Below, one piece after another: positions 1 through 64,000 of a stretch of 64,000 nucleotides of DNA. Each line of letters opens with the position of its first letter. The first letter of the stretch is position 1. The DNA comes from Planctomycetota bacterium (GTDB taxonomy: Bacteria > Planctomycetota > Planctomycetia > Pirellulales > Lacipirellulaceae). Under the pieces are notes generated by a model. The model made no database searches. It saw only the letters and a list, made by a program, of their open reading frames with translations, and was not told the DNA's origin. The stretch lies in assembly GCA_029259945.1 (NCBI GenBank), contig JAJDEF010000017.1, positions 62,001-126,000 on the forward strand, read 5' to 3'. The translations under genes were made by a program, and so were the position numbers.

Positions 1-43
1 ACTTGATCTTCACTGACAGGAAGGGGGGGACGGCACCCTAAGT

Positions 44-99
44 GGCAGGCGTCTGAGGTGCGTCACGCGAAAGCGTCGCGTTCCTCAGACGTCGATGCC
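44..99. other. GNRA-capped hairpin
   Basis: A strong stem-loop lies near the left edge. Bases 50-58 pair with 83-91, bases 44-47 pair with 96-99, and an inner ACGC/GCGT stem closes a GAAA tetraloop at 69-72. A GNRA loop on a multi-part stem suggests a structured RNA or the 3' end of a transcript coming from outside the window. There is no following T-run, so it is not a typical rho-independent terminator. Its role is unknown. Confidence 0.45.
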
Positions 100-147
100 C
101 TAGGGAGCAGCCTGACGTGTTTCAGAGCTAGGCATAGCCATGTAAAA

Positions 148-616
148 ACCACGGTGTCACGGAGGACACTGAGAAAAAAGATAGAATTTCTGAACGCACC
201 TCCTTCATGCGAAAGTCCCCTATTTGAACCACCACGGCACTACGAACCCAACGAAAGAAAAATCGTAGCCGTTCACAATATGCCGCTAGGCGAATCTTTG
301 TAAGAGTCTCTCGCAAAGGCGCTAAGGCGCAAAAAAGTAAAGGGAATCACGCAGAGTCACAAAGACGGCAGAGAACGGTGTGTGGAACTAACAAGAACAG
401 TAAAAGTCCAAATGCTGGCCATTGAAAGAGTGTGACCGCTAGGCTCAATGACTCTGCTGTCTTTGCGCCTCTGCGAGACACTTTTTTGCTTCTTTCCTTT
501 GCGTCTTCGCGAGAGGTCTACGCGACTTTCCTCCTGTGAACGATTACAAAAAATCTTTCAAATTTCAGTATTCTAGAATGCAGGATAATTCCCCGTGTCC
601 TCCGTGTCTCTGTGGT
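148..616. repeat. nested inverted-repeat region upstream of the GNAT gene
   Basis: Positions 148-197 match the reverse complement of about 558-616 (shared core CACGGAGGACAC). Inside this, 307-373 matches the reverse complement of about 450-518 (shared CGCAAAGACGCAAAGG-like and CGCAGAGGCGC-like words). The stretch therefore folds back on itself at two nested levels. Short reading frames crossing it have low-complexity composition and no recognisable domain, so I see no gene in 1-662. It looks like one or two decayed non-autonomous foldback elements. Confidence 0.6.
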
Positions 617-662
617 AAATCTCGTTGTTCCTGAAGTTCCAAGTGATGAATGGTTGTTTTTT

Positions 663-1799
663 CTACGCCGGCGTCGCTTTCTCAGCTTGTTTGGGCTTAG
701 CCAGTCGTTGCTTAAGCCATCTTGATAGCCGAACTCCCTGGGGTCGCCATGCGAGGCTTGGGTAGCAGGTGAAACGGTAGCTGGTTTCCTGATGTGTCTG
801 ATACCGGTGTTTGTATTGGTAGTCACCGCCGCCGAGGTTAATGCTGACATCGTTGCGTTCAAAACTGTCTTCGATCATCTGCGATAACAGCACCTTGCCC
901 ACACCTTGTTTGGTAAAGTCACGGTCGAATCCCATCCGTAGGCCATAAACTTCGCCGTGGTATTGATAGTTATATTGAAACGCGACCGCGATTCCATCGA
1001 GTTTGAGCAGCGCAATATCCAACATGCCTAGCTTGGCTGCCAAGGCATGACTGTCTCGCAAGAATTCGCGAACATGATCGTGGCAAAGGGTATTGCCGGT
1101 GGTTGAATCGCCTTGCCAGCTTTTTTTCGAGATCCGAAGGCAGTCTTCGTAGAAGTCCCATCGCGGGGCACCATCGCCTTGGGACGCAGGGGCAGGGCGA
1201 TGACGTTCGAAAGTGACTTTGCCACAGCGATCTAGAGCCCGTGTCTGCCGTCGTATTTCATGCCGTAACTTTTTGCTTCGGGTCGCAAAGTATTGCGGAT
1301 AGTCCGTATCGGCAGTTCGAATCAATGCGCCTTCTTGATAGGCAGCCATCTGCGGTTGCCAATCAGCGGCAGCGAGAGCCTGTGCTGTTGAGCAGAGCCG
1401 ACCTGTCGGTGCGTGCGCCCAGCGAAGGTCGATCATATCCCAGTTGCGTGGCGTGTGATGAAGATGTTGCACAGCCATGTGCATCGTAGCGGCTGGGTTG
1501 GGCCCGATCGGTCCATACCACATTCCCCAATCACTCAGTGGATAGGTTAAGACTCGAACCTTGCCGACTTGATAACGCTCGCGATGAACGCAGAACGGCA
1601 CGATACCAATGACGTTACCTTCCGAGCGAACAATCAGGACTCGTAGGATTTGCGACGAGCCAAAATGTTTCCAGTAGAGCTTTAGCCAGTCGAGAGTGTG
1701 AAAGAACGAGGCTTTGGGGGTGTTTTGCAGCAATACATTCCAGGCGAGCCGATACGGTTCGAGCTGCTCGATGTCATTGATTTCGACAACGTCGGCCAT
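663..1799 (-). CDS. GNAT-fold acetyltransferase, CelD/BcsL-like
   Basis: A 378-residue protein resembling the CelD/BcsL group of GNAT-fold proteins, which transfer acyl groups in polysaccharide or cell-envelope synthesis. The N-terminal part has a hydrophobic segment VIGIVPFCV, and the C-terminal half (about 160-330) holds the acyl-CoA-binding type fold with ALLKLDGIAVAFQYNY and YGLRMGFDRDF. There is no signal peptide or membrane anchor, so it should be cytoplasmic. It stands alone, divergent from the next gene, and no polysaccharide cluster flanks it. The substrate cannot be inferred. The family call rests on sequence pattern recognition only. Confidence 0.75.
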   Translation of the reverse strand: MADVVEINDIEQLEPYRLAWNVLLQNTPKASFFHTLDWLKLYWKHFGSSQILRVLIVRSEGNVIGIVPFCVHRERYQVGKVRVLTYPLSDWGMWYGPIGPNPAATMHMAVQHLHHTPRNWDMIDLRWAHAPTGRLCSTAQALAAADWQPQMAAYQEGALIRTADTDYPQYFATRSKKLRHEIRRQTRALDRCGKVTFERHRPAPASQGDGAPRWDFYEDCLRISKKSWQGDSTTGNTLCHDHVREFLRDSHALAAKLGMLDIALLKLDGIAVAFQYNYQYHGEVYGLRMGFDRDFTKQGVGKVLLSQMIEDSFERNDVSINLGGGDYQYKHRYQTHQETSYRFTCYPSLAWRPQGVRLSRWLKQRLAKPKQAEKATPA

Positions 1800-2060
1800 C
1801 TTCTAACACCTGGAGATTTTCGGATTGAGGCTCCCGTTGGAATCAGGAACCGAAAAGAACAACCCTTTCTCACGCAAGGCCGATGCCAAAGCGTTGTTTG
1901 GCCCCTGAGAACTGCTAGGATGCAGTCAGGGAAGGGTTACAGACACTTTTCGAGTCTGTGCAGGTTTGCTGACGAATGTTGCAGCAACGCATCATGCTGT
2001 GTTTTCACAACACCGAATGTGAGATAGACCACCCAAAAACTTTGCCCGAGGAGTGATCGC

Positions 2061-3251
2061 TTGAGTCAAACTGTGTGGACCGAATTGATTGCGAACATTC
2101 ACGCGAGTGGTCGTCGGCTGGTCGTAGCAGTCACCGGCGGCGGCACGAAGGCAATCAGCCAATTGCTAGACGTCGCAGGAGCTTCACGATCAGTACTCGA
2201 AGCAACCGTTCCTTACTCGGCTTCATCGATGAAACACTGGCTAGGCGGACTGCCAGAGCAAGCGTGTAGCGAATCAACTGCACGACTGATGGCCATGGCA
2301 GCTTGGATGCGTGCCCAACGGCTGGCTTCAGACGCCCCCTCGGCGATGCTTGTTGGGATTGGTGCAACGGCAAGCTTAGCAACCGATCGGCCCAAACAAG
2401 GCGAACATCGTATCCATGTTGCCGTACAGACAGAAAAACTGACCCGTTCGCTTTCGTTAACCCTATCGAAAGGAAAACGAGGTCGCAAAAAAGAGCAGTG
2501 GCTAGCATCCAAGATGATTCTTCTTGCCACAGGTGAGGCTTGTGAGGTCGACACGACCGCTGCAGCAGATGCACTAGATCAACAATATATCGACAATGAA
2601 AAAATCGATCGGCTTCAGCAACATGCCGAAGCCGACTGGACCGAGTTACTCACGGGTCAGCGAAATTGTGTTGCGCTGCCAATCAGAAAGCAGAAAGCTG
2701 CGGTTCGACCTCAGGTATTGTTTCCCGGCGCGTTTAATCCCTTGCACGAGGGGCACCGTCGGATGGCCCAAGTGGCAGCTTCGCGGCTGGGCGAGCCTGT
2801 TGCCTATGAACTGTCGATCACGAATGTTGATAAGCCGCCGCTCGACTTTGTAGAAATCCAGCGTCGGCTAGAAAATTTTCTTCAACAGGACACCAACGCA
2901 ACACTCCTGCTAACCGATGCCCCAACCTTTCGTGCAAAGTCTGAGCTGTTTCCTGGGTGCACGTTTGTCGTCGGGGCCGACACCATGCTTCGAATTGCTG
3001 ATCCCAGCTACTATGCAGGAGAACGGGCGGGATACGATGCGGCGATTCAACTGCTGGCAGAGCGAGGTTGCCGTTTTCTAGTTTTTGGCCGCCTGCTCGA
3101 AGGCCAATTCCAGAGCCTCGAAGGTTTAGCGATTCCCGCCCCTCTCCGACGGCTCTGCGAAGAAGTCACCGAAAACGAGTTTCGCCAGGATGTGTCGTCT
3201 ACCGTGCGAAGGGCTTGTGAAGCCACTATTCCACTCAATCTGAAAGAGTGA
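2061..3251 (+). CDS. CinA C-terminal-like domain fused to a NadD-like nucleotidyltransferase
   Basis: A 396-residue two-domain protein. Residues about 5-165 resemble the CinA/PncC C-terminal domain (NMN deamidase), with VAVTGGGT, DVAGASRSVLEATVPYS and a VGIGATASL stretch. Residues about 212-375 form a Rossmann-like nucleotidyltransferase: FPGAFNPLHEGHRR carries the HxGH nucleotide-binding motif, and VVGADTMLR resembles the later NadD-type motif. In the CinA half the usual ESCTGG reads VAVTGG, so the catalytic serine seems absent. I choose a TTG start at 2061 because GAGGAG lies 7 nt upstream. A role in pyridine-nucleotide repair is plausible but inferred. Confidence 0.7.
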   Translation: MSQTVWTELIANIHASGRRLVVAVTGGGTKAISQLLDVAGASRSVLEATVPYSASSMKHWLGGLPEQACSESTARLMAMAAWMRAQRLASDAPSAMLVGIGATASLATDRPKQGEHRIHVAVQTEKLTRSLSLTLSKGKRGRKKEQWLASKMILLATGEACEVDTTAAADALDQQYIDNEKIDRLQQHAEADWTELLTGQRNCVALPIRKQKAAVRPQVLFPGAFNPLHEGHRRMAQVAASRLGEPVAYELSITNVDKPPLDFVEIQRRLENFLQQDTNATLLLTDAPTFRAKSELFPGCTFVVGADTMLRIADPSYYAGERAGYDAAIQLLAERGCRFLVFGRLLEGQFQSLEGLAIPAPLRRLCEEVTENEFRQDVSSTVRRACEATIPLNLKE

Positions 3252-3392
3252 ACGGCACGGAAGGTGCTGCACACGCTGTCCTTTTCCTTTATAATACAAA
3301 GCAACAGGTGGGCTACCGCATTACAGCTCATTCGAGTGTTTTTTTGTTGGTGCGCTAACCCACTTTTCCATCTGGTTATAGTAGAGAGTGGT

Positions 3393-3662
3393 ATGCCCGC
3401 TATATCAACATTTTATGGAATTATCGTCTACATGTATTTCATGGATAATAAGCAACACAAGCTTGCTCATATCCATGCCAAATACCAGGGGGACGAGGTT
3501 GTAGTTTCCATACCAGAAGGTGATGTCCTTGAAGGAAGTATTCCGCCACAAAAAATGAAACTACTTCAAGCCTGGATTGAAATACACAAGGATGAACTTG
3601 TCGCTGATTGGGAATTGGCCGTATCTGGCGAACAACCATACAAAATTGAGCCACTGAGGTGA
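3393..3662 (+). CDS. DUF4160 domain protein
   Basis: An 89-residue protein of the DUF4160 family, recognised from FYGIIVYMYFMDN, the HIHAKYQG motif and an EVVVSIPEGDVLEG segment. The ATG at 3393 is chosen because the family begins MPxISxFYGI; an in-frame ATG at 3264 adds residues with no homology. It lies 4 nt before the DUF2442 gene, a pairing commonly seen in bacteria and often suspected to be toxin-antitoxin-like, though I know of no established activity. The pair is visibly more AT-rich than its neighbours, suggesting horizontal gain. Confidence 0.85.
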   Translation: MPAISTFYGIIVYMYFMDNKQHKLAHIHAKYQGDEVVVSIPEGDVLEGSIPPQKMKLLQAWIEIHKDELVADWELAVSGEQPYKIEPLR

Positions 3663-3666
3663 TGAG

Positions 3667-3918
3667 ATGAATCCAAGGGTAAGCGAGGTAGAAGTCTCGT
3701 TGGATTATCGACTACGACTTTTGTTTACCAATGGTGAGCAAGGGGTTTTTGATTGTTCTAGCCTGCTAGACCGTGGTGTGTTCAGAGAGCTAAAGGATCA
3801 ACATTATTTTAGCCAAGCAAAGGTCGTTGATGGCACCGTGGCGTGGCCGCATGAACAAGATTTATGTCCTGATACGTTGTATTTGGATTCAGTAAAAGTC
3901 GTGCCTGACAGAACTTAA
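3667..3918 (+). CDS. DUF2442 domain protein
   Basis: An 83-residue protein with the DUF2442 pattern: a short N-terminal strand region, LRLLFTNGEQGVFDCSSLL, and the C-terminal VAWPHEQDLCPDTLYLDS motif. It starts 4 nt after the DUF4160 stop, so the two are co-transcribed and probably act together. The pair may be a small mobile cassette between chromosomal genes. DUF2442 proteins have been discussed as antitoxin-like or DNA-binding, but function here is unproven. Confidence 0.85.
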   Translation: MNPRVSEVEVSLDYRLRLLFTNGEQGVFDCSSLLDRGVFRELKDQHYFSQAKVVDGTVAWPHEQDLCPDTLYLDSVKVVPDRT

Positions 3919-4066
3919 ACAAGATAACGAGAAAGCACGGTCTTTCACTTTTTTCTCGGACAGACGGCTTTGCCTCGAATGGCAGGGGCTTCTATACTGG
4001 GCATCTTGCCCTGGTCACGAAATCCGTGGCAAGATGGCCTTCATTTCTCTCTCCTGACGATCCAAG

Positions 4067-5104
4067 ATGTCTGATCCAAGCCAATTCATCTCTGCAGCCG
4101 AAGCCCAGAAGCCTTTTTTCGCGGGCATCGACGTCGGTGGGACGAATATCAAAATCGGGCTGGTCGACGACCTGGGCCGAAGGTTGGCTTATCATTCGGT
4201 TCCGACCGACGCCGAGCGGGGGCCCGAAGATGCGACTTGCCGCATGGCAGAAGGACTGGCCCACGTCATCAAGCAGGCAGGAGTTTCGAGCAACGACGTC
4301 GTTCGTGTTGGTCTGGCAACTCCTGGGCCACTCACCCTGGATACGGGTGTGTTGCTGACTCCTGGAAATTTGCCGGGGTGGTGGAATTTTCCGATTCGCG
4401 ATCGTGTGAGCGAACACTGCGGCAAGCCGGTTCGTTATGCCAACGATGCCAACGCAGCCGCTTACGGCGAATATTGGTGTGGCGCCGCTGCCAATTGTCA
4501 TAGCATGGTATTGTTGACGCTCGGCACAGGAATCGGCGGTGGCATCGTCGTCCGCGATTTGCTGATCGAAGGTGCCCATGGCTGCGGCAGTGAGTGTGGA
4601 CATATCCTCATTGATCCAAGCCCCGATGCGCGAGTTGATTCGTTGAACCATACCGGTTCGCTAGAAGCCTACTGTGGTTCCTATGCGGTTGTCGGACGGG
4701 CAAACGATAAGTTAGATGCTGGCACCAAGAGTACGCTATCGAAGTTACGCGAAGCAGGCAAAGAAATCACTCCACTCGACATTGCACAAGCCGCCGAAGC
4801 AGATGATTGCCTCGCACGGCAAATAGTAATGGACACAGCCCGTTACTTGGCACTCGGTTTAGTGACCCTCATCCACACAATCGATCCCGATCACGTAGTA
4901 TTGGGTGGAGCGATGAATTTTGGGGGTGCCGGCCATCCGTTGGGCGAGGCATTTTTGAAGCACCTGTGCAGCGAACTCCGCCCCCGCCTACTCACCGCAC
5001 TGCAAGAGACGATGAAAATCAGTTTCGCCACATTAGGTGGCGACGCTGGCTACATCGGTGCTGCAGGTCTGGCGCGGCTGGAGTACAACGACCTTAATCA
5101 GTAG
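4067..5104 (+). CDS. ROK-family sugar kinase (glucokinase-like)
   Basis: A 345-residue ROK protein that would phosphorylate glucose or a related sugar with ATP. The N-terminal phosphate loop is FAGIDVGGTNIKIGLVDD, the middle has YANDANAAAYGE (sugar-binding Asn-Asp) and LTLGTGIGGGIVV, and the C-terminal ATP site includes VVLGGAMN. The usual ROK zinc motif CxCGxxGC is not present: the aligned stretch reads VDSLNHTGSLEAYCG, keeping the GH histidine and LEAY but losing the cysteines. It may therefore have lost structural zinc or belong to a zinc-free subgroup. It precedes lepA by 61 nt. Confidence 0.9.
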   Translation: MSDPSQFISAAEAQKPFFAGIDVGGTNIKIGLVDDLGRRLAYHSVPTDAERGPEDATCRMAEGLAHVIKQAGVSSNDVVRVGLATPGPLTLDTGVLLTPGNLPGWWNFPIRDRVSEHCGKPVRYANDANAAAYGEYWCGAAANCHSMVLLTLGTGIGGGIVVRDLLIEGAHGCGSECGHILIDPSPDARVDSLNHTGSLEAYCGSYAVVGRANDKLDAGTKSTLSKLREAGKEITPLDIAQAAEADDCLARQIVMDTARYLALGLVTLIHTIDPDHVVLGGAMNFGGAGHPLGEAFLKHLCSELRPRLLTALQETMKISFATLGGDAGYIGAAGLARLEYNDLNQ

Positions 5105-5165
5105 ACTCAATAATCCCCAAATCCTACCCCCCTACTTTCCTTCCGACCCCCGACCTCTCCCCCTC

Positions 5166-6983
<1,818 letters not shown>

Positions 6984-7045
6984 GCCGCCCACAGACCCTC
7001 GCCCCAGGCTTTGCCGGGGGCTGAAACGGTGCTTGCCAAAGGCCC

Positions 7046-7306
7046 TTACGAACTCGGCTGCGGAAACTCGATCTGGCTACCTTGCTCCGACGGCACAAAA
7101 TAGGTGGTGACCGGGGTGGTGACGTTGCTGCCATTACCACAACTCTTGCAGCCCGGCGTGCAGGCTGGGCCACAGGCGGGGGCGTATTGCGAGTAGACGG
7201 GCTTTGCGACTTGGTGCCTGCTGCTAAAGAAATTTTTGCAACTTCCACATCCACTTGCGCCTGATACCAAAATTGCAACTGCGAATAACAAGATCGTTCT
7301 TTTCAT
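7046..7306 (-). CDS. small cysteine-rich lipoprotein
   Basis: An 86-residue exported protein of unknown function. MKRTILLFAVAILVSGASGC is a lipoprotein signal peptide with a lipobox ending in Cys20. The mature part has C-P/G-rich motifs CGSCKNFF and ACGPACTPGCKSCGNG, typical of small planctomycete lipoproteins that may bind metal or form disulphides. The start at 7306 is chosen because the signal peptide begins there; a longer frame to 7399 adds unrelated sequence. It converges with lepA. Confidence 0.65.
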   Translation of the reverse strand: MKRTILLFAVAILVSGASGCGSCKNFFSSRHQVAKPVYSQYAPACGPACTPGCKSCGNGSNVTTPVTTYFVPSEQGSQIEFPQPSS

Positions 7307-7611
7307 CGTTCTCCGTCCCGAAAGGGACTCTCCTATGTCACGCTTCCTCAATTTAGGAAACTGTCCACTCAACCATTGCCCCTGGGTTGCGTTTTGCAAA
7401 CGTCAGGTTGAGATTTTGCAACAAATACCTGCCTCGCTGACGGTTTCAATGTTGCAACCGTCGTAACCGGTTCACGAGAGGCACTCATGCACAGGTAAAG
7501 TCATAGGGCGCCGTTGCAATTCGTGTATACTGGTGGAGAGCTTGAAGATTGCTAGTCGTTTTTCTATCCTTCCCGTGAACGCCATTTTTGCCGTGGAGAA
7601 AATAGTCACCG
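7307..7611. other. intergenic region between divergent small genes
   Basis: This stretch separates the divergent lipoprotein gene and the membrane protein gene and should hold both promoters. A TATACT hexamer at 7526-7531 could be a -10 box for the plus-strand gene, but no convincing -35 box sits 16-18 bp upstream. No hairpin or repeat was recognised. Confidence 0.3.
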
Positions 7612-8274
7612 ATGAACGTCCGAACCAAAGTCAGTTCCAATCATCTCGCAAGACTTGCGCTGATCGGGTCTATTAGCATCGGGTTTGGCCTCTATTGCCT
7701 GTACGATGGTTTCATTGGATGGCCCAATCAGCAAAAGCGGGCCCATGAATTCATTAAGTTTCATGAGGAGCAACAAACACTTATTCCCAAGCCCGATCTC
7801 AAAGAAATTGCGGATCATTGGAATATCTACGCTGCCGAAAAAGGCTGGCCGACAGGCAACCCTGGGGAGCCGAAAAAAGATTATGAAATCTCGCTTCAGT
7901 TCGTCATGGCAGGTGTTACGGGGGGGATTGGCTTGATCTTTCTGACCCAACTAATCATGTGGCGAGGTCGCTGGATCGAATCAAACGATACGACCATTAC
8001 CTCAAACCGGGGGCATCAGTTCAAGCTGGATCAAATCGTTGAACTCGACAAAAAGAAGTGGGATAAAAAAGGGATTGCCAAAGTCAAATTTCAGGCGGAC
8101 GGGCAAAATGGCCGGCTGACACTCGACGACTGCAATTACGATCGCGACACCACGCAGAAGATTCTGCGACATGTTGAAGCAAATATTGATCACTCCATGA
8201 TCGTCAACGGGAAACCAGAACCGCCACTCAAGGCGGAAAAAGAAACAAGTCAACCGGCTGAAGCCAGCGGCTAG
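7612..8274 (+). CDS. hypothetical two-span membrane protein
   Basis: A 220-residue protein I do not recognise. It has two hydrophobic spans, at about 12-32 (IGSISIGFGLYCLYDGFIGW) and about 96-117 (FVMAGVTGGIGLIFLTQLIMW), with a polar 60-residue segment between them. The C-terminal 100 residues are charged and look like a soluble domain of short strands (TITSNRGHQFKLDQIVELDKKK), somewhat like a PH-like or YcxB-type cytoplasmic domain. A promoter may lie around 7526. No operon partner is evident; the next gene starts 149 nt on, after a repeat element. Confidence 0.65.
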   Translation: MNVRTKVSSNHLARLALIGSISIGFGLYCLYDGFIGWPNQQKRAHEFIKFHEEQQTLIPKPDLKEIADHWNIYAAEKGWPTGNPGEPKKDYEISLQFVMAGVTGGIGLIFLTQLIMWRGRWIESNDTTITSNRGHQFKLDQIVELDKKKWDKKGIAKVKFQADGQNGRLTLDDCNYDRDTTQKILRHVEANIDHSMIVNGKPEPPLKAEKETSQPAEASG

Positions 8275-8347
8275 CTCGCCTCCGTTCGGAATCGGGATGA
8301 GCGTAACTGGTCGTTACTTCTTTTTTCTGACGTCGATTAGCTAGGGG

Positions 8348-8416
8348 CGGTTTCAAAATACGAAAAAAGCACCCCACGGCCGTGGAATTGTGTGCCAAAT
8401 ATGAGTTTTGAACCGG
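8348..8416. repeat. dispersed hairpin repeat, copy 1
   Basis: About 69 bp bounded by inverted ends CGGTTTCAAAA and TTTTGAACCGG, with an inner palindrome CCACGGCCGTGG at 8374-8385. The same arrangement recurs at 47196-47264. The copy ends just before the start of the pseudokinase gene at 8424. It looks like a REP/MITE-type intergenic element. Confidence 0.7.
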
Positions 8417-8423
8417 CTGTAAA

Positions 8424-10034
8424 ATGCAACTCACGCGTATTGGCCCATTTACCCTCGAAGAACCTCTTGATAGCTTGACCGATGGTCACGTGATGCGTGG
8501 CATCCATGTCGAACGCAAACTATCGATGGCGATCAAATTGTTGCCATCTAGTGTTGTTAAGCAGGTCATGGGCGCCAGTACATTTCCCGATGACGTCAAG
8601 ACGCTTCAGAAGCTTATTCACCCTAGTATCGTTCGCTATTACGGCGGAGCCGTAGAGCAGGGCCGTCCCTATTTGGCCCTGGAACTTATCGAGGGCGAGT
8701 CGCTCCGCGACCGGCTCGACCGTCGGGGTCGGCTTCCCTGGGAAATGATGATCGACATCCTCGACGAAGCCTGCGGAGCTTTGCAACATGCCCACGGTGA
8801 GGGCTTTGTGCATCAACGACTAACACCGGCTCGAATCCTGCTCCCCGAGAGTGGGGGGGTGAAACTCATTGGCTTCGACTGCGTCTGGGCCGACCGGGAC
8901 GAGGTGCTGGGGTTACGCTCGCCAATGAATGTGGCCCACTATTTAGCCCCCGAAGAATTTCGCGGCAAACAGTCGGCATCGCAACCGCAATGCGATCTAT
9001 TTAGCCTCGGTGTCGTGCTGTTTGAATGCTTAACCGGTGAACTACCTTGGCAAGCCAATTCACCCGCTGAACTGGTCGAAGCTAGACGAACGATACCCGC
9101 ACCGCGCGTCTCAACCAAAGTGCTCGATTGCCCGGTTTGGCTCGATGTATTGATCGCACGGCTTTTGGAAGTCAAACGAGCGAATCGGCTCGTATCTGCC
9201 GAGGAAACTCACCGGGCGATTGTGGATGCGAAACAGAAGGTGGCTTCGGGCATGGGAGCGGCTCAACATGCTTGGTCTGGCAAACAGGGAACGCTGTCTA
9301 TCGATACCGATCGCGACGAAGTGCGTCGAATTCGCCGCAGACGTACCAAAGTGCGCGACGATAGCCCATTTTATGAGCGCGCTTGGTTTTTGGGCCTTTG
9401 CCTGCTAACAGTCCTCGGCGGTGGCGCCTGGGTGATGCGTCCTCCTAGCGAAGAGGCGCTGTTCACCAAGGCAAAACCTCTGATGGAATCGGAGAGTAAA
9501 GCCGACTGGAAGCGTGCTGAAGAATGGTACCTGCGATCGTTGCGCGAGAGATTCCCCGACACGAAGTTTGCCCTCGAGATTCAAGCCTTCGACGATCGGT
9601 ACGCAATGCATCGGGCCGAAACTCGTGTAAGGCTGAACGAACGGCTCAACCGTCAGCCTGAATCCGAGGCAGAGCGACAATACGGCGAAGCTTGGCGCTA
9701 CGAGCAAATGGGCGACCGGCTTACGGCATGGCAAAAATACGATGCCTTGGCGAATCTATTCTCGAAAAGTGCGTCCGAGGGCGATCAGGCTTATGTGCAT
9801 CTTGCCCAACGGCAGATCAGCCGCATCAAAGCCAATCCAGAGGGTGCCGAATCTCAGGCCGAATTCGTCCAAAAGCAATTGGATCGGGCAGAATCGCTCA
9901 CCAATGCAGGTGATCTCATTCAAGCTCGGGGAGTACTCGACAGCATTATTTCGCTGTATGAGGGGAATCAGGAGCTTAGACCCCTGGTGGAACGTGCCCG
10001 CGAGCAGATACGGCAACTCGACGGGGCTAACTAA
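8424..10034 (+). CDS. membrane-anchored serine/threonine pseudokinase
   Basis: A 536-residue protein with an Hanks-type kinase fold at about 7-270, a charged linker, one transmembrane helix at about 318-337 (WFLGLCLLTVLGGGAWVM) and a C-terminal extracytoplasmic helical region of about 190 residues resembling TPR/coiled coil. The lysine of the VAIK motif remains (MAIKLL), and APE is kept as APEEF. The glycine loop is gone, the catalytic loop HRDLKPxN reads HQRLTPAR, and DFG reads GFD. The catalytic Asp, metal-binding Asp, Lys and Asn are therefore all missing, so I predict no phosphotransfer. It may act as a scaffold or sensor. Confidence 0.88.
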   Translation: MQLTRIGPFTLEEPLDSLTDGHVMRGIHVERKLSMAIKLLPSSVVKQVMGASTFPDDVKTLQKLIHPSIVRYYGGAVEQGRPYLALELIEGESLRDRLDRRGRLPWEMMIDILDEACGALQHAHGEGFVHQRLTPARILLPESGGVKLIGFDCVWADRDEVLGLRSPMNVAHYLAPEEFRGKQSASQPQCDLFSLGVVLFECLTGELPWQANSPAELVEARRTIPAPRVSTKVLDCPVWLDVLIARLLEVKRANRLVSAEETHRAIVDAKQKVASGMGAAQHAWSGKQGTLSIDTDRDEVRRIRRRRTKVRDDSPFYERAWFLGLCLLTVLGGGAWVMRPPSEEALFTKAKPLMESESKADWKRAEEWYLRSLRERFPDTKFALEIQAFDDRYAMHRAETRVRLNERLNRQPESEAERQYGEAWRYEQMGDRLTAWQKYDALANLFSKSASEGDQAYVHLAQRQISRIKANPEGAESQAEFVQKQLDRAESLTNAGDLIQARGVLDSIISLYEGNQELRPLVERAREQIRQLDGAN

Positions 10035-10144
10035 GTCTGGCGGTGCCAGGAAGGTGTTGCGCTTGTTCCTGCCTACAAATCCCCTGTACGGCGTAACCCG
10101 CAAAGTAGGGGGCGTCAACCGGGCTGAAAAGGGGTTCCGGGGCG

Positions 10145-10173
10145 TTGTCGGAGTCTGCTGGGGGGGCTATAAT
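10145..10173 (+). promoter_or_regulatory. predicted sigma-70 promoter of the FabZ-ACP-FabF cluster
   Basis: TTGTCG at 10145-10150 and a perfect TATAAT at 10168-10173 are separated by 17 bp. Initiation near 10180 would give a leader of about 150 nt before the first FabZ-like gene. The spacing and -10 match are good; the -35 matches four of six consensus bases. Confidence 0.6.
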
Positions 10174-10328
10174 CGCCAGTTCGCTATTTTGCCAAAGCAG
10201 CCAAGATACCGCCACCCATTATCACTAATAGGGCGAGGTGACTGCGCTTCTTTGATTCTCTCGCAAGAGAGGCTCACCTAACTTTTTGAGTTCCTTTTAG
10301 CCCCCCCCAATTTCTAGAGACACCGTCT

Positions 10329-10823
10329 ATGCGATTTTTGCTTCTGGATCGGATCTGCTCCTTCGAGCCCGACAAGGAACTCACGGCGGTAAAGAATGTT
10401 TCGCTAGCCGAAGAATACCTCGCGGATCACTTTCCGGAGTTCCCCGTGTTACCCGGCGTCTTTATGTTGGAGGCCGCCACGCAAGCGGGTGCCTGGCTGG
10501 TGCGACTGAGTGAGAATTACACACACAGCATCGTCGTGCTACACGAAGCTCGAGCAGTCAAGTATGCCGACTTTGTTACCCCAGGCCACACGTTGAACAT
10601 GCGAGTTGAACAAACCAGCAGTGACGATCGTTTTGTCAAATTACGATTTCGAGGTGAAGTCGAAGGCCGTTTGTCTGTGAGCGGACGTTTAGTATTGGAA
10701 CGCTATAACTTGGCTGATACCGAACCCTTTCAAGCAGGCCTTGACGAGAGAATGATCGCCTATCAGCGAGGTCAGGGAGAACTATTAACCCGCGGCACGG
10801 ATATTGTGGCGGCAGTCTCCTAA
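10329..10823 (+). CDS. 3-hydroxyacyl-ACP dehydratase, FabZ-like
   Basis: A 164-residue hotdog-fold protein. The active-site helix and histidine occur in HFPEFPVLPGVFMLEAATQ, with the FabZ-type His and Glu both present. The family dehydrates 3-hydroxyacyl-ACP in fatty-acid elongation. It is first of four genes (dehydratase, ACP, dehydratase, ketosynthase) on one strand, behind a good promoter at 10145-10173. The 139-nt gap to the ACP gene is long enough for an internal signal. Because a second homologue lies two genes downstream, this gene may have a specialised substrate or form a heterodimer. I do not assign fabZ or fabA. Confidence 0.85.
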   Translation: MRFLLLDRICSFEPDKELTAVKNVSLAEEYLADHFPEFPVLPGVFMLEAATQAGAWLVRLSENYTHSIVVLHEARAVKYADFVTPGHTLNMRVEQTSSDDRFVKLRFRGEVEGRLSVSGRLVLERYNLADTEPFQAGLDERMIAYQRGQGELLTRGTDIVAAVS

Positions 10824-10962
10824 TTCATGGGATCGTAATAGCGATCGCACACCGACGAAAAAAATCGAAACAGCACTGTAAAAATTTTAGCCACATGGCG
10901 AGTTCGTCGCTGAAAAAGCGAGTTTTCGTTTTACACACAATCATGTAGAGGTTGATATCACC

Positions 10963-11349
10963 ATGCCAACAGAAGACGAAATTTTTGACAAAGTACGCGA
11001 AGCACTCATGGACGCCTTAGGGGTTGATGACGATGAAGTGGTTCCGACCGCAACGCTCCAGGGCGATCTCGATGCCGAATCGATCGACTTTCTTGATATC
11101 GTTTTTCGCCTGGAAAAAGCCTTTGATATCAAGATCGAGCGCGGTGAATTATTCCCTGAAGACATCCTGACGAACGCCGATTACGTCAATGACGGCAAAG
11201 TCAACGAAGAGGGTATTGTCAAGCTTCGCGAGCGAATGCCTTTCGCCGATCTCACCAAGTTTGAGTCCGAACCACTGGTACAAAACCTTGGCCAGCAGCT
11301 CACCGTGAAAGACATGTGCAACTTCGTGGCACACAAACTGGCAGCTTAA
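10963..11349 (+). CDS. acyl carrier protein
   Basis: A 128-residue carrier protein, longer than the usual 77-90. Residues 1-70 carry the ACP helix bundle: IFDKVREALMDALGVDDDEV and DLDAESIDFLDIVFRLEKAF, where the Ser of ESIDF is the predicted phosphopantetheine site (the usual DSLD has become ESID). The last 50 residues are an extra acidic/basic tail that is not part of the standard fold. It sits between two FabZ-like genes and upstream of fabF, so it probably serves this local synthase set rather than housekeeping FAS. Confidence 0.88.
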   Translation: MPTEDEIFDKVREALMDALGVDDDEVVPTATLQGDLDAESIDFLDIVFRLEKAFDIKIERGELFPEDILTNADYVNDGKVNEEGIVKLRERMPFADLTKFESEPLVQNLGQQLTVKDMCNFVAHKLAA

Positions 11350-11381
11350 AACCGTTGCTGCTGACCTGAAGGAAGACAATT

Positions 11382-11918
11382 ATGCGGTGGTTTTGGATCG
11401 ATCGGTTCACTGAATTCGTTTGCGGCTCGCATGCCGTTGCCGTCAAAGGTGTCTCACTTTCCGAAGACCACATGCACGAACACATGGTTGGCTATCCAAT
11501 CATGCCAAACTCGTTAGTGACCGAGGGTTTGGCACAAGCGGGAGGGTTATTAGTCAGCGAGAAATACGGCTTTAGTGAATTGGTCGTACTTGGAAAAATC
11601 GCCAAGGCAACCTTTCACACTCGTGTGCGTAATGGCGACACGCTTACCTACCGCGTTCAGGTGGAGTCGGTTCGCGGCGACGGGGCTGCCGTTTCTGCCA
11701 CGGCACACGTGGGCGATCAGCTTCATGCAGAAGCCTTGCTGTTTTATGCCCGACTCGGCGAGGACAGCGGTGAATTGTCTGGAGCCAAGCTATTTAGCCC
11801 GCGCGATTTGCAACACTGGCTTTCGTTGGTGGGAGTCTTTGAAATCGGTGTGCGAGAAGATGGTACGCCGATGAAAGAATCTGACTACCCACTCCAAGAA
11901 TGCCCCTCTACCATGTAA
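11382..11918 (+). CDS. 3-hydroxyacyl-ACP dehydratase, second FabZ-like copy
   Basis: A 178-residue hotdog protein that starts MRWFWIDRFTEFVCG and has HMVGYPIMPNSLVTEGLAQ, keeping the catalytic His and Glu. It is paralogous to the gene at 10329 and begins 32 nt after the ACP stop, with GGAAG before the ATG. Two linked hotdog proteins suggest a pseudo-heterodimeric dehydratase, or one dehydratase plus a thioesterase-like variant. The C-terminal tail (KESDYPLQECPSTM) is polar. Function as dehydratase is from the family; the pairing is inference. Confidence 0.82.
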   Translation: MRWFWIDRFTEFVCGSHAVAVKGVSLSEDHMHEHMVGYPIMPNSLVTEGLAQAGGLLVSEKYGFSELVVLGKIAKATFHTRVRNGDTLTYRVQVESVRGDGAAVSATAHVGDQLHAEALLFYARLGEDSGELSGAKLFSPRDLQHWLSLVGVFEIGVREDGTPMKESDYPLQECPSTM

Positions 11919-12017
11919 TTTGGTAGGCGGGTCGTTTTGCTCTTGCGTGGGCCCGAAGTCTTTTATGCTAATATGATGCCCCCAATCGAATGTGTCTGAC
12001 GGAAGAGGAGAGTTGCC

Positions 12018-13292
12018 ATGCGACCTCGTGTAGTGGTTACCGGAATCGGCTGTGTTACCCCGCTTGGACATACCCCAGACCAGTTGTGGGAAAATCTCGC
12101 CGCAAGCAAAAGCGGCGTCGGGCATATTACGCTGTTCGACGCAAGCAACTTTCCGACCAACATCGCCGCCGAGGTGCGCAATTGGTCGATCGCCGATGTT
12201 GGCGAAGATGCCAGTGCATGGAAGGATCGTTGCCGTCACACTTGCTTTGCCGCGGGGGCAGCCAAGCAAGCGGTCGAAGGCTCGGGTGTGCTTGGTACGG
12301 TCGAACCGACCCGATTTGGTGTCTATTTGGGAGCCGGCGAAGGTCAACAAGACTTCTTCAACTTCTCTGAAATGATGGTTGCAGCCGTGCACGACGGCGA
12401 ACTCGACATGCAGGCATTCGTGAACAAAGGGCTTGAGATACTCGACCCGAAAGCGGAGTTAGAGCAAGAGCCCAACATGCCCTCTGGCTATTTGGCGGGA
12501 ATGTTTGATGCCCAAGGCCCCAACGTCAACTGCCTCACGGCATGTGCCGCCAGCAGTCAAGCGATTGGCGAAGCGACCGAGATCATTCGTCGTGGCGAAG
12601 CCGACGTGATGCTTTCGGGGGGCACCCACAGCATGATTCACCCTTTCGGTGTCACTGGTTTCAACCTACTCACCGCGCTGAGCGAGCGCAACGACGAGCC
12701 CGAGCGCGCATCGCGGCCGTTTGATCTCAACCGCGATGGTTTTGTGCTGGGTGAAGGTGGAGCGATGGTTGTGCTCGAAGAATATGAGCATGCCCGAGCC
12801 CGCGGCGCGCATATCTACGGCGAAATTCTTGGGTACGGAACCACGGCCGATGCGTTTCGTATCACTGATACGCACCCCGAAGGGCGTGGCGCAACCAGCT
12901 GCATCAAAATGGCATTGGCCGATGCAAAAAAGAATACCGACGAAATCGGCTATATCAATGCGCATGGCACCAGCACGTCGGTCAACGACAAAGTCGAAAC
13001 GCTTGCGATCCGTCAGTCCTTTGGTGACCTAGCAGACAAAATCCCCGTTTCTAGCACCAAGAGTATGACGGGGCATCTTATCGCTGCCGCTGGAGCAACC
13101 GAGTTGATCATTTCGTTGATGGCAATGCGGAACAATATTGCACCGCCAACGATCAATTACGAAACGCCCGATCCCAATTGCGATCTCGACTACGTCCCCA
13201 ATACGGCCCGTGATATTGAGTGCAAAGCGGTTTTGTCCAACAGTTTTGGCTTTGGTGGGCAGAACATCACGCTCATCGCTGGCCAAGTCTAG
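12018..13292 (+). CDS. fabF: 3-oxoacyl-ACP synthase II (FabF)
   Basis: A 424-residue condensing enzyme that elongates acyl-ACP with malonyl-ACP. The catalytic triad is complete: Cys in NCLTACAASSQAIGEA, His in INAHGTSTSVND and His in STKSMTGHLIAAAGATE. The start at 12018 has GAGGAG upstream and matches the usual MRPRVVVTGIGCVTPLG N-terminus. It is the last gene of the FabZ-ACP-FabZ-FabF set. A separate paralogue at 23011 has lost the cysteine. The gene converges with the glycosyltransferase 10 nt downstream. Confidence 0.93.
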   Translation: MRPRVVVTGIGCVTPLGHTPDQLWENLAASKSGVGHITLFDASNFPTNIAAEVRNWSIADVGEDASAWKDRCRHTCFAAGAAKQAVEGSGVLGTVEPTRFGVYLGAGEGQQDFFNFSEMMVAAVHDGELDMQAFVNKGLEILDPKAELEQEPNMPSGYLAGMFDAQGPNVNCLTACAASSQAIGEATEIIRRGEADVMLSGGTHSMIHPFGVTGFNLLTALSERNDEPERASRPFDLNRDGFVLGEGGAMVVLEEYEHARARGAHIYGEILGYGTTADAFRITDTHPEGRGATSCIKMALADAKKNTDEIGYINAHGTSTSVNDKVETLAIRQSFGDLADKIPVSSTKSMTGHLIAAAGATELIISLMAMRNNIAPPTINYETPDPNCDLDYVPNTARDIECKAVLSNSFGFGGQNITLIAGQV

Positions 13293-13301
13293 CGGGGACG
13301 T

Positions 13302-14153
13302 TTAGCGGCGGTACTTGAAGATGCACCAAAGTGCGTTGATGGCGTCGCGTAGCCCTATTTTTTTACCTTCGCCGTAGCCGCGGCTATGGTAGAAAATGGG
13401 CACCTCGCGAATTTGGTAGCCTAGCCGCGATATTTTCGCAGTGATCTCTGGCTCAAAACCAAATCGATTCTGCTCGACATTGATCGTTTCGAGCACCTCA
13501 CGCCGAAATATCTTGTAACACGTTTCCATGTCGGTCAGGTGTTGGCCCGTCATGGTGTTTGACAGAGCGGTTAGCGCACGATTTCCGAGCCGATGAAACC
13601 AAGAAGAGTCCTGGCGCGGGTTCTCCAAAAAACGCGATCCATACACCACGTCGGCCTCACCCGTTTCGATAGGTTCCAGTAATCGAATGTAGTCGCAGGG
13701 ATCGTATTCTAAGTCCGCATCTTGAATCAAAACGACATCGCCTTGCACCTCTGCAAACGCAGTTCGCAACGCCGCCCCTTTGCCACGGTTGTAACCATGA
13801 AGTAGCAGACGTACGTCAGGCTCTTTGGCCAATTCCAACAGAATGTCTCGCGTTCCATCGGTACTATAATCGTCGACGAGGATGATTTCGTCATGGAGGT
13901 TCATCGCCCGTACACGAGCGACAATCTCGACAATCGTTTTTCGCTCGTTATAGACAGGAATGACGACCGAGACAGAAAGTGCCGTGGCCTTCGACTCGCG
14001 AGATTCTGCTATCGCAACCGAATCTTCTACAAGATCAAGGGTCGTTTCGACCCGTTTGATGTAGGTCTCATCCGTAGTCGGTGGTGCTAGCGGAGCATCC
14101 AACAATGCCGTATCCGTACTCTTTTCAATTGATGTCTTCATCATTGATTGCAT
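13302..14153 (-). CDS. family 2 glycosyltransferase (dolichyl-phosphate mannose synthase-like)
   Basis: A GT-A fold glycosyltransferase of about 283 residues from the start at 14153; the frame continues to 14252. Motifs include VVIPVYNERKTI, ILVDDYSTDGT, GKGAALRTAFAEV and the DXD-type metal site QDADLEYDP. The acceptor is likely a lipid-linked carrier, by analogy with DPM1/GtrB-like proteins, but there are no transmembrane helices here. Nearest upstream ATGs (14153, 14144, 14141) follow one another, so the exact start is uncertain. It converges with fabF and is divergent from the RimI-like gene. Substrate is unknown. Confidence 0.88.
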   Translation of the reverse strand: MQSMMKTSIEKSTDTALLDAPLAPPTTDETYIKRVETTLDLVEDSVAIAESRESKATALSVSVVIPVYNERKTIVEIVARVRAMNLHDEIILVDDYSTDGTRDILLELAKEPDVRLLLHGYNRGKGAALRTAFAEVQGDVVLIQDADLEYDPCDYIRLLEPIETGEADVVYGSRFLENPRQDSSWFHRLGNRALTALSNTMTGQHLTDMETCYKIFRREVLETINVEQNRFGFEPEITAKISRLGYQIREVPIFYHSRGYGEGKKIGLRDAINALWCIFKYRR

Positions 14154-14724
14154 AAACCCAGGGGAAGGTAGGGAGATGATGTGGGCCTCTTTCCTGGCAT
14201 ACGTAGCAGCCGGGATTCTAACGCAACGACAGCCATCAGCAGAGTCCACCATGAAAACTTACACCATGACCAACACAAGGAGCACAGGAAGCTATTTATT
14301 CTCCGTAGTTTGCCTATTGCCCAACTCGTCCGATTCCTACAACACTCGCAAACCACTGCGAATGACGGCTACCCCTGTGGGCGGGTCTACGAAAAGGCGA
14401 CGATAGGCTACAAACACGGTCGTCGGGAGTCGCGAAAATTTTTCTCGCTTGGCATGGTTTCGCCGATTTGGTAGTTTCCGCTCCCGCTCGTGATTCCTTC
14501 GCTACATTGTGCATGAGGCGCGGATTTCGATGCGACAGGACGTTCGCAAAACGAGTGGCAACAAACCCCACTATCCTCGGAAAGTTGGCTCGGCGAGTTG
14601 GTTGGGTCGACTCAGAGAGTTAATCGACACCAGCCGTGCTCTTTTTGCTGAGGAGGACGATGCCTTAGGCGGCGTCGATCCAACTGGAAATAATTTGATT
14701 CGGCCGACATGGAAGGAGGCCCGC

Positions 14725-15246
14725 ATGAGCGTCGACCCCCAACAACAGTTGCGTGTTCACATTCGCTGGATGATTCGGCGGGATATGCGCGAAGTTTTGG
14801 ATGTCGAGCAGCAGAGCTTTGAGTTCCCTTGGTATGAGGAAGACTTTATTCGCTGCTTGCGACAACGCAACTGCATCGGCATGGTCGCCGAACATGGCGA
14901 ACGTGTAGTCGGCTTTATGATCTATGAACTTCATAAGTCGCGACTCCACATTCTCAACTTCGCTGTTGCCGACAACATGCGTCACCGTGGCGTTGGAAGC
15001 CAGATGGCACAAAAGCTGATTAGTAAGCTCTCGAACCAACGCCGCACACGTATCACGCTTGAAGTTCGCGAAACCAATCTGCCTGCACAAATGTTTTTCA
15101 AAAACACCGGCTTTCGTGCCACGACGGTCCTGCGATCATACTACGAAGACTCGCCAGAAGACGCCTACGTCATGCAGTTCCGCTACGAGCAGGACGAACT
15201 GGCCGCTACCTTGCCTATGAATCGGATCGACCGAATGGCTGGCTAG
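14725..15246 (+). CDS. rimI: ribosomal-protein-alanine N-acetyltransferase-like (RimI)
   Basis: A GNAT acetyltransferase of 173 residues. It has the acetyl-CoA pyrophosphate motif in VADNMRHRGVGSQMAQKLI, and a RimI-like arrangement (FPWYEEDF near the start, NLPAQMFFKNTGFRATTVLRSYYED near the end). RimI acetylates the N-terminal alanine of ribosomal protein S18. I chose ATG 14725 because GGAAGGAGG lies just upstream; the frame extends to 14509 but that extra 72 residues show no domain. The specific target is inferred. Confidence 0.75.
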   Translation: MSVDPQQQLRVHIRWMIRRDMREVLDVEQQSFEFPWYEEDFIRCLRQRNCIGMVAEHGERVVGFMIYELHKSRLHILNFAVADNMRHRGVGSQMAQKLISKLSNQRRTRITLEVRETNLPAQMFFKNTGFRATTVLRSYYEDSPEDAYVMQFRYEQDELAATLPMNRIDRMAG

Positions 15247-15257
15247 TCCTAGCTGTC

Positions 15258-16367
15258 CTAAAACAGACGCTGTTCAAGTCTGCGTACGCGCCGCTTCAAT
15301 TCATGCGTGACAGCTTCGCTAGTCTCGCCAGTTGCAAACACCGTCGACACGGGGTCTCCTGGCTCAAGACGTGTCTCAGACGTAGGGATATCAGCAATTT
15401 GAGGGCACCAAGGGTCTCCCGCTTCTTCGAGTAACCAAGCCGTCTGCTCGGGCGTTATCACGGCAGCCGATTTTGCATACAGAATCGCTTTGCCAACGAA
15501 CGGTCCCTCGCTAGGGACTGGGCTTCGCGAAGTTGCTTTCGTCATTTGGTAAGCTGAGAAATGATCGGCCAGGGCGTTCACTCCGTGAGCCCTCTCGACG
15601 ACCTCAACCGAGGCTGTGTAGCGAGGGTTCACTTCAATCGTCCAAAGATCCTCGGCATCAAGCATCAGATCGACGCCAACTAAGCCTTCTAATTCGAAGG
15701 TTGTACTCAAAACGGCACCTAACCTTCGTAGTTGTCGACCAACTGTCGTCGAGACTGGCCAAGGTGCTATCGATCCGCAGTACTGAAACTCTTTGGCACC
15801 CGTCCACGATTCGCCAACCAACTGCTGAGACACTCCTAGCAATGTCCCACCCACATAGACCGCCGAAAGCGCAATCCCCGGCACTCGCCGCTGAACGAAG
15901 TTTCCATCCGAACTTTCTGCTAGCTCTTGCACCCCTGCGCCGCTGCTTGCCTGATAAGTCTTAGCCAACCACTGCCCATCGCTAGGTAAATCGTTGCGAT
16001 AAGGACGAGTTTCTGGAAACAGCAAACCGGCTTCACCGAGCGCTGCGGCCAGCGCCAAGGGCGACCGTATCTTGCGTAAAGTCTTGCCTGAAGTCCCCAA
16101 CAGCCGATGCTCTGCAGCTATCGCATCAACCAGCGCCGGATGATTTTCTAAAGCTCCGGTATACATCCACCCATCACATGCACACTTGGTTAGCCAGTCA
16201 GGCAAGCCTTCGGGGTAGGGCGAAATTCGCGTTGCCGGGCAAGCACGTTGCAAGTCTGCATCGGCGAATAGATCAGCCGTCACGACTCGATACCCAGCAC
16301 GCATCGCAGAAAAAGCAGCCGATCGGGCGCTGGCCCCTACGATCGCAATGGTCGCCCTATCGTCCAT
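15258..16367 (-). CDS. ATP-grasp protein linked to the H4MPT C1 pathway
   Basis: A 369-residue ATP-grasp protein of the COG2232-like group (predicted ATP-dependent carboligase), a group that recurs with H4MPT-dependent C1 genes in methylotrophs and planctomycetes. The N-terminus has ATIAIVGASARSAAFSA (Rossmann-like), the middle carries ATP-binding features (LAKTYQASSGAGVQ), and EVNPRYTASVEV is the metal-binding C-terminal motif. Its ATG overlaps the MazG-like stop by one base (TGATG), so the two are translationally coupled. Mch lies 27 kb away in the window. The substrate is unknown; a role in H4MPT or cofactor synthesis is inference. Confidence 0.75.
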   Translation of the reverse strand: MDDRATIAIVGASARSAAFSAMRAGYRVVTADLFADADLQRACPATRISPYPEGLPDWLTKCACDGWMYTGALENHPALVDAIAAEHRLLGTSGKTLRKIRSPLALAAALGEAGLLFPETRPYRNDLPSDGQWLAKTYQASSGAGVQELAESSDGNFVQRRVPGIALSAVYVGGTLLGVSQQLVGESWTGAKEFQYCGSIAPWPVSTTVGRQLRRLGAVLSTTFELEGLVGVDLMLDAEDLWTIEVNPRYTASVEVVERAHGVNALADHFSAYQMTKATSRSPVPSEGPFVGKAILYAKSAAVITPEQTAWLLEEAGDPWCPQIADIPTSETRLEPGDPVSTVFATGETSEAVTHELKRRVRRLEQRLF

Positions 16368-16750
16368 CAGCCCGCTGAACCGTTCTCAGCCGTATCGTCG
16401 GCCTCATATCTTCCCCGATACTCATCGGCGGGGTACTTCAACCGATTCTTGACCATCTTTGCTCGAACGGTATCCGCAATATCTATTCCTAACGTGTCCG
16501 CCAAAGCCAGGGCATAGCTAAACACGTCGGCCAACTCCTCGCCCACCGCGGCGAGCTTTTCGGCATCGTCTGCGATGCGACGTGAAGCTTCGACCTCGAT
16601 CCACTGAAAATGCTCCATCAGCTCCGCCGCTTCGATGGCCAGCGCCATCGATAGATTTTTCGGCGAATGAAACTGCTGCCAATCCCGCTCGTCGACAAAC
16701 TGCCGAATCAACAAGCGAAGCTCCTCGATGGTCGTTTCGGTATCGCTCAT
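16367..16750 (-). CDS. MazG-like nucleotide pyrophosphohydrolase
   Basis: A 127-residue all-helical NTP pyrophosphatase similar to the dCTPase/MazG group, which cleaves (d)NTPs to monophosphate and pyrophosphate. The signature helices carry FHSPKNLSMALAIEAAELME and EELADVFSYALALAD, giving the ExxE..ExxD metal ligands. The start at 16750 is chosen because MSDTETTIEEL is the natural N-terminus; the frame to 16840 adds an unrelated extension. Its stop overlaps the ATG of the ATP-grasp gene by one base, so both are one transcriptional unit. Confidence 0.9.
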   Translation of the reverse strand: MSDTETTIEELRLLIRQFVDERDWQQFHSPKNLSMALAIEAAELMEHFQWIEVEASRRIADDAEKLAAVGEELADVFSYALALADTLGIDIADTVRAKMVKNRLKYPADEYRGRYEADDTAENGSAG

Positions 16751-16852
16751 AGAAAAGTCGTTCTCGTGGGACCGTGAAGGTTTCTTCGAAATTGTAACAC
16801 TTCCCATGAATAGCAGAAGTCTTGTGCCCGAACTGTGCACGACTACCCTATT

Positions 16853-16890
16853 TCGCGAACATTCGCGTGATTCGCGGGCAGAAAAAAGAC
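16853..16890. repeat. TTCGCG-type repeat half
   Basis: A short stretch containing ATTCGCG repeated and TTCGCGGGCAGAAAAAAGAC. It closely resembles the right terminal repeat of the foldback element at 26202-26363, so it is probably a solo end or decayed copy of the same family. It lies between two minus-strand genes. Confidence 0.5.
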
Positions 16891-16898
16891 AAAACGAT

Positions 16899-17882
16899 TT
16901 AGGCCGCTGATCGCTGGGGTCCGAATCCAGGGAGAGGCAATTGCTGTAACGGATCTTGCCGTTCGTGATAGCGCAAACGATACCCGTCCGCCAAGTGCCC
17001 CATCATTTCTAGAACTAAGAGATCCGCCCGGTTCATCACATGCCGTGCGCTGCGAGTCCCTAATCCCTTTACCAACTCTTCGAGTACTTGCACATGTAAT
17101 TGCATCGCCTGTTGTGCAGAGACTCCTGCGTTGGTAAGTAGCTCTGCCAGAGCGGTCATTTCGTCCGCTAAATTGCCAACCCCCATCACCACATAGGTTT
17201 GGAGCAACTCGTGATAATGGGTGACCAATGCCTCGGGCAGCGCGACAAGGCTGTCTGATTTATTGATGGTCGTTTTCGCCAGCGACTCGCCAACAGGATC
17301 ACGCGAGGGCTCAGCAGCAGGGCTACTTTCACTCAGAATTTCTAAATCGGAAATCAGCGCTCGTTGTTGCTCCAACAATCGCTCCGCTTCATGATGCTCC
17401 TGCCGTAATCGCTGTTGTTCGGCTTGCACCAAACGACGATTTTCGCGTGCAAGTTGCCGCTGACGTATCGCACGGCCAAACTTCCACAGCAAGCCGCGAA
17501 CGGTTGTTTCCGTCACACAACAATAGTCATCTGCTCCGACTTCATAACAGAGGGCATCGACCTGCTGAGGCGAGGCTGTGCCCAATACAATCATTGGTTC
17601 TTCGTTGCCGCCGATGCGTAAACCTTCGACCAAATCGAGTGCATCGAGCTGCCCCGGTTCGTGACTCAAAAGTACCGCATCAAAAACTTCGTCTCGCAAC
17701 TGCGCCAAACCAGCTGCCTCGCCTATGACTTCTTTGAGCAAAATTTCTGAGGCACTATCCGCTGCAAACGCCTCAGCCAGCCACCCGCCCGTGCGTTGAG
17801 CAGTGGTGATATACAGCACCTTAATACGGGTCGGCAAATCGCCCACGCTCGATAAGGTGACTGGTTTCGCAGCGGCAGGCAT
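16899..17882 (-). CDS. pseudo-receiver domain protein with coiled coil
   Basis: About 327 residues. Residues about 15-130 resemble a CheY-type receiver fold (IKVLYITTAQ, FDAVLLSHEPG, PMIVLGTASPQ, GADDYCCV). The phospho-acceptor Asp position in the middle motif reads VLLSHEPG instead of VLLDxxxPG, and the Lys of the T/K switch is not seen, so it is likely a phosphorylation-independent receiver. A long Gln/Glu/Arg-rich coiled coil follows (about 130-190), then a helical domain. An alternative start at 17939 adds 19 residues. No kinase is adjacent. Function is unknown. Confidence 0.65.
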   Translation of the reverse strand: MPAAAKPVTLSSVGDLPTRIKVLYITTAQRTGGWLAEAFAADSASEILLKEVIGEAAGLAQLRDEVFDAVLLSHEPGQLDALDLVEGLRIGGNEEPMIVLGTASPQQVDALCYEVGADDYCCVTETTVRGLLWKFGRAIRQRQLARENRRLVQAEQQRLRQEHHEAERLLEQQRALISDLEILSESSPAAEPSRDPVGESLAKTTINKSDSLVALPEALVTHYHELLQTYVVMGVGNLADEMTALAELLTNAGVSAQQAMQLHVQVLEELVKGLGTRSARHVMNRADLLVLEMMGHLADGYRLRYHERQDPLQQLPLPGFGPQRSAA

Positions 17883-18083
17883 GATTGCAGTCTCGACGGC
17901 GTCAGAGCAGGAAGAAAATCGCGTTGGGAACAGTAGCAAGCAACCGAAATCGGGTCAACTCGACCCCCTGCAAGCTTCCGCCTGCGACGCTATTTCCCCA
18001 TCTGCAACCGCTCCGGTAGAATGAGGGCCTCAACAACTTGCAGCGATGCTAGCACTCAAGCCACTTGCGAACGAAGGATAACG

Positions 18084-19253
18084 ATGCGTATTGCCTACCT
18101 CGACTGCGCGAGTGGCGTGAGCGGCGACATGATGCTCGGCGCGCTGATCGATGCGGGCGTCGACCTAGCCGCCGTCCAGGCGGGCATCGACTCGTTGGGC
18201 CTTCCCAGCTGTCGACTAATGACCAAAGAGGTAACAAAGTGTGGTTTCCGCGCCCTGCAACTTACCGTCGAACACGAGCCAGAGCATGTCCACCGCCACT
18301 TAAACGATATCGTTGAAATGATCGACGCCAGCAATCTGACTCCCGCACAACGAAAGCTAGCTCTGCAAATCTTTCATCAACTCGCAAAGGCGGAAGCGAA
18401 AGTCCACGGCACCCCGATAGAAAAAGTGCATTTCCATGAAGTCGGAGCGGTCGACTCGATTGCCGACATTGTGGGATCAGCGATTGCATGGGACTTGCTC
18501 GCTGTCGACCGCGTGGTTTGCTCCGCAATCCCCACCGGCACTGGCTTTGTCAACATCGCGCATGGCCGATGTGCAATTCCAGCCCCTGCCACCGGCGAAT
18601 TACTCAAAGGCGTACCGCTTGCTGCGAGTGGGGTACAAGGCGAACTCACCACACCCACCGGGGCAGCGATCGTTGCGACGTTGGTCAACGAGTTTGGCAA
18701 TCTACCCGCGATGGAAATCACAACCCTCGGCTACGGGGCAGGGCAGTGCGACTTCGAGCAGCCCAACCTCCTTCGTCTATTTGTCGGCGAAACAATAGAC
18801 GCAGCTACGCAAACCGACAAAATCGTGTTACTCGAAACCAACCTCGACGACAGCTCTGGCGAAATGATTGGTCACTGCATCGAAAAACTTTGGGACGGTG
18901 GCGCGCTGGACGTCAGCACATCATCGCTACAAATGAAAAAAGGCCGTCCTGGCACGTTGCTCTCTGTTCAATGCCAACCCACCGACGCCGAAAAAATAGC
19001 GGGGATTATATTTCGCGAAACCACCACTCTGGGCCTGCGACGTTCCACCCGTGAACGAATGACTTTGCAACGACAATCCGAGTCGGTTTCGACCGACTGG
19101 GGGGAAATTGACGGTATTGTTGCCCAGCTGCCGGACGGAACGGAGAGATTTAGCCCTGAGTATGTTTCTTGCCAGCAAATTGCCGATAGACATCAAGTAC
19201 CGCTCGCCGACGTTTACCAAGCGGCCCGACAAGCGTTTGCCGGCCGGCGTTAG
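18084..19253 (+). CDS. larC: nickel-insertion protein LarC
   Basis: A 389-residue LarC (DUF111) protein, the last enzyme for the nickel-pincer nucleotide cofactor made from NaAD via LarB and LarE; it inserts nickel. The start at 18084 gives MRIAYLDCASGVSGDMMLGAL, the usual N-terminus. Conserved motifs include HFHEVGAVDSIADIVG, PTGTGFVNIAHG and PAPATGELLKG. LarC is often split by a programmed frameshift into C1 and C2, but here it is a single frame. No larB, larE or larA lies in the window. Confidence 0.93.
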   Translation: MRIAYLDCASGVSGDMMLGALIDAGVDLAAVQAGIDSLGLPSCRLMTKEVTKCGFRALQLTVEHEPEHVHRHLNDIVEMIDASNLTPAQRKLALQIFHQLAKAEAKVHGTPIEKVHFHEVGAVDSIADIVGSAIAWDLLAVDRVVCSAIPTGTGFVNIAHGRCAIPAPATGELLKGVPLAASGVQGELTTPTGAAIVATLVNEFGNLPAMEITTLGYGAGQCDFEQPNLLRLFVGETIDAATQTDKIVLLETNLDDSSGEMIGHCIEKLWDGGALDVSTSSLQMKKGRPGTLLSVQCQPTDAEKIAGIIFRETTTLGLRRSTRERMTLQRQSESVSTDWGEIDGIVAQLPDGTERFSPEYVSCQQIADRHQVPLADVYQAARQAFAGRR

Positions 19254-19292
19254 CCCCCTTCCCTTCAGGCGTCCCCAGGAATCAACAAGCCG

Positions 19293-19691
19293 ATGATGTC
19301 CTTGTTCGCAGTCAACATGTCACTCGCCCCGTTAATGTTTGCAGCAGGCTGCGCTTTGCTGACTTGGCTCTTGCTCAAGCGCTCGTACCGCTATTTTGGG
19401 CGGTCCAGCGGGAAACGCTTTATCAAAGCGATTGAAGAACAGTACAGGCCCCAAACTACCTGGGACGGTGCCCAACGCGACTCCTTGGCCCGTATTGAAC
19501 GCCAGAAGGTCGAGATGCACGAAATGACTCGCGATCTCAAGGGCGAGCTCAACTCAAAAATCATCGTGCTCGAAAAACTCATCGCCGACAGCCAACGGCA
19601 GATCGAGCGCATGGAGCAACTACTCCACCAAGCAGAGCAAACAGACCATTCAGATAACGAAACGGCTTCTGCTGACCCATTATCAAGTTAA
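19293..19691 (+). CDS. small membrane-anchored coiled-coil protein
   Basis: A 132-residue protein with one N-terminal membrane span ([19 protein letters not shown]) followed by a charged helical region with coiled-coil pattern ([20 protein letters not shown]). Topology is probably N-out/C-in or an anchored cytoplasmic helix. It starts 39 nt after larC, and its stop TAA overlaps the convergent YyaL stop TAA by 3 bases. Function is not recognised; such proteins are common in planctomycetes. Confidence 0.6.
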
Positions 19692-21760
19692 TCAAACATC
19701 CCGTGGGGCATTAGCTCATCCAGTGCATGAGCAATCTCTTTTTCGCCTTGGGCCGGCGCTTGGCAAGTAAACCCTTCGCAAACATAAAGCGTCGAAGCCT
19801 CTCCCAACATCGCTTTGCCTTGCAGCAGGTCGGCAAGTGCCTTAGACGGATTTGCGTTCGCAGCTGAAAACACCAACACCTTGTTCGGTAAAAACCGTTG
19901 CCGAAGATCGGCCAATGCCGCTTGGCTGGCCTCGTCGGAAAGATCACCGGCGAACACCATCTCGTAGGTTGGCCCTAATTGCAAATCGACGGCCACCAAC
20001 ATCTGGCCTGTTGCAGCAGGTGCGCGACGCATCAAGTCAGCAGTCGCTCGCATGGCATTGGTCGCTGCATCTAAGTAGTTTTGTCGCCCTGTCATTTTCC
20101 CCAGCCGCATGAGTACCATCGCCGCCATGGCATTGCCGCTGGGTACCGCATTGTCTGTAAAATCCTTATTGCGGACGATCAACGTTTCATGGTCATCTGC
20201 CGTGTAGTAAAACCCGTTGCCTTGGTGATCCGAGAATTTCTCTAGCACTACTTCCATCAGAGCAACCGCTTCGTCGAGATAACGGCCCTCGAAAGTCGAC
20301 TCGTATAGCGAGACCAACCCATTGGCCAAACAGGCATAGTCATCCAAATAGGCATCGAGCTTCGCCTGACCGAAACGCCAGGTGTGTAGCAATCGACCAT
20401 CCTCCTTGCGAAGTGCGGCGAGTAAAAAGTCGGCCGCCTTGGCGGCCGCTTCAACATACCGCGGCTCGTCCAGCACAACTCCGGCTCGAGCCATGGCGTC
20501 GATCATCAACCCATTCCAGGCAACAATTACTTTGTCGTCCTTATGCGGATGGATTCGCTTCTCTCGAACAGCAAATAACTTCGCCCGGCTATCGGCCAGT
20601 TGTTCTTTGAGTTCCTCCAACGCAATCCCCAGCACCTGGGCTTGTTGCGGGAGGGTCTTCGGTAGATTCAAAATGTTGGCGTGCTCGAAATTTCCTGTCT
20701 CGGTGACGTCATACACCCTGGCAAAAGTCTTTGCTCTTTCTTCGCCAAGCACCTCGCGCAACTCCTCGAGCTTCCAGACATAAAACTTCCCCTCCACTCC
20801 TTCGCTATCCGCATCCTCCGAACTGTAAAACCCACCTGCATCGTCCGTCATATCGCGCAAAATGTAGTCGAGGGTCTCACGGACAACTTGCGCATCCTCC
20901 TCTTTGCCGGTTGCTTGGTAGGATTCGAGATAAATTGCAGCAAGCTGTGCATTGTCGTACAACATTTTTTCAAAGTGCGGCACTAGCCAACGCGCATCCA
21001 CCGAGTAGCGAGCGAATCCGCCGCCCAGGTGATCGTAGATTCCCCCCGCCGCCATTCGGTCGAGCGTAACCCGCACCATGTCAATCGCCGCTTGATCTTG
21101 TTTTCGATGCCAAAACCGCAGCAGCAATTGCAACGCCATCGGCGAAGGAAATTTCGGTGCCCCACCAAAACCACCATAAGTTCGATCAAACGTCCTGCGA
21201 AAATACGACACGGCCGACACGATCAGTTCTTCGGTGATCTCTCCCGCAGTACCAGACCGATCCATCTTAGCTAAGTCGTCTGTAAGCTTGTCCGACATGG
21301 CAACTACCTGATCGTGATTGTCTTCCCAAGCTTTCGACACGCTTGCAATGACCTGATCAAAACCCGGCATACCGCGCTGGGCGTGGGGAGGCCAATAGGT
21401 ACCCGCATAGAACGGTTTCAGATCGGGAGTAAGAAAGACGCTCATCGGCCAACCACCGCGACCGGTCAACATCTGCACCGCGTTCATGTAAATTTGATCG
21501 AGATCGGGACGTTCTTCGCGATCGACTTTGATGCAGATAAACTTCTCGTTGAGCGACTTGGCAATCGCTTCGTTTTCAAAACTTTCGTGCTCCATCACAT
21601 GGCACCAATGGCAAGCCGAGTATCCGATCGAAAGAAAGATCGGTCGCTGCTCTTTTTTGGAACGCGCAAGTGCCTCGGCCCCCCAGGGATACCAATCCAC
21701 CGGGTTGTTCTTGTGCTGCAGCAGATAGGGGCTTGTTTCGTTGGCAAGATGGTTGGGCAT
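19688..21760 (-). CDS. thioredoxin-domain YyaL/SSP411-family protein
   Basis: A 690-residue member of the YyaL/spermatogenesis-associated protein 20 family. The N-terminal thioredoxin-like region ([20 protein letters not shown] and the [14 protein letters not shown] CxxC motif) is followed by an (alpha/alpha)6 toroid domain ([49 protein letters not shown]). The family is linked to thiol/carbohydrate-related functions but not firmly assigned. The start at 21760 matches [14 protein letters not shown]. It converges with the coiled-coil gene and its stop overlaps. Confidence 0.9.
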
Positions 21761-22066
21761 GGCTAGGAATCTCATATCCAGGGATTGCAGGGTCGTCAAT
21801 CTGCGAGTCCGTTCACTTTCCCTTACGGGCTAGTGTTTGTCTAGCTAAAGCTCTGCTCGCTACTTCCCCTGGAGTTTCAGTAAATAGCTGCTTGTAAGAA
21901 GCGGGCTTGCGAAAAAATGGTCATTTCTGTAAATCGACCTCTGATTCTCCCACCAGATGGTCGAATCCAGTGGAATAGAGAATCCTAGTATCGACGGACA
22001 CCGCCTCTGTCGTACTTATCCAGTACCCACGGAAGCTGACGAGATTGAAGAGGAGCTAGCAGGCAA

Positions 22067-22363
22067 ATGAGCACGAAAGAAAATTCGCTTGAGCAAGACA
22101 CCGACCAGCTGATGGACGAAGCAGAAAAGCTGATTTGGGCCTTTCTTGACGATCAAATCGAAGAGGCCGACGCAAAGCATCTCGAAGAGCTAATCAAGAA
22201 AAACGAGCAGGTGCGGTGTCGGTATCTGAACCTCGTTCAAATCCACGCCAGCCTCTACGAAGACTATAGTATGCGTAAGCAGCCTGGCACGCAGTCGCCG
22301 GTACTTAGTTTTTTGAGCGATTTTTCCGCGTCCGAAGATGCCCCTTCACCGTTGGGCAACTAA
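22067..22363 (+). CDS. short protein resembling an anti-sigma/FecR N-terminal domain
   Basis: A 98-residue acidic helical protein. Residues about 20-70 (LIWAFLDDQIEEADAKHLEEL, QVRCRYLNLVQIHASLYEDY) resemble the N-terminal cytoplasmic helices of planctomycete FecR/LamG-type anti-sigma factors, but the transmembrane and periplasmic parts are absent. It may be a truncated copy, or a small stand-alone sigma-binding protein. No sigma factor gene is adjacent. Its last 26 nt overlap the smpB start frame. Function unknown. Confidence 0.6.
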   Translation: MSTKENSLEQDTDQLMDEAEKLIWAFLDDQIEEADAKHLEELIKKNEQVRCRYLNLVQIHASLYEDYSMRKQPGTQSPVLSFLSDFSASEDAPSPLGN

Positions 22364-22994
22364 GCGAGCGATCGCTCCGTGCGACAATGCCAACGGGGCA
22401 AAATCGCTCGGTATTGCGCCGGGTTCGCCCGAGGCGATTTGTCTTCGACCTTACCATCGGCTATTCTTCTTCATAGAAGATTCCACGGCCTTCCTTTCGC
22501 AGGAGACCCTAGCCACGGCTAAGAACGACAAAAAAACGGACGCCAAAAACGAGCGTGTCATCTCGCAAAATCGCAAAGCACGGCACGACTACCTCGTGCT
22601 CGACTCGCTTGAGTGCGGTATTGTGCTCACTGGCAGCGAAGTGAAAAGCCTGCGCAGTGGACAAATCTCTCTCGACGAAGCCTATGGCCGTGTCCAAGGT
22701 AATGAAGTTTGGTTGGTAGGCTGCAATATCCAAGAATACAACTTCGCCCATCAGCTTAACCATGTGCCGAAACGGCCCCGCAAACTTCTGATGCATCGGC
22801 GAGAAATCCGCAAATTCGCCGCCCAAGCCTACGAAAAAAATCTCACCCTTGTCCCGCTCAAAATGTACTTCGTGCGAGGGCGGGCCAAAGTGCTCATGGG
22901 CATCTGCCGTGGGAAAAAAACCTACGACAAACGCGAATCGCTAAAGAAACACGATATGCAACGCGATATCAATCGCGCCATGCGCCGTGGGTAA
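22338..22994 (+). CDS. smpB: SsrA-binding protein SmpB
   Basis: SmpB binds tmRNA and brings it to stalled ribosomes. The core (residues about 70-218) has the OB-fold motifs ISQNRKARHDYLVLDSLECG, GSEVKSLRSGQISLDEAYGR, PKRPRKLLMHRREI, LVPLKMYF, and the C-terminal GICRGKKTYDKRESLKK. A start problem exists: the only ATG/GTG/TTG in frame ahead of the core is ATG 22338, which overlaps the upstream gene by 26 nt and would add 65 unusual residues. A non-standard start (ATT) further in is possible. No tmRNA was recognised here. Confidence 0.92.
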   Translation: MPLHRWATKRAIAPCDNANGAKSLGIAPGSPEAICLRPYHRLFFFIEDSTAFLSQETLATAKNDKKTDAKNERVISQNRKARHDYLVLDSLECGIVLTGSEVKSLRSGQISLDEAYGRVQGNEVWLVGCNIQEYNFAHQLNHVPKRPRKLLMHRREIRKFAAQAYEKNLTLVPLKMYFVRGRAKVLMGICRGKKTYDKRESLKKHDMQRDINRAMRRG

Positions 22995-23010
22995 TAAGAA
23001 TAGCCCCAAG

Positions 23011-24264
23011 TTACGATTCTTTACCAACCAGCAAAGAAACCGCTTGCCCCGTGAGCTTGTGACTCAACGCAAGCACGGTGGGTTTGTCCGACGACTGTAG
23101 CGACGCCACCACATTCACCGGGCAGGCAGGATCTGCCTGCTCGTAGTTCAAGGTGGGTGGCACTACGCCTCGTTGCATGCCGTAAAGGCTAATCGCCAAT
23201 TCTGCCGCGTTGCCACTGGCACCCAGGTTGCCCATAAAGCTTTTGGTGGCGGTCACGGGAACTTCGCCCAAGGTCTGCTCAATCGCCTTGGATTCCATCA
23301 CATCATCTTCGACCGTACCCAACCCGTGAGCACAGACGTGTCCAACCTCGCTGGCGGGAAGCTTGCCCATGGCTAATGCCGCTTCAATCGCTTGGCGAAT
23401 CGCCTGACCCGTGGGTCGGCAATTGGGCAGACACGGTTCATGCCGTCGCCCATAGCCCAGTATTTGCGCGTGAATCGTCGCGCCACGCTGCTCGGCATGT
23501 TCGCGGCTTTCAAGAATAAACATCGCCGCCCCTTCGCTGGCAACCGATCCATCGCGGGCTGCATCAAACGGCCGACAGGCTTCGGCGGGGTGATCGACAT
23601 TGCGAGACATCCCCATTCCGCCTAGCCAGCCCAAATCAATCATCGAAAGCATCGTGCTCGTGCCCCCGGCAATCATCACCTCGGCATGTCCCCGGGTAAT
23701 CACGTTAGAAGCCTCGATCAGTGCCGACAACGAGGAGACGTCGCCTTGAACGATCGAGTTAATCGGTCCTCGGGCATCGCGAGAAATTCCAATATGACAG
23801 CAAGCCATGTTAGGCAGGTACTTCAGCATCCAGAGCGGGTAAATCTCTTGGATGCCCGTTGCCCAGTTGGCAATATCAAAGCCACCCTCGTTGCGCGTCG
23901 CTAGGTAGGAGCTGACCACATCTTCGGGCGGCGACCGAAACATGTTCGCCCCCAGCACCACGCCCAATTGCTCAGGCGCAATTGAATCAGCTTCCAATCC
24001 CGCATCTGCCCAGGCGAGCTCTGAAGCCGTGAACCCTAACTGGGTCTCACGCGACATCACCTTCAGGCTCTTCCGCGGTTTGACATATTTTTTGGGCTCG
24101 AAGTCGGGGACCTCCCCACCAATGGGAATCGGGAAATCCGCGTTCGACAGATATTCGATGACCCGTACGCCACTCCGACGATTCTCGATGGCCGACCAGA
24201 CGGCCTTTTGGCCAATGCCGAGTGGGCAAGCGATTCCAATACCGGTGATCACAACGTCGTGCAC
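23011..24264 (-). CDS. beta-ketoacyl synthase-fold protein lacking the catalytic cysteine
   Basis: A 417-residue FabF-like condensing-enzyme homologue (MHDVVITGIGIACPLG; HAEVMIAGGTSTML; PAEACRPFDAARDGSVASEGA). Aligned with the intact fabF at 12018, the active-site Cys of TACAASS is replaced by Asp (QGDVSSLSA), the first His remains (CAHGLGTVEDD), and the second His is Asn (FMGNLGASGN). Decarboxylative condensation is therefore not expected. It resembles the chain-length-factor situation in type II PKS, where one subunit lacks Cys, but no partner ketosynthase lies beside it. It sits 17 nt from smpB on the opposite strand. Confidence 0.85.
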   Translation of the reverse strand: MHDVVITGIGIACPLGIGQKAVWSAIENRRSGVRVIEYLSNADFPIPIGGEVPDFEPKKYVKPRKSLKVMSRETQLGFTASELAWADAGLEADSIAPEQLGVVLGANMFRSPPEDVVSSYLATRNEGGFDIANWATGIQEIYPLWMLKYLPNMACCHIGISRDARGPINSIVQGDVSSLSALIEASNVITRGHAEVMIAGGTSTMLSMIDLGWLGGMGMSRNVDHPAEACRPFDAARDGSVASEGAAMFILESREHAEQRGATIHAQILGYGRRHEPCLPNCRPTGQAIRQAIEAALAMGKLPASEVGHVCAHGLGTVEDDVMESKAIEQTLGEVPVTATKSFMGNLGASGNAAELAISLYGMQRGVVPPTLNYEQADPACPVNVVASLQSSDKPTVLALSHKLTGQAVSLLVGKES

Positions 24265-24510
24265 GTAGAGGCTCTAGCTAAATAAGGGTGGCGGGAGTGC
24301 AAAGCAATCTCACAGTTTATCCGCCTCAGATCGGCCCAACAACCGGCCGAACCCCTGAGATCGCCTAGGCAGATCGGCAAACTAGGGATAAACTCGGTTA
24401 CATCGCTTCAGGACATTCAGAGTAAAGGCCTAGAGCGAGTAAAATCGTTAAAAACTCACTAGAACGACACAATCATCCTTCTGCAGCGACCAAGTTACGG
24501 AGAGACCCTC

Positions 24511-25599
24511 GTGTCTGAATCATCCCCAACCCACAGCGAATTTTCGCTTTCGCAAGCACGCACCATTGTCGGCGAGTTTTTCACCCCCAATCCGTGGATC
24601 TTTTGGACTGATTTTCTGGTCAGTTGGTCTTTGGGCATCACCGCGTTCACCCTGGTTCAATTTCCTGAAACGGTGACCAGCGACCCTGCTTGGCATTGGA
24701 CGGTGCAAATTCTATGTTTCTTCGTCTCGTCGTTTCTCTACTATCGTTGTGCTTTGTTCATTCACGAATTGATGCACATCCGCGACGGCGAGTTCACCGC
24801 CTTTCGCTTCGTCTGGAACTTGCTCTGCGGGATACCGTTTTTAGTCCCGACGTTTGTCTATTACACCCACGTCGACCACCATCGGCGTAAACACTACGGC
24901 ACCAAGCGAGATGGCGAATACATCCCCCTGGCGAGCATGCCCGCTTGGCAAATTTTATTTTACATGTCCCAGATATTAGTGATTCCGCCTCTGGCCGTCA
25001 TTCGCTTTGGGTTGCTCACACCCCTCACGTGGATTAGCCGCCCAGTGCGAGATTGGGTTCATTGCCATGCTTCGTCGATGATCATGGACCCCACCTACAT
25101 GCGTCCCCAGCCAACGCCTCGCACACTGCGCATCATTCGCCTGCAAGAGTTTTTCTGCTTTCTGTGGATTGTTTTTATCGGCTTACGGATGTTCGCACCG
25201 CTGGGCATCTTGCCTGGCACGATCCCCCCCTCGTTTTTGTTGCAGGTTTATCTTACCGGCGTGTTCATCATTCTGGTGAATAACCTACGCACTCTCGGCG
25301 CACATCGTTGGGTGAGCAAGGGCAAAGAAATGACCTTTGTCGAGCAATTGGTCGACTCAGTAAACTATCCCAAGCACCCCATCACCGGCGGCCTCTGGGC
25401 GCCGGTGGGTTTGCAATACCACGCGCTGCATCACGTCTTCCCCACCATGCCCTACCACGCATTGGCCACCGCCCACCGCCGACTCATCCGCGACTTGCCC
25501 GAAGATTCGCCCTACCGACTTTGCAGCGCCAACTCGTTACCCGAGGTACTAGCTACCCTTTGGCGTACGGCAAAAGCAAGCCAAAAATCAGGCGGGTAG
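24511..25599 (+). CDS. fatty acid desaturase
   Basis: A 362-residue integral membrane desaturase/hydroxylase of the FADS superfamily. The three histidine boxes that bind the di-iron centre are visible: HELMH (about 88), HVDHHRRKH (about 122) and HALHH (about 305). Several hydrophobic spans flank them (WFLVSWSLGITAF-like near residue 35 and later FCFLWIVFIGLRMFA). A GTG start at 24511 follows ACGGAGAG. The substrate may be an acyl chain or sterol/carotenoid; with the ketosynthase-like protein nearby a lipid role is likely. Confidence 0.88.
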   Translation: MSESSPTHSEFSLSQARTIVGEFFTPNPWIFWTDFLVSWSLGITAFTLVQFPETVTSDPAWHWTVQILCFFVSSFLYYRCALFIHELMHIRDGEFTAFRFVWNLLCGIPFLVPTFVYYTHVDHHRRKHYGTKRDGEYIPLASMPAWQILFYMSQILVIPPLAVIRFGLLTPLTWISRPVRDWVHCHASSMIMDPTYMRPQPTPRTLRIIRLQEFFCFLWIVFIGLRMFAPLGILPGTIPPSFLLQVYLTGVFIILVNNLRTLGAHRWVSKGKEMTFVEQLVDSVNYPKHPITGGLWAPVGLQYHALHHVFPTMPYHALATAHRRLIRDLPEDSPYRLCSANSLPEVLATLWRTAKASQKSGG

Positions 25600-25643
25600 G
25601 TAGCTTGTTATATGGCCTTAGAATCGGCGGCCATTCTGGCGGG

Positions 25644-26114
25644 TTAGCGGGGCTGTTGCTTCGTCTTCGTTAAGAAGGGACGAAGCTCATCGACAAAATC
25701 ACCCGCATCAGCGAATTGGCGATACACGCTAGCAAAACGAACAAACGCCACTTCGTCGAGTTCGCGGAGATGGTCCATCACCAGCTCGCCAAGTCGTCGG
25801 CTATCAACTTCAGTTTCGAACGAGGAATAGACGTCGTTTTCGATGGCTGCCACAGTGCGGTCGATATCGCGGTCGCTAATAGGACGCTTCCAACAAGCCC
25901 GCTCCAGGCCACACTTTATTTTTTCGCGAGAAAAAGGCGCTCGCGAGCCATCTTTCTTGACCACTTTGATTGCCGATTCTTCAATACGCTCGTAGGTCGT
26001 ATAACGACGCTTACAATTCATGCATTGGCGGCGCCGACGGATAGCATAGCCGTCCTGGCACGCACGGGAATCGATCACTCGGTCGTTGTCCTTACGACAA
26101 AACGGGCATTTCAT
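25644..26114 (-). CDS. nrdR: transcriptional repressor NrdR
   Basis: A 156-residue NrdR: N-terminal zinc ribbon MKCPFCRKDNDRVIDSR with the CxxC...CxxC pattern (second pair in QCMNCKRRYTTYE), followed by an ATP-cone domain (VVKKDGSRAPFSREKI). NrdR binds ATP/dATP and represses ribonucleotide reductase genes through NrdR boxes. The family begins MKCPFC, which is why I use ATG 26114 rather than the GTG at 26123. No nrd gene is in the window. The 3' end converges with the desaturase. Confidence 0.95.
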   Translation of the reverse strand: MKCPFCRKDNDRVIDSRACQDGYAIRRRRQCMNCKRRYTTYERIEESAIKVVKKDGSRAPFSREKIKCGLERACWKRPISDRDIDRTVAAIENDVYSSFETEVDSRRLGELVMDHLRELDEVAFVRFASVYRQFADAGDFVDELRPFLTKTKQQPR

Positions 26115-26201
26115 AGAAGTCACTATACACGAGAGAACGTGCTAGTAAACCATGCTTCTGCTGTGGTCAGACCCTATAGATGGTTCGCCGGCAATTCCAA
26201 T

Positions 26202-26363
26202 TTCCGCAGTTTTTATTCCCGCGAATAGCCGCGAAAGAAGAAAGTTTCATGCCATCTCAGATGATTTTATGCAATGAAGGCTAAGCGATCGACAAAAAAC
26301 ATCGGTTTTTTAACCCACATTCGCGACGATTCGCGTTATTCGCGGGCGAAAAAACTGCGAAAC
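26202..26363. repeat. 162-bp foldback element between nrdR and rpoN
   Basis: Terminal inverted repeats of about 34 bp occur at 26202-26235 and 26330-26363, sharing ATTCGCGGG, AAAAACTGCG and TTCGCG words with a few mismatches. The interior has no coding sense. A solo end of the same family is at 16853-16890. Typical of a MITE-like element moved in trans. Confidence 0.65.
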
Positions 26364-26374
26364 ATAAACTTAGG

Positions 26375-27892
26375 CTACTTCTTTTTTTCCGTCCAAACTC
26401 GGCGTTGGCGCGAGCTGGGGATGTTCATGGCCTTGCGATATTTAGTCACCGTTCGCCGAGCAACTTTGATGCCGCTCTCAGCCATTTTTTCTACCAAAGC
26501 ATCGTCGCTCAGTGGCTTCGACTTATCTTCCTGATCGACAATTTCTTGCAGTTGGAGCCTGACTTTGTCCCAGGCGACTTCCGCGCCGTCCGCATTTGTC
26601 GTGCCACCGACAAAGAATCGCTTGAGAGGGAAAATGCCGCGCGGAGTCTGCATCCATTTGTCATCAACGGCCCGGCTGACCGTAGTGACATGGACGCCAA
26701 CTTTGTCTGCCACCTGCTGCATTTTGAGTGGCTCAATATGTTCGGGCCCCTCGTCCAAAAAACGGACTTGGTGATCGACAATGGCTTGAGAAACCCGAGT
26801 GAGCGTGCTGCGGCGTTGTTCGATGGCTTCGATAATCCACTGGGCCGAGTTCACCTTGCGTTTGATGTAATCGCGAGTCTCTGGGTTGGTGCTCGGGTCG
26901 AGTAGCAGTTTGCGGTAGGTTGGGCTGATGTACAAGCTCGGCAATTGCCCATCTTCTAGCCTCACTTCGTAACCACCCGACTTACGTCGATCGACATAGA
27001 CATCGGGGGTGACGGCAGGTGCAAAGTTATCGTTGAATACCGACCCCGGCTTGGGTTTGAGAGTACGTAGGTCTGCCCAGGCTTCTTGGATGATTTCGAG
27101 CGAGAAGCCCGTCTTTTTGACAATCAGCGGCAACCGATTGTTCTCGAGATCTTCCAGGTGATTTTCGATGAGCACCTGAAGCTCTTCATAAAATAACAGC
27201 CCAGAGGTAAGCTGCAACAATAAGCACTCTTTCAAGCTACGAGAGCCGACGCCCGAGGGGTCGAGTCGTTGTACCGTTGCCAACGCTTCTTCGGCAAGCT
27301 TCATTTGTTCTTCTCGCCACGAATCGGCATCGCCGTTGAGGTCTGTTGGCGGGATCAGCAAATCTTCGAGCGGCGACTTGAGATAGCCATTCGTGTCGAG
27401 GTTGTAAATGATTCGCTCACACATTCGACGCAGATCATTGTCGAGGTCATACCAACTAAGCTGATGTTGAAGATAGTCGTGTAACGATTCTGGCCGCGAA
27501 ACCATATTGGCCATAGCATCGTGTCGGCGATCCGACTCCGCTTCGATCTGCCCTCGCGAGGGACGACTACGTTCTTCGTAGTCGTCAGGCAGATTTTCGG
27601 CCATGTTCACCAGCCGTTCGAAGTCGTCCTCGTTGTTGGTGTCGCCATCGGCAACAACCAACTCGCGTTCTGACTCGGTCGGAGCATCGGGGTTTATTTG
27701 CTCCTCTTGAAGACTTTCTTGATCTTCTTTGGGTTCGATTTGGTCGAGTACCGGGTTGTCTTCCATCTCTTGTTCTAGGCGTTCCTGCAACGCGAGGATC
27801 GGCAACTGCAGAATCTCCATCGATTGGATCATCCGCGGTGCAAGCACCTGCTTCTGAGCCATCTGCATTTGTTGGCCGAAAGAAAGTCGCAT
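26375..27892 (-). CDS. rpoN: RNA polymerase sigma-54 factor RpoN
   Basis: A 505-residue sigma-54. N-terminal region I (SFGQQMQMAQKQVLAPRMIQ, ILQLPILALQERLEQE) binds activators and core, an acidic region II follows (DEDE-rich with Q), region III contains the core-binding domain, and the C-terminal RpoN box is ARRTVTKYRKAMNIPSS. The start at 27892 fits the conserved MRLSFGQ N-terminus; a longer frame to 27940 adds 16 residues. The protein recognises -24/-12 promoters with AAA+ activators. It lies downstream of ybaB on the same strand but with a 410-bp gap. Confidence 0.95.
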   Translation of the reverse strand: MRLSFGQQMQMAQKQVLAPRMIQSMEILQLPILALQERLEQEMEDNPVLDQIEPKEDQESLQEEQINPDAPTESERELVVADGDTNNEDDFERLVNMAENLPDDYEERSRPSRGQIEAESDRRHDAMANMVSRPESLHDYLQHQLSWYDLDNDLRRMCERIIYNLDTNGYLKSPLEDLLIPPTDLNGDADSWREEQMKLAEEALATVQRLDPSGVGSRSLKECLLLQLTSGLLFYEELQVLIENHLEDLENNRLPLIVKKTGFSLEIIQEAWADLRTLKPKPGSVFNDNFAPAVTPDVYVDRRKSGGYEVRLEDGQLPSLYISPTYRKLLLDPSTNPETRDYIKRKVNSAQWIIEAIEQRRSTLTRVSQAIVDHQVRFLDEGPEHIEPLKMQQVADKVGVHVTTVSRAVDDKWMQTPRGIFPLKRFFVGGTTNADGAEVAWDKVRLQLQEIVDQEDKSKPLSDDALVEKMAESGIKVARRTVTKYRKAMNIPSSRQRRVWTEKKK

Positions 27893-28301
27893 TGTTTTGC
27901 TGTCACCTAGTTGTCTGATGAAAAAAGATTGCGGCCACACGCAAACCTAATCTGCGGTCACCTCAAACCTATCTGTAGCATAATGCCGACAGGTGCCGTA
28001 GGTCAAACTTTGTGCGTGAATAGGTCTGCAAGACGATAGAACGCAGTTGAGTAGATTATGTTTTTGCGACTAGTCGAGCTTGACACCGAGGCGAAAGTTA
28101 CTCCCCGTTAGAAACCTACCTTGCTGCCGTTTGCGGGGAGATAGGGAGCTTGCTATCGCTAGTTTTTTTCCTGCCCCTATTTTCGTTACAGAAGGGCCAA
28201 GGGTCGGTAGGAAATGCAACGGTCGTGTCTGGACAGTTCGATCGAATCTGTCGAGGAGAAATAGAAAACAAGATCGCCCTGGAGTCGATTTTTTTGAGCA
28301 A
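27893..28301. other. intergenic region upstream of rpoN
   Basis: This 409-bp gap separates ybaB and rpoN on the minus strand. It should hold the rpoN promoter. recR, which usually follows ybaB, is absent. I recognised no coding frame, repeat or strong hairpin. Confidence 0.5.
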
Positions 28302-28664
28302 TTACACCGCAGGCGGCCCGCCGCCCAGTTGCCCAAGTGCTTCGCTGAGTCCAGGGACATTGAGACCGCCGGTGAGGGACTCCATATGTTCTGCGTGCAG
28401 TTGCTTGGCTTTTTGTTGCGCCGAATTGATTGCGGCCGGAAGCAAGTCTTCAAGCAATTCGCGATCTTGCTTTTCGATTAGCGAGGGGTCGATACGTACT
28501 GCCAAGGCTTCGCCCAGTCCGTTCGCTTCGACTTCGACCAATCCTGCCCCCGCTTTGCCGACAACGCGTTTCGTTTTAAGCTCTTCAGAGAGTTGCTGCA
28601 TTTTGCCGCCCATCTCTTGGGCTTGCTTCATGATGTTGGCCATATCCCCTATCCCTTTGAACAC
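28302..28664 (-). CDS. ybaB: nucleoid-associated protein YbaB/EbfC
   Basis: A 120-residue YbaB-family protein, which dimerises and binds DNA without strong sequence specificity. Motifs include MFKGIGDMANIMKQAQEMGGK at the start and the conserved EEDLLPAAINSAQQKA-like helix near 85-105. It lies 49 nt after dnaX in the usual dnaX-ybaB order; recR does not follow in the window. Confidence 0.93.
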   Translation of the reverse strand: MFKGIGDMANIMKQAQEMGGKMQQLSEELKTKRVVGKAGAGLVEVEANGLGEALAVRIDPSLIEKQDRELLEDLLPAAINSAQQKAKQLHAEHMESLTGGLNVPGLSEALGQLGGGPPAV

Positions 28665-28713
28665 GATCGTTTCTCTCCTGTAGGTGTTAAGCGAATCTAG
28701 TCAAAAAATTACG

Positions 28714-30477
28714 TTAGCTTTCGTCGGCCGGCGGTACATAGCGCAGCCGGCTGGGATCGCCATCAAACAGTTCCATGGCTTTGCGGACAAATGGTTGTGC
28801 GGCTACCTCAGCCTGCTGCTGACGGCGTCGTTGTCTTGGCGTGGCGCGTGGGTGGGCTGCATCGACGCGGGTGTGGGTGTTGAAAACCAAGGGGGGGGCT
28901 TGGCCACAGGCGCAACGCAAGGCTTCTTCGAGCCGCGATCGATTGCTAGGACGTTCACAGATATCACGGTGAAAACTTTGCGAAAAACTTAACACCAGTC
29001 GACCGGTAGAGTCGATCGAAACCTGCTCGGCCTCGGCAGCATGGTCGGCGATCATGCCTGAAAGCGAATCCAAAGCCTGTTTCCAAATCGCACTGACATT
29101 ATCTGTAGACAATGTTGTTGAAGAGGCAGTTACTGCACTTTCAATCGTCGGAGTTTCTGCGGGAGACGAAGGACTTTTGGCTGGCTCGTGTGGAACGGCC
29201 TTAGGATTCGACGTCGTTGCTTGATTCACCCGCTTAGGCGGCGGGGCACTAGCTACGACGTTTTTTTTTACTGCGGCGGCGGGAGCAGCCTCTGTCGTGT
29301 TCTTCATTTCGCCGATTAAGGATGCCAGCTCATCGAGATTATCTAAGTGACAAACTCGCACGATGGCCATTTCGGCCAGAGTACGGGTATGCGTGCTCAC
29401 GCGCATGCGAGCGGCGGTTTGGTCGAGAATCTGAACAATCGCCAACAGAGTATGCACGCCGAGCTTCGTAGCAATGTCGTTAATTTCTTGCCGTTGGCCG
29501 GGCAGGGCGTAAAGCATGCTGGTTTCATCGCAACCAACGGATTGCGTCATCACATCGCGAAAATAGCCGAGTAGTTGATCGACCAGTTGGCTGACTTCGG
29601 CTCCTTCGGCAATCGCTGCGTCGAGTTCTACCAGAGCGACGGCAGCATTTCGCTCGACCAACGGCAAGACCAGCTGGCTGAGCCGGGCTGCCGGTGCAAC
29701 GCCCAGCATCGTGGTGACCTCGGCCGAAGTAATTTTCTTGCTGCCAGTGGATAACAACTGTTCAAGCAACGATTGGCTATCACGCATCGAACCGGCGGCA
29801 CGCATCGCCAAAATCTGCAATGCGTCGGCTTCTACCTCGACTCCTTCCAATTCAGCGATCTGAGCCAATCGATTTTGGATGGCGGTGGTCTCGATGCCGG
29901 CGAAGTCGTAGCGTTGGCAACGCGAGAGGATCGTAACCGGAATCTTATTAGGCTCGGTCGTTGCGAAAATAAATTTTACGTGCTCGGGGGGTTCTTCCAA
30001 GGTTTTCAGCAGCGCGTTGAAAGCCTCCTTGGTGAGCATGTGGACTTCGTCGATGATATAGATTTTGTATCGAGAACGGCTTGGTCGTACAGCCACGTTC
30101 TGCCGGAGCTGTCGAATCTCGTCGATGCCGCGGTTACTCGCCCCGTCGATTTCGAGAACATCGATATCACCACCGACACTAACGCTCTCGCAAATTTCAC
30201 ATTGGTTGCAGGGGGTGGGGGAGGTGCCTTGGTCGCAGTTGAGCGCTTTGGCAAGAATACGGGCAGCCGACGTTTTGCCGACGCCACGGGCTCCGGTAAA
30301 AAGATAGGCGTGTCCTACCCGTTCGCTGGCGATCGCACGCGAGAGGGCCTGAGACACATGCTGCTGGCCAATCAGCTCTTCGAAGGTTTGGGGGCGATAC
30401 CGACGGGCGACGACCACATAGTCGCTGTTAGCTTGGCTTGTTTCGTTGCCAGCGAGAGGAGAGGAGTCGTCGGTCAT
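28714..30477 (-). CDS. dnaX: DNA polymerase III subunit gamma/tau
   Basis: A 587-residue clamp-loader ATPase. Walker A is FTGARGVGKTSAARILA, the zinc-binding cysteines are in CDQGTSPTPCNQCEIC, Walker B is YIIDEVHMLT, sensor 1 is FATTEPNKIP, and the SRC motif is TILSRCQRYDF. The C-terminal part (from about 385) is Pro/Ala/Thr-rich tau-type sequence with a helical segment. It loads the beta clamp and bridges polymerase cores. The SRP RNA gene lies just upstream on the same strand, as in Bacillus scr-dnaX. Confidence 0.96.
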   Translation of the reverse strand: MTDDSSPLAGNETSQANSDYVVVARRYRPQTFEELIGQQHVSQALSRAIASERVGHAYLFTGARGVGKTSAARILAKALNCDQGTSPTPCNQCEICESVSVGGDIDVLEIDGASNRGIDEIRQLRQNVAVRPSRSRYKIYIIDEVHMLTKEAFNALLKTLEEPPEHVKFIFATTEPNKIPVTILSRCQRYDFAGIETTAIQNRLAQIAELEGVEVEADALQILAMRAAGSMRDSQSLLEQLLSTGSKKITSAEVTTMLGVAPAARLSQLVLPLVERNAAVALVELDAAIAEGAEVSQLVDQLLGYFRDVMTQSVGCDETSMLYALPGQRQEINDIATKLGVHTLLAIVQILDQTAARMRVSTHTRTLAEMAIVRVCHLDNLDELASLIGEMKNTTEAAPAAAVKKNVVASAPPPKRVNQATTSNPKAVPHEPAKSPSSPAETPTIESAVTASSTTLSTDNVSAIWKQALDSLSGMIADHAAEAEQVSIDSTGRLVLSFSQSFHRDICERPSNRSRLEEALRCACGQAPPLVFNTHTRVDAAHPRATPRQRRRQQQAEVAAQPFVRKAMELFDGDPSRLRYVPPADES

Positions 30478-30590
30478 GATAGTTTCGGAACGTTGGCTCG
30501 CGACGTCTGGTTTCTCTGCTGGCAGCTACGCGGGGGGAGTCGAAACAAAGAAAAATACGCCGACTGCCGACGAGAGGCCCCCACACAAAG

Positions 30591-30707
30591 AAGCGTAGGC
30601 TTATGGCTGCTGCGTTTCCACCCTGACCAGGTTCGCAAAGCTCCCATTGCAGAGACCCCTCGTCGGCGGTCGACATGCATCGCCGCCAGACCCACCTTTC
30701 TACGCTT
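30591..30707 (-). ncRNA. ffs: signal recognition particle RNA (4.5S type)
   Basis: The minus strand carries the SRP core signature GAACCTGGTCAGG followed by GTGGAAACGCAGCAGCC, i.e. the symmetric loop with GGAA tetraloop that Ffh binds. A closing helix forms between AAGCGTAG (30707-30700) and CTACGCTT (30598-30591). The RNA is of the small bacterial type with no Alu domain visible. It is followed by dnaX on the same strand. The 5' boundary is approximate; a longer precursor is likely. A TATATT at 30777-30772 could be its -10. Confidence 0.88.
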
Positions 30708-30791
30708 TTTAGGGCAGATCGTCAAAGGCCCTCGAAAAGGGTAGACTGGCCGGTTCGCCCGAGAATGTGCCAATATAGGGATTATTGGCTC

Positions 30792-30849
30792 CGTACACGT
30801 ACTCGTTTTTCGTGCACGTGCACGTGCACGAAAAACGAGTACGTGTACG
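30792..30849. repeat. perfect 58-bp palindrome
   Basis: Two 29-bp arms meet without a spacer at 30820/30821 and are exactly complementary. Each half contains CGTACACGTACTCG, TTTTTCG and GTGCACGTG words, so it also holds repeated ACGT and CACGTG. The symmetry ends at 30791/30850. It sits 51 bp before the OleB-like start and 85 bp upstream of the SRP RNA, between divergent transcripts. A hairpin with zero-length loop is unlikely as a terminator. It may be a protein-binding operator or a cruciform-forming site. Confidence 0.9.
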
Positions 30850-30899
30850 ATTCTTCGCTGGAAACTACTAGTTGGTGAATTTTCGAGGATTTCGCTTCA

Positions 30900-31850
30900 T
30901 TGAACGTGTCAGACGCCCCCACCAACCGAGGTGCCCTGCCAGGACGTGATCGCTGGGACGAGCTTTACCCTTTTGCTTCGCACTATCTCGATCTAGGTTG
31001 CAGCGGATATCACTACCTCGACGAATCGCCAACGGATGCTGCCGAAGCGCCCACGTTGCTCTTTGTCCATGGCAATCCCTCGTGGTCGTTCCACTGGCGG
31101 CGGCTGATATCGGCCCATCGCGGCTCGTATCGCTGCATCGCCCCCGATCATCTCGGCTGCGGTCTTAGCGATCTACAACCTCATCCGCTGAGCTTAGCAG
31201 ACCATATCGACCACTTATCGCAATTGATCGAATCGCTCGACTTACAACGCATCACGCTGGTCGCTCAAGATTGGGGCGGTGCGATCGGGCTAGGTAGCCT
31301 TTTAAAATTGCGCGATCGGTTCGAACGAGTCACCCTATTCAACACAGGCGCCTTTCCGCCTTGGTTTATTCCATGGCGAATCCGAGTGTGCCGTTGGCCA
31401 ATCGTCGGGCGACTCGCGCTGCAAGGTGCGAATGCCTTTTCTCGGGCTGCGTTGCGAATGACGCTGGCGAAAACCTCACGCCTTGATCCACGAGTTGAAG
31501 AGGCCTATTTGGCTCCCTACCACGATTGGCAGCACCGTGGGGCCGTCTATCAGTTTGTGAAAGACATCCCGCTTTCAAAGCGTCATCCGACTTGGAAAAC
31601 CCTCGAACAGATTGAAGCAGGGCTACCTAGCTTGGCTGAAATGCCAATTCAATTGATTTGGGGAATGCAGGATTGGTGCTTTACGCCTGCGTGTCTCGAT
31701 AAGTTTTGCAGCACTTGGCCCCAGGCAGAGGTGCATCGATTAGCGGATGTGGGCCACTGGGTAGTCGAAGATGCTCCCGAGCAGGCAGAATCGCTGCTGA
31801 CTGCTTGGCTAGAAAGAACCACCCTCCAATGGGATCGTGAATCCACGTGA
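30900..31850 (+). CDS. alpha/beta hydrolase, OleB/haloalkane-dehalogenase-like
   Basis: A 316-residue alpha/beta hydrolase. It has the oxyanion motif FVHGNPSWSFHWR, nucleophile Asp in LVAQDWGGAIG, and catalytic His in DVGHWVVED, all as in haloalkane dehalogenases and OleB (beta-lactone decarboxylase of head-to-head olefin synthesis). OleC and OleD homologues lie 10 kb away, which makes OleB the better reading. The start is TTG at 30900 as written. The stop overlaps the next gene's GTG start by 4 bases (GTGA), so it is coupled to the CitG-like gene. Substrate is inferred. Confidence 0.75.
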   Translation: MNVSDAPTNRGALPGRDRWDELYPFASHYLDLGCSGYHYLDESPTDAAEAPTLLFVHGNPSWSFHWRRLISAHRGSYRCIAPDHLGCGLSDLQPHPLSLADHIDHLSQLIESLDLQRITLVAQDWGGAIGLGSLLKLRDRFERVTLFNTGAFPPWFIPWRIRVCRWPIVGRLALQGANAFSRAALRMTLAKTSRLDPRVEEAYLAPYHDWQHRGAVYQFVKDIPLSKRHPTWKTLEQIEAGLPSLAEMPIQLIWGMQDWCFTPACLDKFCSTWPQAEVHRLADVGHWVVEDAPEQAESLLTAWLERTTLQWDREST

Positions 31851-32779
31851 AACCGCAAACCACCCCGACTGGAAATTCACACCCTTGTACCCTTGGCGAG
31901 TGTGCAACGTTGGCTTGCATTTGGGAAGCGACTGCCGCCAAGCCGGGAAATGTCTATCGGGGTGCCGATTTCGACGACATGACCTACGCCGATTTTTTGA
32001 CTTCCGCCGTGGTGATCGGACCAATTTTGGGGCAGGTCGCTAAGCAGGGCGTAGGTCAGACGGTGCTACAGGCAATCCAAGCCACCCGAACGGCCGTGGC
32101 GACCAATACCAACCTGGGCATGATGCTACTGACGGCCCCCCTAGCAGCGGTGCCGGCGGGCCAACCGTTGGCTACCGGTGTGGCCAAGGTGCTCTCTTCG
32201 TTAACCGTTGAGGACACACAGGCCGTTTACCAGGCGATCCGCATTGCACAGCCTAGCGGGCTCGGGGAGGTTCCGGTAGCAGACGTACGAAAACCCGAAA
32301 TTCCGCAACGATCGCTGGTCGAGGCAATGCGTCTCGCAGCCGATCACGACTTAATCGCACTGCAATACGTCAACGACTTCGCCCAAGTATTTCAAGCGGC
32401 TGAATGGATGGAAAATGGTTTGCGCCACGGCTGGCCGCTTAGCGAAACGATCGTCTACGCTTTTTTACAGCAGTTGGCGGATTTTCCGGATAGCCTAGTC
32501 GTGCGAAAATGTGGTTTAGAACTAGGCGAGAAGATTCGGCGTCAGGCGGCAAAAATACTCGGTGTGGGTGAACCAGGAGATCCTGCTTACCTAAGTGCTG
32601 TCCAGGATTTTGATTTTTGGCTTCGTGCAGATGGGCACCGACGGAACCCGGGCACGTCGGCAGATATCATCGCAGCGGGACTCTTTGTCTTGCTCCGTGA
32701 ACAACGGCTAGAATGGCCGGTGGCATTTTATGGCAGTGTCGCAGGGAGTTCGAAGTCGAGTAAGGAACTCATCCTATGA
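31847..32779 (+). CDS. CitG-like triphosphoribosyl-dephospho-CoA synthase homologue
   Basis: A 310-residue protein of the CitG/MdcB superfamily. The signature KPGNVYRGADFDDMTYADF near residue 26-45 and TNTNLGMMLLTAPLAA near 85-100 match this family, also ADVRKPEIPQRSLVEAM. CitG makes a CoA-derived prosthetic group, but homologues (orf5 in methylotroph clusters) recur with H4MPT C1 genes and are thought to act in that cofactor system. It starts at GTG 31847 overlapping the hydrolase stop, and its end overlaps the PTPS-like start by 4 bases (ATGA), so the three genes form one operon. Confidence 0.78.
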   Translation: MKPQTTPTGNSHPCTLGECATLACIWEATAAKPGNVYRGADFDDMTYADFLTSAVVIGPILGQVAKQGVGQTVLQAIQATRTAVATNTNLGMMLLTAPLAAVPAGQPLATGVAKVLSSLTVEDTQAVYQAIRIAQPSGLGEVPVADVRKPEIPQRSLVEAMRLAADHDLIALQYVNDFAQVFQAAEWMENGLRHGWPLSETIVYAFLQQLADFPDSLVVRKCGLELGEKIRRQAAKILGVGEPGDPAYLSAVQDFDFWLRADGHRRNPGTSADIIAAGLFVLLREQRLEWPVAFYGSVAGSSKSSKELIL

Positions 32780-33261
32780 GCGAACAGTATCGAGTACGAA
32801 TTGAAAAAGAACGGCTTGTTTTTAGTGCCGCTCATTTCATTACCTACGACAACAATGTGTGCGAACCATTGCATGGCCACAACTATCATGTCGCTGCGGA
32901 GGTGCATGGACCGTTGGACTCAAATCACTATGTGATTGATTTCATCATGCTGCGAGATGTATTGCAGGAGATTGTGGATGCATTGGATCATCGGATGCTG
33001 CTTCCCACAGGGCACGCGACCATTCGAGTGCAAGAGGAAGGGCTAGAAGTCCTGGTCACTCATGGAAAACGGCGCTGGGTGTTTCCTCGCGAGGATTGTG
33101 TCTTGTTGCCTGTGGTCAATACCACGGCCGAGCTGCTTGCCCACTATATTGCTCAACAGTTGCTAGACGGGCTTGAGAAGCGTCTAGGCCAACGACCTTC
33201 GCACCTGAGCATTGCGGTCGACGAGTGCGATGGCCAGTGGGGCATCTATGAAACCGAGTAA
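32776..33261 (+). CDS. 6-pyruvoyl-tetrahydropterin synthase/QueD-like protein
   Basis: A 161-residue PTPS-superfamily protein. The zinc histidines are in SAAHFITYDNN and LHGHNYHV; the catalytic Cys is in NVCEPLHGH; the DH motif is ALDHRMLLP and the terminal Glu is in VDECDGQWG. The family works on dihydroneopterin triphosphate, giving tetrahydropterin, carboxy-tetrahydropterin (queuosine) or related products. It overlaps the CitG-like stop by 4 bases, so a pterin role for H4MPT synthesis is attractive. No queuosine genes are in the window. The exact product is unknown. Confidence 0.85.
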   Translation: MSEQYRVRIEKERLVFSAAHFITYDNNVCEPLHGHNYHVAAEVHGPLDSNHYVIDFIMLRDVLQEIVDALDHRMLLPTGHATIRVQEEGLEVLVTHGKRRWVFPREDCVLLPVVNTTAELLAHYIAQQLLDGLEKRLGQRPSHLSIAVDECDGQWGIYETE

Positions 33262-33461
33262 GATGGTGCGACCCCAGCTCTGAATAGTTAGCAAAATCGT
33301 TACGTTCCGAACCCAGGGCCAAAACCCTTGTGTCCAGGTTTGACACGGGCGTTAGGTGACCTAGCCTTTGAAAAATAAGGCAACTGCGAATTATTCACGA
33401 ACCTTGCCTCGGCCTACTGGCACGAGGTACTGAGTTAAGCAACCAACTAGGGATAGAAGTC

Positions 33462-33938
33462 ATGCAAGCTGAGCACATCAATCCATTCCTCCGCGCTGTC
33501 ACGAATGCGTTTTCAACCATGCTCAATTGTGAAGCACGTCGAGGGAAAATGACCTTGATGGAAAACGGGATCAGAGACTATCCGATCAGCGGTGTCATCG
33601 GACTCTCGGGTAAAGCCGTGGGCACCGTGGTGATTAATCTTTCGGAAGAAGTGGCCGTGAAGGCTGCATCTGCCATGCTGATGGACGAATTGACAGCGGT
33701 TGACGAAGACGTTCTCGACGCCGTGGGCGAGCTTGCCAATATGATCGCAGGTCAAGCAAAGGCAGAGCTTGAGGAATATCAAATGAGCGTCAGCCTCCCC
33801 AATGTGATCACTGGTGATGGACACCAGATACGATTTCCGTCAGGAGCTTCACGGATCGCAGTGCCATTCGATACCGATTTTGGCCCGATGAACCTTGAGG
33901 TTGGTCTCGAATTGGTAGAAGCAGCCGCTAGCATCTAA
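33462..33938 (+). CDS. CheX-like chemotaxis phosphatase
   Basis: A 158-residue CheC/CheX-fold protein. The active-site pattern ExxN occurs in AVGELANMIAGQAKAEL, with the partner helix LDAVGE. CheX removes phosphate from CheY-P. The gene is 185 nt upstream of fliG and on the same strand, fitting a motility role. It lacks a fused receiver domain and is of normal length for CheX. Its exact partner is unknown. Confidence 0.85.
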   Translation: MQAEHINPFLRAVTNAFSTMLNCEARRGKMTLMENGIRDYPISGVIGLSGKAVGTVVINLSEEVAVKAASAMLMDELTAVDEDVLDAVGELANMIAGQAKAELEEYQMSVSLPNVITGDGHQIRFPSGASRIAVPFDTDFGPMNLEVGLELVEAAASI

Positions 33939-34051
33939 CCGGGATTTCTCTCCGCCTTCGGCTTTGAGCACTGCTAGCCCCGCAAGACTGACGTAACCAT
34001 CAAAGTCTTCTTAAGTTCCCATCCTGCCGGGGACGATGCTATCTGAAGAGA

Positions 34052-34084
34052 CTACACACTATCCAGCGAAAACGCGGTGTGTAG
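34052..34084. other. stem-loop upstream of fliG
   Basis: CTACACAC (34052-34059) pairs with GTGTGTAG (34077-34084), and an inner GCG/CGC stem closes an AAAA loop. The hairpin is followed by a short T-run in CTCTTTTCTC. It may end the cheX-like transcript or be a leader element of fliG. Confidence 0.45.
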
Positions 34085-34123
34085 CCTGATGGCTCTTTTC
34101 TCAATCTTCGTGTTTGCATTCTG

Positions 34124-35116
34124 ATGTCTGATATCTCTAAAGCGGCGATTCTTATTACGACTCTTCCCGAGGAAGAAGCGGTCTCGGTCATGGGACTGCT
34201 CGATCCGAAGCAAGTCGAGATGGTGTCGATCGAAATCGCGCGGATGAAGGCCGTTTCCTCCGAAGAGCAAGAGCGCGCTATCCGAGAGTTTGCCGAGTCG
34301 AATCCGGCTGCTGCTGGCTCTGATGCGGGAGGCTTGGACCGTGCCAAAGCACTGGTTCAAATGGCGCTAGGAAAAAATGCCGGCGATACGCTCGATAACA
34401 TTCGCCAGTCGATCGAGGAGGTGCCGTTTGCCTTTCTGAGGCAAATCGATAGTCAGAATATCCTTACTTACGTGATTGACGAACATCCGCAGACCATCGC
34501 GCTTATCCTCTCGCATCTTCCGGCAGCAGCCGGGGCCGAAATCATGGCAGGGCTTCCGACCGAACGGCAACTCCTTGTGGTGCAGCGAATTGCCACGATG
34601 GGGCAAACCAGTCCTGAAATTATCGAACAAGTCGAACGTGGCCTGGAACGTCGCATGTCGAGCGTGATGAGTCAGAGCTTCGAGAATGCCGGCGGGGTCG
34701 GGGCGGTTGCCGAGATGCTCAACGTTTCTGACCGCTCGATGGAACGCACACTGTTAGAAAATCTCTCGCAAGACAACCCCGAACTTGTCGAAGAGATACG
34801 CCGTTTGATGTTTGTCTTCGAAGATATCGGGAAATTCAACGACAAGGATCTTCAAACGGTACTCAAAAATGTCGAAAATTCGCAGTGGGCGATGGCTCTG
34901 AAAGGCGCGAGCAACGATTTGAAAGAAAAAGTCTTCGGCAATATGTCGCAACGTGCTGGCGAGATGCTTAAAGAAGAGCTGGAATTCTTGGGCGCTGTCA
35001 AGCTTTCTGCTGTTGAGGCCAAACAGCAAGAGATTGTCGATATCGTTCGACATCTCGAAGATACAGGGGAGATAGAGATCAACCCAGGTGGCGAAGAAGA
35101 AGAGCTGGTGCAGTAA
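34124..35116 (+). CDS. fliG: flagellar motor switch protein FliG
   Basis: A 330-residue FliG, the part of the C-ring that couples to the stator and reverses rotation. N-terminal region matches KAAILITTLPEEEAVSVMGLL, the middle FLRQIDSQNILTYVIDEHPQ contains the EHPQ motif, and the C-terminal charged helix (DNKDLQTVLKNVENSQWAMALK) holds the torque-generating residues. Length is standard. It is accompanied only by the cheX-like gene here; the other flagellar genes are elsewhere. Confidence 0.96.
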   Translation: MSDISKAAILITTLPEEEAVSVMGLLDPKQVEMVSIEIARMKAVSSEEQERAIREFAESNPAAAGSDAGGLDRAKALVQMALGKNAGDTLDNIRQSIEEVPFAFLRQIDSQNILTYVIDEHPQTIALILSHLPAAAGAEIMAGLPTERQLLVVQRIATMGQTSPEIIEQVERGLERRMSSVMSQSFENAGGVGAVAEMLNVSDRSMERTLLENLSQDNPELVEEIRRLMFVFEDIGKFNDKDLQTVLKNVENSQWAMALKGASNDLKEKVFGNMSQRAGEMLKEELEFLGAVKLSAVEAKQQEIVDIVRHLEDTGEIEINPGGEEEELVQ

Positions 35117-35257
35117 GATCGCCCATCTATTACGATCGGACCATTCTGCAGGGTCTGTGATCTTTGGCCTTGTGTTTCTTTGGCATCTGCCCCCTTTCAC
35201 GCTCCCCTTGTCATCGGATAGCATCAACCGCTCTCGTCGACTTGCGGAGATGTTTCG

Positions 35258-37924
35258 ATGGCCCAATCACCGATGATGCAGCAGTACCACAAAGCCAAGC
35301 AGGCTGCTGGGGATGCTTTGTTGCTTTTTCGGATGGGCGATTTCTATGAGCTCTTCTTCGAGGATGCCAAGACCGCTGCTCGCGTCTTAGGACTCTCGCT
35401 TACGAGTCGCGACAAAGGCGAGAATCCCGTGCCCATGGCGGGATTTCCACACCACCAACTCGAAGGCTATTTGGCAAAGATTATTTCGGCCGGTTTTCGC
35501 GCCGCCGTTTGCGAACAGATCGAAGATGCGCGTCAGGCGAAGGGCCTCGTCAAACGCGATATCACACGCATCGTTAGCCGAGGAACCGTCACCGACGATG
35601 CCCTGTTAGATCCGCATACAAGCAATTTTCTTCTTGCCATCTCAACCGGAAAATGCGGACACGACCATTGTGGATTGGCCTGGATCGATGTCTCGACAGG
35701 CCGTTTCCAGGCGGCGATCATTCCCTCAGCCCAACTAGGCGATGAATTGGCTCGCGTCGCGCCGGTAGAAATTCTGGTAAGCGATGCAGCCGACGACCTG
35801 CCGGCGGAATGGACCGAGGGCCGCATGCAAACCGTCCGACCTGCCTGGGCTTTTGGCAGAGAGGCAGCCACCACGGCTCTTTCAAAACATTTTGGTACCC
35901 ACACGCTCGAAGGCTTTGGTTTTGGCGACCAGGATGGTCCCGCGCTGCAAGCGGCAGGCGCGATACTTGATTATCTGATCGAAACTCAAAAATCGTCATT
36001 AGTGCATCTCGACCGCTTATTGCCCTATCGGGCGGGTAGCCGTCTCGAAATCGATGAAGCAACTCGCCGAAGCCTAGAAATATCACAGACGCTGCGCGAC
36101 GGGCGTCGCGAGGGTTCGCTGCTTGGTGTGATTGACCGAACTGTCACCTCCATGGGTGCACGACTGATTGCCGATTGGCTGGCCAATCCGCTCACCAATG
36201 TTTCGTCGATCTCGGCACGACTCGATTGCGTCGAAGAATTCTTTTCCGAACCCACCCTGGCCAAGGACGTGCGAGAAAGTCTCCGCTCGATTTACGATGT
36301 CGAGCGACTGATGGCCCGCATCACCTCGGGCAGAGCATCGCCCCGCGATCTAAGCTTTGTCGCTCGCACATTGCGCTACCTTCCGAAGGTGAAAGCCAAA
36401 CTGGCCGGCCGTAAGGCACCACGGCTTCAGCGGTTAGAAAAACGGATCGATCTTTGTGCCGATGTCCGTGGAAAGCTAGAGGCCGCACTCGAAGACGATT
36501 GCCCATTGGTCGTGCGTGAAGGCGGTTTCATTCGCTCGGGGTTTCACCAGGAGTTGGACGAGATGCGCGAGCTGATGAAGGGCGGTAAGCAATGGATGGC
36601 CAAATATCAGGCAGAAATCATCGAGCAAACCGGAATCCCGAACATCAAGATTGGTTTTAACCGAGTCTTTGGCTACTTTCTGGAAGTGACACACGCCCAG
36701 CGAGATAAGATCCCCGCCGAATTCATACGGAAACAGACGCTAAAAAACGCCGAACGCTATATCACTCCAGAACTCAAAGAACACGAAGAAAAAGTGCTCG
36801 TTGCCGAAGAGCGTGCCCAAGTTCTTGAGTATGAGATTTTTGTCGCGTTACGCGAAATGGTATCCGAGGCGGCCAGCCGATTGCATTCGACCGCCGAGGC
36901 GTTGGCCGAGCTTGACGTGTTGGCATCGCTTGCCGAGTTGGCCCGTTCACGCAACTACGTGCGACCCAACGTCGTCGAGGAACCGATACTCGACATTGTC
37001 GAAGGCCGTCACCCGGTGCTCGACATCACGGAAGCCGAAGGGACCTTTGTGCCGAATAGCGTTTGCTTTGCCGGCAAGTCGCAGCTTCCCGATCCTGAGT
37101 CCAATCTATTGCTAATCACCGGCCCGAATATGGCCGGCAAGAGCACTTACATTCGTCAGGTGGCGCTAATCGCCTTGCTCGGGCAGATTGGCAGCTACGT
37201 TCCCGCACGGAAGGCCACCATCGGAATTTCCGATCGCATTTTTGCCCGCGTCGGCGCAAGCGACGATTTGGCTCGTGGTCGAAGTACGTTCATGGTGGAA
37301 ATGACCGAGACGGCTCGAATCCTCAATACGGCTACCGAGCGAAGCCTAGTGATACTGGACGAAATCGGACGCGGGACAAGCACTTACGATGGTTTGTCGC
37401 TGGCCTGGGCGGTGGTCGAGCACCTACACGATGCGACCGGTTGCCGCACATTGTTTGCTACCCACTACCACGAACTGACAGAGCTGGAAGAAAGGCTGCC
37501 CGGAGTTGCCAATCGGAACGTCGCGGTGAAAGAGTGGGAGGGACAAGTCGTTTTTCTGCACCAAATTGTGGCCGGGGCCGCGGACAAAAGCTACGGCATC
37601 CACGTGGCACAGCTCGCGGGGGTTCCCAAGGAAGTGAATGATCGGGCCAAGGAGATTTTAGCCCAGCTAGAGGCGACCCACCATGGAGAACCAAGCGACA
37701 GCCTGGGAGCCGCTGCTGAGCAACTATCAACCGTCCCTCCAACGCACTCCGCCAACGGACGGCCGTTGCAAATGACCCTTTTTGAAACGGTGGATCATCC
37801 ACTCTTGGATGCCATTCGTTCGGTGGATCTCAACGCTCAAACACCGCTTGAGATACAACAGCTAGTGAGCCAGTGGCAAGAGCAACTGTCCAGCGAGATG
37901 GCCATGCAGGGCAAGCCTCGCTAA
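35258..37924 (+). CDS. mutS: DNA mismatch repair protein MutS
   Basis: An 888-residue MutS. The N-terminal mismatch-binding domain includes the FxE-type motif in LLFRMGDFYELFFEDA, followed by the connector, core and clamp domains. The ATPase has Walker A GPNMAGKSTYIRQ, the MEMTET segment and Walker B LVILDEIGRGTSTYDG, and the helix-turn-helix/C-terminal region has the SYGIHVAQLAGVP stretch. It recognises mismatches with MutL; mutL is not in the window. Length and motifs are complete. Confidence 0.97.
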   Translation: MAQSPMMQQYHKAKQAAGDALLLFRMGDFYELFFEDAKTAARVLGLSLTSRDKGENPVPMAGFPHHQLEGYLAKIISAGFRAAVCEQIEDARQAKGLVKRDITRIVSRGTVTDDALLDPHTSNFLLAISTGKCGHDHCGLAWIDVSTGRFQAAIIPSAQLGDELARVAPVEILVSDAADDLPAEWTEGRMQTVRPAWAFGREAATTALSKHFGTHTLEGFGFGDQDGPALQAAGAILDYLIETQKSSLVHLDRLLPYRAGSRLEIDEATRRSLEISQTLRDGRREGSLLGVIDRTVTSMGARLIADWLANPLTNVSSISARLDCVEEFFSEPTLAKDVRESLRSIYDVERLMARITSGRASPRDLSFVARTLRYLPKVKAKLAGRKAPRLQRLEKRIDLCADVRGKLEAALEDDCPLVVREGGFIRSGFHQELDEMRELMKGGKQWMAKYQAEIIEQTGIPNIKIGFNRVFGYFLEVTHAQRDKIPAEFIRKQTLKNAERYITPELKEHEEKVLVAEERAQVLEYEIFVALREMVSEAASRLHSTAEALAELDVLASLAELARSRNYVRPNVVEEPILDIVEGRHPVLDITEAEGTFVPNSVCFAGKSQLPDPESNLLLITGPNMAGKSTYIRQVALIALLGQIGSYVPARKATIGISDRIFARVGASDDLARGRSTFMVEMTETARILNTATERSLVILDEIGRGTSTYDGLSLAWAVVEHLHDATGCRTLFATHYHELTELEERLPGVANRNVAVKEWEGQVVFLHQIVAGAADKSYGIHVAQLAGVPKEVNDRAKEILAQLEATHHGEPSDSLGAAAEQLSTVPPTHSANGRPLQMTLFETVDHPLLDAIRSVDLNAQTPLEIQQLVSQWQEQLSSEMAMQGKPR

Positions 37925-37947
37925 GCTGCCCCGATCTACACAGGATA

Positions 37948-38598
37948 TTATTCCTCTGCCATCGTGAGCACTTCCAGCGTTTGCTGCAGTTCGCGCCGCG
38001 TGCCTTCGCTGTACTCAATATCAAACCAAACGATTTTCCCTTCTGCATCGAGCACGTAGATTCGCGGCAAAGCGTGGGTACCGACTAGGGCGAGGGCTTC
38101 GCCACGAGAGTCGATCAATTGTGGGAACGTCACTTTCGAACGAGAAATCCATCTTTGGGCCACGCGAGAAGACTGCTTGACTGCAATCCCCACCACGGCA
38201 ACTTGATCAGAAGGAAATTTCTTAACCACGTCGCGTTCTAAATCAATCAATGCCGTTCGAGCCATCCAACGGTCAGGATGCCAGAAGAGAATCACCGTGG
38301 CGTTCTTGCCGCGAAGCGTTGCTAAGTCAGTGGCCCTACCTCTCAGCAGGGAAAGTTCGACCGCAGGGAAAGTTTCTCCTACCATGACGGCACAAAGTGC
38401 GGCATGGGCCGTCGAAAGCCAGACCGGAGGAATCGCAGGTTCCTCGACGGCTTCGACAACAACCTCTGGTTCGTCTTGTTCTGATTCGGCTTGCTGCTCG
38501 GGGACTGGATCCTCTGCAAAGCCAGTTATAGCGCCACCTAGCATGCCAGCCCACAAAATGAGCAGGGCCATTCGCAACGGAGAGATTGCTTTCATCAT
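37948..38598 (-). CDS. exported thioredoxin-fold protein without CxxC
   Basis: A 216-residue protein with an N-terminal signal sequence (MALLILWAGMLGGAITGFA), a Glu/Pro-rich linker and a C-terminal peroxiredoxin/thioredoxin-fold domain (GKNATVILFWHPDRW, VAVVGIAVKQSS, FPQLIDSRGEAL, RIYVLDAEGKIVWF). The usual Cys positions in the FWA/TWCxxC area are occupied by FWHPDRW, so no redox-active CxxC is present. It may act as a chaperone-like or reductant-independent Trx fold. It overlaps no neighbour; mutS converges. Confidence 0.7.
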   Translation of the reverse strand: MMKAISPLRMALLILWAGMLGGAITGFAEDPVPEQQAESEQDEPEVVVEAVEEPAIPPVWLSTAHAALCAVMVGETFPAVELSLLRGRATDLATLRGKNATVILFWHPDRWMARTALIDLERDVVKKFPSDQVAVVGIAVKQSSRVAQRWISRSKVTFPQLIDSRGEALALVGTHALPRIYVLDAEGKIVWFDIEYSEGTRRELQQTLEVLTMAEE

Positions 38599-38784
38599 CG
38601 CGTCGTCTAACCCAAAATCAGGAGAAGGAGAAGGGTGGGTCATAATGCCAAAAGCACCACCCGATTCTCGCAGGCAGAGCCCCAGCGTCAACTAGTGAAC
38701 AAGAGCGACGGAGGGCCCCTACGAGCCAAAGAGGGCCCTTCCTGGTAGGATTTGCCCAATAGGCGATTCATGGGGGCAGGCAGA

Positions 38785-40569
38785 TTAGTCGTCGATTTTG
38801 ATATTCAGGTCTTTGAGTTGCTTGCGATCGACTTCGCCCGGCGCTTCGGTCATCAGATCGGTCGCCTTTTGTGTTTTGGGGAATGCGATGCAGTCGCGAA
38901 TATTGTCGAGTTTGGCGAAAAGCATCACCCAGCGATCGATGCCCAAAGCAATCCCGCCGTGGGGTGGTGCCCCATATTGCAACGCATCGAGCAAGAAACC
39001 AAAACGCTCTTGCGCAGTAATTTCGTCGATGCCCAACAACCCAAACACTTTTTGCTGGATGTCGGCATCGTGAATTCGGATGGTGCCCCCGCCTGCTTCG
39101 CTGCCATTGATCACTAAGTCGTAGGCCTGCGCCCTGCACTGACCAGGATCCGAATCGAGCAGCCCGACATGCTCTTCCAGTGGCGCAGTAAATGGGTGGT
39201 GCATCGCCTGCCAGCGTCCCTGGCCGCCAGCCGACTCCGCCTCGTCGTCGTACTCAAACATGGGGAACTCGACGATCCACGAGAAATTCATGGTGGCAGG
39301 ATCGTAAAGCTCCATCTCTTTGCCGATTTTGCACCGCAATGCGTAAAGTGCTTTGCAGGTGACTTCGTACTTGTCGGCGACAAACAGCAGCAAGTCGCCG
39401 GGCTCGGCACCCATCCGCTCGCCAAACTTCGCCAGCAGTTCGGGAGTAAAGTTTTTAGCAATCGTTGAATTCAGGGTTCCATCTTCTTCGACACGGAACC
39501 AAGCCAAACCCTTCGCGCCATAATCGGCAACGAATTTTGTTAGCGCGTCGATACCACGACGCGAGTAGTGCTCGGTGCCTTTCTTCGCATTGATGCCGCG
39601 TACCCGACCCCCTGAGCCGGCCACGGCACTGAAGACACGAAACTCGGCCTCAGACGCCAAGTCGGTGCAATCCGTTAACTCGAGCCCGAAACGCAAATCA
39701 GGCGCATCGTGCCCAAATCGCTCCATCGCTTCGTCGTAGGTCATCCGCGGCAACGGCGTGGGAACCTCGATTCCCAACTCTTCTTTAGCGAGCTTCACGA
39801 CCAAACCATCAATGATGCCGAGGATATCGTCCGTGTCGACAAAGGTCATTTCCAGATCGAGCTGGGTGAATTCCGGTTGGCGATCGGCGCGAAGATCTTC
39901 GTCGCGAAAGCAGCGAGCCACCTGGATATACCGGTCGTAGCCAGCAATCATCAAAATTTGTTTATACAGCTGTGGAGACTGCGGCAGGGCGTAGAACCCA
40001 CCGCGATGCACCCGACTAGGCACCAAATAGTCACGCGCACCTTCGGGGGTGCTGCGTCCGAGTACGGGTGTTTCGATATCGATAAAATCGTGTCCAGCAA
40101 AGTAGTCACGCATGCCCTTGATGATCGAAGCCCGTTGCATCATCACCTGCTGCATCTCGGGACGACGCAGGTCGAGATAGCGATGCTTCAAACGCAGGTC
40201 TTCGCCAGGCGCTTCGTCCGCACTCGGCGAGACAGGCGGTGTCAAACTCTTGTTGAGCAGCTTGAATTCGGTAGCGCGAAGTTCGATGGCACCGGTCGCC
40301 ATTTTACGGTTCGCCATCCCCTCGGGTCGAGCAGCGACAAGGCCGGTGACTTGCAGCACGTATTCGGGGCGCAACGACTTGCTTGCCTCGATCGCTTCGT
40401 CGGGAGTGTCGGGCGGATTAAAGACGATTTGTGTCAGGCCATAACGGTCGCGAAGGTCGACAAACAACCCGCCCCCATGATCGCGATAGGTATCGAGCCA
40501 GCCACAAAGGGTGACCGTCTGTCCGATATGATTTTCGCCTAATTCACCACACGTATGAGTTCGAAGCAC
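38785..40569 (-). CDS. aspS: aspartyl-tRNA synthetase
   Basis: A 594-residue bacterial-type AspRS. The N-terminal OB domain (QTVTLCGWLDTYRDHGG) binds the anticodon; class II motif 2 region is PQLYKQILMIAGYDRYIQVA with RCFRDEDLRADRQPEFTQ, and motif 3 is GIALGIDRWVMLF. The insertion (GAD-type) domain expected in bacterial AspRS is covered by the length. It stands alone on the minus strand with a GC-rich hairpin-like sequence after its stop. Confidence 0.97.
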   Translation of the reverse strand: MLRTHTCGELGENHIGQTVTLCGWLDTYRDHGGGLFVDLRDRYGLTQIVFNPPDTPDEAIEASKSLRPEYVLQVTGLVAARPEGMANRKMATGAIELRATEFKLLNKSLTPPVSPSADEAPGEDLRLKHRYLDLRRPEMQQVMMQRASIIKGMRDYFAGHDFIDIETPVLGRSTPEGARDYLVPSRVHRGGFYALPQSPQLYKQILMIAGYDRYIQVARCFRDEDLRADRQPEFTQLDLEMTFVDTDDILGIIDGLVVKLAKEELGIEVPTPLPRMTYDEAMERFGHDAPDLRFGLELTDCTDLASEAEFRVFSAVAGSGGRVRGINAKKGTEHYSRRGIDALTKFVADYGAKGLAWFRVEEDGTLNSTIAKNFTPELLAKFGERMGAEPGDLLLFVADKYEVTCKALYALRCKIGKEMELYDPATMNFSWIVEFPMFEYDDEAESAGGQGRWQAMHHPFTAPLEEHVGLLDSDPGQCRAQAYDLVINGSEAGGGTIRIHDADIQQKVFGLLGIDEITAQERFGFLLDALQYGAPPHGGIALGIDRWVMLFAKLDNIRDCIAFPKTQKATDLMTEAPGEVDRKQLKDLNIKIDD

Positions 40570-40655
40570 GCTGGCCCTCGTTTGAATTTCTGGTAGCTCT
40601 GGTTATTTTAGCCCTTAGGCAAACTAGCGATTGTAATTCCCCTAGGCTTAGCCGC

Positions 40656-41663
40656 CTAGGCTTGCTCGGCCAGCCAACGGCTAAGCCGCTGCATACCTTC
40701 GGACGCGGAAATACGGGGTTCGTAGCCAAAGTCGCGTCTGGCAGCCGAGATGTCGAACCAATGGGATGTGGCAAGCTGTGCCGCCAAAAAGCGGGTCATG
40801 GCGGGTTCGCTGCGGATTCCGAGCAAACCGTAGGTGGCTTCAAGCAAGGCCCCCACGCGCCAGGCTGCTTGCCGAGAAATCGATTTTTTCACCGGTGCCA
40901 AGCCCGCTAGGGCCAAGATTTCGTCGATCCACTGCCAACAATCGACCGGCTCGCCCTGGCTGAGAAAGTAGGCGTTTCCAGCAACCGGCGAGTTCTCTTG
41001 GGACAGGGCTTCACCCGCCTGCAGATGGGCCTCCGCCGCGTTTTCGACGTAGATCATATCGACCAAGTTGGCTCCCGTGCCGACCCGTCGTAATCTTCCT
41101 GCCTTGGCCTTGGCGATCAAGCGAGGGATGAGATGCTGGTCGCGAGGGCCCCAAATCAAATGAGGCCGAAGCGCGCACGTGCGAAGTTGCTCGCCGTTAG
41201 CTTGCAGGACGCGCTGTTCTGCAATGGCTTTGGTCGAGGAGTAATGACTACGGTGTCGTATCAGCCAATCGAGGGCAACCGGCACCGACTCGTCCACACC
41301 ATTTTGGTCTTCACCCGCAAAAGTAACACTCGGGCTGCTTGTATAAATCAAACGCGAAATACCATGCGTAAGGCAACCGTGCAGGACGTTTTTGGTTCCA
41401 TGCACGTTGGCTTGGACGTAAGGCAAGCGTTGCACCGAAACACCAGGCCGTGCAGCGACATGGAAAACCAAATCGACCCCATCGCATGCCGCGACGACGG
41501 CACCTTGATCGGCGAGGTCGCCTCGAACAACTTCAACCCCAAGTGTTTCCAGCTCGGGGTAGGCTCGACGTCCGAAACTTCGGACTCGATCGCCACGAGC
41601 GAGAAGCTGCTCGACCATATAACGGCCCAGAAATCCGCCGCCGCCAGTGACTAGGGTGTGCAT
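40656..41663 (-). CDS. oleD: OleD-like NAD(P)-dependent reductase
   Basis: A 335-residue short-chain dehydrogenase/3-beta-HSD family protein. N-terminal TGGGGFLGRYMVEQLLARG is the Rossmann nucleotide motif; YSSTKAIAEQ provides the YxxxK catalytic pair. In head-to-head olefin synthesis OleD reduces the 2-alkyl-3-ketoacid made by OleA to the beta-hydroxy acid. It follows the OleC-like ligase by 8 nt, which supports the Ole assignment. Alternative: a sterol-type dehydrogenase. Confidence 0.75.
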   Translation of the reverse strand: MHTLVTGGGGFLGRYMVEQLLARGDRVRSFGRRAYPELETLGVEVVRGDLADQGAVVAACDGVDLVFHVAARPGVSVQRLPYVQANVHGTKNVLHGCLTHGISRLIYTSSPSVTFAGEDQNGVDESVPVALDWLIRHRSHYSSTKAIAEQRVLQANGEQLRTCALRPHLIWGPRDQHLIPRLIAKAKAGRLRRVGTGANLVDMIYVENAAEAHLQAGEALSQENSPVAGNAYFLSQGEPVDCWQWIDEILALAGLAPVKKSISRQAAWRVGALLEATYGLLGIRSEPAMTRFLAAQLATSHWFDISAARRDFGYEPRISASEGMQRLSRWLAEQA

Positions 41664-41671
41664 GAGTGGGG

Positions 41672-43468
41672 CTAGGGGCTGGGGGCTAGGGGTTGTTGAG
41701 TGGCCCAGGTGGTGAGTTCTTCGCGATTGATTTTGGCGTTGTGCCGTACGTCGACCGGCAACGAGGGGTGGAAAAGAACGTGTCGTATCTCTTGAGTGCG
41801 CTCGTGCTTCGCCGCGAGTTGCAGCACTTCGTCGCTGAGGGTCTGGGAGCTTGCTTGGCTCTTTTGGATCGGTTCGACGATGATGACGGGAGTTTGCTGG
41901 CCACGTTTGCCGATTCCAACAAGCGCCGAGCGCGCAACGGCAGAATGCGTATTAAAAATCGATTCGCAAGGAATCGTATACATAATGCCGCTTGCTGTCT
42001 TCACGCGATGGGCCTTTCGGCCGCAGTACCAAAAGCGGCCATGGTCGTCAAAATAGCCAACATCGCCCATACGATGCCAGTGAGTGTTTTCATCGACTAT
42101 TTTGGCAATCGGGTTGTGATCGGTAGAGCTAAGACGCATGTACTCAGGCGAGACTTGAGGCCCACGGACGATCAGCTCGCCAATTTCGCCGACCGGCATC
42201 GGATTGCAGTCGTCGATCATGGCAATCGGGTCATCAGTGATCGAAATCACTCGCCAATCGATCGTAGCGAATTTTTTACCAACACAGACACCGGCTCCAC
42301 GATCGGTAAGCGTCGCTGTTTCGTCAAACACTTCTCGCGCAGCGATACTTGCCACAGGCAAGCTCTCGGTAGCCCCGTAGGGGGTATGCATCTGGGCACC
42401 CGCACTGACACAAGCCAAGGTGCGCCGAAGCACCTCGGCCGGCACAGGCGCCCCGCAAGAAAATACCTTGCGAAGTGTCGGAATCATTTCACCCGTGCTC
42501 TGACAGAATGCGCTGAGCTTTCGCCAAACAGCCGGCGAGGCGAAAGCTTGCGTGACTTGCCAATCGTGGGCAGCGGCAAGAAGCTTGGTGGGGTTTGCCG
42601 TGGCGGGACGCGAAAAATCGATGTCCGGAAAAACCGTGGTCACGCCCATGGCCGAATTGAATAGCCCAAACAACGGAAAACAGGAGAGGTCGGCCCCCCC
42701 CGGCTGAATATCATAGTGCTCGCTAATTTCTGCCACTTGGGTGTCGAACATCTGGTGCGAATAAAGAACTCCCTTGGGCGGGCCCGTGCTGCCACTGGTA
42801 AAGATGATGGCGGCAGGGTCGGCGGGCCGAGTCACAGGGAGAGTCTGCCGCGAATGTTGCCCTAGCTGCAAAAGTTGCTTCAGCGTTTTGCCACCCCAAA
42901 ACCAACGTCGACCGACGGTCACATTTGTTGTGGAGTTCGGAAACCGAGTTCGCAGAAGTGTGCGGACAGCCTGCGCAGGACTGATGGCAACGAAGCCCTC
43001 AGGATCGGTGGAAGCCAGGCAATCGACCAAATGCCGACGACCCATGCCGGGATCAATCAAGACGGTGGTCGCGCCGCAGCGCAACAGGGCAAACACCAGC
43101 TTGACGAATTCGATCCCTGGTCGCACCAATAAAACGAGGCGCGTCCCCGGCGTGATTCCCAATTCGACGAGCCCTCGGGCAAGTGCCGTGGCGTCTTGCT
43201 CAAGCTCGGCAAAGGTACAGGTGGCATAAGAATTTTTCCCCGCCACGTCCCCGCGACCAGGACAGACGACGGCAACCGCCTCCGGCATTTGCTGGGCAAA
43301 GCGAGTGAGACGATCAGCTACATTGAGCCGATCAGCAGAGCGACAGTCCTGAGATGTGAGACGAGCGGTCGACATGTGCCCATTGTGTCGACCCGGTTTG
43401 AAAGGGGGAAGGGGGAGGGTAGAAATGGAAGCTGCCTCGGACTGGGAGGACTTGGTCGTTAGCTGCAA
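41672..43468 (-). CDS. oleC: OleC-like AMP-dependent beta-lactone synthetase
   Basis: An ANL-superfamily adenylate-forming enzyme of 598 residues. The AMP-binding signature is IIFTSGSTGPPKGVLYSHQM, the motif TPYGATESLPV is the OleC-type A5-like region, and MGDVGYFDDHGRFWYCGRK is the hinge-domain motif. OleC converts beta-hydroxy acids to beta-lactones with ATP. The frame to 43468 overlaps the mch stop by 10 nt; a second start MSTARL at 43375 leaves a gap of 83 nt. The C-terminal coding end is formed by a CCCCTAG-type repeat. OleA is not in the window. Confidence 0.78.
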   Translation of the reverse strand: MQLTTKSSQSEAASISTLPLPPFKPGRHNGHMSTARLTSQDCRSADRLNVADRLTRFAQQMPEAVAVVCPGRGDVAGKNSYATCTFAELEQDATALARGLVELGITPGTRLVLLVRPGIEFVKLVFALLRCGATTVLIDPGMGRRHLVDCLASTDPEGFVAISPAQAVRTLLRTRFPNSTTNVTVGRRWFWGGKTLKQLLQLGQHSRQTLPVTRPADPAAIIFTSGSTGPPKGVLYSHQMFDTQVAEISEHYDIQPGGADLSCFPLFGLFNSAMGVTTVFPDIDFSRPATANPTKLLAAAHDWQVTQAFASPAVWRKLSAFCQSTGEMIPTLRKVFSCGAPVPAEVLRRTLACVSAGAQMHTPYGATESLPVASIAAREVFDETATLTDRGAGVCVGKKFATIDWRVISITDDPIAMIDDCNPMPVGEIGELIVRGPQVSPEYMRLSSTDHNPIAKIVDENTHWHRMGDVGYFDDHGRFWYCGRKAHRVKTASGIMYTIPCESIFNTHSAVARSALVGIGKRGQQTPVIIVEPIQKSQASSQTLSDEVLQLAAKHERTQEIRHVLFHPSLPVDVRHNAKINREELTTWATQQPLAPSP

Positions 43469-44400
43469 AACGAACGGGTGAGGACCTCCTGGTTCAATTC
43501 GCCAAACGTAAACGAGTTGCCTGTGTCGAGATTCTCGAACGTGATTTTTGCAGGGCTGAATAGCAGCGGATCGACTTGATAGAAGTCGTTGCCGTAGGTG
43601 GCAAGCACCTCGGCAAAGGGGCGGCCATAATCGCGAGAGGCCGAGCTGGGAGTTTGCAGACCAACTTTTTGCAGCGTTTCGTCGTCGCCGTGAACTTCGA
43701 GAGTTACCTCGCCGCCGTAGAGAATGGCGTCGTTGGCGCGCCCAATCGCTACAAGATCGTTGTCCGCCACCGAAGGCAGTGGGGCAGAGCCTTGGCCTCG
43801 CACGATTTTCGAAAGATCAAAACCGAGTTCATGCAACTTGTGGAGTGCGGTTTCGACGCTACGAGCAACCACTTGCAACGTACCGGCGATACTGCTGGTG
43901 GGGGCAACAAGCAACGTAAGGTCGCTAGGCCTGATGTGGCACTTCGCAGCGAGTTGGCAGCAGACATCATCGCTGGGCAGCTTGCCCGACTCAAGCACAC
44001 CCACACACACCGCAGCCGACTCGCGATAACCAATGTCGGCAAACAAGGGTTCGCAACCCGCAGCCGCACGCATGGGGCCAGAGCCCATCGCGAAGAATCC
44101 CTCCTCTTTAATTTCCCAACCGGCGTATTGCGATGCCATGCAGGCAGCCACAGGTTGATCGGTTGCAACCGAAACCAGCCGACATAAGCCGGGCACGGTT
44201 TCCGTAGAATCAAGCTCTACCGTTGCAAGGTCGGCGAGACAAACTTTGGCGAGCAGAATTCCCGCTGCCTGGCTGCCCAGCACCTCGATGCCAAAATCGA
44301 GGAGCGTGGTACCGCAGGACAATCCGTGAGAGGCGATGTTGAGTCCCGCAGCAGACGCTAGGATTTCGTCACAGAGCGTTGCTGCTCGTTGATTAAGCAT
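43459..44400 (-). CDS. mch: methenyl-H4MPT cyclohydrolase
   Basis: A 313-residue Mch, which interconverts methenyl- and formyl-H4MPT in the H4MPT-dependent C1 pathway. The family motifs are clear: PVAACMASQYAGWEI, FFAMGSGPMRAAAG, DNDLVAIGRANDAILYGG and VTLEVHG. In bacteria this gene is a marker of H4MPT C1 metabolism known in methylotrophs and planctomycetes. It is first in an operon with oleC and oleD, which is unexpected. Fae, mtdB, fhc and other partners are not in this window. Confidence 0.93.
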   Translation of the reverse strand: MLNQRAATLCDEILASAAGLNIASHGLSCGTTLLDFGIEVLGSQAAGILLAKVCLADLATVELDSTETVPGLCRLVSVATDQPVAACMASQYAGWEIKEEGFFAMGSGPMRAAAGCEPLFADIGYRESAAVCVGVLESGKLPSDDVCCQLAAKCHIRPSDLTLLVAPTSSIAGTLQVVARSVETALHKLHELGFDLSKIVRGQGSAPLPSVADNDLVAIGRANDAILYGGEVTLEVHGDDETLQKVGLQTPSSASRDYGRPFAEVLATYGNDFYQVDPLLFSPAKITFENLDTGNSFTFGELNQEVLTRSFCS

Positions 44401-44496
44401 GCTGAATGGGAAAGACAGAGGACGAAATGGGAAAGGCTAAAATTCTAGACTCTAAACTATGGTCAGTATAATCGACGTTCCAAAGCAAAAACGTCG

Positions 44497-46662
44497 TTAA
44501 TTCTTCTCGGCTTCCGCTTGGCGAGCTTGCTGGATTCTTACGGCGATTCCAGAAATCGCAGGGTCGTCAGGGCGGAGTTGTTGCATTCGCTGCAGGGCCT
44601 TAGCCGCTTGGTGCCAACGATGCTGTTTTTCGCAGATCAACGCCAAGGCGAGCCAACTGTCGAACGATTCTGGGGCCAGTTGGCAGGCTTGCTGAAATGC
44701 TTCGCGCGACTCATCTCCTCGGTCGACGAGATAGAGCAACATTCCTAAACGATAGAGCGTGGGAACACGGTTGGGTACAAATCCAAGATCGCGCCGGAGT
44801 AGCTCGACTTCTTGCTCGCGAAGCTCGCGAATCCTTTTGGAATCGCCCCCCAACTCGTCTAATAGCGTGGCAAGCATATCGCGGACGCCCGACAAATAGG
44901 GTTCAAGGCGGATGGCATTTTCAAGCGAATTTTGCGCTGCCGAGGTATCGCCCTGCATACGAGCCAACGCGGCAAGGTTTAAGTGCGCACTGGCTCGGTC
45001 GAGAACGGTTGTCTGCGAAAGCCGGTATTCTCGCAATGCCCGATCATAAGCATCACGGTATTCGGCCTCGACTCCACCAGGGCCCAAAGCCACCAATCGC
45101 CGGGCTGCGGTGATGCGAACTAAGCGAACTGGATCATTGAGGCAATCGGAAATCTCTTTTGCCGACGAGCGCAACGACTGCTCAGAAATTGCACGAAGGG
45201 CTGCTGTCCGGACCAAGGGACTGGTGTCGTCGAAATGTTGCCGACATAGGCGATCAGACTTCGAAGTGCCGTAGTTGGCGAGAAGCTGGACTGCCGTTGC
45301 ACGGAGTATGTCAGAAGTGCCCTTCCGATCCAACAGATTGCTGACATGCGTAAGCCCCTGTGGAGATCCTGTGCGAGCTGCTGCAATCGTTGAAGCGTGA
45401 TGCGGGTCGTCGGCGCGACGATCACCGTACCACTGCCGAACATGTTCGGCTGCCCAGCCGGGTGACTCTTCTGGTTGAGTATGGCAATGATTGCAAGCGT
45501 TGGGCGTGCCTAGTTCAACCGTTAAGTCGGGACGGGGGACGCGAAGACTATGATCGCGGCGCGGGTCGATTTCCATATAGGTTTTTGCAGGCATGTGGCA
45601 CGACACACATTGCGAGGCAGCCACGTCGGTGTGGTGATGGTGCGTGGGAGAGTCGTATTTGCCCGACTGGTGACACTGCAGGCAGAGCGAATTGCCCTCA
45701 AATTTCAACTTCAGCGAATGCGGGTCGTGGCAATCGGTGCAACGAACGCCCTCGGCATACATTTTGCTCTGCAAAAATGAGCCGTAAACATAGACTTCGT
45801 CCAAGATTTGCCCATCCGCGTGGTAGAGGCCCGTGCTGAGAAGTGCCGGGTCGAAGGCATCGACAAAATGTTCGCCCTGCGAATGCCCTGGATGAATGGG
45901 TGAACGGCGTGAATGGCACGGGGCACACGATTCAATCTGATGGTCCGCAGATCCACCCTTGAGTGCATTCAATCCATAGCCATGATGGCGGTCCCAAAAC
46001 AAAGAACGGCTCTCCGCCAATTCGACATGCAAACTGCCTGGCCCGTGACACGCTTCGCAACTGACATCGATTTCAAAAAAAGTGGTGCGGTAGGTGTTAC
46101 TCGCCAAGTCAAAATTTTTCTGTAGATCGGTCGAATGGCACTCCGCACACATGGTATTCCAGTTTTGCCCCAGGCCCGTCCAATGCAGAGGATCGTCCGG
46201 CGCGAGTCGTTCATCCCGCACATCGGGCGGAGCGACATAAAACCACTCGTTTTTCTTGGTGTCCCACGAAACACGAAGCACTTGCACGCGGCCATCGGCA
46301 AACTCGACCATATATTGCTGAAGAGGGCGCAGGCCAAACGTGTACTTGATTTCGTAGTCGTGCTGCTTTCCATCGGGGCCTTCGGTGTTGACAAAATACT
46401 GTTGGCCTCGGCGAAAAAACCGGGTGGTCAGCCCCAATCGAGTGAACGAAGTATCGTTGAAGTCTGCCAAAACCGATTGCTCGCTGGCAATCTCCATTGC
46501 CCGATCATGATCAGAGTCATGCCACGAATTCAGTTCGGTTTGATGGCAACGGGCACAGGTTTCACGACCGACATAGTTGGTTTGCACGTCGAGGGGATAC
46601 GACCAATGCCAGTCGACTGCAACCGCAACCAGAAATAGGACCAGCAGCGTGCCCGACATCAT
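44497..46662 (-). CDS. octaheme c-type cytochrome with HEAT and TPR repeats
   Basis: A 721-residue membrane-anchored protein. An N-terminal hydrophobic segment (MMSGTLLVLFLVAVAVDWHW) acts as signal anchor. Eight heme-binding CxxCH motifs follow: CARCH, CAECH, CEACH, CAPCH, CTDCH, CLQCH, CVSCH and CNHCH (residues about 35-400). Then come HEAT-like helical repeats (LRATAVQLLANYG, VRTAALRAISE) and TPR-like repeats to the end (AHLNLAALARMQGDTSAAQNSLENAI). It is of the NrfA/multiheme-type family. The start at 46662 or 46659 is chosen for the signal; frame to 46776 is possible. Confidence 0.88.
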   Translation of the reverse strand: MMSGTLLVLFLVAVAVDWHWSYPLDVQTNYVGRETCARCHQTELNSWHDSDHDRAMEIASEQSVLADFNDTSFTRLGLTTRFFRRGQQYFVNTEGPDGKQHDYEIKYTFGLRPLQQYMVEFADGRVQVLRVSWDTKKNEWFYVAPPDVRDERLAPDDPLHWTGLGQNWNTMCAECHSTDLQKNFDLASNTYRTTFFEIDVSCEACHGPGSLHVELAESRSLFWDRHHGYGLNALKGGSADHQIESCAPCHSRRSPIHPGHSQGEHFVDAFDPALLSTGLYHADGQILDEVYVYGSFLQSKMYAEGVRCTDCHDPHSLKLKFEGNSLCLQCHQSGKYDSPTHHHHTDVAASQCVSCHMPAKTYMEIDPRRDHSLRVPRPDLTVELGTPNACNHCHTQPEESPGWAAEHVRQWYGDRRADDPHHASTIAAARTGSPQGLTHVSNLLDRKGTSDILRATAVQLLANYGTSKSDRLCRQHFDDTSPLVRTAALRAISEQSLRSSAKEISDCLNDPVRLVRITAARRLVALGPGGVEAEYRDAYDRALREYRLSQTTVLDRASAHLNLAALARMQGDTSAAQNSLENAIRLEPYLSGVRDMLATLLDELGGDSKRIRELREQEVELLRRDLGFVPNRVPTLYRLGMLLYLVDRGDESREAFQQACQLAPESFDSWLALALICEKQHRWHQAAKALQRMQQLRPDDPAISGIAVRIQQARQAEAEKN

Positions 46663-46855
46663 CTTGTAGGCTCGAGCTGATCGCAAAAAAATGCCGTCGG
46701 GTGCTAGGGTGAGCGTAATGAATCGCAATCTACTTGACCCATTGTAGCTACTGAGCCCAGAGGGGCCACTTGCCAATTTGCAAGAAGCGGGTACCCTGTT
46801 AAAAGTGAATTCGGCCCCAGCGGCAAGCTGGCGGGCCCCAGTGGCGAATGGCTCT

Positions 46856-46929
46856 GGCGGAGTAGCTCAGTTGGTTAGAGCAGCGGAATCATAATCCGCG
46901 TGTCGGGGGTTCGAATCCCTCCTCCGCTA
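46856..46929 (+). tRNA. tRNA with CAT anticodon (probable elongator Met)
   Basis: A complete cloverleaf: acceptor GGCGGAG/CTCCGCT, D-arm GCTC/GAGC, anticodon stem GCGGA/TCCGC with loop ATCATAA (anticodon CAT), T-arm GGGGG/CCCTC with TTCGAAT loop, discriminator A. The 3' CCA is not encoded. GG..., first pair G:U at the tip, and the general sequence resemble elongator tRNA-Met rather than initiator, but tRNA-Ile2(CAT) needs to be considered. Confidence 0.93.
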
Positions 46930-46973
46930 CTCGCCCATCTCGGTGGGCAGTCTTTTTTCTGGTGAACTCCACG

Positions 46974-47162
46974 CTACTGGAAAAGCCCGGCAAGGTTCAC
47001 GCTTGCCAACAGGCCGTGGACAAACCAATCGCCAAAGCTCCCGATCAGGCCAAACTGCCAGAGCAGGCCGCCCGGGGGCAGCAAGGCGAGGGCCAAAAAC
47101 CAGCACCCCACGATTTGCCCGCAGCGAATCAATGATTCGGGGTCGTCAGCAGTCGAAGTCAT
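46974..47162 (-). CDS. small hydrophobic protein
   Basis: A 62-residue protein with two hydrophobic stretches (IVGCWFLALALLPPGGLLW and WFVHGLLASVNLAGLF), probably a short membrane protein. GGAG lies about 9 nt before the ATG at 47162. A longer frame to 47246 reads through the dispersed repeat at 47196-47264 and is not used. I do not recognise it. Confidence 0.5.
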   Translation of the reverse strand: MTSTADDPESLIRCGQIVGCWFLALALLPPGGLLWQFGLIGSFGDWFVHGLLASVNLAGLFQ

Positions 47163-47195
47163 GAGCGTACTCTCCAATCGGGACGGTTGTGGAGA

Positions 47196-47264
47196 CGGTT
47201 TCAAACCGCCAATCAAGCATCCCACGGCCGTAGAATGGTGTGCCAAATACGAGTTTTGAAACCG
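47196..47264. repeat. dispersed hairpin repeat, copy 2
   Basis: The second copy of the element at 8348-8416. CGGTTTCAAA (47196-47205) and TTTGAAACCG (47255-47264) are a perfect inverted pair, with a CCACGGCCG-type core between. The interior is clearly similar to copy 1 (CCACGGCCGT, GTGTGCCAAATA, GAGTTTTGAA). Confidence 0.7.
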
Positions 47265-47369
47265 GCTGTAAAAGATTTTACGGATAGAATTTATCTTGGT
47301 TCGCTCTTTCTATTTTTGAGATAAACTAACCCCTGTTCGACAGGCCCTCCCCACTTTGGACGACACGCC

Positions 47370-47405
47370 CCCATAGCCCGGCCATCCTGGCCGGGAACAT
47401 CGAAG
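47370..47405. repeat. REP-like hairpin element, copy 1
   Basis: CCCATAGCCCGGCCATCCTG followed by GCCGGGAACATCGAAG. CCCGGCCA/TGGCCGGG forms a strong hairpin. The same sequence recurs at 54084-54120 downstream of thrS with one base changed. Confidence 0.75.
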
Positions 47406-47450
47406 AAGCACCCAACGATTGGCCACGCAAGCTGGCAAGAAAGTGACCAC

Positions 47451-48050
47451 ATGGACAACGATTGGCTAGCAACGAATGCACCCTCCTGCGATTCCCTACT
47501 CGAAGAAATGCGCGAGCTTTGGAGCGAGTCAGACGCCCTTTGGGACGAATGCCGCAATCGGCTGGAATTCGGCGGATTCGTTTCGGCAGATTACTTAGAG
47601 ATTTACAAGCAACTGCTCCCGTTGCAGGGCAAGGTGGCCACCTTTCTCGAATGGGGTTCGGGGCTGGGGGTCGTTGCGATCATGGCCAGCCGGTTGGGAT
47701 TCGAGGCCTACGGCATCGAAGTCGAGCCGCTGCTGGTCGAGCATGCCCAACGCTTGGCCGAGCGCTATGGGTGCCATGCCGAATTCGCCGAGGGGAGCTT
47801 TATCCCCGACGACTACCAATGGGGTATCGAAGAGGTAGGCAACCCATCTCGCACCAATTGCGACGCCCGCGCCGCTTACGACGACCTCGACATGGAGCTA
47901 CGCGATTTCGATCTCGTCTACGCCTACCCCTGGCCCGATGAGCATGGGCTGTATCTCGACATCATGAAAACCTGCGGCGGCCATCGATCGTTGTTTTTAA
48001 CCTACGACGCACGCGAAGGCACCTCGCTTCGCCAGGTGCAAGACGAATAA
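47451..48050 (+). CDS. class I SAM-dependent methyltransferase-like protein
   Basis: A 199-residue protein with the Rossmann SAM-binding motif FLEWGSGLGVVAIMASRLGF and acidic post-motif EAYGIEVE. No catalytic-domain signature points to a particular substrate. LVYAYPWPDEHGLYLD may be the region equivalent to motif IV. It stands alone between repeats and a terminator of the convergent PEP-CTERM gene. Confidence 0.75.
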   Translation: MDNDWLATNAPSCDSLLEEMRELWSESDALWDECRNRLEFGGFVSADYLEIYKQLLPLQGKVATFLEWGSGLGVVAIMASRLGFEAYGIEVEPLLVEHAQRLAERYGCHAEFAEGSFIPDDYQWGIEEVGNPSRTNCDARAAYDDLDMELRDFDLVYAYPWPDEHGLYLDIMKTCGGHRSLFLTYDAREGTSLRQVQDE

Positions 48051-48057
48051 GGGCGCA

Positions 48058-48098
48058 TAAAAAAAGCGTGGGCCAGCTTTTGGTAAGCCAGCCCACGC
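48058..48098 (-). terminator. rho-independent terminator of the first PEP-CTERM gene
   Basis: On the minus strand, GCGTGGGC/GCCCACGC (48098-48091 with 48073-48066) forms an 8-bp stem; seven T follow (complement of 48065-48059). It lies just after the PEP-CTERM gene ending at 48133, which is the expected position. Confidence 0.8.
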
Positions 48099-48132
48099 CG
48101 TTAGTGTCAAATTCTTTCGAGCAACAAAGCCC

Positions 48133-48807
48133 TTAGCCGTTGCGACGGCGACGTCGTCGAGTCGCCAACCCGCAGAAGCCCAAAGCAGCCAAGCCAATGG
48201 TGGTCGGCTCAGGAACTACTGTACCACCATAAGTGGTCGAGAAGTTCTCACCACCACCACCAACGGTTACCTGGTCAAACGCCAGGAAATCGATCGTGCC
48301 TTCACCACCCGATGAGTACAAAACTCTCGCCAGATGATAAGGAGCCAGGGCATCGGTGTCGCCAGTATTCGTGTCAAAGACAGACCAATTCAAAGATGTC
48401 GCTGGGAGTGGATCGCCCACGAAAGTTGGGAAACTACCAACCGGATCATCGGGGGTAAACACATAAGAGCTACTGTTGGGTGAAAAGATCTCAAAGACCG
48501 TATGGGTCCAGGTATCTACCGAAGCCCCTGTCCCATCGGCTTGTCCGCCCCCGCTCCCACGAATTGGATCCAGAATGCCTCCTGTCGTTGCATTGACAAT
48601 GAGATCGTGGTTGAGGTACTCACTCGTACCGCCCGGAGACTGGGTATAGAAAATATCGACGTAACCACCAGCTCCAAGGCCTGCAAGGGCCGGATCCGTC
48701 GTGTTTTCTACAAACGTAACCGTCTGCTGGGCGGATGCAACCGTAGCAGTTGCGGCAAGAATCACGGTGGCAATCAAGTTCAAAAAGGAAAAACGTAGTT
48801 GATTCAT
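48133..48807 (-). CDS. PEP-CTERM protein, paralogue A
   Basis: A 224-residue secreted protein: signal peptide MNQLRFSFLNLIATVILAAT.., a beta-rich body of about 170 residues (FVENTTDPALAGLGAGGYVD, GGQADGTGASVDTWTHTV, FPTFVGDPLP), and a C-terminal PEP-CTERM sorting tail VVPEPTTIGLAALGFCG with an Arg-rich end. The exosortase system cleaves such tails for surface display. SD GGAG precedes ATG 48807. It is a tandem paralogue of the gene at 49663. Function of the body is unknown. Confidence 0.85.
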   Translation of the reverse strand: MNQLRFSFLNLIATVILAATATVASAQQTVTFVENTTDPALAGLGAGGYVDIFYTQSPGGTSEYLNHDLIVNATTGGILDPIRGSGGGQADGTGASVDTWTHTVFEIFSPNSSSYVFTPDDPVGSFPTFVGDPLPATSLNWSVFDTNTGDTDALAPYHLARVLYSSGGEGTIDFLAFDQVTVGGGGENFSTTYGGTVVPEPTTIGLAALGFCGLATRRRRRRNG

Positions 48808-48908
48808 AATAGGTAACTCCAAAAAAGGTATTGTTAATCAGTAGAAGTAAAAAAGTGCCATCCGAACGAAAAGTGGTTCGCCGATGACTTCAACGTGGCT
48901 GCTCGTCG

Positions 48909-48945
48909 CATGTAGCATCACTTGATTGGTGATAGAAACTACATG
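48909..48945. other. hairpin upstream of PEP-CTERM paralogue A
   Basis: CATGTAG (48909-48915) pairs with CTACATG (48939-48945), and ATCAC/GTGAT form an inner stem. The element is about 100 bp upstream of the paralogue A start and may be an operator or leader hairpin. Confidence 0.45.
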
Positions 48946-49083
48946 GGCTTTTGAGTAGCCGTTCCCCATCTACATTAGCAATACACCTTTCGTTTCAGAG
49001 CGTTTTAAGTATCCTGCGAAGGATCTTATTTTCTTAAGAGCAAGTGAACGACTGAATTGAACTTGAGGATCAATGTGAAGACG

Positions 49084-49126
49084 AAAAAAGGGATCTCCCC
49101 CAACCATGTTGAGGAAAGATCCCTTT
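49084..49126 (-). terminator. terminator of the decayed PEP-CTERM copy
   Basis: A perfect 10-bp stem (AAAGGGATCT at 49087-49096 with AGATCCCTTT at 49117-49126), followed on the minus strand by a T-run (49089-49084 complement). It is the homologue of the terminator of paralogue B at 49593-49635 and belongs to the decayed copy at 49259-49366. Confidence 0.75.
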
Positions 49127-49258
49127 GTCAACGTCTTGCAGTGGTTCGTACTCTTGTTTAGTGATTCGATTACGTAAAAAACTCGCAACTGCCCCAATCA
49201 TACTGACCAAGTCGGCGGTTGTCAAACAAAAATCTTAAAAAAGTTGAAATGACGCAAT

Positions 49259-49366
49259 TTAACTGGAAAAACAGCCTTGCCCTCGGGTCAACAATGAAGC
49301 ACAGAGCCCAAAAGCGGTCAGTGCCATCGTGGTAGGCTCGAGAACACTGTTGGGGGCTGAGAAGTT
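49259..49366 (-). pseudogene. C-terminal remnant of a third PEP-CTERM copy
   Basis: Translation gives NFSAPNSVLEPTTMALTAFG then LCASLLTRG, clearly matching the C-terminus of paralogue B (NFSTPYGIPEPATMALAAFG, LCASMLTRR). The PEP triplet has become LEP and the frame stops upstream at TAA. The N-terminal body is absent. The neighbouring terminator at 49084-49126 is also duplicated, so the copy arose from a tandem duplication and has since decayed. Confidence 0.85.
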
Positions 49367-49396
49367 TTACTGCGCTTGTTTTTGCCATTCTCATCG

Positions 49397-49536
49397 TAGC
49401 CTGGGGCAACGCCCCAGGTCTAAATGTGTTCCAAAATTTTCGGCTGAAAGCCGTATTTATATCCGCCCAAGATGAGTATGCCCTTGGGCCAAAAAATAGA
49501 TCTGCCCTTGGATTCCTAGGGCGTTGTCCCAGGCTA
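49397..49536. repeat. 140-bp inverted-repeat element between PEP-CTERM copies
   Basis: Ends at 49397-49418 and 49515-49536 are 22-bp inverted repeats with two mismatches; each contains the palindromic core GGGGCAACGCCCC-like sequence. Inside are two short hairpins (CGGCTGAAAGCCG, GCCCTTGGGC). MITE/REP-like. It sits between the decayed copy and paralogue B. Confidence 0.65.
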
Positions 49537-49592
49537 AGGTGAAGTGAGGCCTTCGGCCGAACTAATCCTCACTACCCACAGCTTGAAAAACG

Positions 49593-49635
49593 AAAAAAGG
49601 GACCTCCCCCCAACCAAGTTGAGGAAAGATCCCTT
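49593..49635 (-). terminator. rho-independent terminator of PEP-CTERM paralogue B
   Basis: AAGGGA/TCCCTT stem with an inner CCTC/GAGG helix, followed by a T-run in the minus direction (49598-49593 complement). It lies about 28 nt after the stop of paralogue B. Confidence 0.75.
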
Positions 49636-49662
49636 CGTTAAACGAAGTAATCCAGCTAAAAA

Positions 49663-50313
49663 CTAGCTGCGTCGTCGAGTCAACATCGAAGCACAGAGAC
49701 CAAAAGCGGCCAGTGCCATCGTGGCAGGCTCAGGAATACCGTAAGGGGTCGAAAAGTTCTCGCCACCACCACCAACGGTTGCTTGGTCAAACACCAAGAA
49801 GTCGATATTACCTGCGCCACCCGCTGAGTACAAAACTCTACCCAGATGATAAGGAGCCAGGACATCGGTATCGCCCACATTGGTGTCAAAGACAGACCAA
49901 TTCAAAGCTGGCGCTGGAAGTGGATCGCCCACGAAAGTTGGGAAACCCCCAACCGGATCGTACGTGGTAAACACATAAGAGCTGCTATTGGGTGAAAATA
50001 TCTCAAAAACCGTATGTGTCCAAGTATCCACAGCAGACGTTGTGGAATCAGCTTGTCCGCCACCGGCTCCACGAATTGGATCCAAGATGCCACCTGCTGT
50101 TGCATTGACAATCAGATCGTGGTTGAGGTACTCAGCTCCAGCAGTCTGAGTGTAGAAAATATCGACGTAACCACCAGCTCCAAGACCTGCAAGGGCTGGG
50201 TCAGTCGTGTTCTCCACAAACGAAACCGAACCCGCAGATGCAACCGTAGCGGTCGCTGCAAGGCACATCGCCGCAACAAGGCCAGCTACGAATTGTACTC
50301 TTCCAATTTTCAT
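49663..50313 (-). CDS. PEP-CTERM protein, paralogue B
   Basis: A 216-residue secreted protein: signal peptide MKIGRVQFVAGLVAAMCLAA, the same body as paralogue A (FVENTTDPALAGLGAGGYVD, LNHDLIVNATAGGILDPIRG, DTWTHTVFEIFSPNSSSYVF) and a C-terminal PEP-CTERM tail GIPEPATMALAAFGLCASML with RRRS end. GGGAGG lies 8 nt before the ATG. Intact family member; sorting by exosortase outside the window. Body function unknown. Confidence 0.85.
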   Translation of the reverse strand: MKIGRVQFVAGLVAAMCLAATATVASAGSVSFVENTTDPALAGLGAGGYVDIFYTQTAGAEYLNHDLIVNATAGGILDPIRGAGGGQADSTTSAVDTWTHTVFEIFSPNSSSYVFTTYDPVGGFPTFVGDPLPAPALNWSVFDTNVGDTDVLAPYHLGRVLYSAGGAGNIDFLVFDQATVGGGGENFSTPYGIPEPATMALAAFGLCASMLTRRRS

Positions 50314-50403
50314 AAGTTCAACCTCCCAAAGTAAAAAAGTCTCAAAATTTCAAAATTAAATTATAACCGTCTCTTCAAAAGCCTATCTCTGAAATCTCTC
50401 CAG

Positions 50404-51249
50404 TTACTTCTTCCGTCGCGTAGCACAAGCAAGGCTTGCACTTGCCATCAGCAGCAACACAGCTGACGAAGGCTCAGGAACCGCTCCAACTGCTGGAACA
50501 GGTGCACTACCGTTGAAATTATTCAACAACAAACCAAGGTCAGCCGAATTGACATCCGTATTGGGTGCCCCAGCGGTGTTGTTGAAATTCCCTTGATCCC
50601 ACGTCCCAGTCGTGCTGTTAAAGCTGTTGAGCAATAGACCAAGGTCAGACGAGTTAACGGTCCAATCTCTGTTGGCATCACCCTCAAGCAAACCATCAGT
50701 AGCCACCCCGTCGCCACGAACAGGCGAGAGACCAATGAGATCCGTGATAGCAGCGCCCGTGCCAGCCAACGAAGCGGCTGTGTGGACGTTTGAAGCAGAA
50801 GACACGATAACGGGTCGAACTGCACCAAAAGTACCCGTCGCGATCAGCGCTGAGTTGTTCCAGATCGCGTTGAACAATGGGTCAACGGCTTGATTGCCAT
50901 TTCCACTGCCTGTGCCGGTACCAGCAATGTCAGTACCGTCGAGATCGAAACCCCAAGCGATGTTCAGATTGGCACCAATGACGGCAGAAGTCTGCACATC
51001 AGCTGTGGCCGTACCTGCACCAAAAGTGGCGGCGATTCCGGCACCGGTGAGGTTGACATCCAGGCCAGCGAGGCCATTGACGTCAGTCGTCTTTGCAACA
51101 AGCTGCCAAGTACCACCGGTAGCTTCGTTTGCAGGATTGATATAGTTCAGGTTCAAGGCGAGGTCTGTGGTGGCGAATGCCACGCCCGACGCCGCTGTGG
51201 CTACGACAGCCACCATTAGAGATAAAGCTAGATTACGTTTCATGTTCAT
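50404..51249 (-). CDS. PEP-CTERM protein with dockerin-like repeats
   Basis: A 281-residue exported protein. The signal peptide is MKRNLALSLMVAVVATAASG. Residues about 30-180 are Gly/Ala/Thr-rich beta strands similar to cohesin-like folds. Residues about 188-245 contain two dockerin-like calcium loops (GDANRDWTVNSSDLGLLLN, GAPNTDVNSADLGLLLNNF). A C-terminal PEP-CTERM tail (VPEPSSAVLLLMASASLACA) follows. It may bind cohesin-like partners at the surface. Two 14-bp direct repeats lie upstream. Confidence 0.85.
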   Translation of the reverse strand: MNMKRNLALSLMVAVVATAASGVAFATTDLALNLNYINPANEATGGTWQLVAKTTDVNGLAGLDVNLTGAGIAATFGAGTATADVQTSAVIGANLNIAWGFDLDGTDIAGTGTGSGNGNQAVDPLFNAIWNNSALIATGTFGAVRPVIVSSASNVHTAASLAGTGAAITDLIGLSPVRGDGVATDGLLEGDANRDWTVNSSDLGLLLNSFNSTTGTWDQGNFNNTAGAPNTDVNSADLGLLLNNFNGSAPVPAVGAVPEPSSAVLLLMASASLACATRRKK

Positions 51250-51311
51250 TTTTCCGGGTTCTCCGTCTCACATTAGGTCAAAAACTCAAGAATAGGAAAC
51301 CACTTTTACTT

Positions 51312-51349
51312 GTTGGACACCGTCTTAAAAAATCGTTGGACACCGTCTC
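51312..51349. repeat. two 14-bp direct repeats upstream of the dockerin gene
   Basis: GTTGGACACCGTCT occurs at 51312-51325 and 51335-51348, 23 bp apart, i.e. near two helical turns. They lie 63-100 bp upstream of the dockerin PEP-CTERM start and could be regulator sites. Confidence 0.6.
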
Positions 51350-52039
51350 AAAATCGACAACCGCCTCGACCCCTCGTGTCAGAATCCAACCACCACAGTG
51401 GCCAGCGACCGACCAACCAGTCGCGAATCGGCCTCGTCTGGCAATAAGCAGACCCAGGCCAACACAATTCTGTACAGCGGCATCGACAAACGGCAACCGC
51501 CTCTCTTTATTCCTCTTTTTCGCGGGATTTTGCAAAAACGCGGATAAGAATCCCTGGAAGGGCACACCGGGCGCCGTCCCTCTACACACTTTAACAAGGA
51601 ATGAGACTCTTGCAACTGTTTTGCGCGATTTCTGCGCGACATTTTTTAGGTAAGTAAACTTAGGGGGGTTAGAAAATCGACTTAATGCTTATCTGGCAAA
51701 CACTTGCGACGATCCCCAGAAGGCCCAAATAGGGTAAAAGACAGCCTACTTTTCCAATAATTTATCTTGGCGCATGCGAGTATTTCAGGGTTTTCCGCCA
51801 CTAATTCGACATCAGGCAGTCAGAGACCGGAATCTTCGTCGCGTGGCTGGACATCCTCGGTTGGATGATCGTGAAAGCGCGTCTATACTCGGCGACGAAC
51901 GCGGGGCCGTTTCTTGATAACGGACTTAGCGCTCCAATTTCTTATTAGAAACAGGTTGAAATCTCTCTCCTCTAAGAGAAAGATTTCCTGAAACGTGTTT
52001 CTATAAACGATTAACCAGGAGCGAAGGAACGAACACATT
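51350..52039. other. long intergenic region before thrS
   Basis: This 690-bp stretch holds the thrS promoter and leader. A hairpin (51958-51987: GAAATCT/AGATTTC with inner CTCT/AGAG) sits about 50 nt before the start and may act in leader control. No T-box-like features or known riboswitch were recognised. Short frames show no domain. Confidence 0.45.
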
Positions 52040-54091
52040 ATGCTTACGGTTCATTTGCCGGATGGTAGCCGGCGTGAATATTCTCAGTCGGTTTCTTCCT
52101 ACGATGTCGCTGCTGAAATTGGGCCCGGCTTAGCCAAAGCGGCGATTGCTGCCGAGGTCGACCATCAACTCGTCGATCTCCATGCTTCGCTTCCCACCGA
52201 GGGCCAAGTTTCGCTTCGCCTGCTTACAAAACGCGACGCCGAAGCCCTGGATGTGCTGCGACACTCTTGTGCGCACGTCATGGCACAAGCAGTGATGCGA
52301 CTGCACGAAGGCGTGCAGTTAGCCTTCGGCCCCTGCACCGATACCGGCTTCTACTACGACTTCGAGTTGAAGCAACCGCTCACCGAAGAAGACTTCCCAA
52401 AAATCGAAGCCGAGATGCGCAAGATCGTCAAATCGGGCGAGCGGTTCGAACGCCTTGAAATGTCGCGAGAAGAATCGCTGAAAATTTGTCGCGAGATGGG
52501 ACAGGCTTTCAAGGTCGAGCATATCGAAACCGGCTTGGCCGATCAGAAAAGCCTCTCGTTCTATCGGCAAGGCGAGTTCCTCGACCTCTGCCGTGGCCGT
52601 CATGTTCCTAGCACGAGGCACATCGGCAAAGCGTTCAAGCTACTTAGCCTCGCCGGGGCCTACTGGAAAGGTGATTCTTCGCGACAGCAGTTACAACGGC
52701 TCTATGCCACGGTGTTTTTCGACAAAAAAGAGCTGCAAGAGCACCTCACCCGCCTCGAAGAAGCGAAACGCCGTGACCATCGTCTGCTCGGAAAACAGCT
52801 TGGTCTGTTCGAAATCGACGAGCAAGTCGGCGCGGGCTTAGTGCTATGGAAACCGCGCGGAGCAATCATTCGCGAAGAACTGCAAAACTTCATTTTGCAG
52901 CATCTCAAACGCCAAGGTTACAGCCAAGTATTCACGCCGCACATCGGCAAGCTGGGTTTGTACCGCACGAGCGGACACTTTCCCTATTACCAAGACTCGC
53001 AGTTTCCGCCGCTCATCGATCGCGACCAGATGAACAAATTGGCCGACGAGGGATGTAGTTGCAGCGATCTTGCCAACATGTTGCGCGAGGGCGAGATCGA
53101 CGGCTACCTGCTCAAGCCAATGAATTGTCCGCATCACATTCGTATCTATGCGAGCGAAAAACATAGCTACCGCGACCTCCCCGTGCGCCTCGCCGAATTT
53201 GGAACCGTCTATCGTTGGGAGCAGTCGGGCGAAATCGGCGGGTTAACTCGAGTCCGCGGATTCACCCAAGACGACGCCCACCTTTTTGTCACCGAAGAAC
53301 AATTAGGCGACGAAATCGCCGGCTGCCTTGATCTGGTGAAAATCGTTCTCGGCTCGTTAGGCATGGAGAACTATCGTGTTCGAGTCGGCCTTCGCGATCC
53401 CGAAGGCGATAAGTATGTCGGCAAGCCTGACCAGTGGGATCGCGCGGAGGCCGCCTGCCTCAACGCGGCTAAATCGCTGGGTGCAGAATTCACCGTCGAA
53501 CCAGGCGAAGCCGCCTTTTACGGCCCAAAAATAGATTTCGTCGTTCGCGACGTCATCGGCCGCGAGTGGCAACTCGGCACCGTCCAGGTCGACTATCAGC
53601 TACCCGAACGCTTCGACCTCGAGTACACCGGGGCTGACAACAAGCCGCATCGACCGGTGATGATTCATCGGGCCCCCTTTGGGTCAATGGAACGTTTCGT
53701 TGGCGTGCTAATCGAGCATTTCGCCGGGGCTTTTCCCCTCTGGCTGGCGCCCGAGCAGGTTCGTTTGCTCACCGTGAGTGAGAAATCCGAAGACTATGGC
53801 CGGCAGGTGGAGCAACAATTAAAGGATGCCGGATTCCGCGTTTCGGGGGACTATCGGGGCCAAAAACTGGGGGCAAAAATCCGCGATGCCCAGCTAGCGC
53901 TGATTCCCTACATGTTTGTGGTGGGAGAAAAAGACGCCCAAAACGGCACCGCCACCGTCCGCGACCGCATCGAGGGCGACCTCGGCCCCATGCCTCTCAT
54001 GGCGGCAATCGCCAAACTACAGGAAGAAATCGACGCCCGCACAGTCCGCCAAGTGGCCACCTCGCCATCCAATAACGAAGAAGCCCCATAG
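52040..54091 (+). CDS. thrS: threonyl-tRNA synthetase
   Basis: A 683-residue ThrRS. The N-terminal TGS domain ([20 protein letters not shown]), an editing domain ([14 protein letters not shown], the HxxxH pair) and the class II core follow. Motif 2/3 region and zinc ligands are in [11 protein letters not shown] and [17 protein letters not shown], with [16 protein letters not shown]. The anticodon domain ends at about 640. It starts the thrS-infC-rpmI-rplT-pheS-pheT block. The stop at 54089 lies inside the REP-like element copy 2. Confidence 0.97.
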
Positions 54092-54120
54092 CCCGGCCAT
54101 CCTGGCCGGAAACATCGAAG
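54084..54120. repeat. REP-like hairpin element, copy 2
   Basis: CCCATAGCCCGGCCATCCTG with the following GCCGGAAACATCGAAG; its 5' end forms the thrS stop codon (TAG). One base differs from copy 1 at 47370-47405. Hairpin CCGGCCA/TGGCCGG. Confidence 0.75.
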
Positions 54121-54230
54121 TACCCGAGGGCAATGCGCTCGAACCAACATCAAAATCCCGCAATGCGCTTGACGCCATGGCAGCCTGTTGCCGATACTTA
54201 GATGCTTCCCAATGTCGTAGCCCCCCCCTT

Positions 54231-54247
54231 AGGAGACCGAAGAAATC
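54231..54247 (+). promoter_or_regulatory. ribosome binding site and AUC start of infC
   Basis: AGGAG at 54231-54235, then nine bases, then ATC at 54245-54247 in frame with the conserved InfC N-terminus. A TAG stop just upstream closes the frame, leaving no ATG/GTG/TTG before residue 19. This fits the rare start codon that allows IF3 to limit its own synthesis. Confidence 0.75.
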
Positions 54248-54748
54248 GAACGCAAACAGCAACGAATCAACGAACAAATCCGCACCAGCCCACTTCGCGT
54301 GATTGCCGATGACGGCGAGCAATTGGGCTTAATTACCCGTGACGAAGCTTTGGAACGGGCCCGCGAATCCGGCCTCGATTTGGTCGAGGTAGCTGCCCAA
54401 GAAAAGCCGCCCGTCTGCCGCATCATGGACTTTGGCAAGTTCAAATACCAGCAAAAAAAGCGGCTCAATAAAGGGCACACGCACCAAGGCAAGAACAAAG
54501 AAATCCGTCTCCGGCCCAAGATCGGAGACCATGATTTCATGACCAAAGTCAACCGTGCTCGCAAATTCCTCGAAGCCCGCGACAAGGTGGTCTGCTCGGT
54601 CATTTTCCGTGGTCGCGAGAATGCCCACGTCGACGAAGGCTTCAAGCTGGTGAAGCGTTTGATCGCGGAACTCGAAGACGTATCCAAGGTCGAGCAGAAC
54701 GCCGGCATGCACGGCCGCCGAATTGTGCTGATCCTCGCCCCCAAATAA
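54245..54748 (+). CDS. infC: translation initiation factor IF-3
   Basis: A 167-residue IF-3 when started at AUC 54245. The N-terminal peptide reads (M)ERKQQRINEQIRTSPLRVIA, in line with RxNxxI of other IF-3, then ADDGEQLGLITRDEALE, the linker KRLNKGHTHQGKNKE and the C-domain IRLRPKIGDHDF. A GTG-start reading at 54299 would delete the conserved first strand. Unusual starts (AUU, AUC, AUA) are known for infC and support autogenous control. It sits between thrS and rpmI. Confidence 0.93.
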   Translation: MERKQQRINEQIRTSPLRVIADDGEQLGLITRDEALERARESGLDLVEVAAQEKPPVCRIMDFGKFKYQQKKRLNKGHTHQGKNKEIRLRPKIGDHDFMTKVNRARKFLEARDKVVCSVIFRGRENAHVDEGFKLVKRLIAELEDVSKVEQNAGMHGRRIVLILAPK

Positions 54749-54870
54749 GGCGGAAATCAGCCCAAAGTCCCCCTGTTGCTCTGCGCCGAAAATGCGTAGA
54801 ATCGGCTGCTTCCAGTTAGAAGAAGCGACCCCATTACGTGGGCCGATCCGCCATTTAGCAAGGTTCCACC

Positions 54871-55074
54871 ATGCCCAAGCAAAAAACCCACAAAGGCACC
54901 AAAAAGCGTTTTCGCCTCTCGGCGAAGGGCAAAGCCAAGCATCGTTCGGCGGGCACAAGCCATCTTGCGGGGCGAATGAGCCAAAAGCGCAAGCGAAACC
55001 TCCGTGGCACCGACACAACCTCCGACAGCAACTCGAAGATGATTCGAGAAGTCTTGGCAGGTAACAGCTACTAA
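54871..55074 (+). CDS. rpmI: ribosomal protein bL35
   Basis: A 67-residue basic protein with the L35 pattern: MPKQKTHKGTKKRFRLSAKG, KAKHRSAGTSHLAGRMSQKR and C-terminal basic residues. It binds 23S rRNA. It lies between infC and rplT in the conserved order. Confidence 0.96.
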   Translation: MPKQKTHKGTKKRFRLSAKGKAKHRSAGTSHLAGRMSQKRKRNLRGTDTTSDSNSKMIREVLAGNSY

Positions 55075-55238
55075 GAGCCTATCCCAGAACTGGGCTGGAA
55101 GTATCCAGCGGCCGGAGAATCCTGACCAACCAAACCGTTTTGGGACGTGCAGTAAAAAATCAAACACGCCGGGCAAAAACTCCTTTCTATGCGTAAAGGG
55201 GCCTGGGCGCGAAAATTTAGCGACAGGGGATTCTCGCC

Positions 55239-55595
55239 ATGAGAACCACCAAAGGTAGTGCCCGTAATCGGGCGAAGAACCGTCTCTTCAAAAAAACCAA
55301 GGGCTACGTCGGCGGACGCGGCACGCTGCTCCGCACGGCAAAAGAAACCCTCGTTCGGGCCGAAGCCTACGCCTTTCGTGATCGACGCGTTCGCAAACGC
55401 GATTTCCGAAAGCTTTGGATCATCCGGATCAATGCCGCAGCTCGCGAACGAGGTTTACGCTACAGCGAATTGATGAACGGCCTAAAACGGGCGAACATCG
55501 AACTCGATCGTAAGATGCTTTCCGAAATGGCAATTCACGATCCTACCGGTTTCGATGCCGTGGTAGAGAAGGCACGTGAAGCCCTAGCTGCTTAA
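55239..55595 (+). CDS. rplT: ribosomal protein bL20
   Basis: A 118-residue L20 ([60 protein letters not shown]). L20 also represses the operon in E. coli through binding of its mRNA; the 164-nt leader before this gene could hold such a site, not checked. The stop is one base before the pheS TTG start. Confidence 0.97.
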
Positions 55596-55596
55596 G

Positions 55597-56631
55597 TTGG
55601 CAGAGGCGAATTTCGTGTCCCTCCCCGAATTTCTTACCAGTCTCGACAGTCTCGCCGAACAGGCCCAGGCTGCTTTTACGTCTGCAGATTCCGTTGAGTC
55701 GCTCGAAGCGGCGCGCATCGAATACCTTGGCGCAAAAAGCGGACAGGTGCGCCAAGTCCAACAAGGGCTTGGCAAAGTGGCAAAGGCCGACAAGCCTGCC
55801 GCTGGCAAACGATTCAACGAAGTGAAATGCCTCATTGAGTCTGCCCTCGCCAAGGCGCAACAGCAAATCGCTGCCGGCTCAGAAGAAGTCGTCGAACCCT
55901 TCGACGTCACCTTGCCCGGTCGACCCTCCCGAGTCGGTCACCTCCACCCCATCACGCAAACCATACGCGAGATGAAAGACATCATGGGGCGACTCGGTTT
56001 TACCGCGGTCGAAGGCCCCGAGATCGAGGACGATTGGCACAATTTTGAAGCGCTCAATATCCCCCTGTCACACCCGGCGCGCGACCCGCTCGACAACTTT
56101 TACTTGGCGACGGCCGAAAAACTAGAAAAGGCTCTGCTACTCCGCAGTCAGACCAGCACCGTGCAGATTCGGGTGATGGAAAACACACCGCCCCCCGTCC
56201 GCATCATCTCGCTCGGCCGCGTCTATCGACCCGATACGGCCGACGCGACGCACTATCCCATGTTTCACCAGATCGAAGGATTATTGATCGATCGGGGCGT
56301 CACGATGGCCGACCTAAAAAGCGTCCTCCGCCTTTTCTGTCAGAGCTATTTTGGCGGCGAAGACAAAGTGCATGTTCGCTTTCGCCCCTCGTTCTTCCCC
56401 TTTACCGAACCCAGCGTCGAAGTCGACATGAACTGGCAAGGCGGCTGGATGGAAATGGGCGGCGCTGGCATGGTCGACCCCAACGTCCTACGTGCCGTGG
56501 GCTACGATCCCGAAGAAGTCACCGGCTTTGCATTTGGTTTAGGTGTCGAACGAATTTGTATGCGTCAACACGGCATCACCGACATTCGCGCCCTCTACCA
56601 AAACGACGTCCGCTTTTTAGAACAATTTTAG
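55597..56631 (+). CDS. pheS: phenylalanyl-tRNA synthetase alpha subunit
   Basis: A 344-residue PheS. The N-terminal coiled coil is short, and the class II core includes [68 protein letters not shown], and motif 3 [18 protein letters not shown]. The start is TTG at 55597, one base after the rplT stop; GTG at 55615 is another candidate. It forms an alpha2-beta2 enzyme with PheT, encoded 512 bp downstream. Confidence 0.96.
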
Positions 56632-56736
56632 GAGAGGGGTCAGGGGCGTCTAAGTAGTCAGGACGACGAAAATGAAGGACTGTCGATTGATGGTGTGATT
56701 GCAACCTAAGCATACGGGTGAAGTCGAGGTTATGAG

Positions 56737-57042
56737 ATGCCAAGCGAAGACAGTAATCGTGAACATGACTCATTTGACTTAGGACTTGAGCCACTCGAAC
56801 AACAAGAAGTCGTCGAGCCTGAATGGGATGGACCTAGGTGCATTTCGTGCAAACGTCCTATGAAATTTGGAACTCGATTCTGCGCCGCCTGTGGGCGGCA
56901 CAATTTCGACTCGGATCAACTTCTTGGAGAGTCACTCGCAAGCCAGGCGCAGAAGCAATTGCGCAATCGGCGGGGCCTTGAAAATATGAATTCCCTCTGG
57001 CCCAGCTGGTTTTTGCGATGGTGGTATTGGTTCTTCCGATAG
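56737..57042 (+). CDS. small zinc-ribbon protein between pheS and pheT
   Basis: A 101-residue protein. The N-terminal 35 residues are acidic. A zinc ribbon follows: CISC and CAAC (CxxC pairs) around residues 38-60. The C-terminus is rich in Trp/Phe (WPSWFLRWWYWFF), resembling an amphipathic or membrane-inserting tail. It is inserted between pheS and pheT, which are adjacent in most bacteria. No function is known. Confidence 0.65.
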   Translation: MPSEDSNREHDSFDLGLEPLEQQEVVEPEWDGPRCISCKRPMKFGTRFCAACGRHNFDSDQLLGESLASQAQKQLRNRRGLENMNSLWPSWFLRWWYWFFR

Positions 57043-57104
57043 AGAGCTTAGTTGGAAGGGCGCATGCTACACGGCCTGCGAATGTCGTTACAGAAAAAGC
57101 TAAA

Positions 57105-57142
57105 CCCCTAATCCCCAGCCCCTAGCCCCTAGCCCCTAGCCC
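57105..57142. repeat. CCCCTAG heptamer tract before pheT
   Basis: Four near-perfect CCCCTAG units (with CCCCAGC variant) sit immediately before the pheT ATG at 57144, in place of a Shine-Dalgarno. Similar CCCCTAGCCCC runs form the 3' end of oleC at 41672-41700. Short tandem, likely slippage-prone. Confidence 0.7.
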
Positions 57143-57143
57143 A

Positions 57144-59159
57144 ATGATCGTCTCCAAAAACTGGCTCACCGAATATGTCGACCTGCCGATGTCGGTCGAC
57201 GAGTTGACCGAACGGCTCACCCTTACGGGACTCAATCTCGAAGGGGTCGAGACCATCAACGACGACACAGCCATCGATTTGGAAGTGACCAGCAATCGCC
57301 CCGATTGTTTAGGGCACATCGGCGTCGCTCGAGAAATTTCGGTGCTCTGGCAACAAGACCTCAAAAAGCCTGCCCCAGAGCCAAGGGCCGCTGGCTCAAG
57401 TGTGGATAGCCAAACCAGCGTTACCGTCAAGGCCCCTGAGTTGTGTCCTCGCTATACCGCCAGACTCATCCGTGGCGTAAAAATTGGTCCCAGCCCCGCT
57501 TGGCTCGTCGATCGACTGCGATCATTAAAGATTGCCGCGATCAACAACGTGGTCGACATCTCAAATTTCGTGATGATGGAATGTGGTCAGCCGTTGCACA
57601 CGTTTGATTTTTCCAAAATCGCAGGCCAGAAGATTATTGTGCGGGAATCAAATCCTGGCGAAAAATTTACCGCCATCAACCATCAAGAGTACGAACTCGA
57701 ACCCGGCACCTGCGTCATTGCCGATGCCAACCGCGCCGTTGCCCTGGCTGGCGTCATGGGTGGTGCCGATACCGAAGTCTCCGACGAGACGACCGACATC
57801 CTCATCGAAGCCGCTGATTTCGCGCCGCTTTCGGTTCGCAACACGGCCCGTCGCCACAGTTTGCACAGCGATTCGTCGTATCGGTTCGAACGGGGCGTCG
57901 ATCCCGCAGGAATCGATTGGGCCAGCCGACGTTGCTGCGAACTAATCCTCGAACTGGCGGGCGGCGAACTTGCCGCAGATGTCATCGACATCGCGCAGCC
58001 GGTGGCAGAACGACCCACCATCAAACTCCGTTTTTCCGAGCTTCCTCGTATCCTCGGCATCGAATTCTCTGCCGACACGGTTCAAAAAATTCTTACCGAG
58101 TTAGGGTGCGAAGAAACTCACCTCTGCGACCAGTGTATCAAAGTCGTTCCGCCCAGTTGGCGCGCCGATCTTACGCGTGAAATCGATCTTATCGAAGAAG
58201 TCGCTCGCATCTACGGCTACGACCAGATCCCTGAAGACACCGGGGTAAAAATGGTCGCCTCTACACGTAGTCTCGAAGATCGTGTTTTAGAGCAGGTTCG
58301 CACTACACTCACCGCCACAGGTTTTGACGAAGCGATGACCATCAGCGCCGTTGATCGCAGTTGGGTCGACCTCTTTCGACCCTGGTCGACTGCCGAACCC
58401 TTGGTCACCAGCACACCTGTCCTCCGCCGAGCGAATTGCCTACGGCAAACCTTGGTGCCAAGCCTACTCGCAGCCCGTCGAACCAACGAAACACTTTCGA
58501 ACCCAATCATCGAGCTATTCGAAATCGCAGATATCTACCTGCCCCAAGCCGGAAAGCTACCCGACGAACGTCGCATCCTGTGCCTAAACTCGGGCTCCGG
58601 TTTTCTCGAATTAAAAGGTGTCGTCGAAGCGATCGTCGCTGCCGTGGCACCTGGGACAGAGCTCACCGCCGCAGAGTACAGCGCCCAGTTATTGGCCACC
58701 AACCGCGGGGCCGAGCTAAGCCTTACTGGCCACACGCTTGGCTATCTCGGCGAAGTCAGCGCCTGGGGCCAAAAACAATTAGACCTGCGAGGCGAGACCA
58801 CCATCGCCGAAATCGATCTTGGCGCACTCATCAGCGCAGCCGTCGCCATTCGCACCGTCGAGCCCCTCTCGCCCTATCCTCCCGTGGGTCGAGATCTCAA
58901 CGTGGTCGTGGACGAGAAGATTCCGTGGGCCGAAGTGGAACAACTGGTCCGTTCAGGCAGCGGCTCCCTCCTTGAGGAAATTGTTTTTCAAGAAGTGTAT
59001 CGCGACTCCGAACGACTCGGTGCCGGGAAGAAGAGCCTTCTTTTCAGCATCCAGCTTCGCTCGGCGGATCAGACGCTTACCAACGAACAAGCCGACGAAG
59101 TCCGCGACAACATCGTCGCCGCCATCAGCAAAAAACTCGGCGGCCAACTCCGAGCGTAA
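57144..59159 (+). CDS. pheT: phenylalanyl-tRNA synthetase beta subunit, short form
   Basis: A 671-residue PheT. The N-terminal B1 segment MIVSKNWLTEYVDLPMSVDE leads straight to DLEVTSNRPDCLGHIGVARE; the EMAP/OB tRNA-binding domain usually found at about 40-150 is missing, as in some short PheT. B3/B4 editing and B5 regions (RHSLHSDSSYRFERGVDP) and the FDX-ACB anticodon domain (PLSPYPPVGRDLNVVVDE) are present. It is separated from pheS by the zinc-ribbon gene. Otherwise standard. Confidence 0.93.
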   Translation: MIVSKNWLTEYVDLPMSVDELTERLTLTGLNLEGVETINDDTAIDLEVTSNRPDCLGHIGVAREISVLWQQDLKKPAPEPRAAGSSVDSQTSVTVKAPELCPRYTARLIRGVKIGPSPAWLVDRLRSLKIAAINNVVDISNFVMMECGQPLHTFDFSKIAGQKIIVRESNPGEKFTAINHQEYELEPGTCVIADANRAVALAGVMGGADTEVSDETTDILIEAADFAPLSVRNTARRHSLHSDSSYRFERGVDPAGIDWASRRCCELILELAGGELAADVIDIAQPVAERPTIKLRFSELPRILGIEFSADTVQKILTELGCEETHLCDQCIKVVPPSWRADLTREIDLIEEVARIYGYDQIPEDTGVKMVASTRSLEDRVLEQVRTTLTATGFDEAMTISAVDRSWVDLFRPWSTAEPLVTSTPVLRRANCLRQTLVPSLLAARRTNETLSNPIIELFEIADIYLPQAGKLPDERRILCLNSGSGFLELKGVVEAIVAAVAPGTELTAAEYSAQLLATNRGAELSLTGHTLGYLGEVSAWGQKQLDLRGETTIAEIDLGALISAAVAIRTVEPLSPYPPVGRDLNVVVDEKIPWAEVEQLVRSGSGSLLEEIVFQEVYRDSERLGAGKKSLLFSIQLRSADQTLTNEQADEVRDNIVAAISKKLGGQLRA

Positions 59160-59266
59160 GCAAGTTTGGAAAAATCGCACCACCCCTCAATGCCGTACGG
59201 TTGCTGTTCTGGCTACAATAGAGGTTCCGCCTCATATTTCCTTTCCTTTCTAGTCACGCTCGCACT

Positions 59267-61633
59267 ATGTATAGAGAGTCACACAAAATGTGTGGGAAGC
59301 GCTATCGGTGGCGTTCTGCGCGTTGCGCACGATTTCTATTTACTGCGCTAGCGTTCTACATCAACTCTCTGGCAATAGCTGAGGGACCTCCGCTTCCGCC
59401 TCGCCCTTCTTTGCAAAATGCCGTGGCCCCCATGGTCGAAGCCTTTTGCTCCGATTGCCACTCGGGCGATGAACCTGAGGCCGATTTTTCTTTTCAGCAA
59501 CTACTCGATATCCCCCAAGTCAATCGCAACCACAAGGCTTGGCAAAAAGTGCTCAAGCATGTTCGCAACCACACGATGCCGCCCGAAGATGCCGAAGCCC
59601 CCTCCGACGAACAGCGCGCTGCGGTAGCGGCATGGCTCGAAACAGAGCTCAATCACATTGACTGCACTGGGCCGCCGAACCCAGGTCACGTTACCATCCG
59701 TCGGCTCAACCGTACCGAGTACAAAAACACCATTCGCGATCTTTTGGGAGTTGACTTCGACCCCGCTGAAACCTTCCCTCGCGATACGCTCGGCTATGGC
59801 TTCGACAACAATGGCGACGTCCTATCGCTTTCCACGTTGCTTCTAGAAAAATATCTTAACGCGGCAGAGTTGATTGCTGCCGAAGCAATCGTCACACCCG
59901 AGTCACTCGCAAAACCAATGCACCGTTACCCGGCCGATCAACTGCAAGGAGGCCAGCTAGCGAATAATTCTAGGCACCTCTACCACAATGAGCGAATCTC
60001 AGTGACTGCCCGCTTTCTAGCTCCGGGCTCCTACCTATTCCGAGCTCGGACCTGTGCAAGTCAGGCAGGTGATGAGCTTGCACGTATGACCATCGATATC
60101 GATGGTCGAGAACTTCGCACGATAGAAGTCGCTGCCGTCGAGGGTGATCTGCAAACCTACTACGTTCCCTTCGAGACCAAGGCAGGGTCTAAGGAGATCG
60201 GCGTCTCGTTTATCAACGACTACTGGGATCCAGATTTCGAGGACCACTCTCGTCGCGATCGCAATCTATTCGTCCACTCGCTAGAAATCGTGGGCCCAGT
60301 TGAAGCACTCCTGCAAGAAAACCTTCCTACAAGCCATCGCCTTGCAATTGCAGCAACGCCCACCGAAGCCCAATGGGCCGATGCCGCCGCTTGGCGCCCC
60401 GCTGCCCAACAATCGATTCGCGAATTTCTCGCTCGTGCCTACCGGCGCCCCGCCACCCATCAAGATTTCAGTCGGGCATTGCTGGTTGTCGAACGCGCTC
60501 GCGCCACCGGCGATTCCTACCAACGTGCTATGCAATTGGTGGTGCAACTTGCGCTCGTGTCGCCCAGCTTTTTGTTCCGTGGCGAAGCACCCACCGTGGA
60601 ATCAGCCCACGCCTACCCGCTGGATGAATTTCAGCTTGCCACGCGAATGAGCTATTTTCTTTGGAGCTCGATGCCCGATAAGCAGCTTATGCAAGAGGCC
60701 GCGTCCGGCACGCTCCGGCAAAATCTTGATACCCAGCTCGACCGCATGTTGGCCAGTCCGCGCGCCGACCAGTTGATCAAAAACTTCGGCGAACAGTGGC
60801 TTGAAACTCGCCGACTCAAAACTCTCAAACCCGATACCGAACTGTTCCCCGAATTCAACAAACCACTCGCTGCTGACATGCGCGAAGAGACGTTTCAAAT
60901 GTTGCGAGATGTTTTTCGTCGCAACCTGCCGCTGGCCACACTCATTAGCGCCGACTACTCCTACCTTAACAGCCGACTGGCCCGTCATTACGGCATCCAT
61001 GGTGTGGAGGGCGACGAATTTCGCCGAGTTCAATTGCCCGCCAATCGTCAAGCGGGGTTGCTCACTCACGGCAGTGTGTTGGCTGTCACCTCCCACCCTG
61101 ATCGCACTTCGCCCGTACTCCGTGGCAAATGGATTATGCAGCATCTGCTCAACGACGCTCCGCCACCTCCACCCACCCTTGCAAGACTGGCCGATGATTC
61201 ACAATCCGTCGCTGGCAAGTCACTTCGCGAACGTCTCAAAATCCACCGTTCTCAGGCTTCCTGCAATGTTTGTCATCGAGTGATGGATCCCCTGGGATTT
61301 TCCCTAGAGAATTTCGACCCCCTTGGGCGTTGGCGCGAATCCGATGGCCAGTTTCCGATCGACGCCCAGGGGAGATTGCCCGACGGCAGAGAATTTTCTG
61401 GCCCCGAGGGCCTCCGCGATATCTTGCTAGCCGACTTGCCAGCGCTGCGTAAGTGCTTGGTAGAACAACTGCTTACCTACGCCCTCGGTCGTGGGCTCGA
61501 ATACTACGACCAATGCGCCGTCCGGCAAATTGCCACAGCCACACGCAATCAGGGTGATACAATATCAAGTATCGTAAAAGCCATTGTCCGCAGTGTCCCT
61601 TTTCAACAAGCTCAATCCATCGGGCAACAGTGA
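59267..61633 (+). CDS. DUF1592-type planctomycete cytochrome protein
   Basis: A 788-residue exported protein with the multidomain order found in planctomycetes (heme-binding N-terminus, DUF1587, DUF1595, DUF1592, DUF1588, DUF1585). An N-terminal hydrophobic segment (ARFLFTALAFYINSLA) precedes a single c-type heme motif CSDCH. Motifs include VTIRRLNRTEYKNTIRDLLG, FGEQWLETRRL, TSHPDRTSPVLRGKW and CNVCHRVMDPLGFSLE. The start may be ATG 59288 (MCGKR...). It is 4 nt before the DUF1552 gene, forming an operon. Function of the pair is not established. Confidence 0.9.
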   Translation: MYRESHKMCGKRYRWRSARCARFLFTALAFYINSLAIAEGPPLPPRPSLQNAVAPMVEAFCSDCHSGDEPEADFSFQQLLDIPQVNRNHKAWQKVLKHVRNHTMPPEDAEAPSDEQRAAVAAWLETELNHIDCTGPPNPGHVTIRRLNRTEYKNTIRDLLGVDFDPAETFPRDTLGYGFDNNGDVLSLSTLLLEKYLNAAELIAAEAIVTPESLAKPMHRYPADQLQGGQLANNSRHLYHNERISVTARFLAPGSYLFRARTCASQAGDELARMTIDIDGRELRTIEVAAVEGDLQTYYVPFETKAGSKEIGVSFINDYWDPDFEDHSRRDRNLFVHSLEIVGPVEALLQENLPTSHRLAIAATPTEAQWADAAAWRPAAQQSIREFLARAYRRPATHQDFSRALLVVERARATGDSYQRAMQLVVQLALVSPSFLFRGEAPTVESAHAYPLDEFQLATRMSYFLWSSMPDKQLMQEAASGTLRQNLDTQLDRMLASPRADQLIKNFGEQWLETRRLKTLKPDTELFPEFNKPLAADMREETFQMLRDVFRRNLPLATLISADYSYLNSRLARHYGIHGVEGDEFRRVQLPANRQAGLLTHGSVLAVTSHPDRTSPVLRGKWIMQHLLNDAPPPPPTLARLADDSQSVAGKSLRERLKIHRSQASCNVCHRVMDPLGFSLENFDPLGRWRESDGQFPIDAQGRLPDGREFSGPEGLRDILLADLPALRKCLVEQLLTYALGRGLEYYDQCAVRQIATATRNQGDTISSIVKAIVRSVPFQQAQSIGQQ

Positions 61634-61637
61634 AGGT

Positions 61638-62972
61638 ATGACCACCTCTCTAAATCGGCGAACTTTTCTCCGCGGCTTGGGTACCGCCCTATCGCTACCG
61701 TTCTTAGAAGGTCTTGCCCCGGCGCGTGCATTCGCCTCCACCGCATCGCAGCCTCCGCTCCGCATGGCGTTTCTGTTCGTTCCCAATGGCATTCACATGC
61801 CCAACTGGACGCCTGTTGCCGAAGGCCGCCACTTTGAACTTCCGCCCACGCTTGCACCACTTGCCCCGGTTCGCGACAAGCTACTCATCCTTTCGGGCTT
61901 GGCCCATGACAAGGCGCGCCCCAATGGCGATGGCCCAGGCGACCATGCCCGCTCTGCGGCCACTTTTCTTACCGGCACACAAGCCGTAAAAACGGCAGGG
62001 AAAGACACTCGGGTTGGTATCTCGGTCGATCAGGTCGCGGCAAAATTTCTAGGACGCACTACGAAATTGCCCTCGCTCGAACTTGGTTGCGAAGCAGGGC
62101 GATTGTCTGGTGATTGCGACAACGGCTACAGCTGCGCCTACAGCAGCAACATCTCTTGGCGCACCCCTTCGAATCCAACGACCAAAGAGATCAATCCACG
62201 ACTCGTCTTCGAGCGACTCTTCGGAGGCGGGTCGACTATTGATCGATCGCAATCGCAAGCCAAACGCAATGCCGAACGCATCAGCATCCTCGATTTGGTC
62301 GCCGACGATGCTCGTCAACTCCGTCGCCGTCTCGGCAAATGGGATCAGCAGAAACTCGACGAATATCTCAATGGCGTTCGCGAAATTGAAAAACAAATTA
62401 CCCAACCTCAAAGTGAGTTATTCCTCGAAGGCGAAGTCGTCCCTCCCCGCGGCATCCCCGCCAACTATGGCCAATATGTCCAGCTGATGGGCGATTTGAT
62501 GGCACTTGCGTTTCAAACCGATCAAACCCGCGTCTGCACCTTCATGTTCGCCAACGCCGGCAGCGGCAATACCTATCCAATGCTCGACGTCAAAGAGGGC
62601 CACCACTACCTTTCGCATCACCAAAACGACGAAGAGAAGATCGAGAAAATCGCAAAGATCAATCTTTATCATGTCCAACTCTTGGCGCACGTTCTTCAGC
62701 GGCTCAACAGCACCCCCGATGGCGAAGGCACGCTACTCGACAACACCATGCTCGTTTACGGAAGCGCCATCGGCGATGGCAACCTTCACAACCACGACGA
62801 TTTGCCGATCCTCGTGGCTGGCGGCGGACAACGAGCTTTCAACACGGGTCGACACATTCGTTACCAAGAAGAAACCCCGCTGATGAACCTCTACCTCACC
62901 ATGCTCAATCAAGCCGGGGTGCAACTAGATTCTCTCGGCGACAGCACCGGCTTGCTCGACAACTTGGCTTAA
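61638..62972 (+). CDS. DUF1552 Tat-exported protein
   Basis: A 444-residue protein paired with the DUF1592 gene. The N-terminus has a twin-arginine signal LNRRTFLRGLGTALSLPFLE, and the body shows DUF1552 motifs (MAFLFVPNGIHMPNWTP, ILSGLAHDKA, SGLAHD, GDGPGDHARSAATFLTG, MLVYGSAIGDGNLHNHDDLP), a sulfatase/phosphatase-like metal fold. The start at 61638 is chosen because it begins just before the Tat motif and after GAAGG. The upstream frame from 61584 is inside the neighbour. Exported to the periplasm/paryphoplasm. Confidence 0.92.
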   Translation: MTTSLNRRTFLRGLGTALSLPFLEGLAPARAFASTASQPPLRMAFLFVPNGIHMPNWTPVAEGRHFELPPTLAPLAPVRDKLLILSGLAHDKARPNGDGPGDHARSAATFLTGTQAVKTAGKDTRVGISVDQVAAKFLGRTTKLPSLELGCEAGRLSGDCDNGYSCAYSSNISWRTPSNPTTKEINPRLVFERLFGGGSTIDRSQSQAKRNAERISILDLVADDARQLRRRLGKWDQQKLDEYLNGVREIEKQITQPQSELFLEGEVVPPRGIPANYGQYVQLMGDLMALAFQTDQTRVCTFMFANAGSGNTYPMLDVKEGHHYLSHHQNDEEKIEKIAKINLYHVQLLAHVLQRLNSTPDGEGTLLDNTMLVYGSAIGDGNLHNHDDLPILVAGGGQRAFNTGRHIRYQEETPLMNLYLTMLNQAGVQLDSLGDSTGLLDNLA

Positions 62973-63153
62973 TTGGGTAGGCACTTCTCTTCATCGCGCG
63001 AACTTCAAAACTTGACGGTCGAAGGGGCTTGAGTTAAGCTAATCCGCAACCAGACGTTTTCAATACAAGCCGTTTGCCGGTGCTGAGGCCAAACAAACCG
63101 ACGTTGCGTCTGATTCGTTTCTTTGCTGCAACCCGAGAAGAAGGCTGGTGGAC

Positions 63154-63558
63154 ATGTCTCGACCGAATACTTTTTTCTCTTTCTCATCTAGCTTCTCAAG
63201 ATTAGCCCTCCTCGGCGGTGCGATTGCTATTCTTGGAACACTGGCAACTGTCTCCGCGCAATACCGCAGCAGTTATCCCTACGCTCGCCCACCGGCAGCC
63301 AGCAGACAGCTTCCAAGCTCTGCTCGTCATGTTGGCGGGTTCACCGGGAATCCTTATCGCGCTAGCCGAACCGCGCCAACAGGACTGCCTGTCAGCGGTA
63401 ATCGCCATTCCTACTATGGCGGGACGGGTGGAGGAAATGCCTTGGGCCAGCGAGCCACGGCCAAGCCGTTTTCCAATCTACATCGTCCACAAGCCTTAGT
63501 CACGTCGCGGCAAGCGGCGCAAATAGAGGTTTCTAGAGGCCTTTGGTATGGGTATTAA
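63154..63558 (+). CDS. small secreted Gly/Tyr/Ser-rich protein
   Basis: A 134-residue protein with a signal peptide (FSRLALLGGAIAILGTLATV followed by SAQ) and a low-complexity mature part rich in Gly, Ser, Arg and Tyr (YRSSYPYARPPAASRQ, SYYGGTGGGNALGQ). No domain was recognised. The start at 63154 is used; ATG 63148 is 2 codons earlier. Probably a surface or matrix protein of unknown role. Confidence 0.6.
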   Translation: MSRPNTFFSFSSSFSRLALLGGAIAILGTLATVSAQYRSSYPYARPPAASRQLPSSARHVGGFTGNPYRASRTAPTGLPVSGNRHSYYGGTGGGNALGQRATAKPFSNLHRPQALVTSRQAAQIEVSRGLWYGY

Positions 63559-63607
63559 CAAAAAATTTCCCCAAACAAAATTCATTTTAAGTCACTGGAA
63601 TATCGTT

Positions 63608-64000
63608 ATGCCATTCATCAGCAGTCGTAATTCAACACCACAACACCTGGCCATGAGTGCCGTGATGATGTTCGTGACGCTTATTACTTGGAGCCGATCC
63701 CAGTCGGCCGTAGGCCACGAACGGCTAGCCCAGCCGCTGCCTCGCACGGCACTGAACGGTGCCATTCACTATCAACGTGCGATTTTGTTTCTGACTGCGG
63801 TCGATCCTGCCAAGCGTGCGGTGCTACAAAAGCCTATGTGGGAAATTATAACTACCGACATGATTGAAGAAGAGCTTGCCCCACTCAACGAGCTGTTGAT
63901 TGAGTCAAGACATGCGATTCGTTCAGCCTTGGTAGGTTCGAATCAGGCGGTGGCCGATTTTGGTCTCGATCTTCGCCAGTATATGGTCTCGTCGCTGCTG
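63608..64000 (+). CDS. exported protein, partial at window edge
   Basis: An open frame from ATG 63608 runs to the end of the window without a stop (131 codons). The N-terminus MPFISSRNSTPQHLAM then SAVMMFVTLITWSRS forms a signal peptide. The following part is helical (LNGAIHYQRAILFLTAVDP, MIEEELAPLNELLIESRHAI). It has no recognised domain. The 3' part lies outside the window. Confidence 0.6.
   Translation, partial: MPFISSRNSTPQHLAMSAVMMFVTLITWSRSQSAVGHERLAQPLPRTALNGAIHYQRAILFLTAVDPAKRAVLQKPMWEIITTDMIEEELAPLNELLIESRHAIRSALVGSNQAVADFGLDLRQYMVSSLL

Follow-up and report, generated by a model that had tools for sequence, protein, structure and literature searches.

Why would a planctomycete keep genes for hydrocarbon synthesis in the same gene units as genes of C1 metabolism? 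The question is raised by a 64,000-nucleotide stretch of a Planctomycetota genome (the window), in which mch, encoding methenyl-H4MPT cyclohydrolase, lies next to ole genes. Mch interconverts methenyl- and formyl-H4MPT. In the Ole pathway, the expected first step is a head-to-head condensation of two acyl-CoAs by OleA; OleD would then reduce the OleA product, OleC would form a beta-lactone from it, and OleB would decarboxylate the lactone, giving a long-chain internal olefin. The explanation favored here, and considered likely, is that the window contains two of three dispersed pieces of an OleABCD set, mch-oleC-oleD and oleB-citG-like-ptps-like, each joined with H4MPT/C1 genes, while oleA lies elsewhere. 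The units would be inherited in Pirellulales and serve two separable pathways that share operons, the form in the source genome being a shortened one.

The first unit occupies 40656-44400 on the minus strand and consists of co-directional genes for Mch, an OleC-type ligase and an OleD-type reductase, so that profiles and positions agree with the strand-uniform unit put forward in a preliminary description. The first gene, mch (43459-44400), encodes a product that scores 399.6 bits with PF02289 and 375.8 bits with TIGR03120, above the cut-off of 228.8. The oleC-like gene (41672-43375), for a beta-lactone synthetase, matches NF006754 with 677 bits (cut-off 478), compared with 167 bits for the best other, non-OleC long-chain ligase model shown, which by profile separates the ligase from ordinary acyl-CoA synthetases. 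The product of the oleD-like gene (40656-41663), a 2-alkyl-3-oxoalkanoate reductase, has two OleD models as its best profiles (NF042423, 404.5 bits; NF042422, 389.7 bits) and contains Rossmann (GGGGFLG) and YxxxK (YSSTK) motifs. Both products fall under NCBIfam equivalog cut-offs, the OleC-like protein with 568 against 900 and 514.7 against 850 bits for the two Xanthomonas/Shewanella OleC models, the OleD-like protein against a cut-off of 580 for both NF042423 and NF042422, and they are therefore not filed under the Xanthomonas/Shewanella equivalogs. Two minus-strand neighbors lie outside the unit, a multihaem cytochrome/TPR protein gene upstream of mch (44497-46776) and aspS downstream of oleD (38785-40569), the latter linked only within the source's own family among the loci examined.

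The spacing of 8 nt from oleC to oleD is as originally claimed, but the 10-nt overlap described for mch and oleC is doubtful. The oleC open frame extends to a TTG at 43468, and the overlap requires this unlikely codon to be the start. Alignment with six other OleCs places the common start at ATG 43375, leaving 83 nt after mch (43376-43458, minus strand). The ATG is probably the oleC start and the overlap an artefact of start-codon choice. The three genes mch, oleC and oleD are presumably co-transcribed. A promoter scan returned 0 sigma-70-like sites against 3.2 in shuffles, which speaks neither for nor against separate promoters.

In relatives, the mch/oleC junction is the site of a further gene. 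Of 40 mch loci from relatives (40 mch and 40 oleB loci were chosen, non-randomly, to span families), 38 have a RimK/MptN-like ATP-grasp gene, encoding about 300 aa, directly after mch, where it takes up the space before oleC; no ATP-grasp gene is seen in two additional mch loci, L225 and L226 of family f9. In Rhodopirellula solitaria CA85 (locus L233), for instance, mch, the ATP-grasp gene and oleC are neighbors. The gap of roughly 1 kb in relatives had also been considered as a position for oleB, which is ruled out by the ATP-grasp gene that it holds. The best curated match of this gene is MptN (215.8 bits, cut-off 350), and it exceeds the cut-off of the RimK family (168 against 143.4 bits), making it a candidate MptN/MyfB by sequence. 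Likewise, in the archaeal-like H4MPT/methylofuran cluster of methylotrophs, mch is found beside an ATP-grasp gene of the glutamate-ligase type, and at least the FhcA subunit of the formyltransferase/hydrolase complex is present in the source genome, encoded on contig C23 (TIGR03121, 757.4 bits). In contrast to that cluster, the C1 genes here are scattered and lie in units with ole genes. The ATP-grasp gene is absent from the source genome's mch/oleC junction, and a search of its own assembly gave no clear ortholog (a 28% match, E 4.5e-4), though it may be located in the portion missing from this 92% complete assembly. Thus, the mch-oleC-oleD unit is present as described, but as a reduced form of mch-ATP-grasp-oleC-oleD, from which the ATP-grasp gene appears to have gone.

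The second unit lies on the plus strand about 9.8 kb away, the two units facing each other. As proposed at the outset, an OleB-type hydrolase begins a unit with CitG-like and PTPS-like genes (30900-33261). The gene for the putative beta-lactone decarboxylase OleB (30900-31850) is followed by a CitG-like gene (31847-32779; PF01874, 216 bits) and a PTPS/QueD-like gene (32776-33261; PF01242, 75.2 bits), whose product scores 68.5 bits with the QueD model, under its cut-off of 89.25; both junctions are 4-nt overlaps. The claim that both units pair ole genes with C1 genes holds for mch and for the CitG-like gene, whose presence follows mch, but not for the PTPS-like gene. Its assignment to C1 metabolism is unsupported, since the gene keeps its place next to oleB in genomes that have lost mch and citG: oleB-ptps without citG occurs in 10 of 13 oleB loci from mch-less genomes.

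The identity of the hydrolase bears on the end product, which might instead be a beta-lactone or other lipid, with the OleB-like protein acting as an ordinary dehalogenase or esterase. Such a role would fit the separation of oleB from oleC in the source genome and the dehalogenase-like hydrolases that are the closest solved structures, and sets of oleACD without oleB are read as beta-lactone clusters by published surveys (PMC7064751, in the sections available). However, the hydrolase stays under all haloalkane dehalogenase cut-offs (137.6 against 241, 135.5 against 466 and 118.7 against 265 bits), and operon-encoded OleBs reach 171-286 bits (less for fragments and for one detached copy) compared with 60 bits for a true haloalkane dehalogenase. 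In a quickly built tree, in which the one dehalogenase included has a very long branch, the hydrolase nests with operon-encoded and fused OleBs. Relative G005 encodes a fusion of OleB and OleC; the OleB portion shares 50% identity with the hydrolase and falls in the same tree group. A product other than the predicted hydrocarbon is accordingly rated as highly improbable; the identities of OleB, OleC and OleD are supported by profiles and, for OleB, by the tree, and the hydrolase does not group as a true haloalkane dehalogenase.

OleA, whose absence would have spoken against an Ole pathway, is encoded on another contig (C35). Among solved structures, its top twelve hits (E 3.5e-52 to 1.1e-50, the next being 8.7e-17) are presumably the entries for X. 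campestris OleA. The protein also matches the OleA pattern EPxx[AS]x(14,18)DxxNACL, taken from the available portion of a published survey (PMC7158056), with EPATACSVHHGLRLPADCMIYDVSNACL at residue 98; the pattern is absent from FabH of the source genome. With OleA on a separate contig, a full OleABCD set is present, divided over three places.

The same four enzyme families form the canonical oleABCD operon of Xanthomonas, Shewanella, Geobacteraceae and other Planctomycetota, and the OleC of the source genome shares 44% identity with that of Xanthomonas euvesicatoria and 39% with that of Shewanella carassii (best segment). In the canonical operon, oleA, B, C and D lie together, mostly in that order in the loci seen, whereas the source genome has no such single cluster but CD, B and A in three places, two of which hold C1 genes. 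An oleA-oleBC(fused)-oleD operon, known from Micrococcus (PMC7158056, in the same portion), is also found in Pirellulales family f7. It represents the same pathway, with OleB and OleC homologous to those of the source genome, but it is fused and compact, and the f7 OleB is of a distant type in the tree. In f7, mch and oleC are on different contigs in 9 of 9 genomes with both placed (among the matches listed). Clustering of ole genes is not a defining trait of the chemistry.

Gene order was compared across 196 sampled genomes of the order Pirellulales, with counts taken among the matches listed. A position is available for mch in 150 of 152 genomes that have it and for oleC in 143 genomes, including two with partial matches only (G014, G152). 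Both genes are placed in 111 genomes, on one contig in 75, and oleC lies downstream of mch, on the same strand and within 6 kb, in 65 of the 111, from 13 families. Linkage is not seen in 46, with the genes on different contigs in 36 and on one contig, but not same-strand within 6 kb, in 10; gene absence in fragmented genomes may reflect assembly loss. Similarly, citG directly follows oleB on the same strand in 91 of 115 genomes with both, again among the matches listed, and the two are on different contigs in 22. Among these 22, the oleB loci of G003, G004, G008, G050, G083 and G172 have no adjacent citG and are truly unlinked. Outside the order, none of 12 sampled genomes with mch and oleC has them linked (six on one contig at least 0.8 Mb apart, six on different contigs). 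By the order-wide counts, the linkage is far above chance; it is conserved in many relatives and not peculiar to the source genome. The 'chromosomal history' invoked in the preliminary description therefore stands as shared organisation, but with 13 families it is much deeper than a local accident. Both mch-ATP-grasp-oleC-oleD and oleB-citG-ptps would have been inherited within Pirellulales.

Such inheritance could be neutral. C1 genes may have landed early beside ole and lipid genes and been retained by slow rearrangement and shared promoters, with no regulatory benefit. The frequent breaks in the source's own genus and family (14 of 31 linked among the matches listed) agree with this, as does the independent or weakly associated presence of the two pathways described below. 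In 5 of 11 families, conservation extends past oleD into a block of lipid genes, so that part of the unit's conservation may be general synteny. Nevertheless, no sense flanking gene is retained in more than 5 of 11 families, against 11 of 11 for the ATP-grasp gene and 9 of 11 for oleD (in loci selected on mch and oleC). The pairing of ole with C1 genes also recurs in two independent units, and the overlaps within the oleB unit are a tight 4 nt. A purely neutral neighborhood is thus possible but doubtful. Equally tentative is the proposal that hydrocarbon synthesis and H4MPT C1 metabolism form a single, co-regulated physiological module, the two operons being kept by selection, for example to match the membrane to formaldehyde/C1 flux.

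Gene presence offers a view of how far the two pathways depend on each other. CitG tracks mch, with both in 147 genomes, neither in 43 and six discordant (n=196, among the matches listed); the count covers 148 of 149 CitG genomes, and a weak match (E 3.1e-24) exists in G067, which is scored as without CitG. Both mch and oleC occur in 111 genomes, mch alone in 41, oleC alone in 30 and neither in 14 (Fisher p 0.57, among the matches listed), and a few of the 41 contain oleC fragments among the matches listed. Without f7, the odds ratio is 2.9 (p 0.012), in Fisher tests that ignore relatedness. Presence of oleC and of mch is weakly or not associated. Moreover, citG-ptps occurs without oleB in one ole-less genome, and mch-ATP-grasp without oleC in two. 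A stricter tie, in which Ole proteins work on a cofactor of the C1 pathway or depend on H4MPT metabolism, could draw on the association without f7 and on the recurrence of the ole/C1 pairing in two separate units. It is very unlikely, given the 30 genomes with oleC but no mch and the 41 with mch but no full oleC, and given Ole proteins with normal motifs that group with operon Oles from organisms without mch in the 8-kb flanks examined. Because CitG tracks mch while oleC does so weakly or not at all, the units resemble transcription units shared by two pathways that can be separated, and the presence counts favor a common organisation over a single pathway, as suggested earlier.

The arrangement is a new and conserved variant in the organisation of a known pathway. 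No description of the mch/ole linkage was found in the literature searched, which includes few subscription papers, so that it may have been published elsewhere, and the available part of one R. baltica expression paper yielded no passage on mch. Split ole sets would tend to escape surveys built on compact clusters. As far as their available text goes, one survey sought oleBCD within 5 kb of oleA and discarded hits without such support (PMC7158056), and another reserved its high-confidence set for hits flanked by two or more ole genes within six genes (PMC7064751). There is also a risk that oleCD loci lacking oleB are mistaken for beta-lactone clusters. For the organisms themselves, the arrangement gives a testable tie between C1 metabolism and membrane hydrocarbons across a large planctomycete group, in which relatives that lost just one of the two pathways provide natural controls.

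The mch-oleC-oleD unit lies on the reverse strand of the window, which is part of contig C9 of the source assembly (3.48 Mb, 44 contigs, 92% complete). Profile searches place mch at 43459-44400, the OleC-type ligase in an open frame at 41672-43468 and the OleD-type reductase at 40656-41663. The 8-nt spacing between oleC and oleD in the preliminary description stands. Its 10-nt overlap of mch and oleC holds if oleC starts at a TTG, but not if it starts at the ATG at 43375, to which the N-terminus common to six other OleCs aligns and which would leave 83 nt between the genes. Facing this unit from about 9.8 kb, oleB (30900-31850, forward strand) is followed, as originally described, by CitG-like and PTPS-like genes, with a 4-nt overlap at each junction. 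Elsewhere in the window, the ORF list contains a pair of small, highly similar proteins whose C-termini are PEP-CTERM-like; their genes lie about 0.8 kb apart (48133-48822 and 49663-50313, reverse strand).

OleC scores 677 bits against NF006754, above its cut-off, and the top two models for OleD are the OleD models; neither protein reaches the tight equivalog cut-offs built for Xanthomonas and Shewanella sequences. The OleB-like hydrolase might have been a haloalkane dehalogenase, but it does not reach the dehalogenase cut-offs. As a query it gives 183 bits against the OleB of a Xanthomonas ole locus and 224 against Shewanella OleB, versus 60 against a protein that passes the dehalogenase cut-off. 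A quick tree of 57 sequences, its outgroup a single dehalogenase on a very long branch, places it within the OleBs of ole operons, in a Pirellulales group that includes an OleB-OleC fusion (G005). A search of the full genome found OleA on contig C35 (451 bits to NF006720). Its best twelve matches among solved structures (E 3.5e-52 to 1.1e-50; next 8.7e-17) are presumably all entries of Xanthomonas campestris OleA. The protein also carries the OleA pattern given in the available text of PMC7158056.

Among 196 sampled Pirellulales genomes, mch occurs in 152, oleC over cut-off in 141 and an OleA-type protein over cut-off in 150. The mch-oleC pairing recurs in these relatives: among the matches listed, both genes are placed in 111 genomes (75 on one contig, 36 on different contigs), and in 65 of the 111, from 13 families, oleC lies no more than 6 kb downstream of mch and co-directional with it. 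Two more carry them on opposite strands at most 6 kb apart, and in eight they share a contig at a greater distance; of 31 genomes in the source organism's family, 14 show the linkage. Likewise among the matches listed, oleB and CitG co-occur in 115 genomes: on different contigs in 22, including 11 of family f7, and on one contig in 93, of which 91 have CitG as the next gene after oleB, reading in the same direction. In none of the 12 sampled genomes that hold both genes elsewhere in the phylum, outside the order, are mch and oleC linked (six on one contig at least 0.8 Mb apart, six on different contigs), and the linkage therefore appears to be a feature of Pirellulales. Within the source genus, six genomes (G115, G127, G142, G162, G166, G182) have oleB and oleC convergent and 9-12 kb apart as in the window; G127, G162 and G182 keep this spacing though their mch is no longer near oleC.

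The profile matches of mch and oleC are 134 nt apart in the window. Other linked genomes mostly have about 1 kb between the two genes, a space occupied by a RimK-like ATP-grasp gene; it passes the cut-off of the RimK family model, and its best curated match, MptN, falls below cut-off. This gene stands just after mch in 38 of 40 loci examined (exceptions in G111 and G004); two further mch loci, of family f9, lack it. At one locus (L165, G168), oleA follows mch-ATP-grasp by about 1.7 kb in place of oleC. The 92%-complete source assembly has no clear copy, with one match at 28% identity (E 4.5e-4), and does encode FhcA. In Methylorubrum and Methylobacillus, the ATP-grasp enzymes MyfA and MyfB make the glutamate chain of methylofuran (PMC8141765, available text). 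An ATP-grasp_3 protein in the window (15258-16367, reverse strand; weak MfnD match, 24.4 bits against a cut-off of 400) is possibly another cofactor gene.

The strongest rival explanation is a neutral, inherited neighbourhood. Across 11 linked loci, one per family, the ATP-grasp gene recurs in all and oleD in nine (mch and oleC, the selection criteria, in 11), whereas no sense flanking gene is shared by more than five, which argues against it. In its favor, five of the 11 families (f2, f3, f12, f13, f15; loci L118, L120, L126, L128, L129, L131, L132) also keep a lipid block downstream of oleD: a ketoacyl synthase, two FAD oxidoreductases (amine-oxidase/desaturase-like), FabZ-like and FabI-like genes, often then oleA on the other strand. 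FabZ-like and FabI-like genes also lie about 2 kb from the source organism's oleA on C35 (L035:6794-8028 and 10039-11061), perhaps a remnant of this block. The ole pieces of the source organism may accordingly derive from the break-up of a lipid neighbourhood that was formerly larger.

Ignoring relatedness, CitG presence tracks that of mch in the 196 genomes (147 both, 43 neither, 6 discordant, among the matches listed); this assigns CitG to the C1 genes. On the same basis, mch and oleC show no such tracking over the full set (111 both, 41 mch only, 30 oleC only, 14 neither; Fisher p 0.57), but they are positively associated (odds ratio 2.9, p 0.012) once f7, a family with a compact oleA-oleBC-oleD operon of its own, is excluded. 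At L146, L149 and L150 of f7, oleA, fused oleBC and oleD are compact and OleB is of a distant type; ole genes are otherwise split in this order. In the loci read, where a pathway is absent its genes are gone from the shared units and the remaining genes are in place. In mch-less genomes, oleB precedes the PTPS-like gene without CitG in 10 of 13 oleB loci, and oleC-oleD adjoins dnaX in G018, G035 and G126; five other loci read dnaX-mch-ATP-grasp-oleC(-oleD). Ole-less G019 keeps CitG and PTPS together without oleB, and G019 and G021 have mch-ATP-grasp without oleC. This pattern is consistent with two pathways that can be separated but have transcription units in common, and it supports the original proposal of shared organisation rather than a single pathway.

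Most likely, mch-oleC-oleD and oleB-citG-ptps would each yield a single transcript, coupling the expression of part of the hydrocarbon pathway to that of part of C1 metabolism, with oleA expressed from elsewhere. The predicted enzyme steps would be those known for the families: condensation by OleA, reduction by OleD, beta-lactone formation by OleC and decarboxylation by OleB (PMC7158056, PMC7064751, available text). All gene families of both units are already known, and both ole genes (PMC7158056, PMC10176705) and C1 genes (PMC5020050) have been reported from Planctomycetes in the available portions of these papers; in the literature searched, we found no description of their conserved pairing. 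PMC7064751 gives three contexts for the oleA genes that it covered, namely oleABCD clusters, oleBC fusions and oleACD without oleB. The split, C1-linked arrangement differs from these and would add a further context for ole genes.
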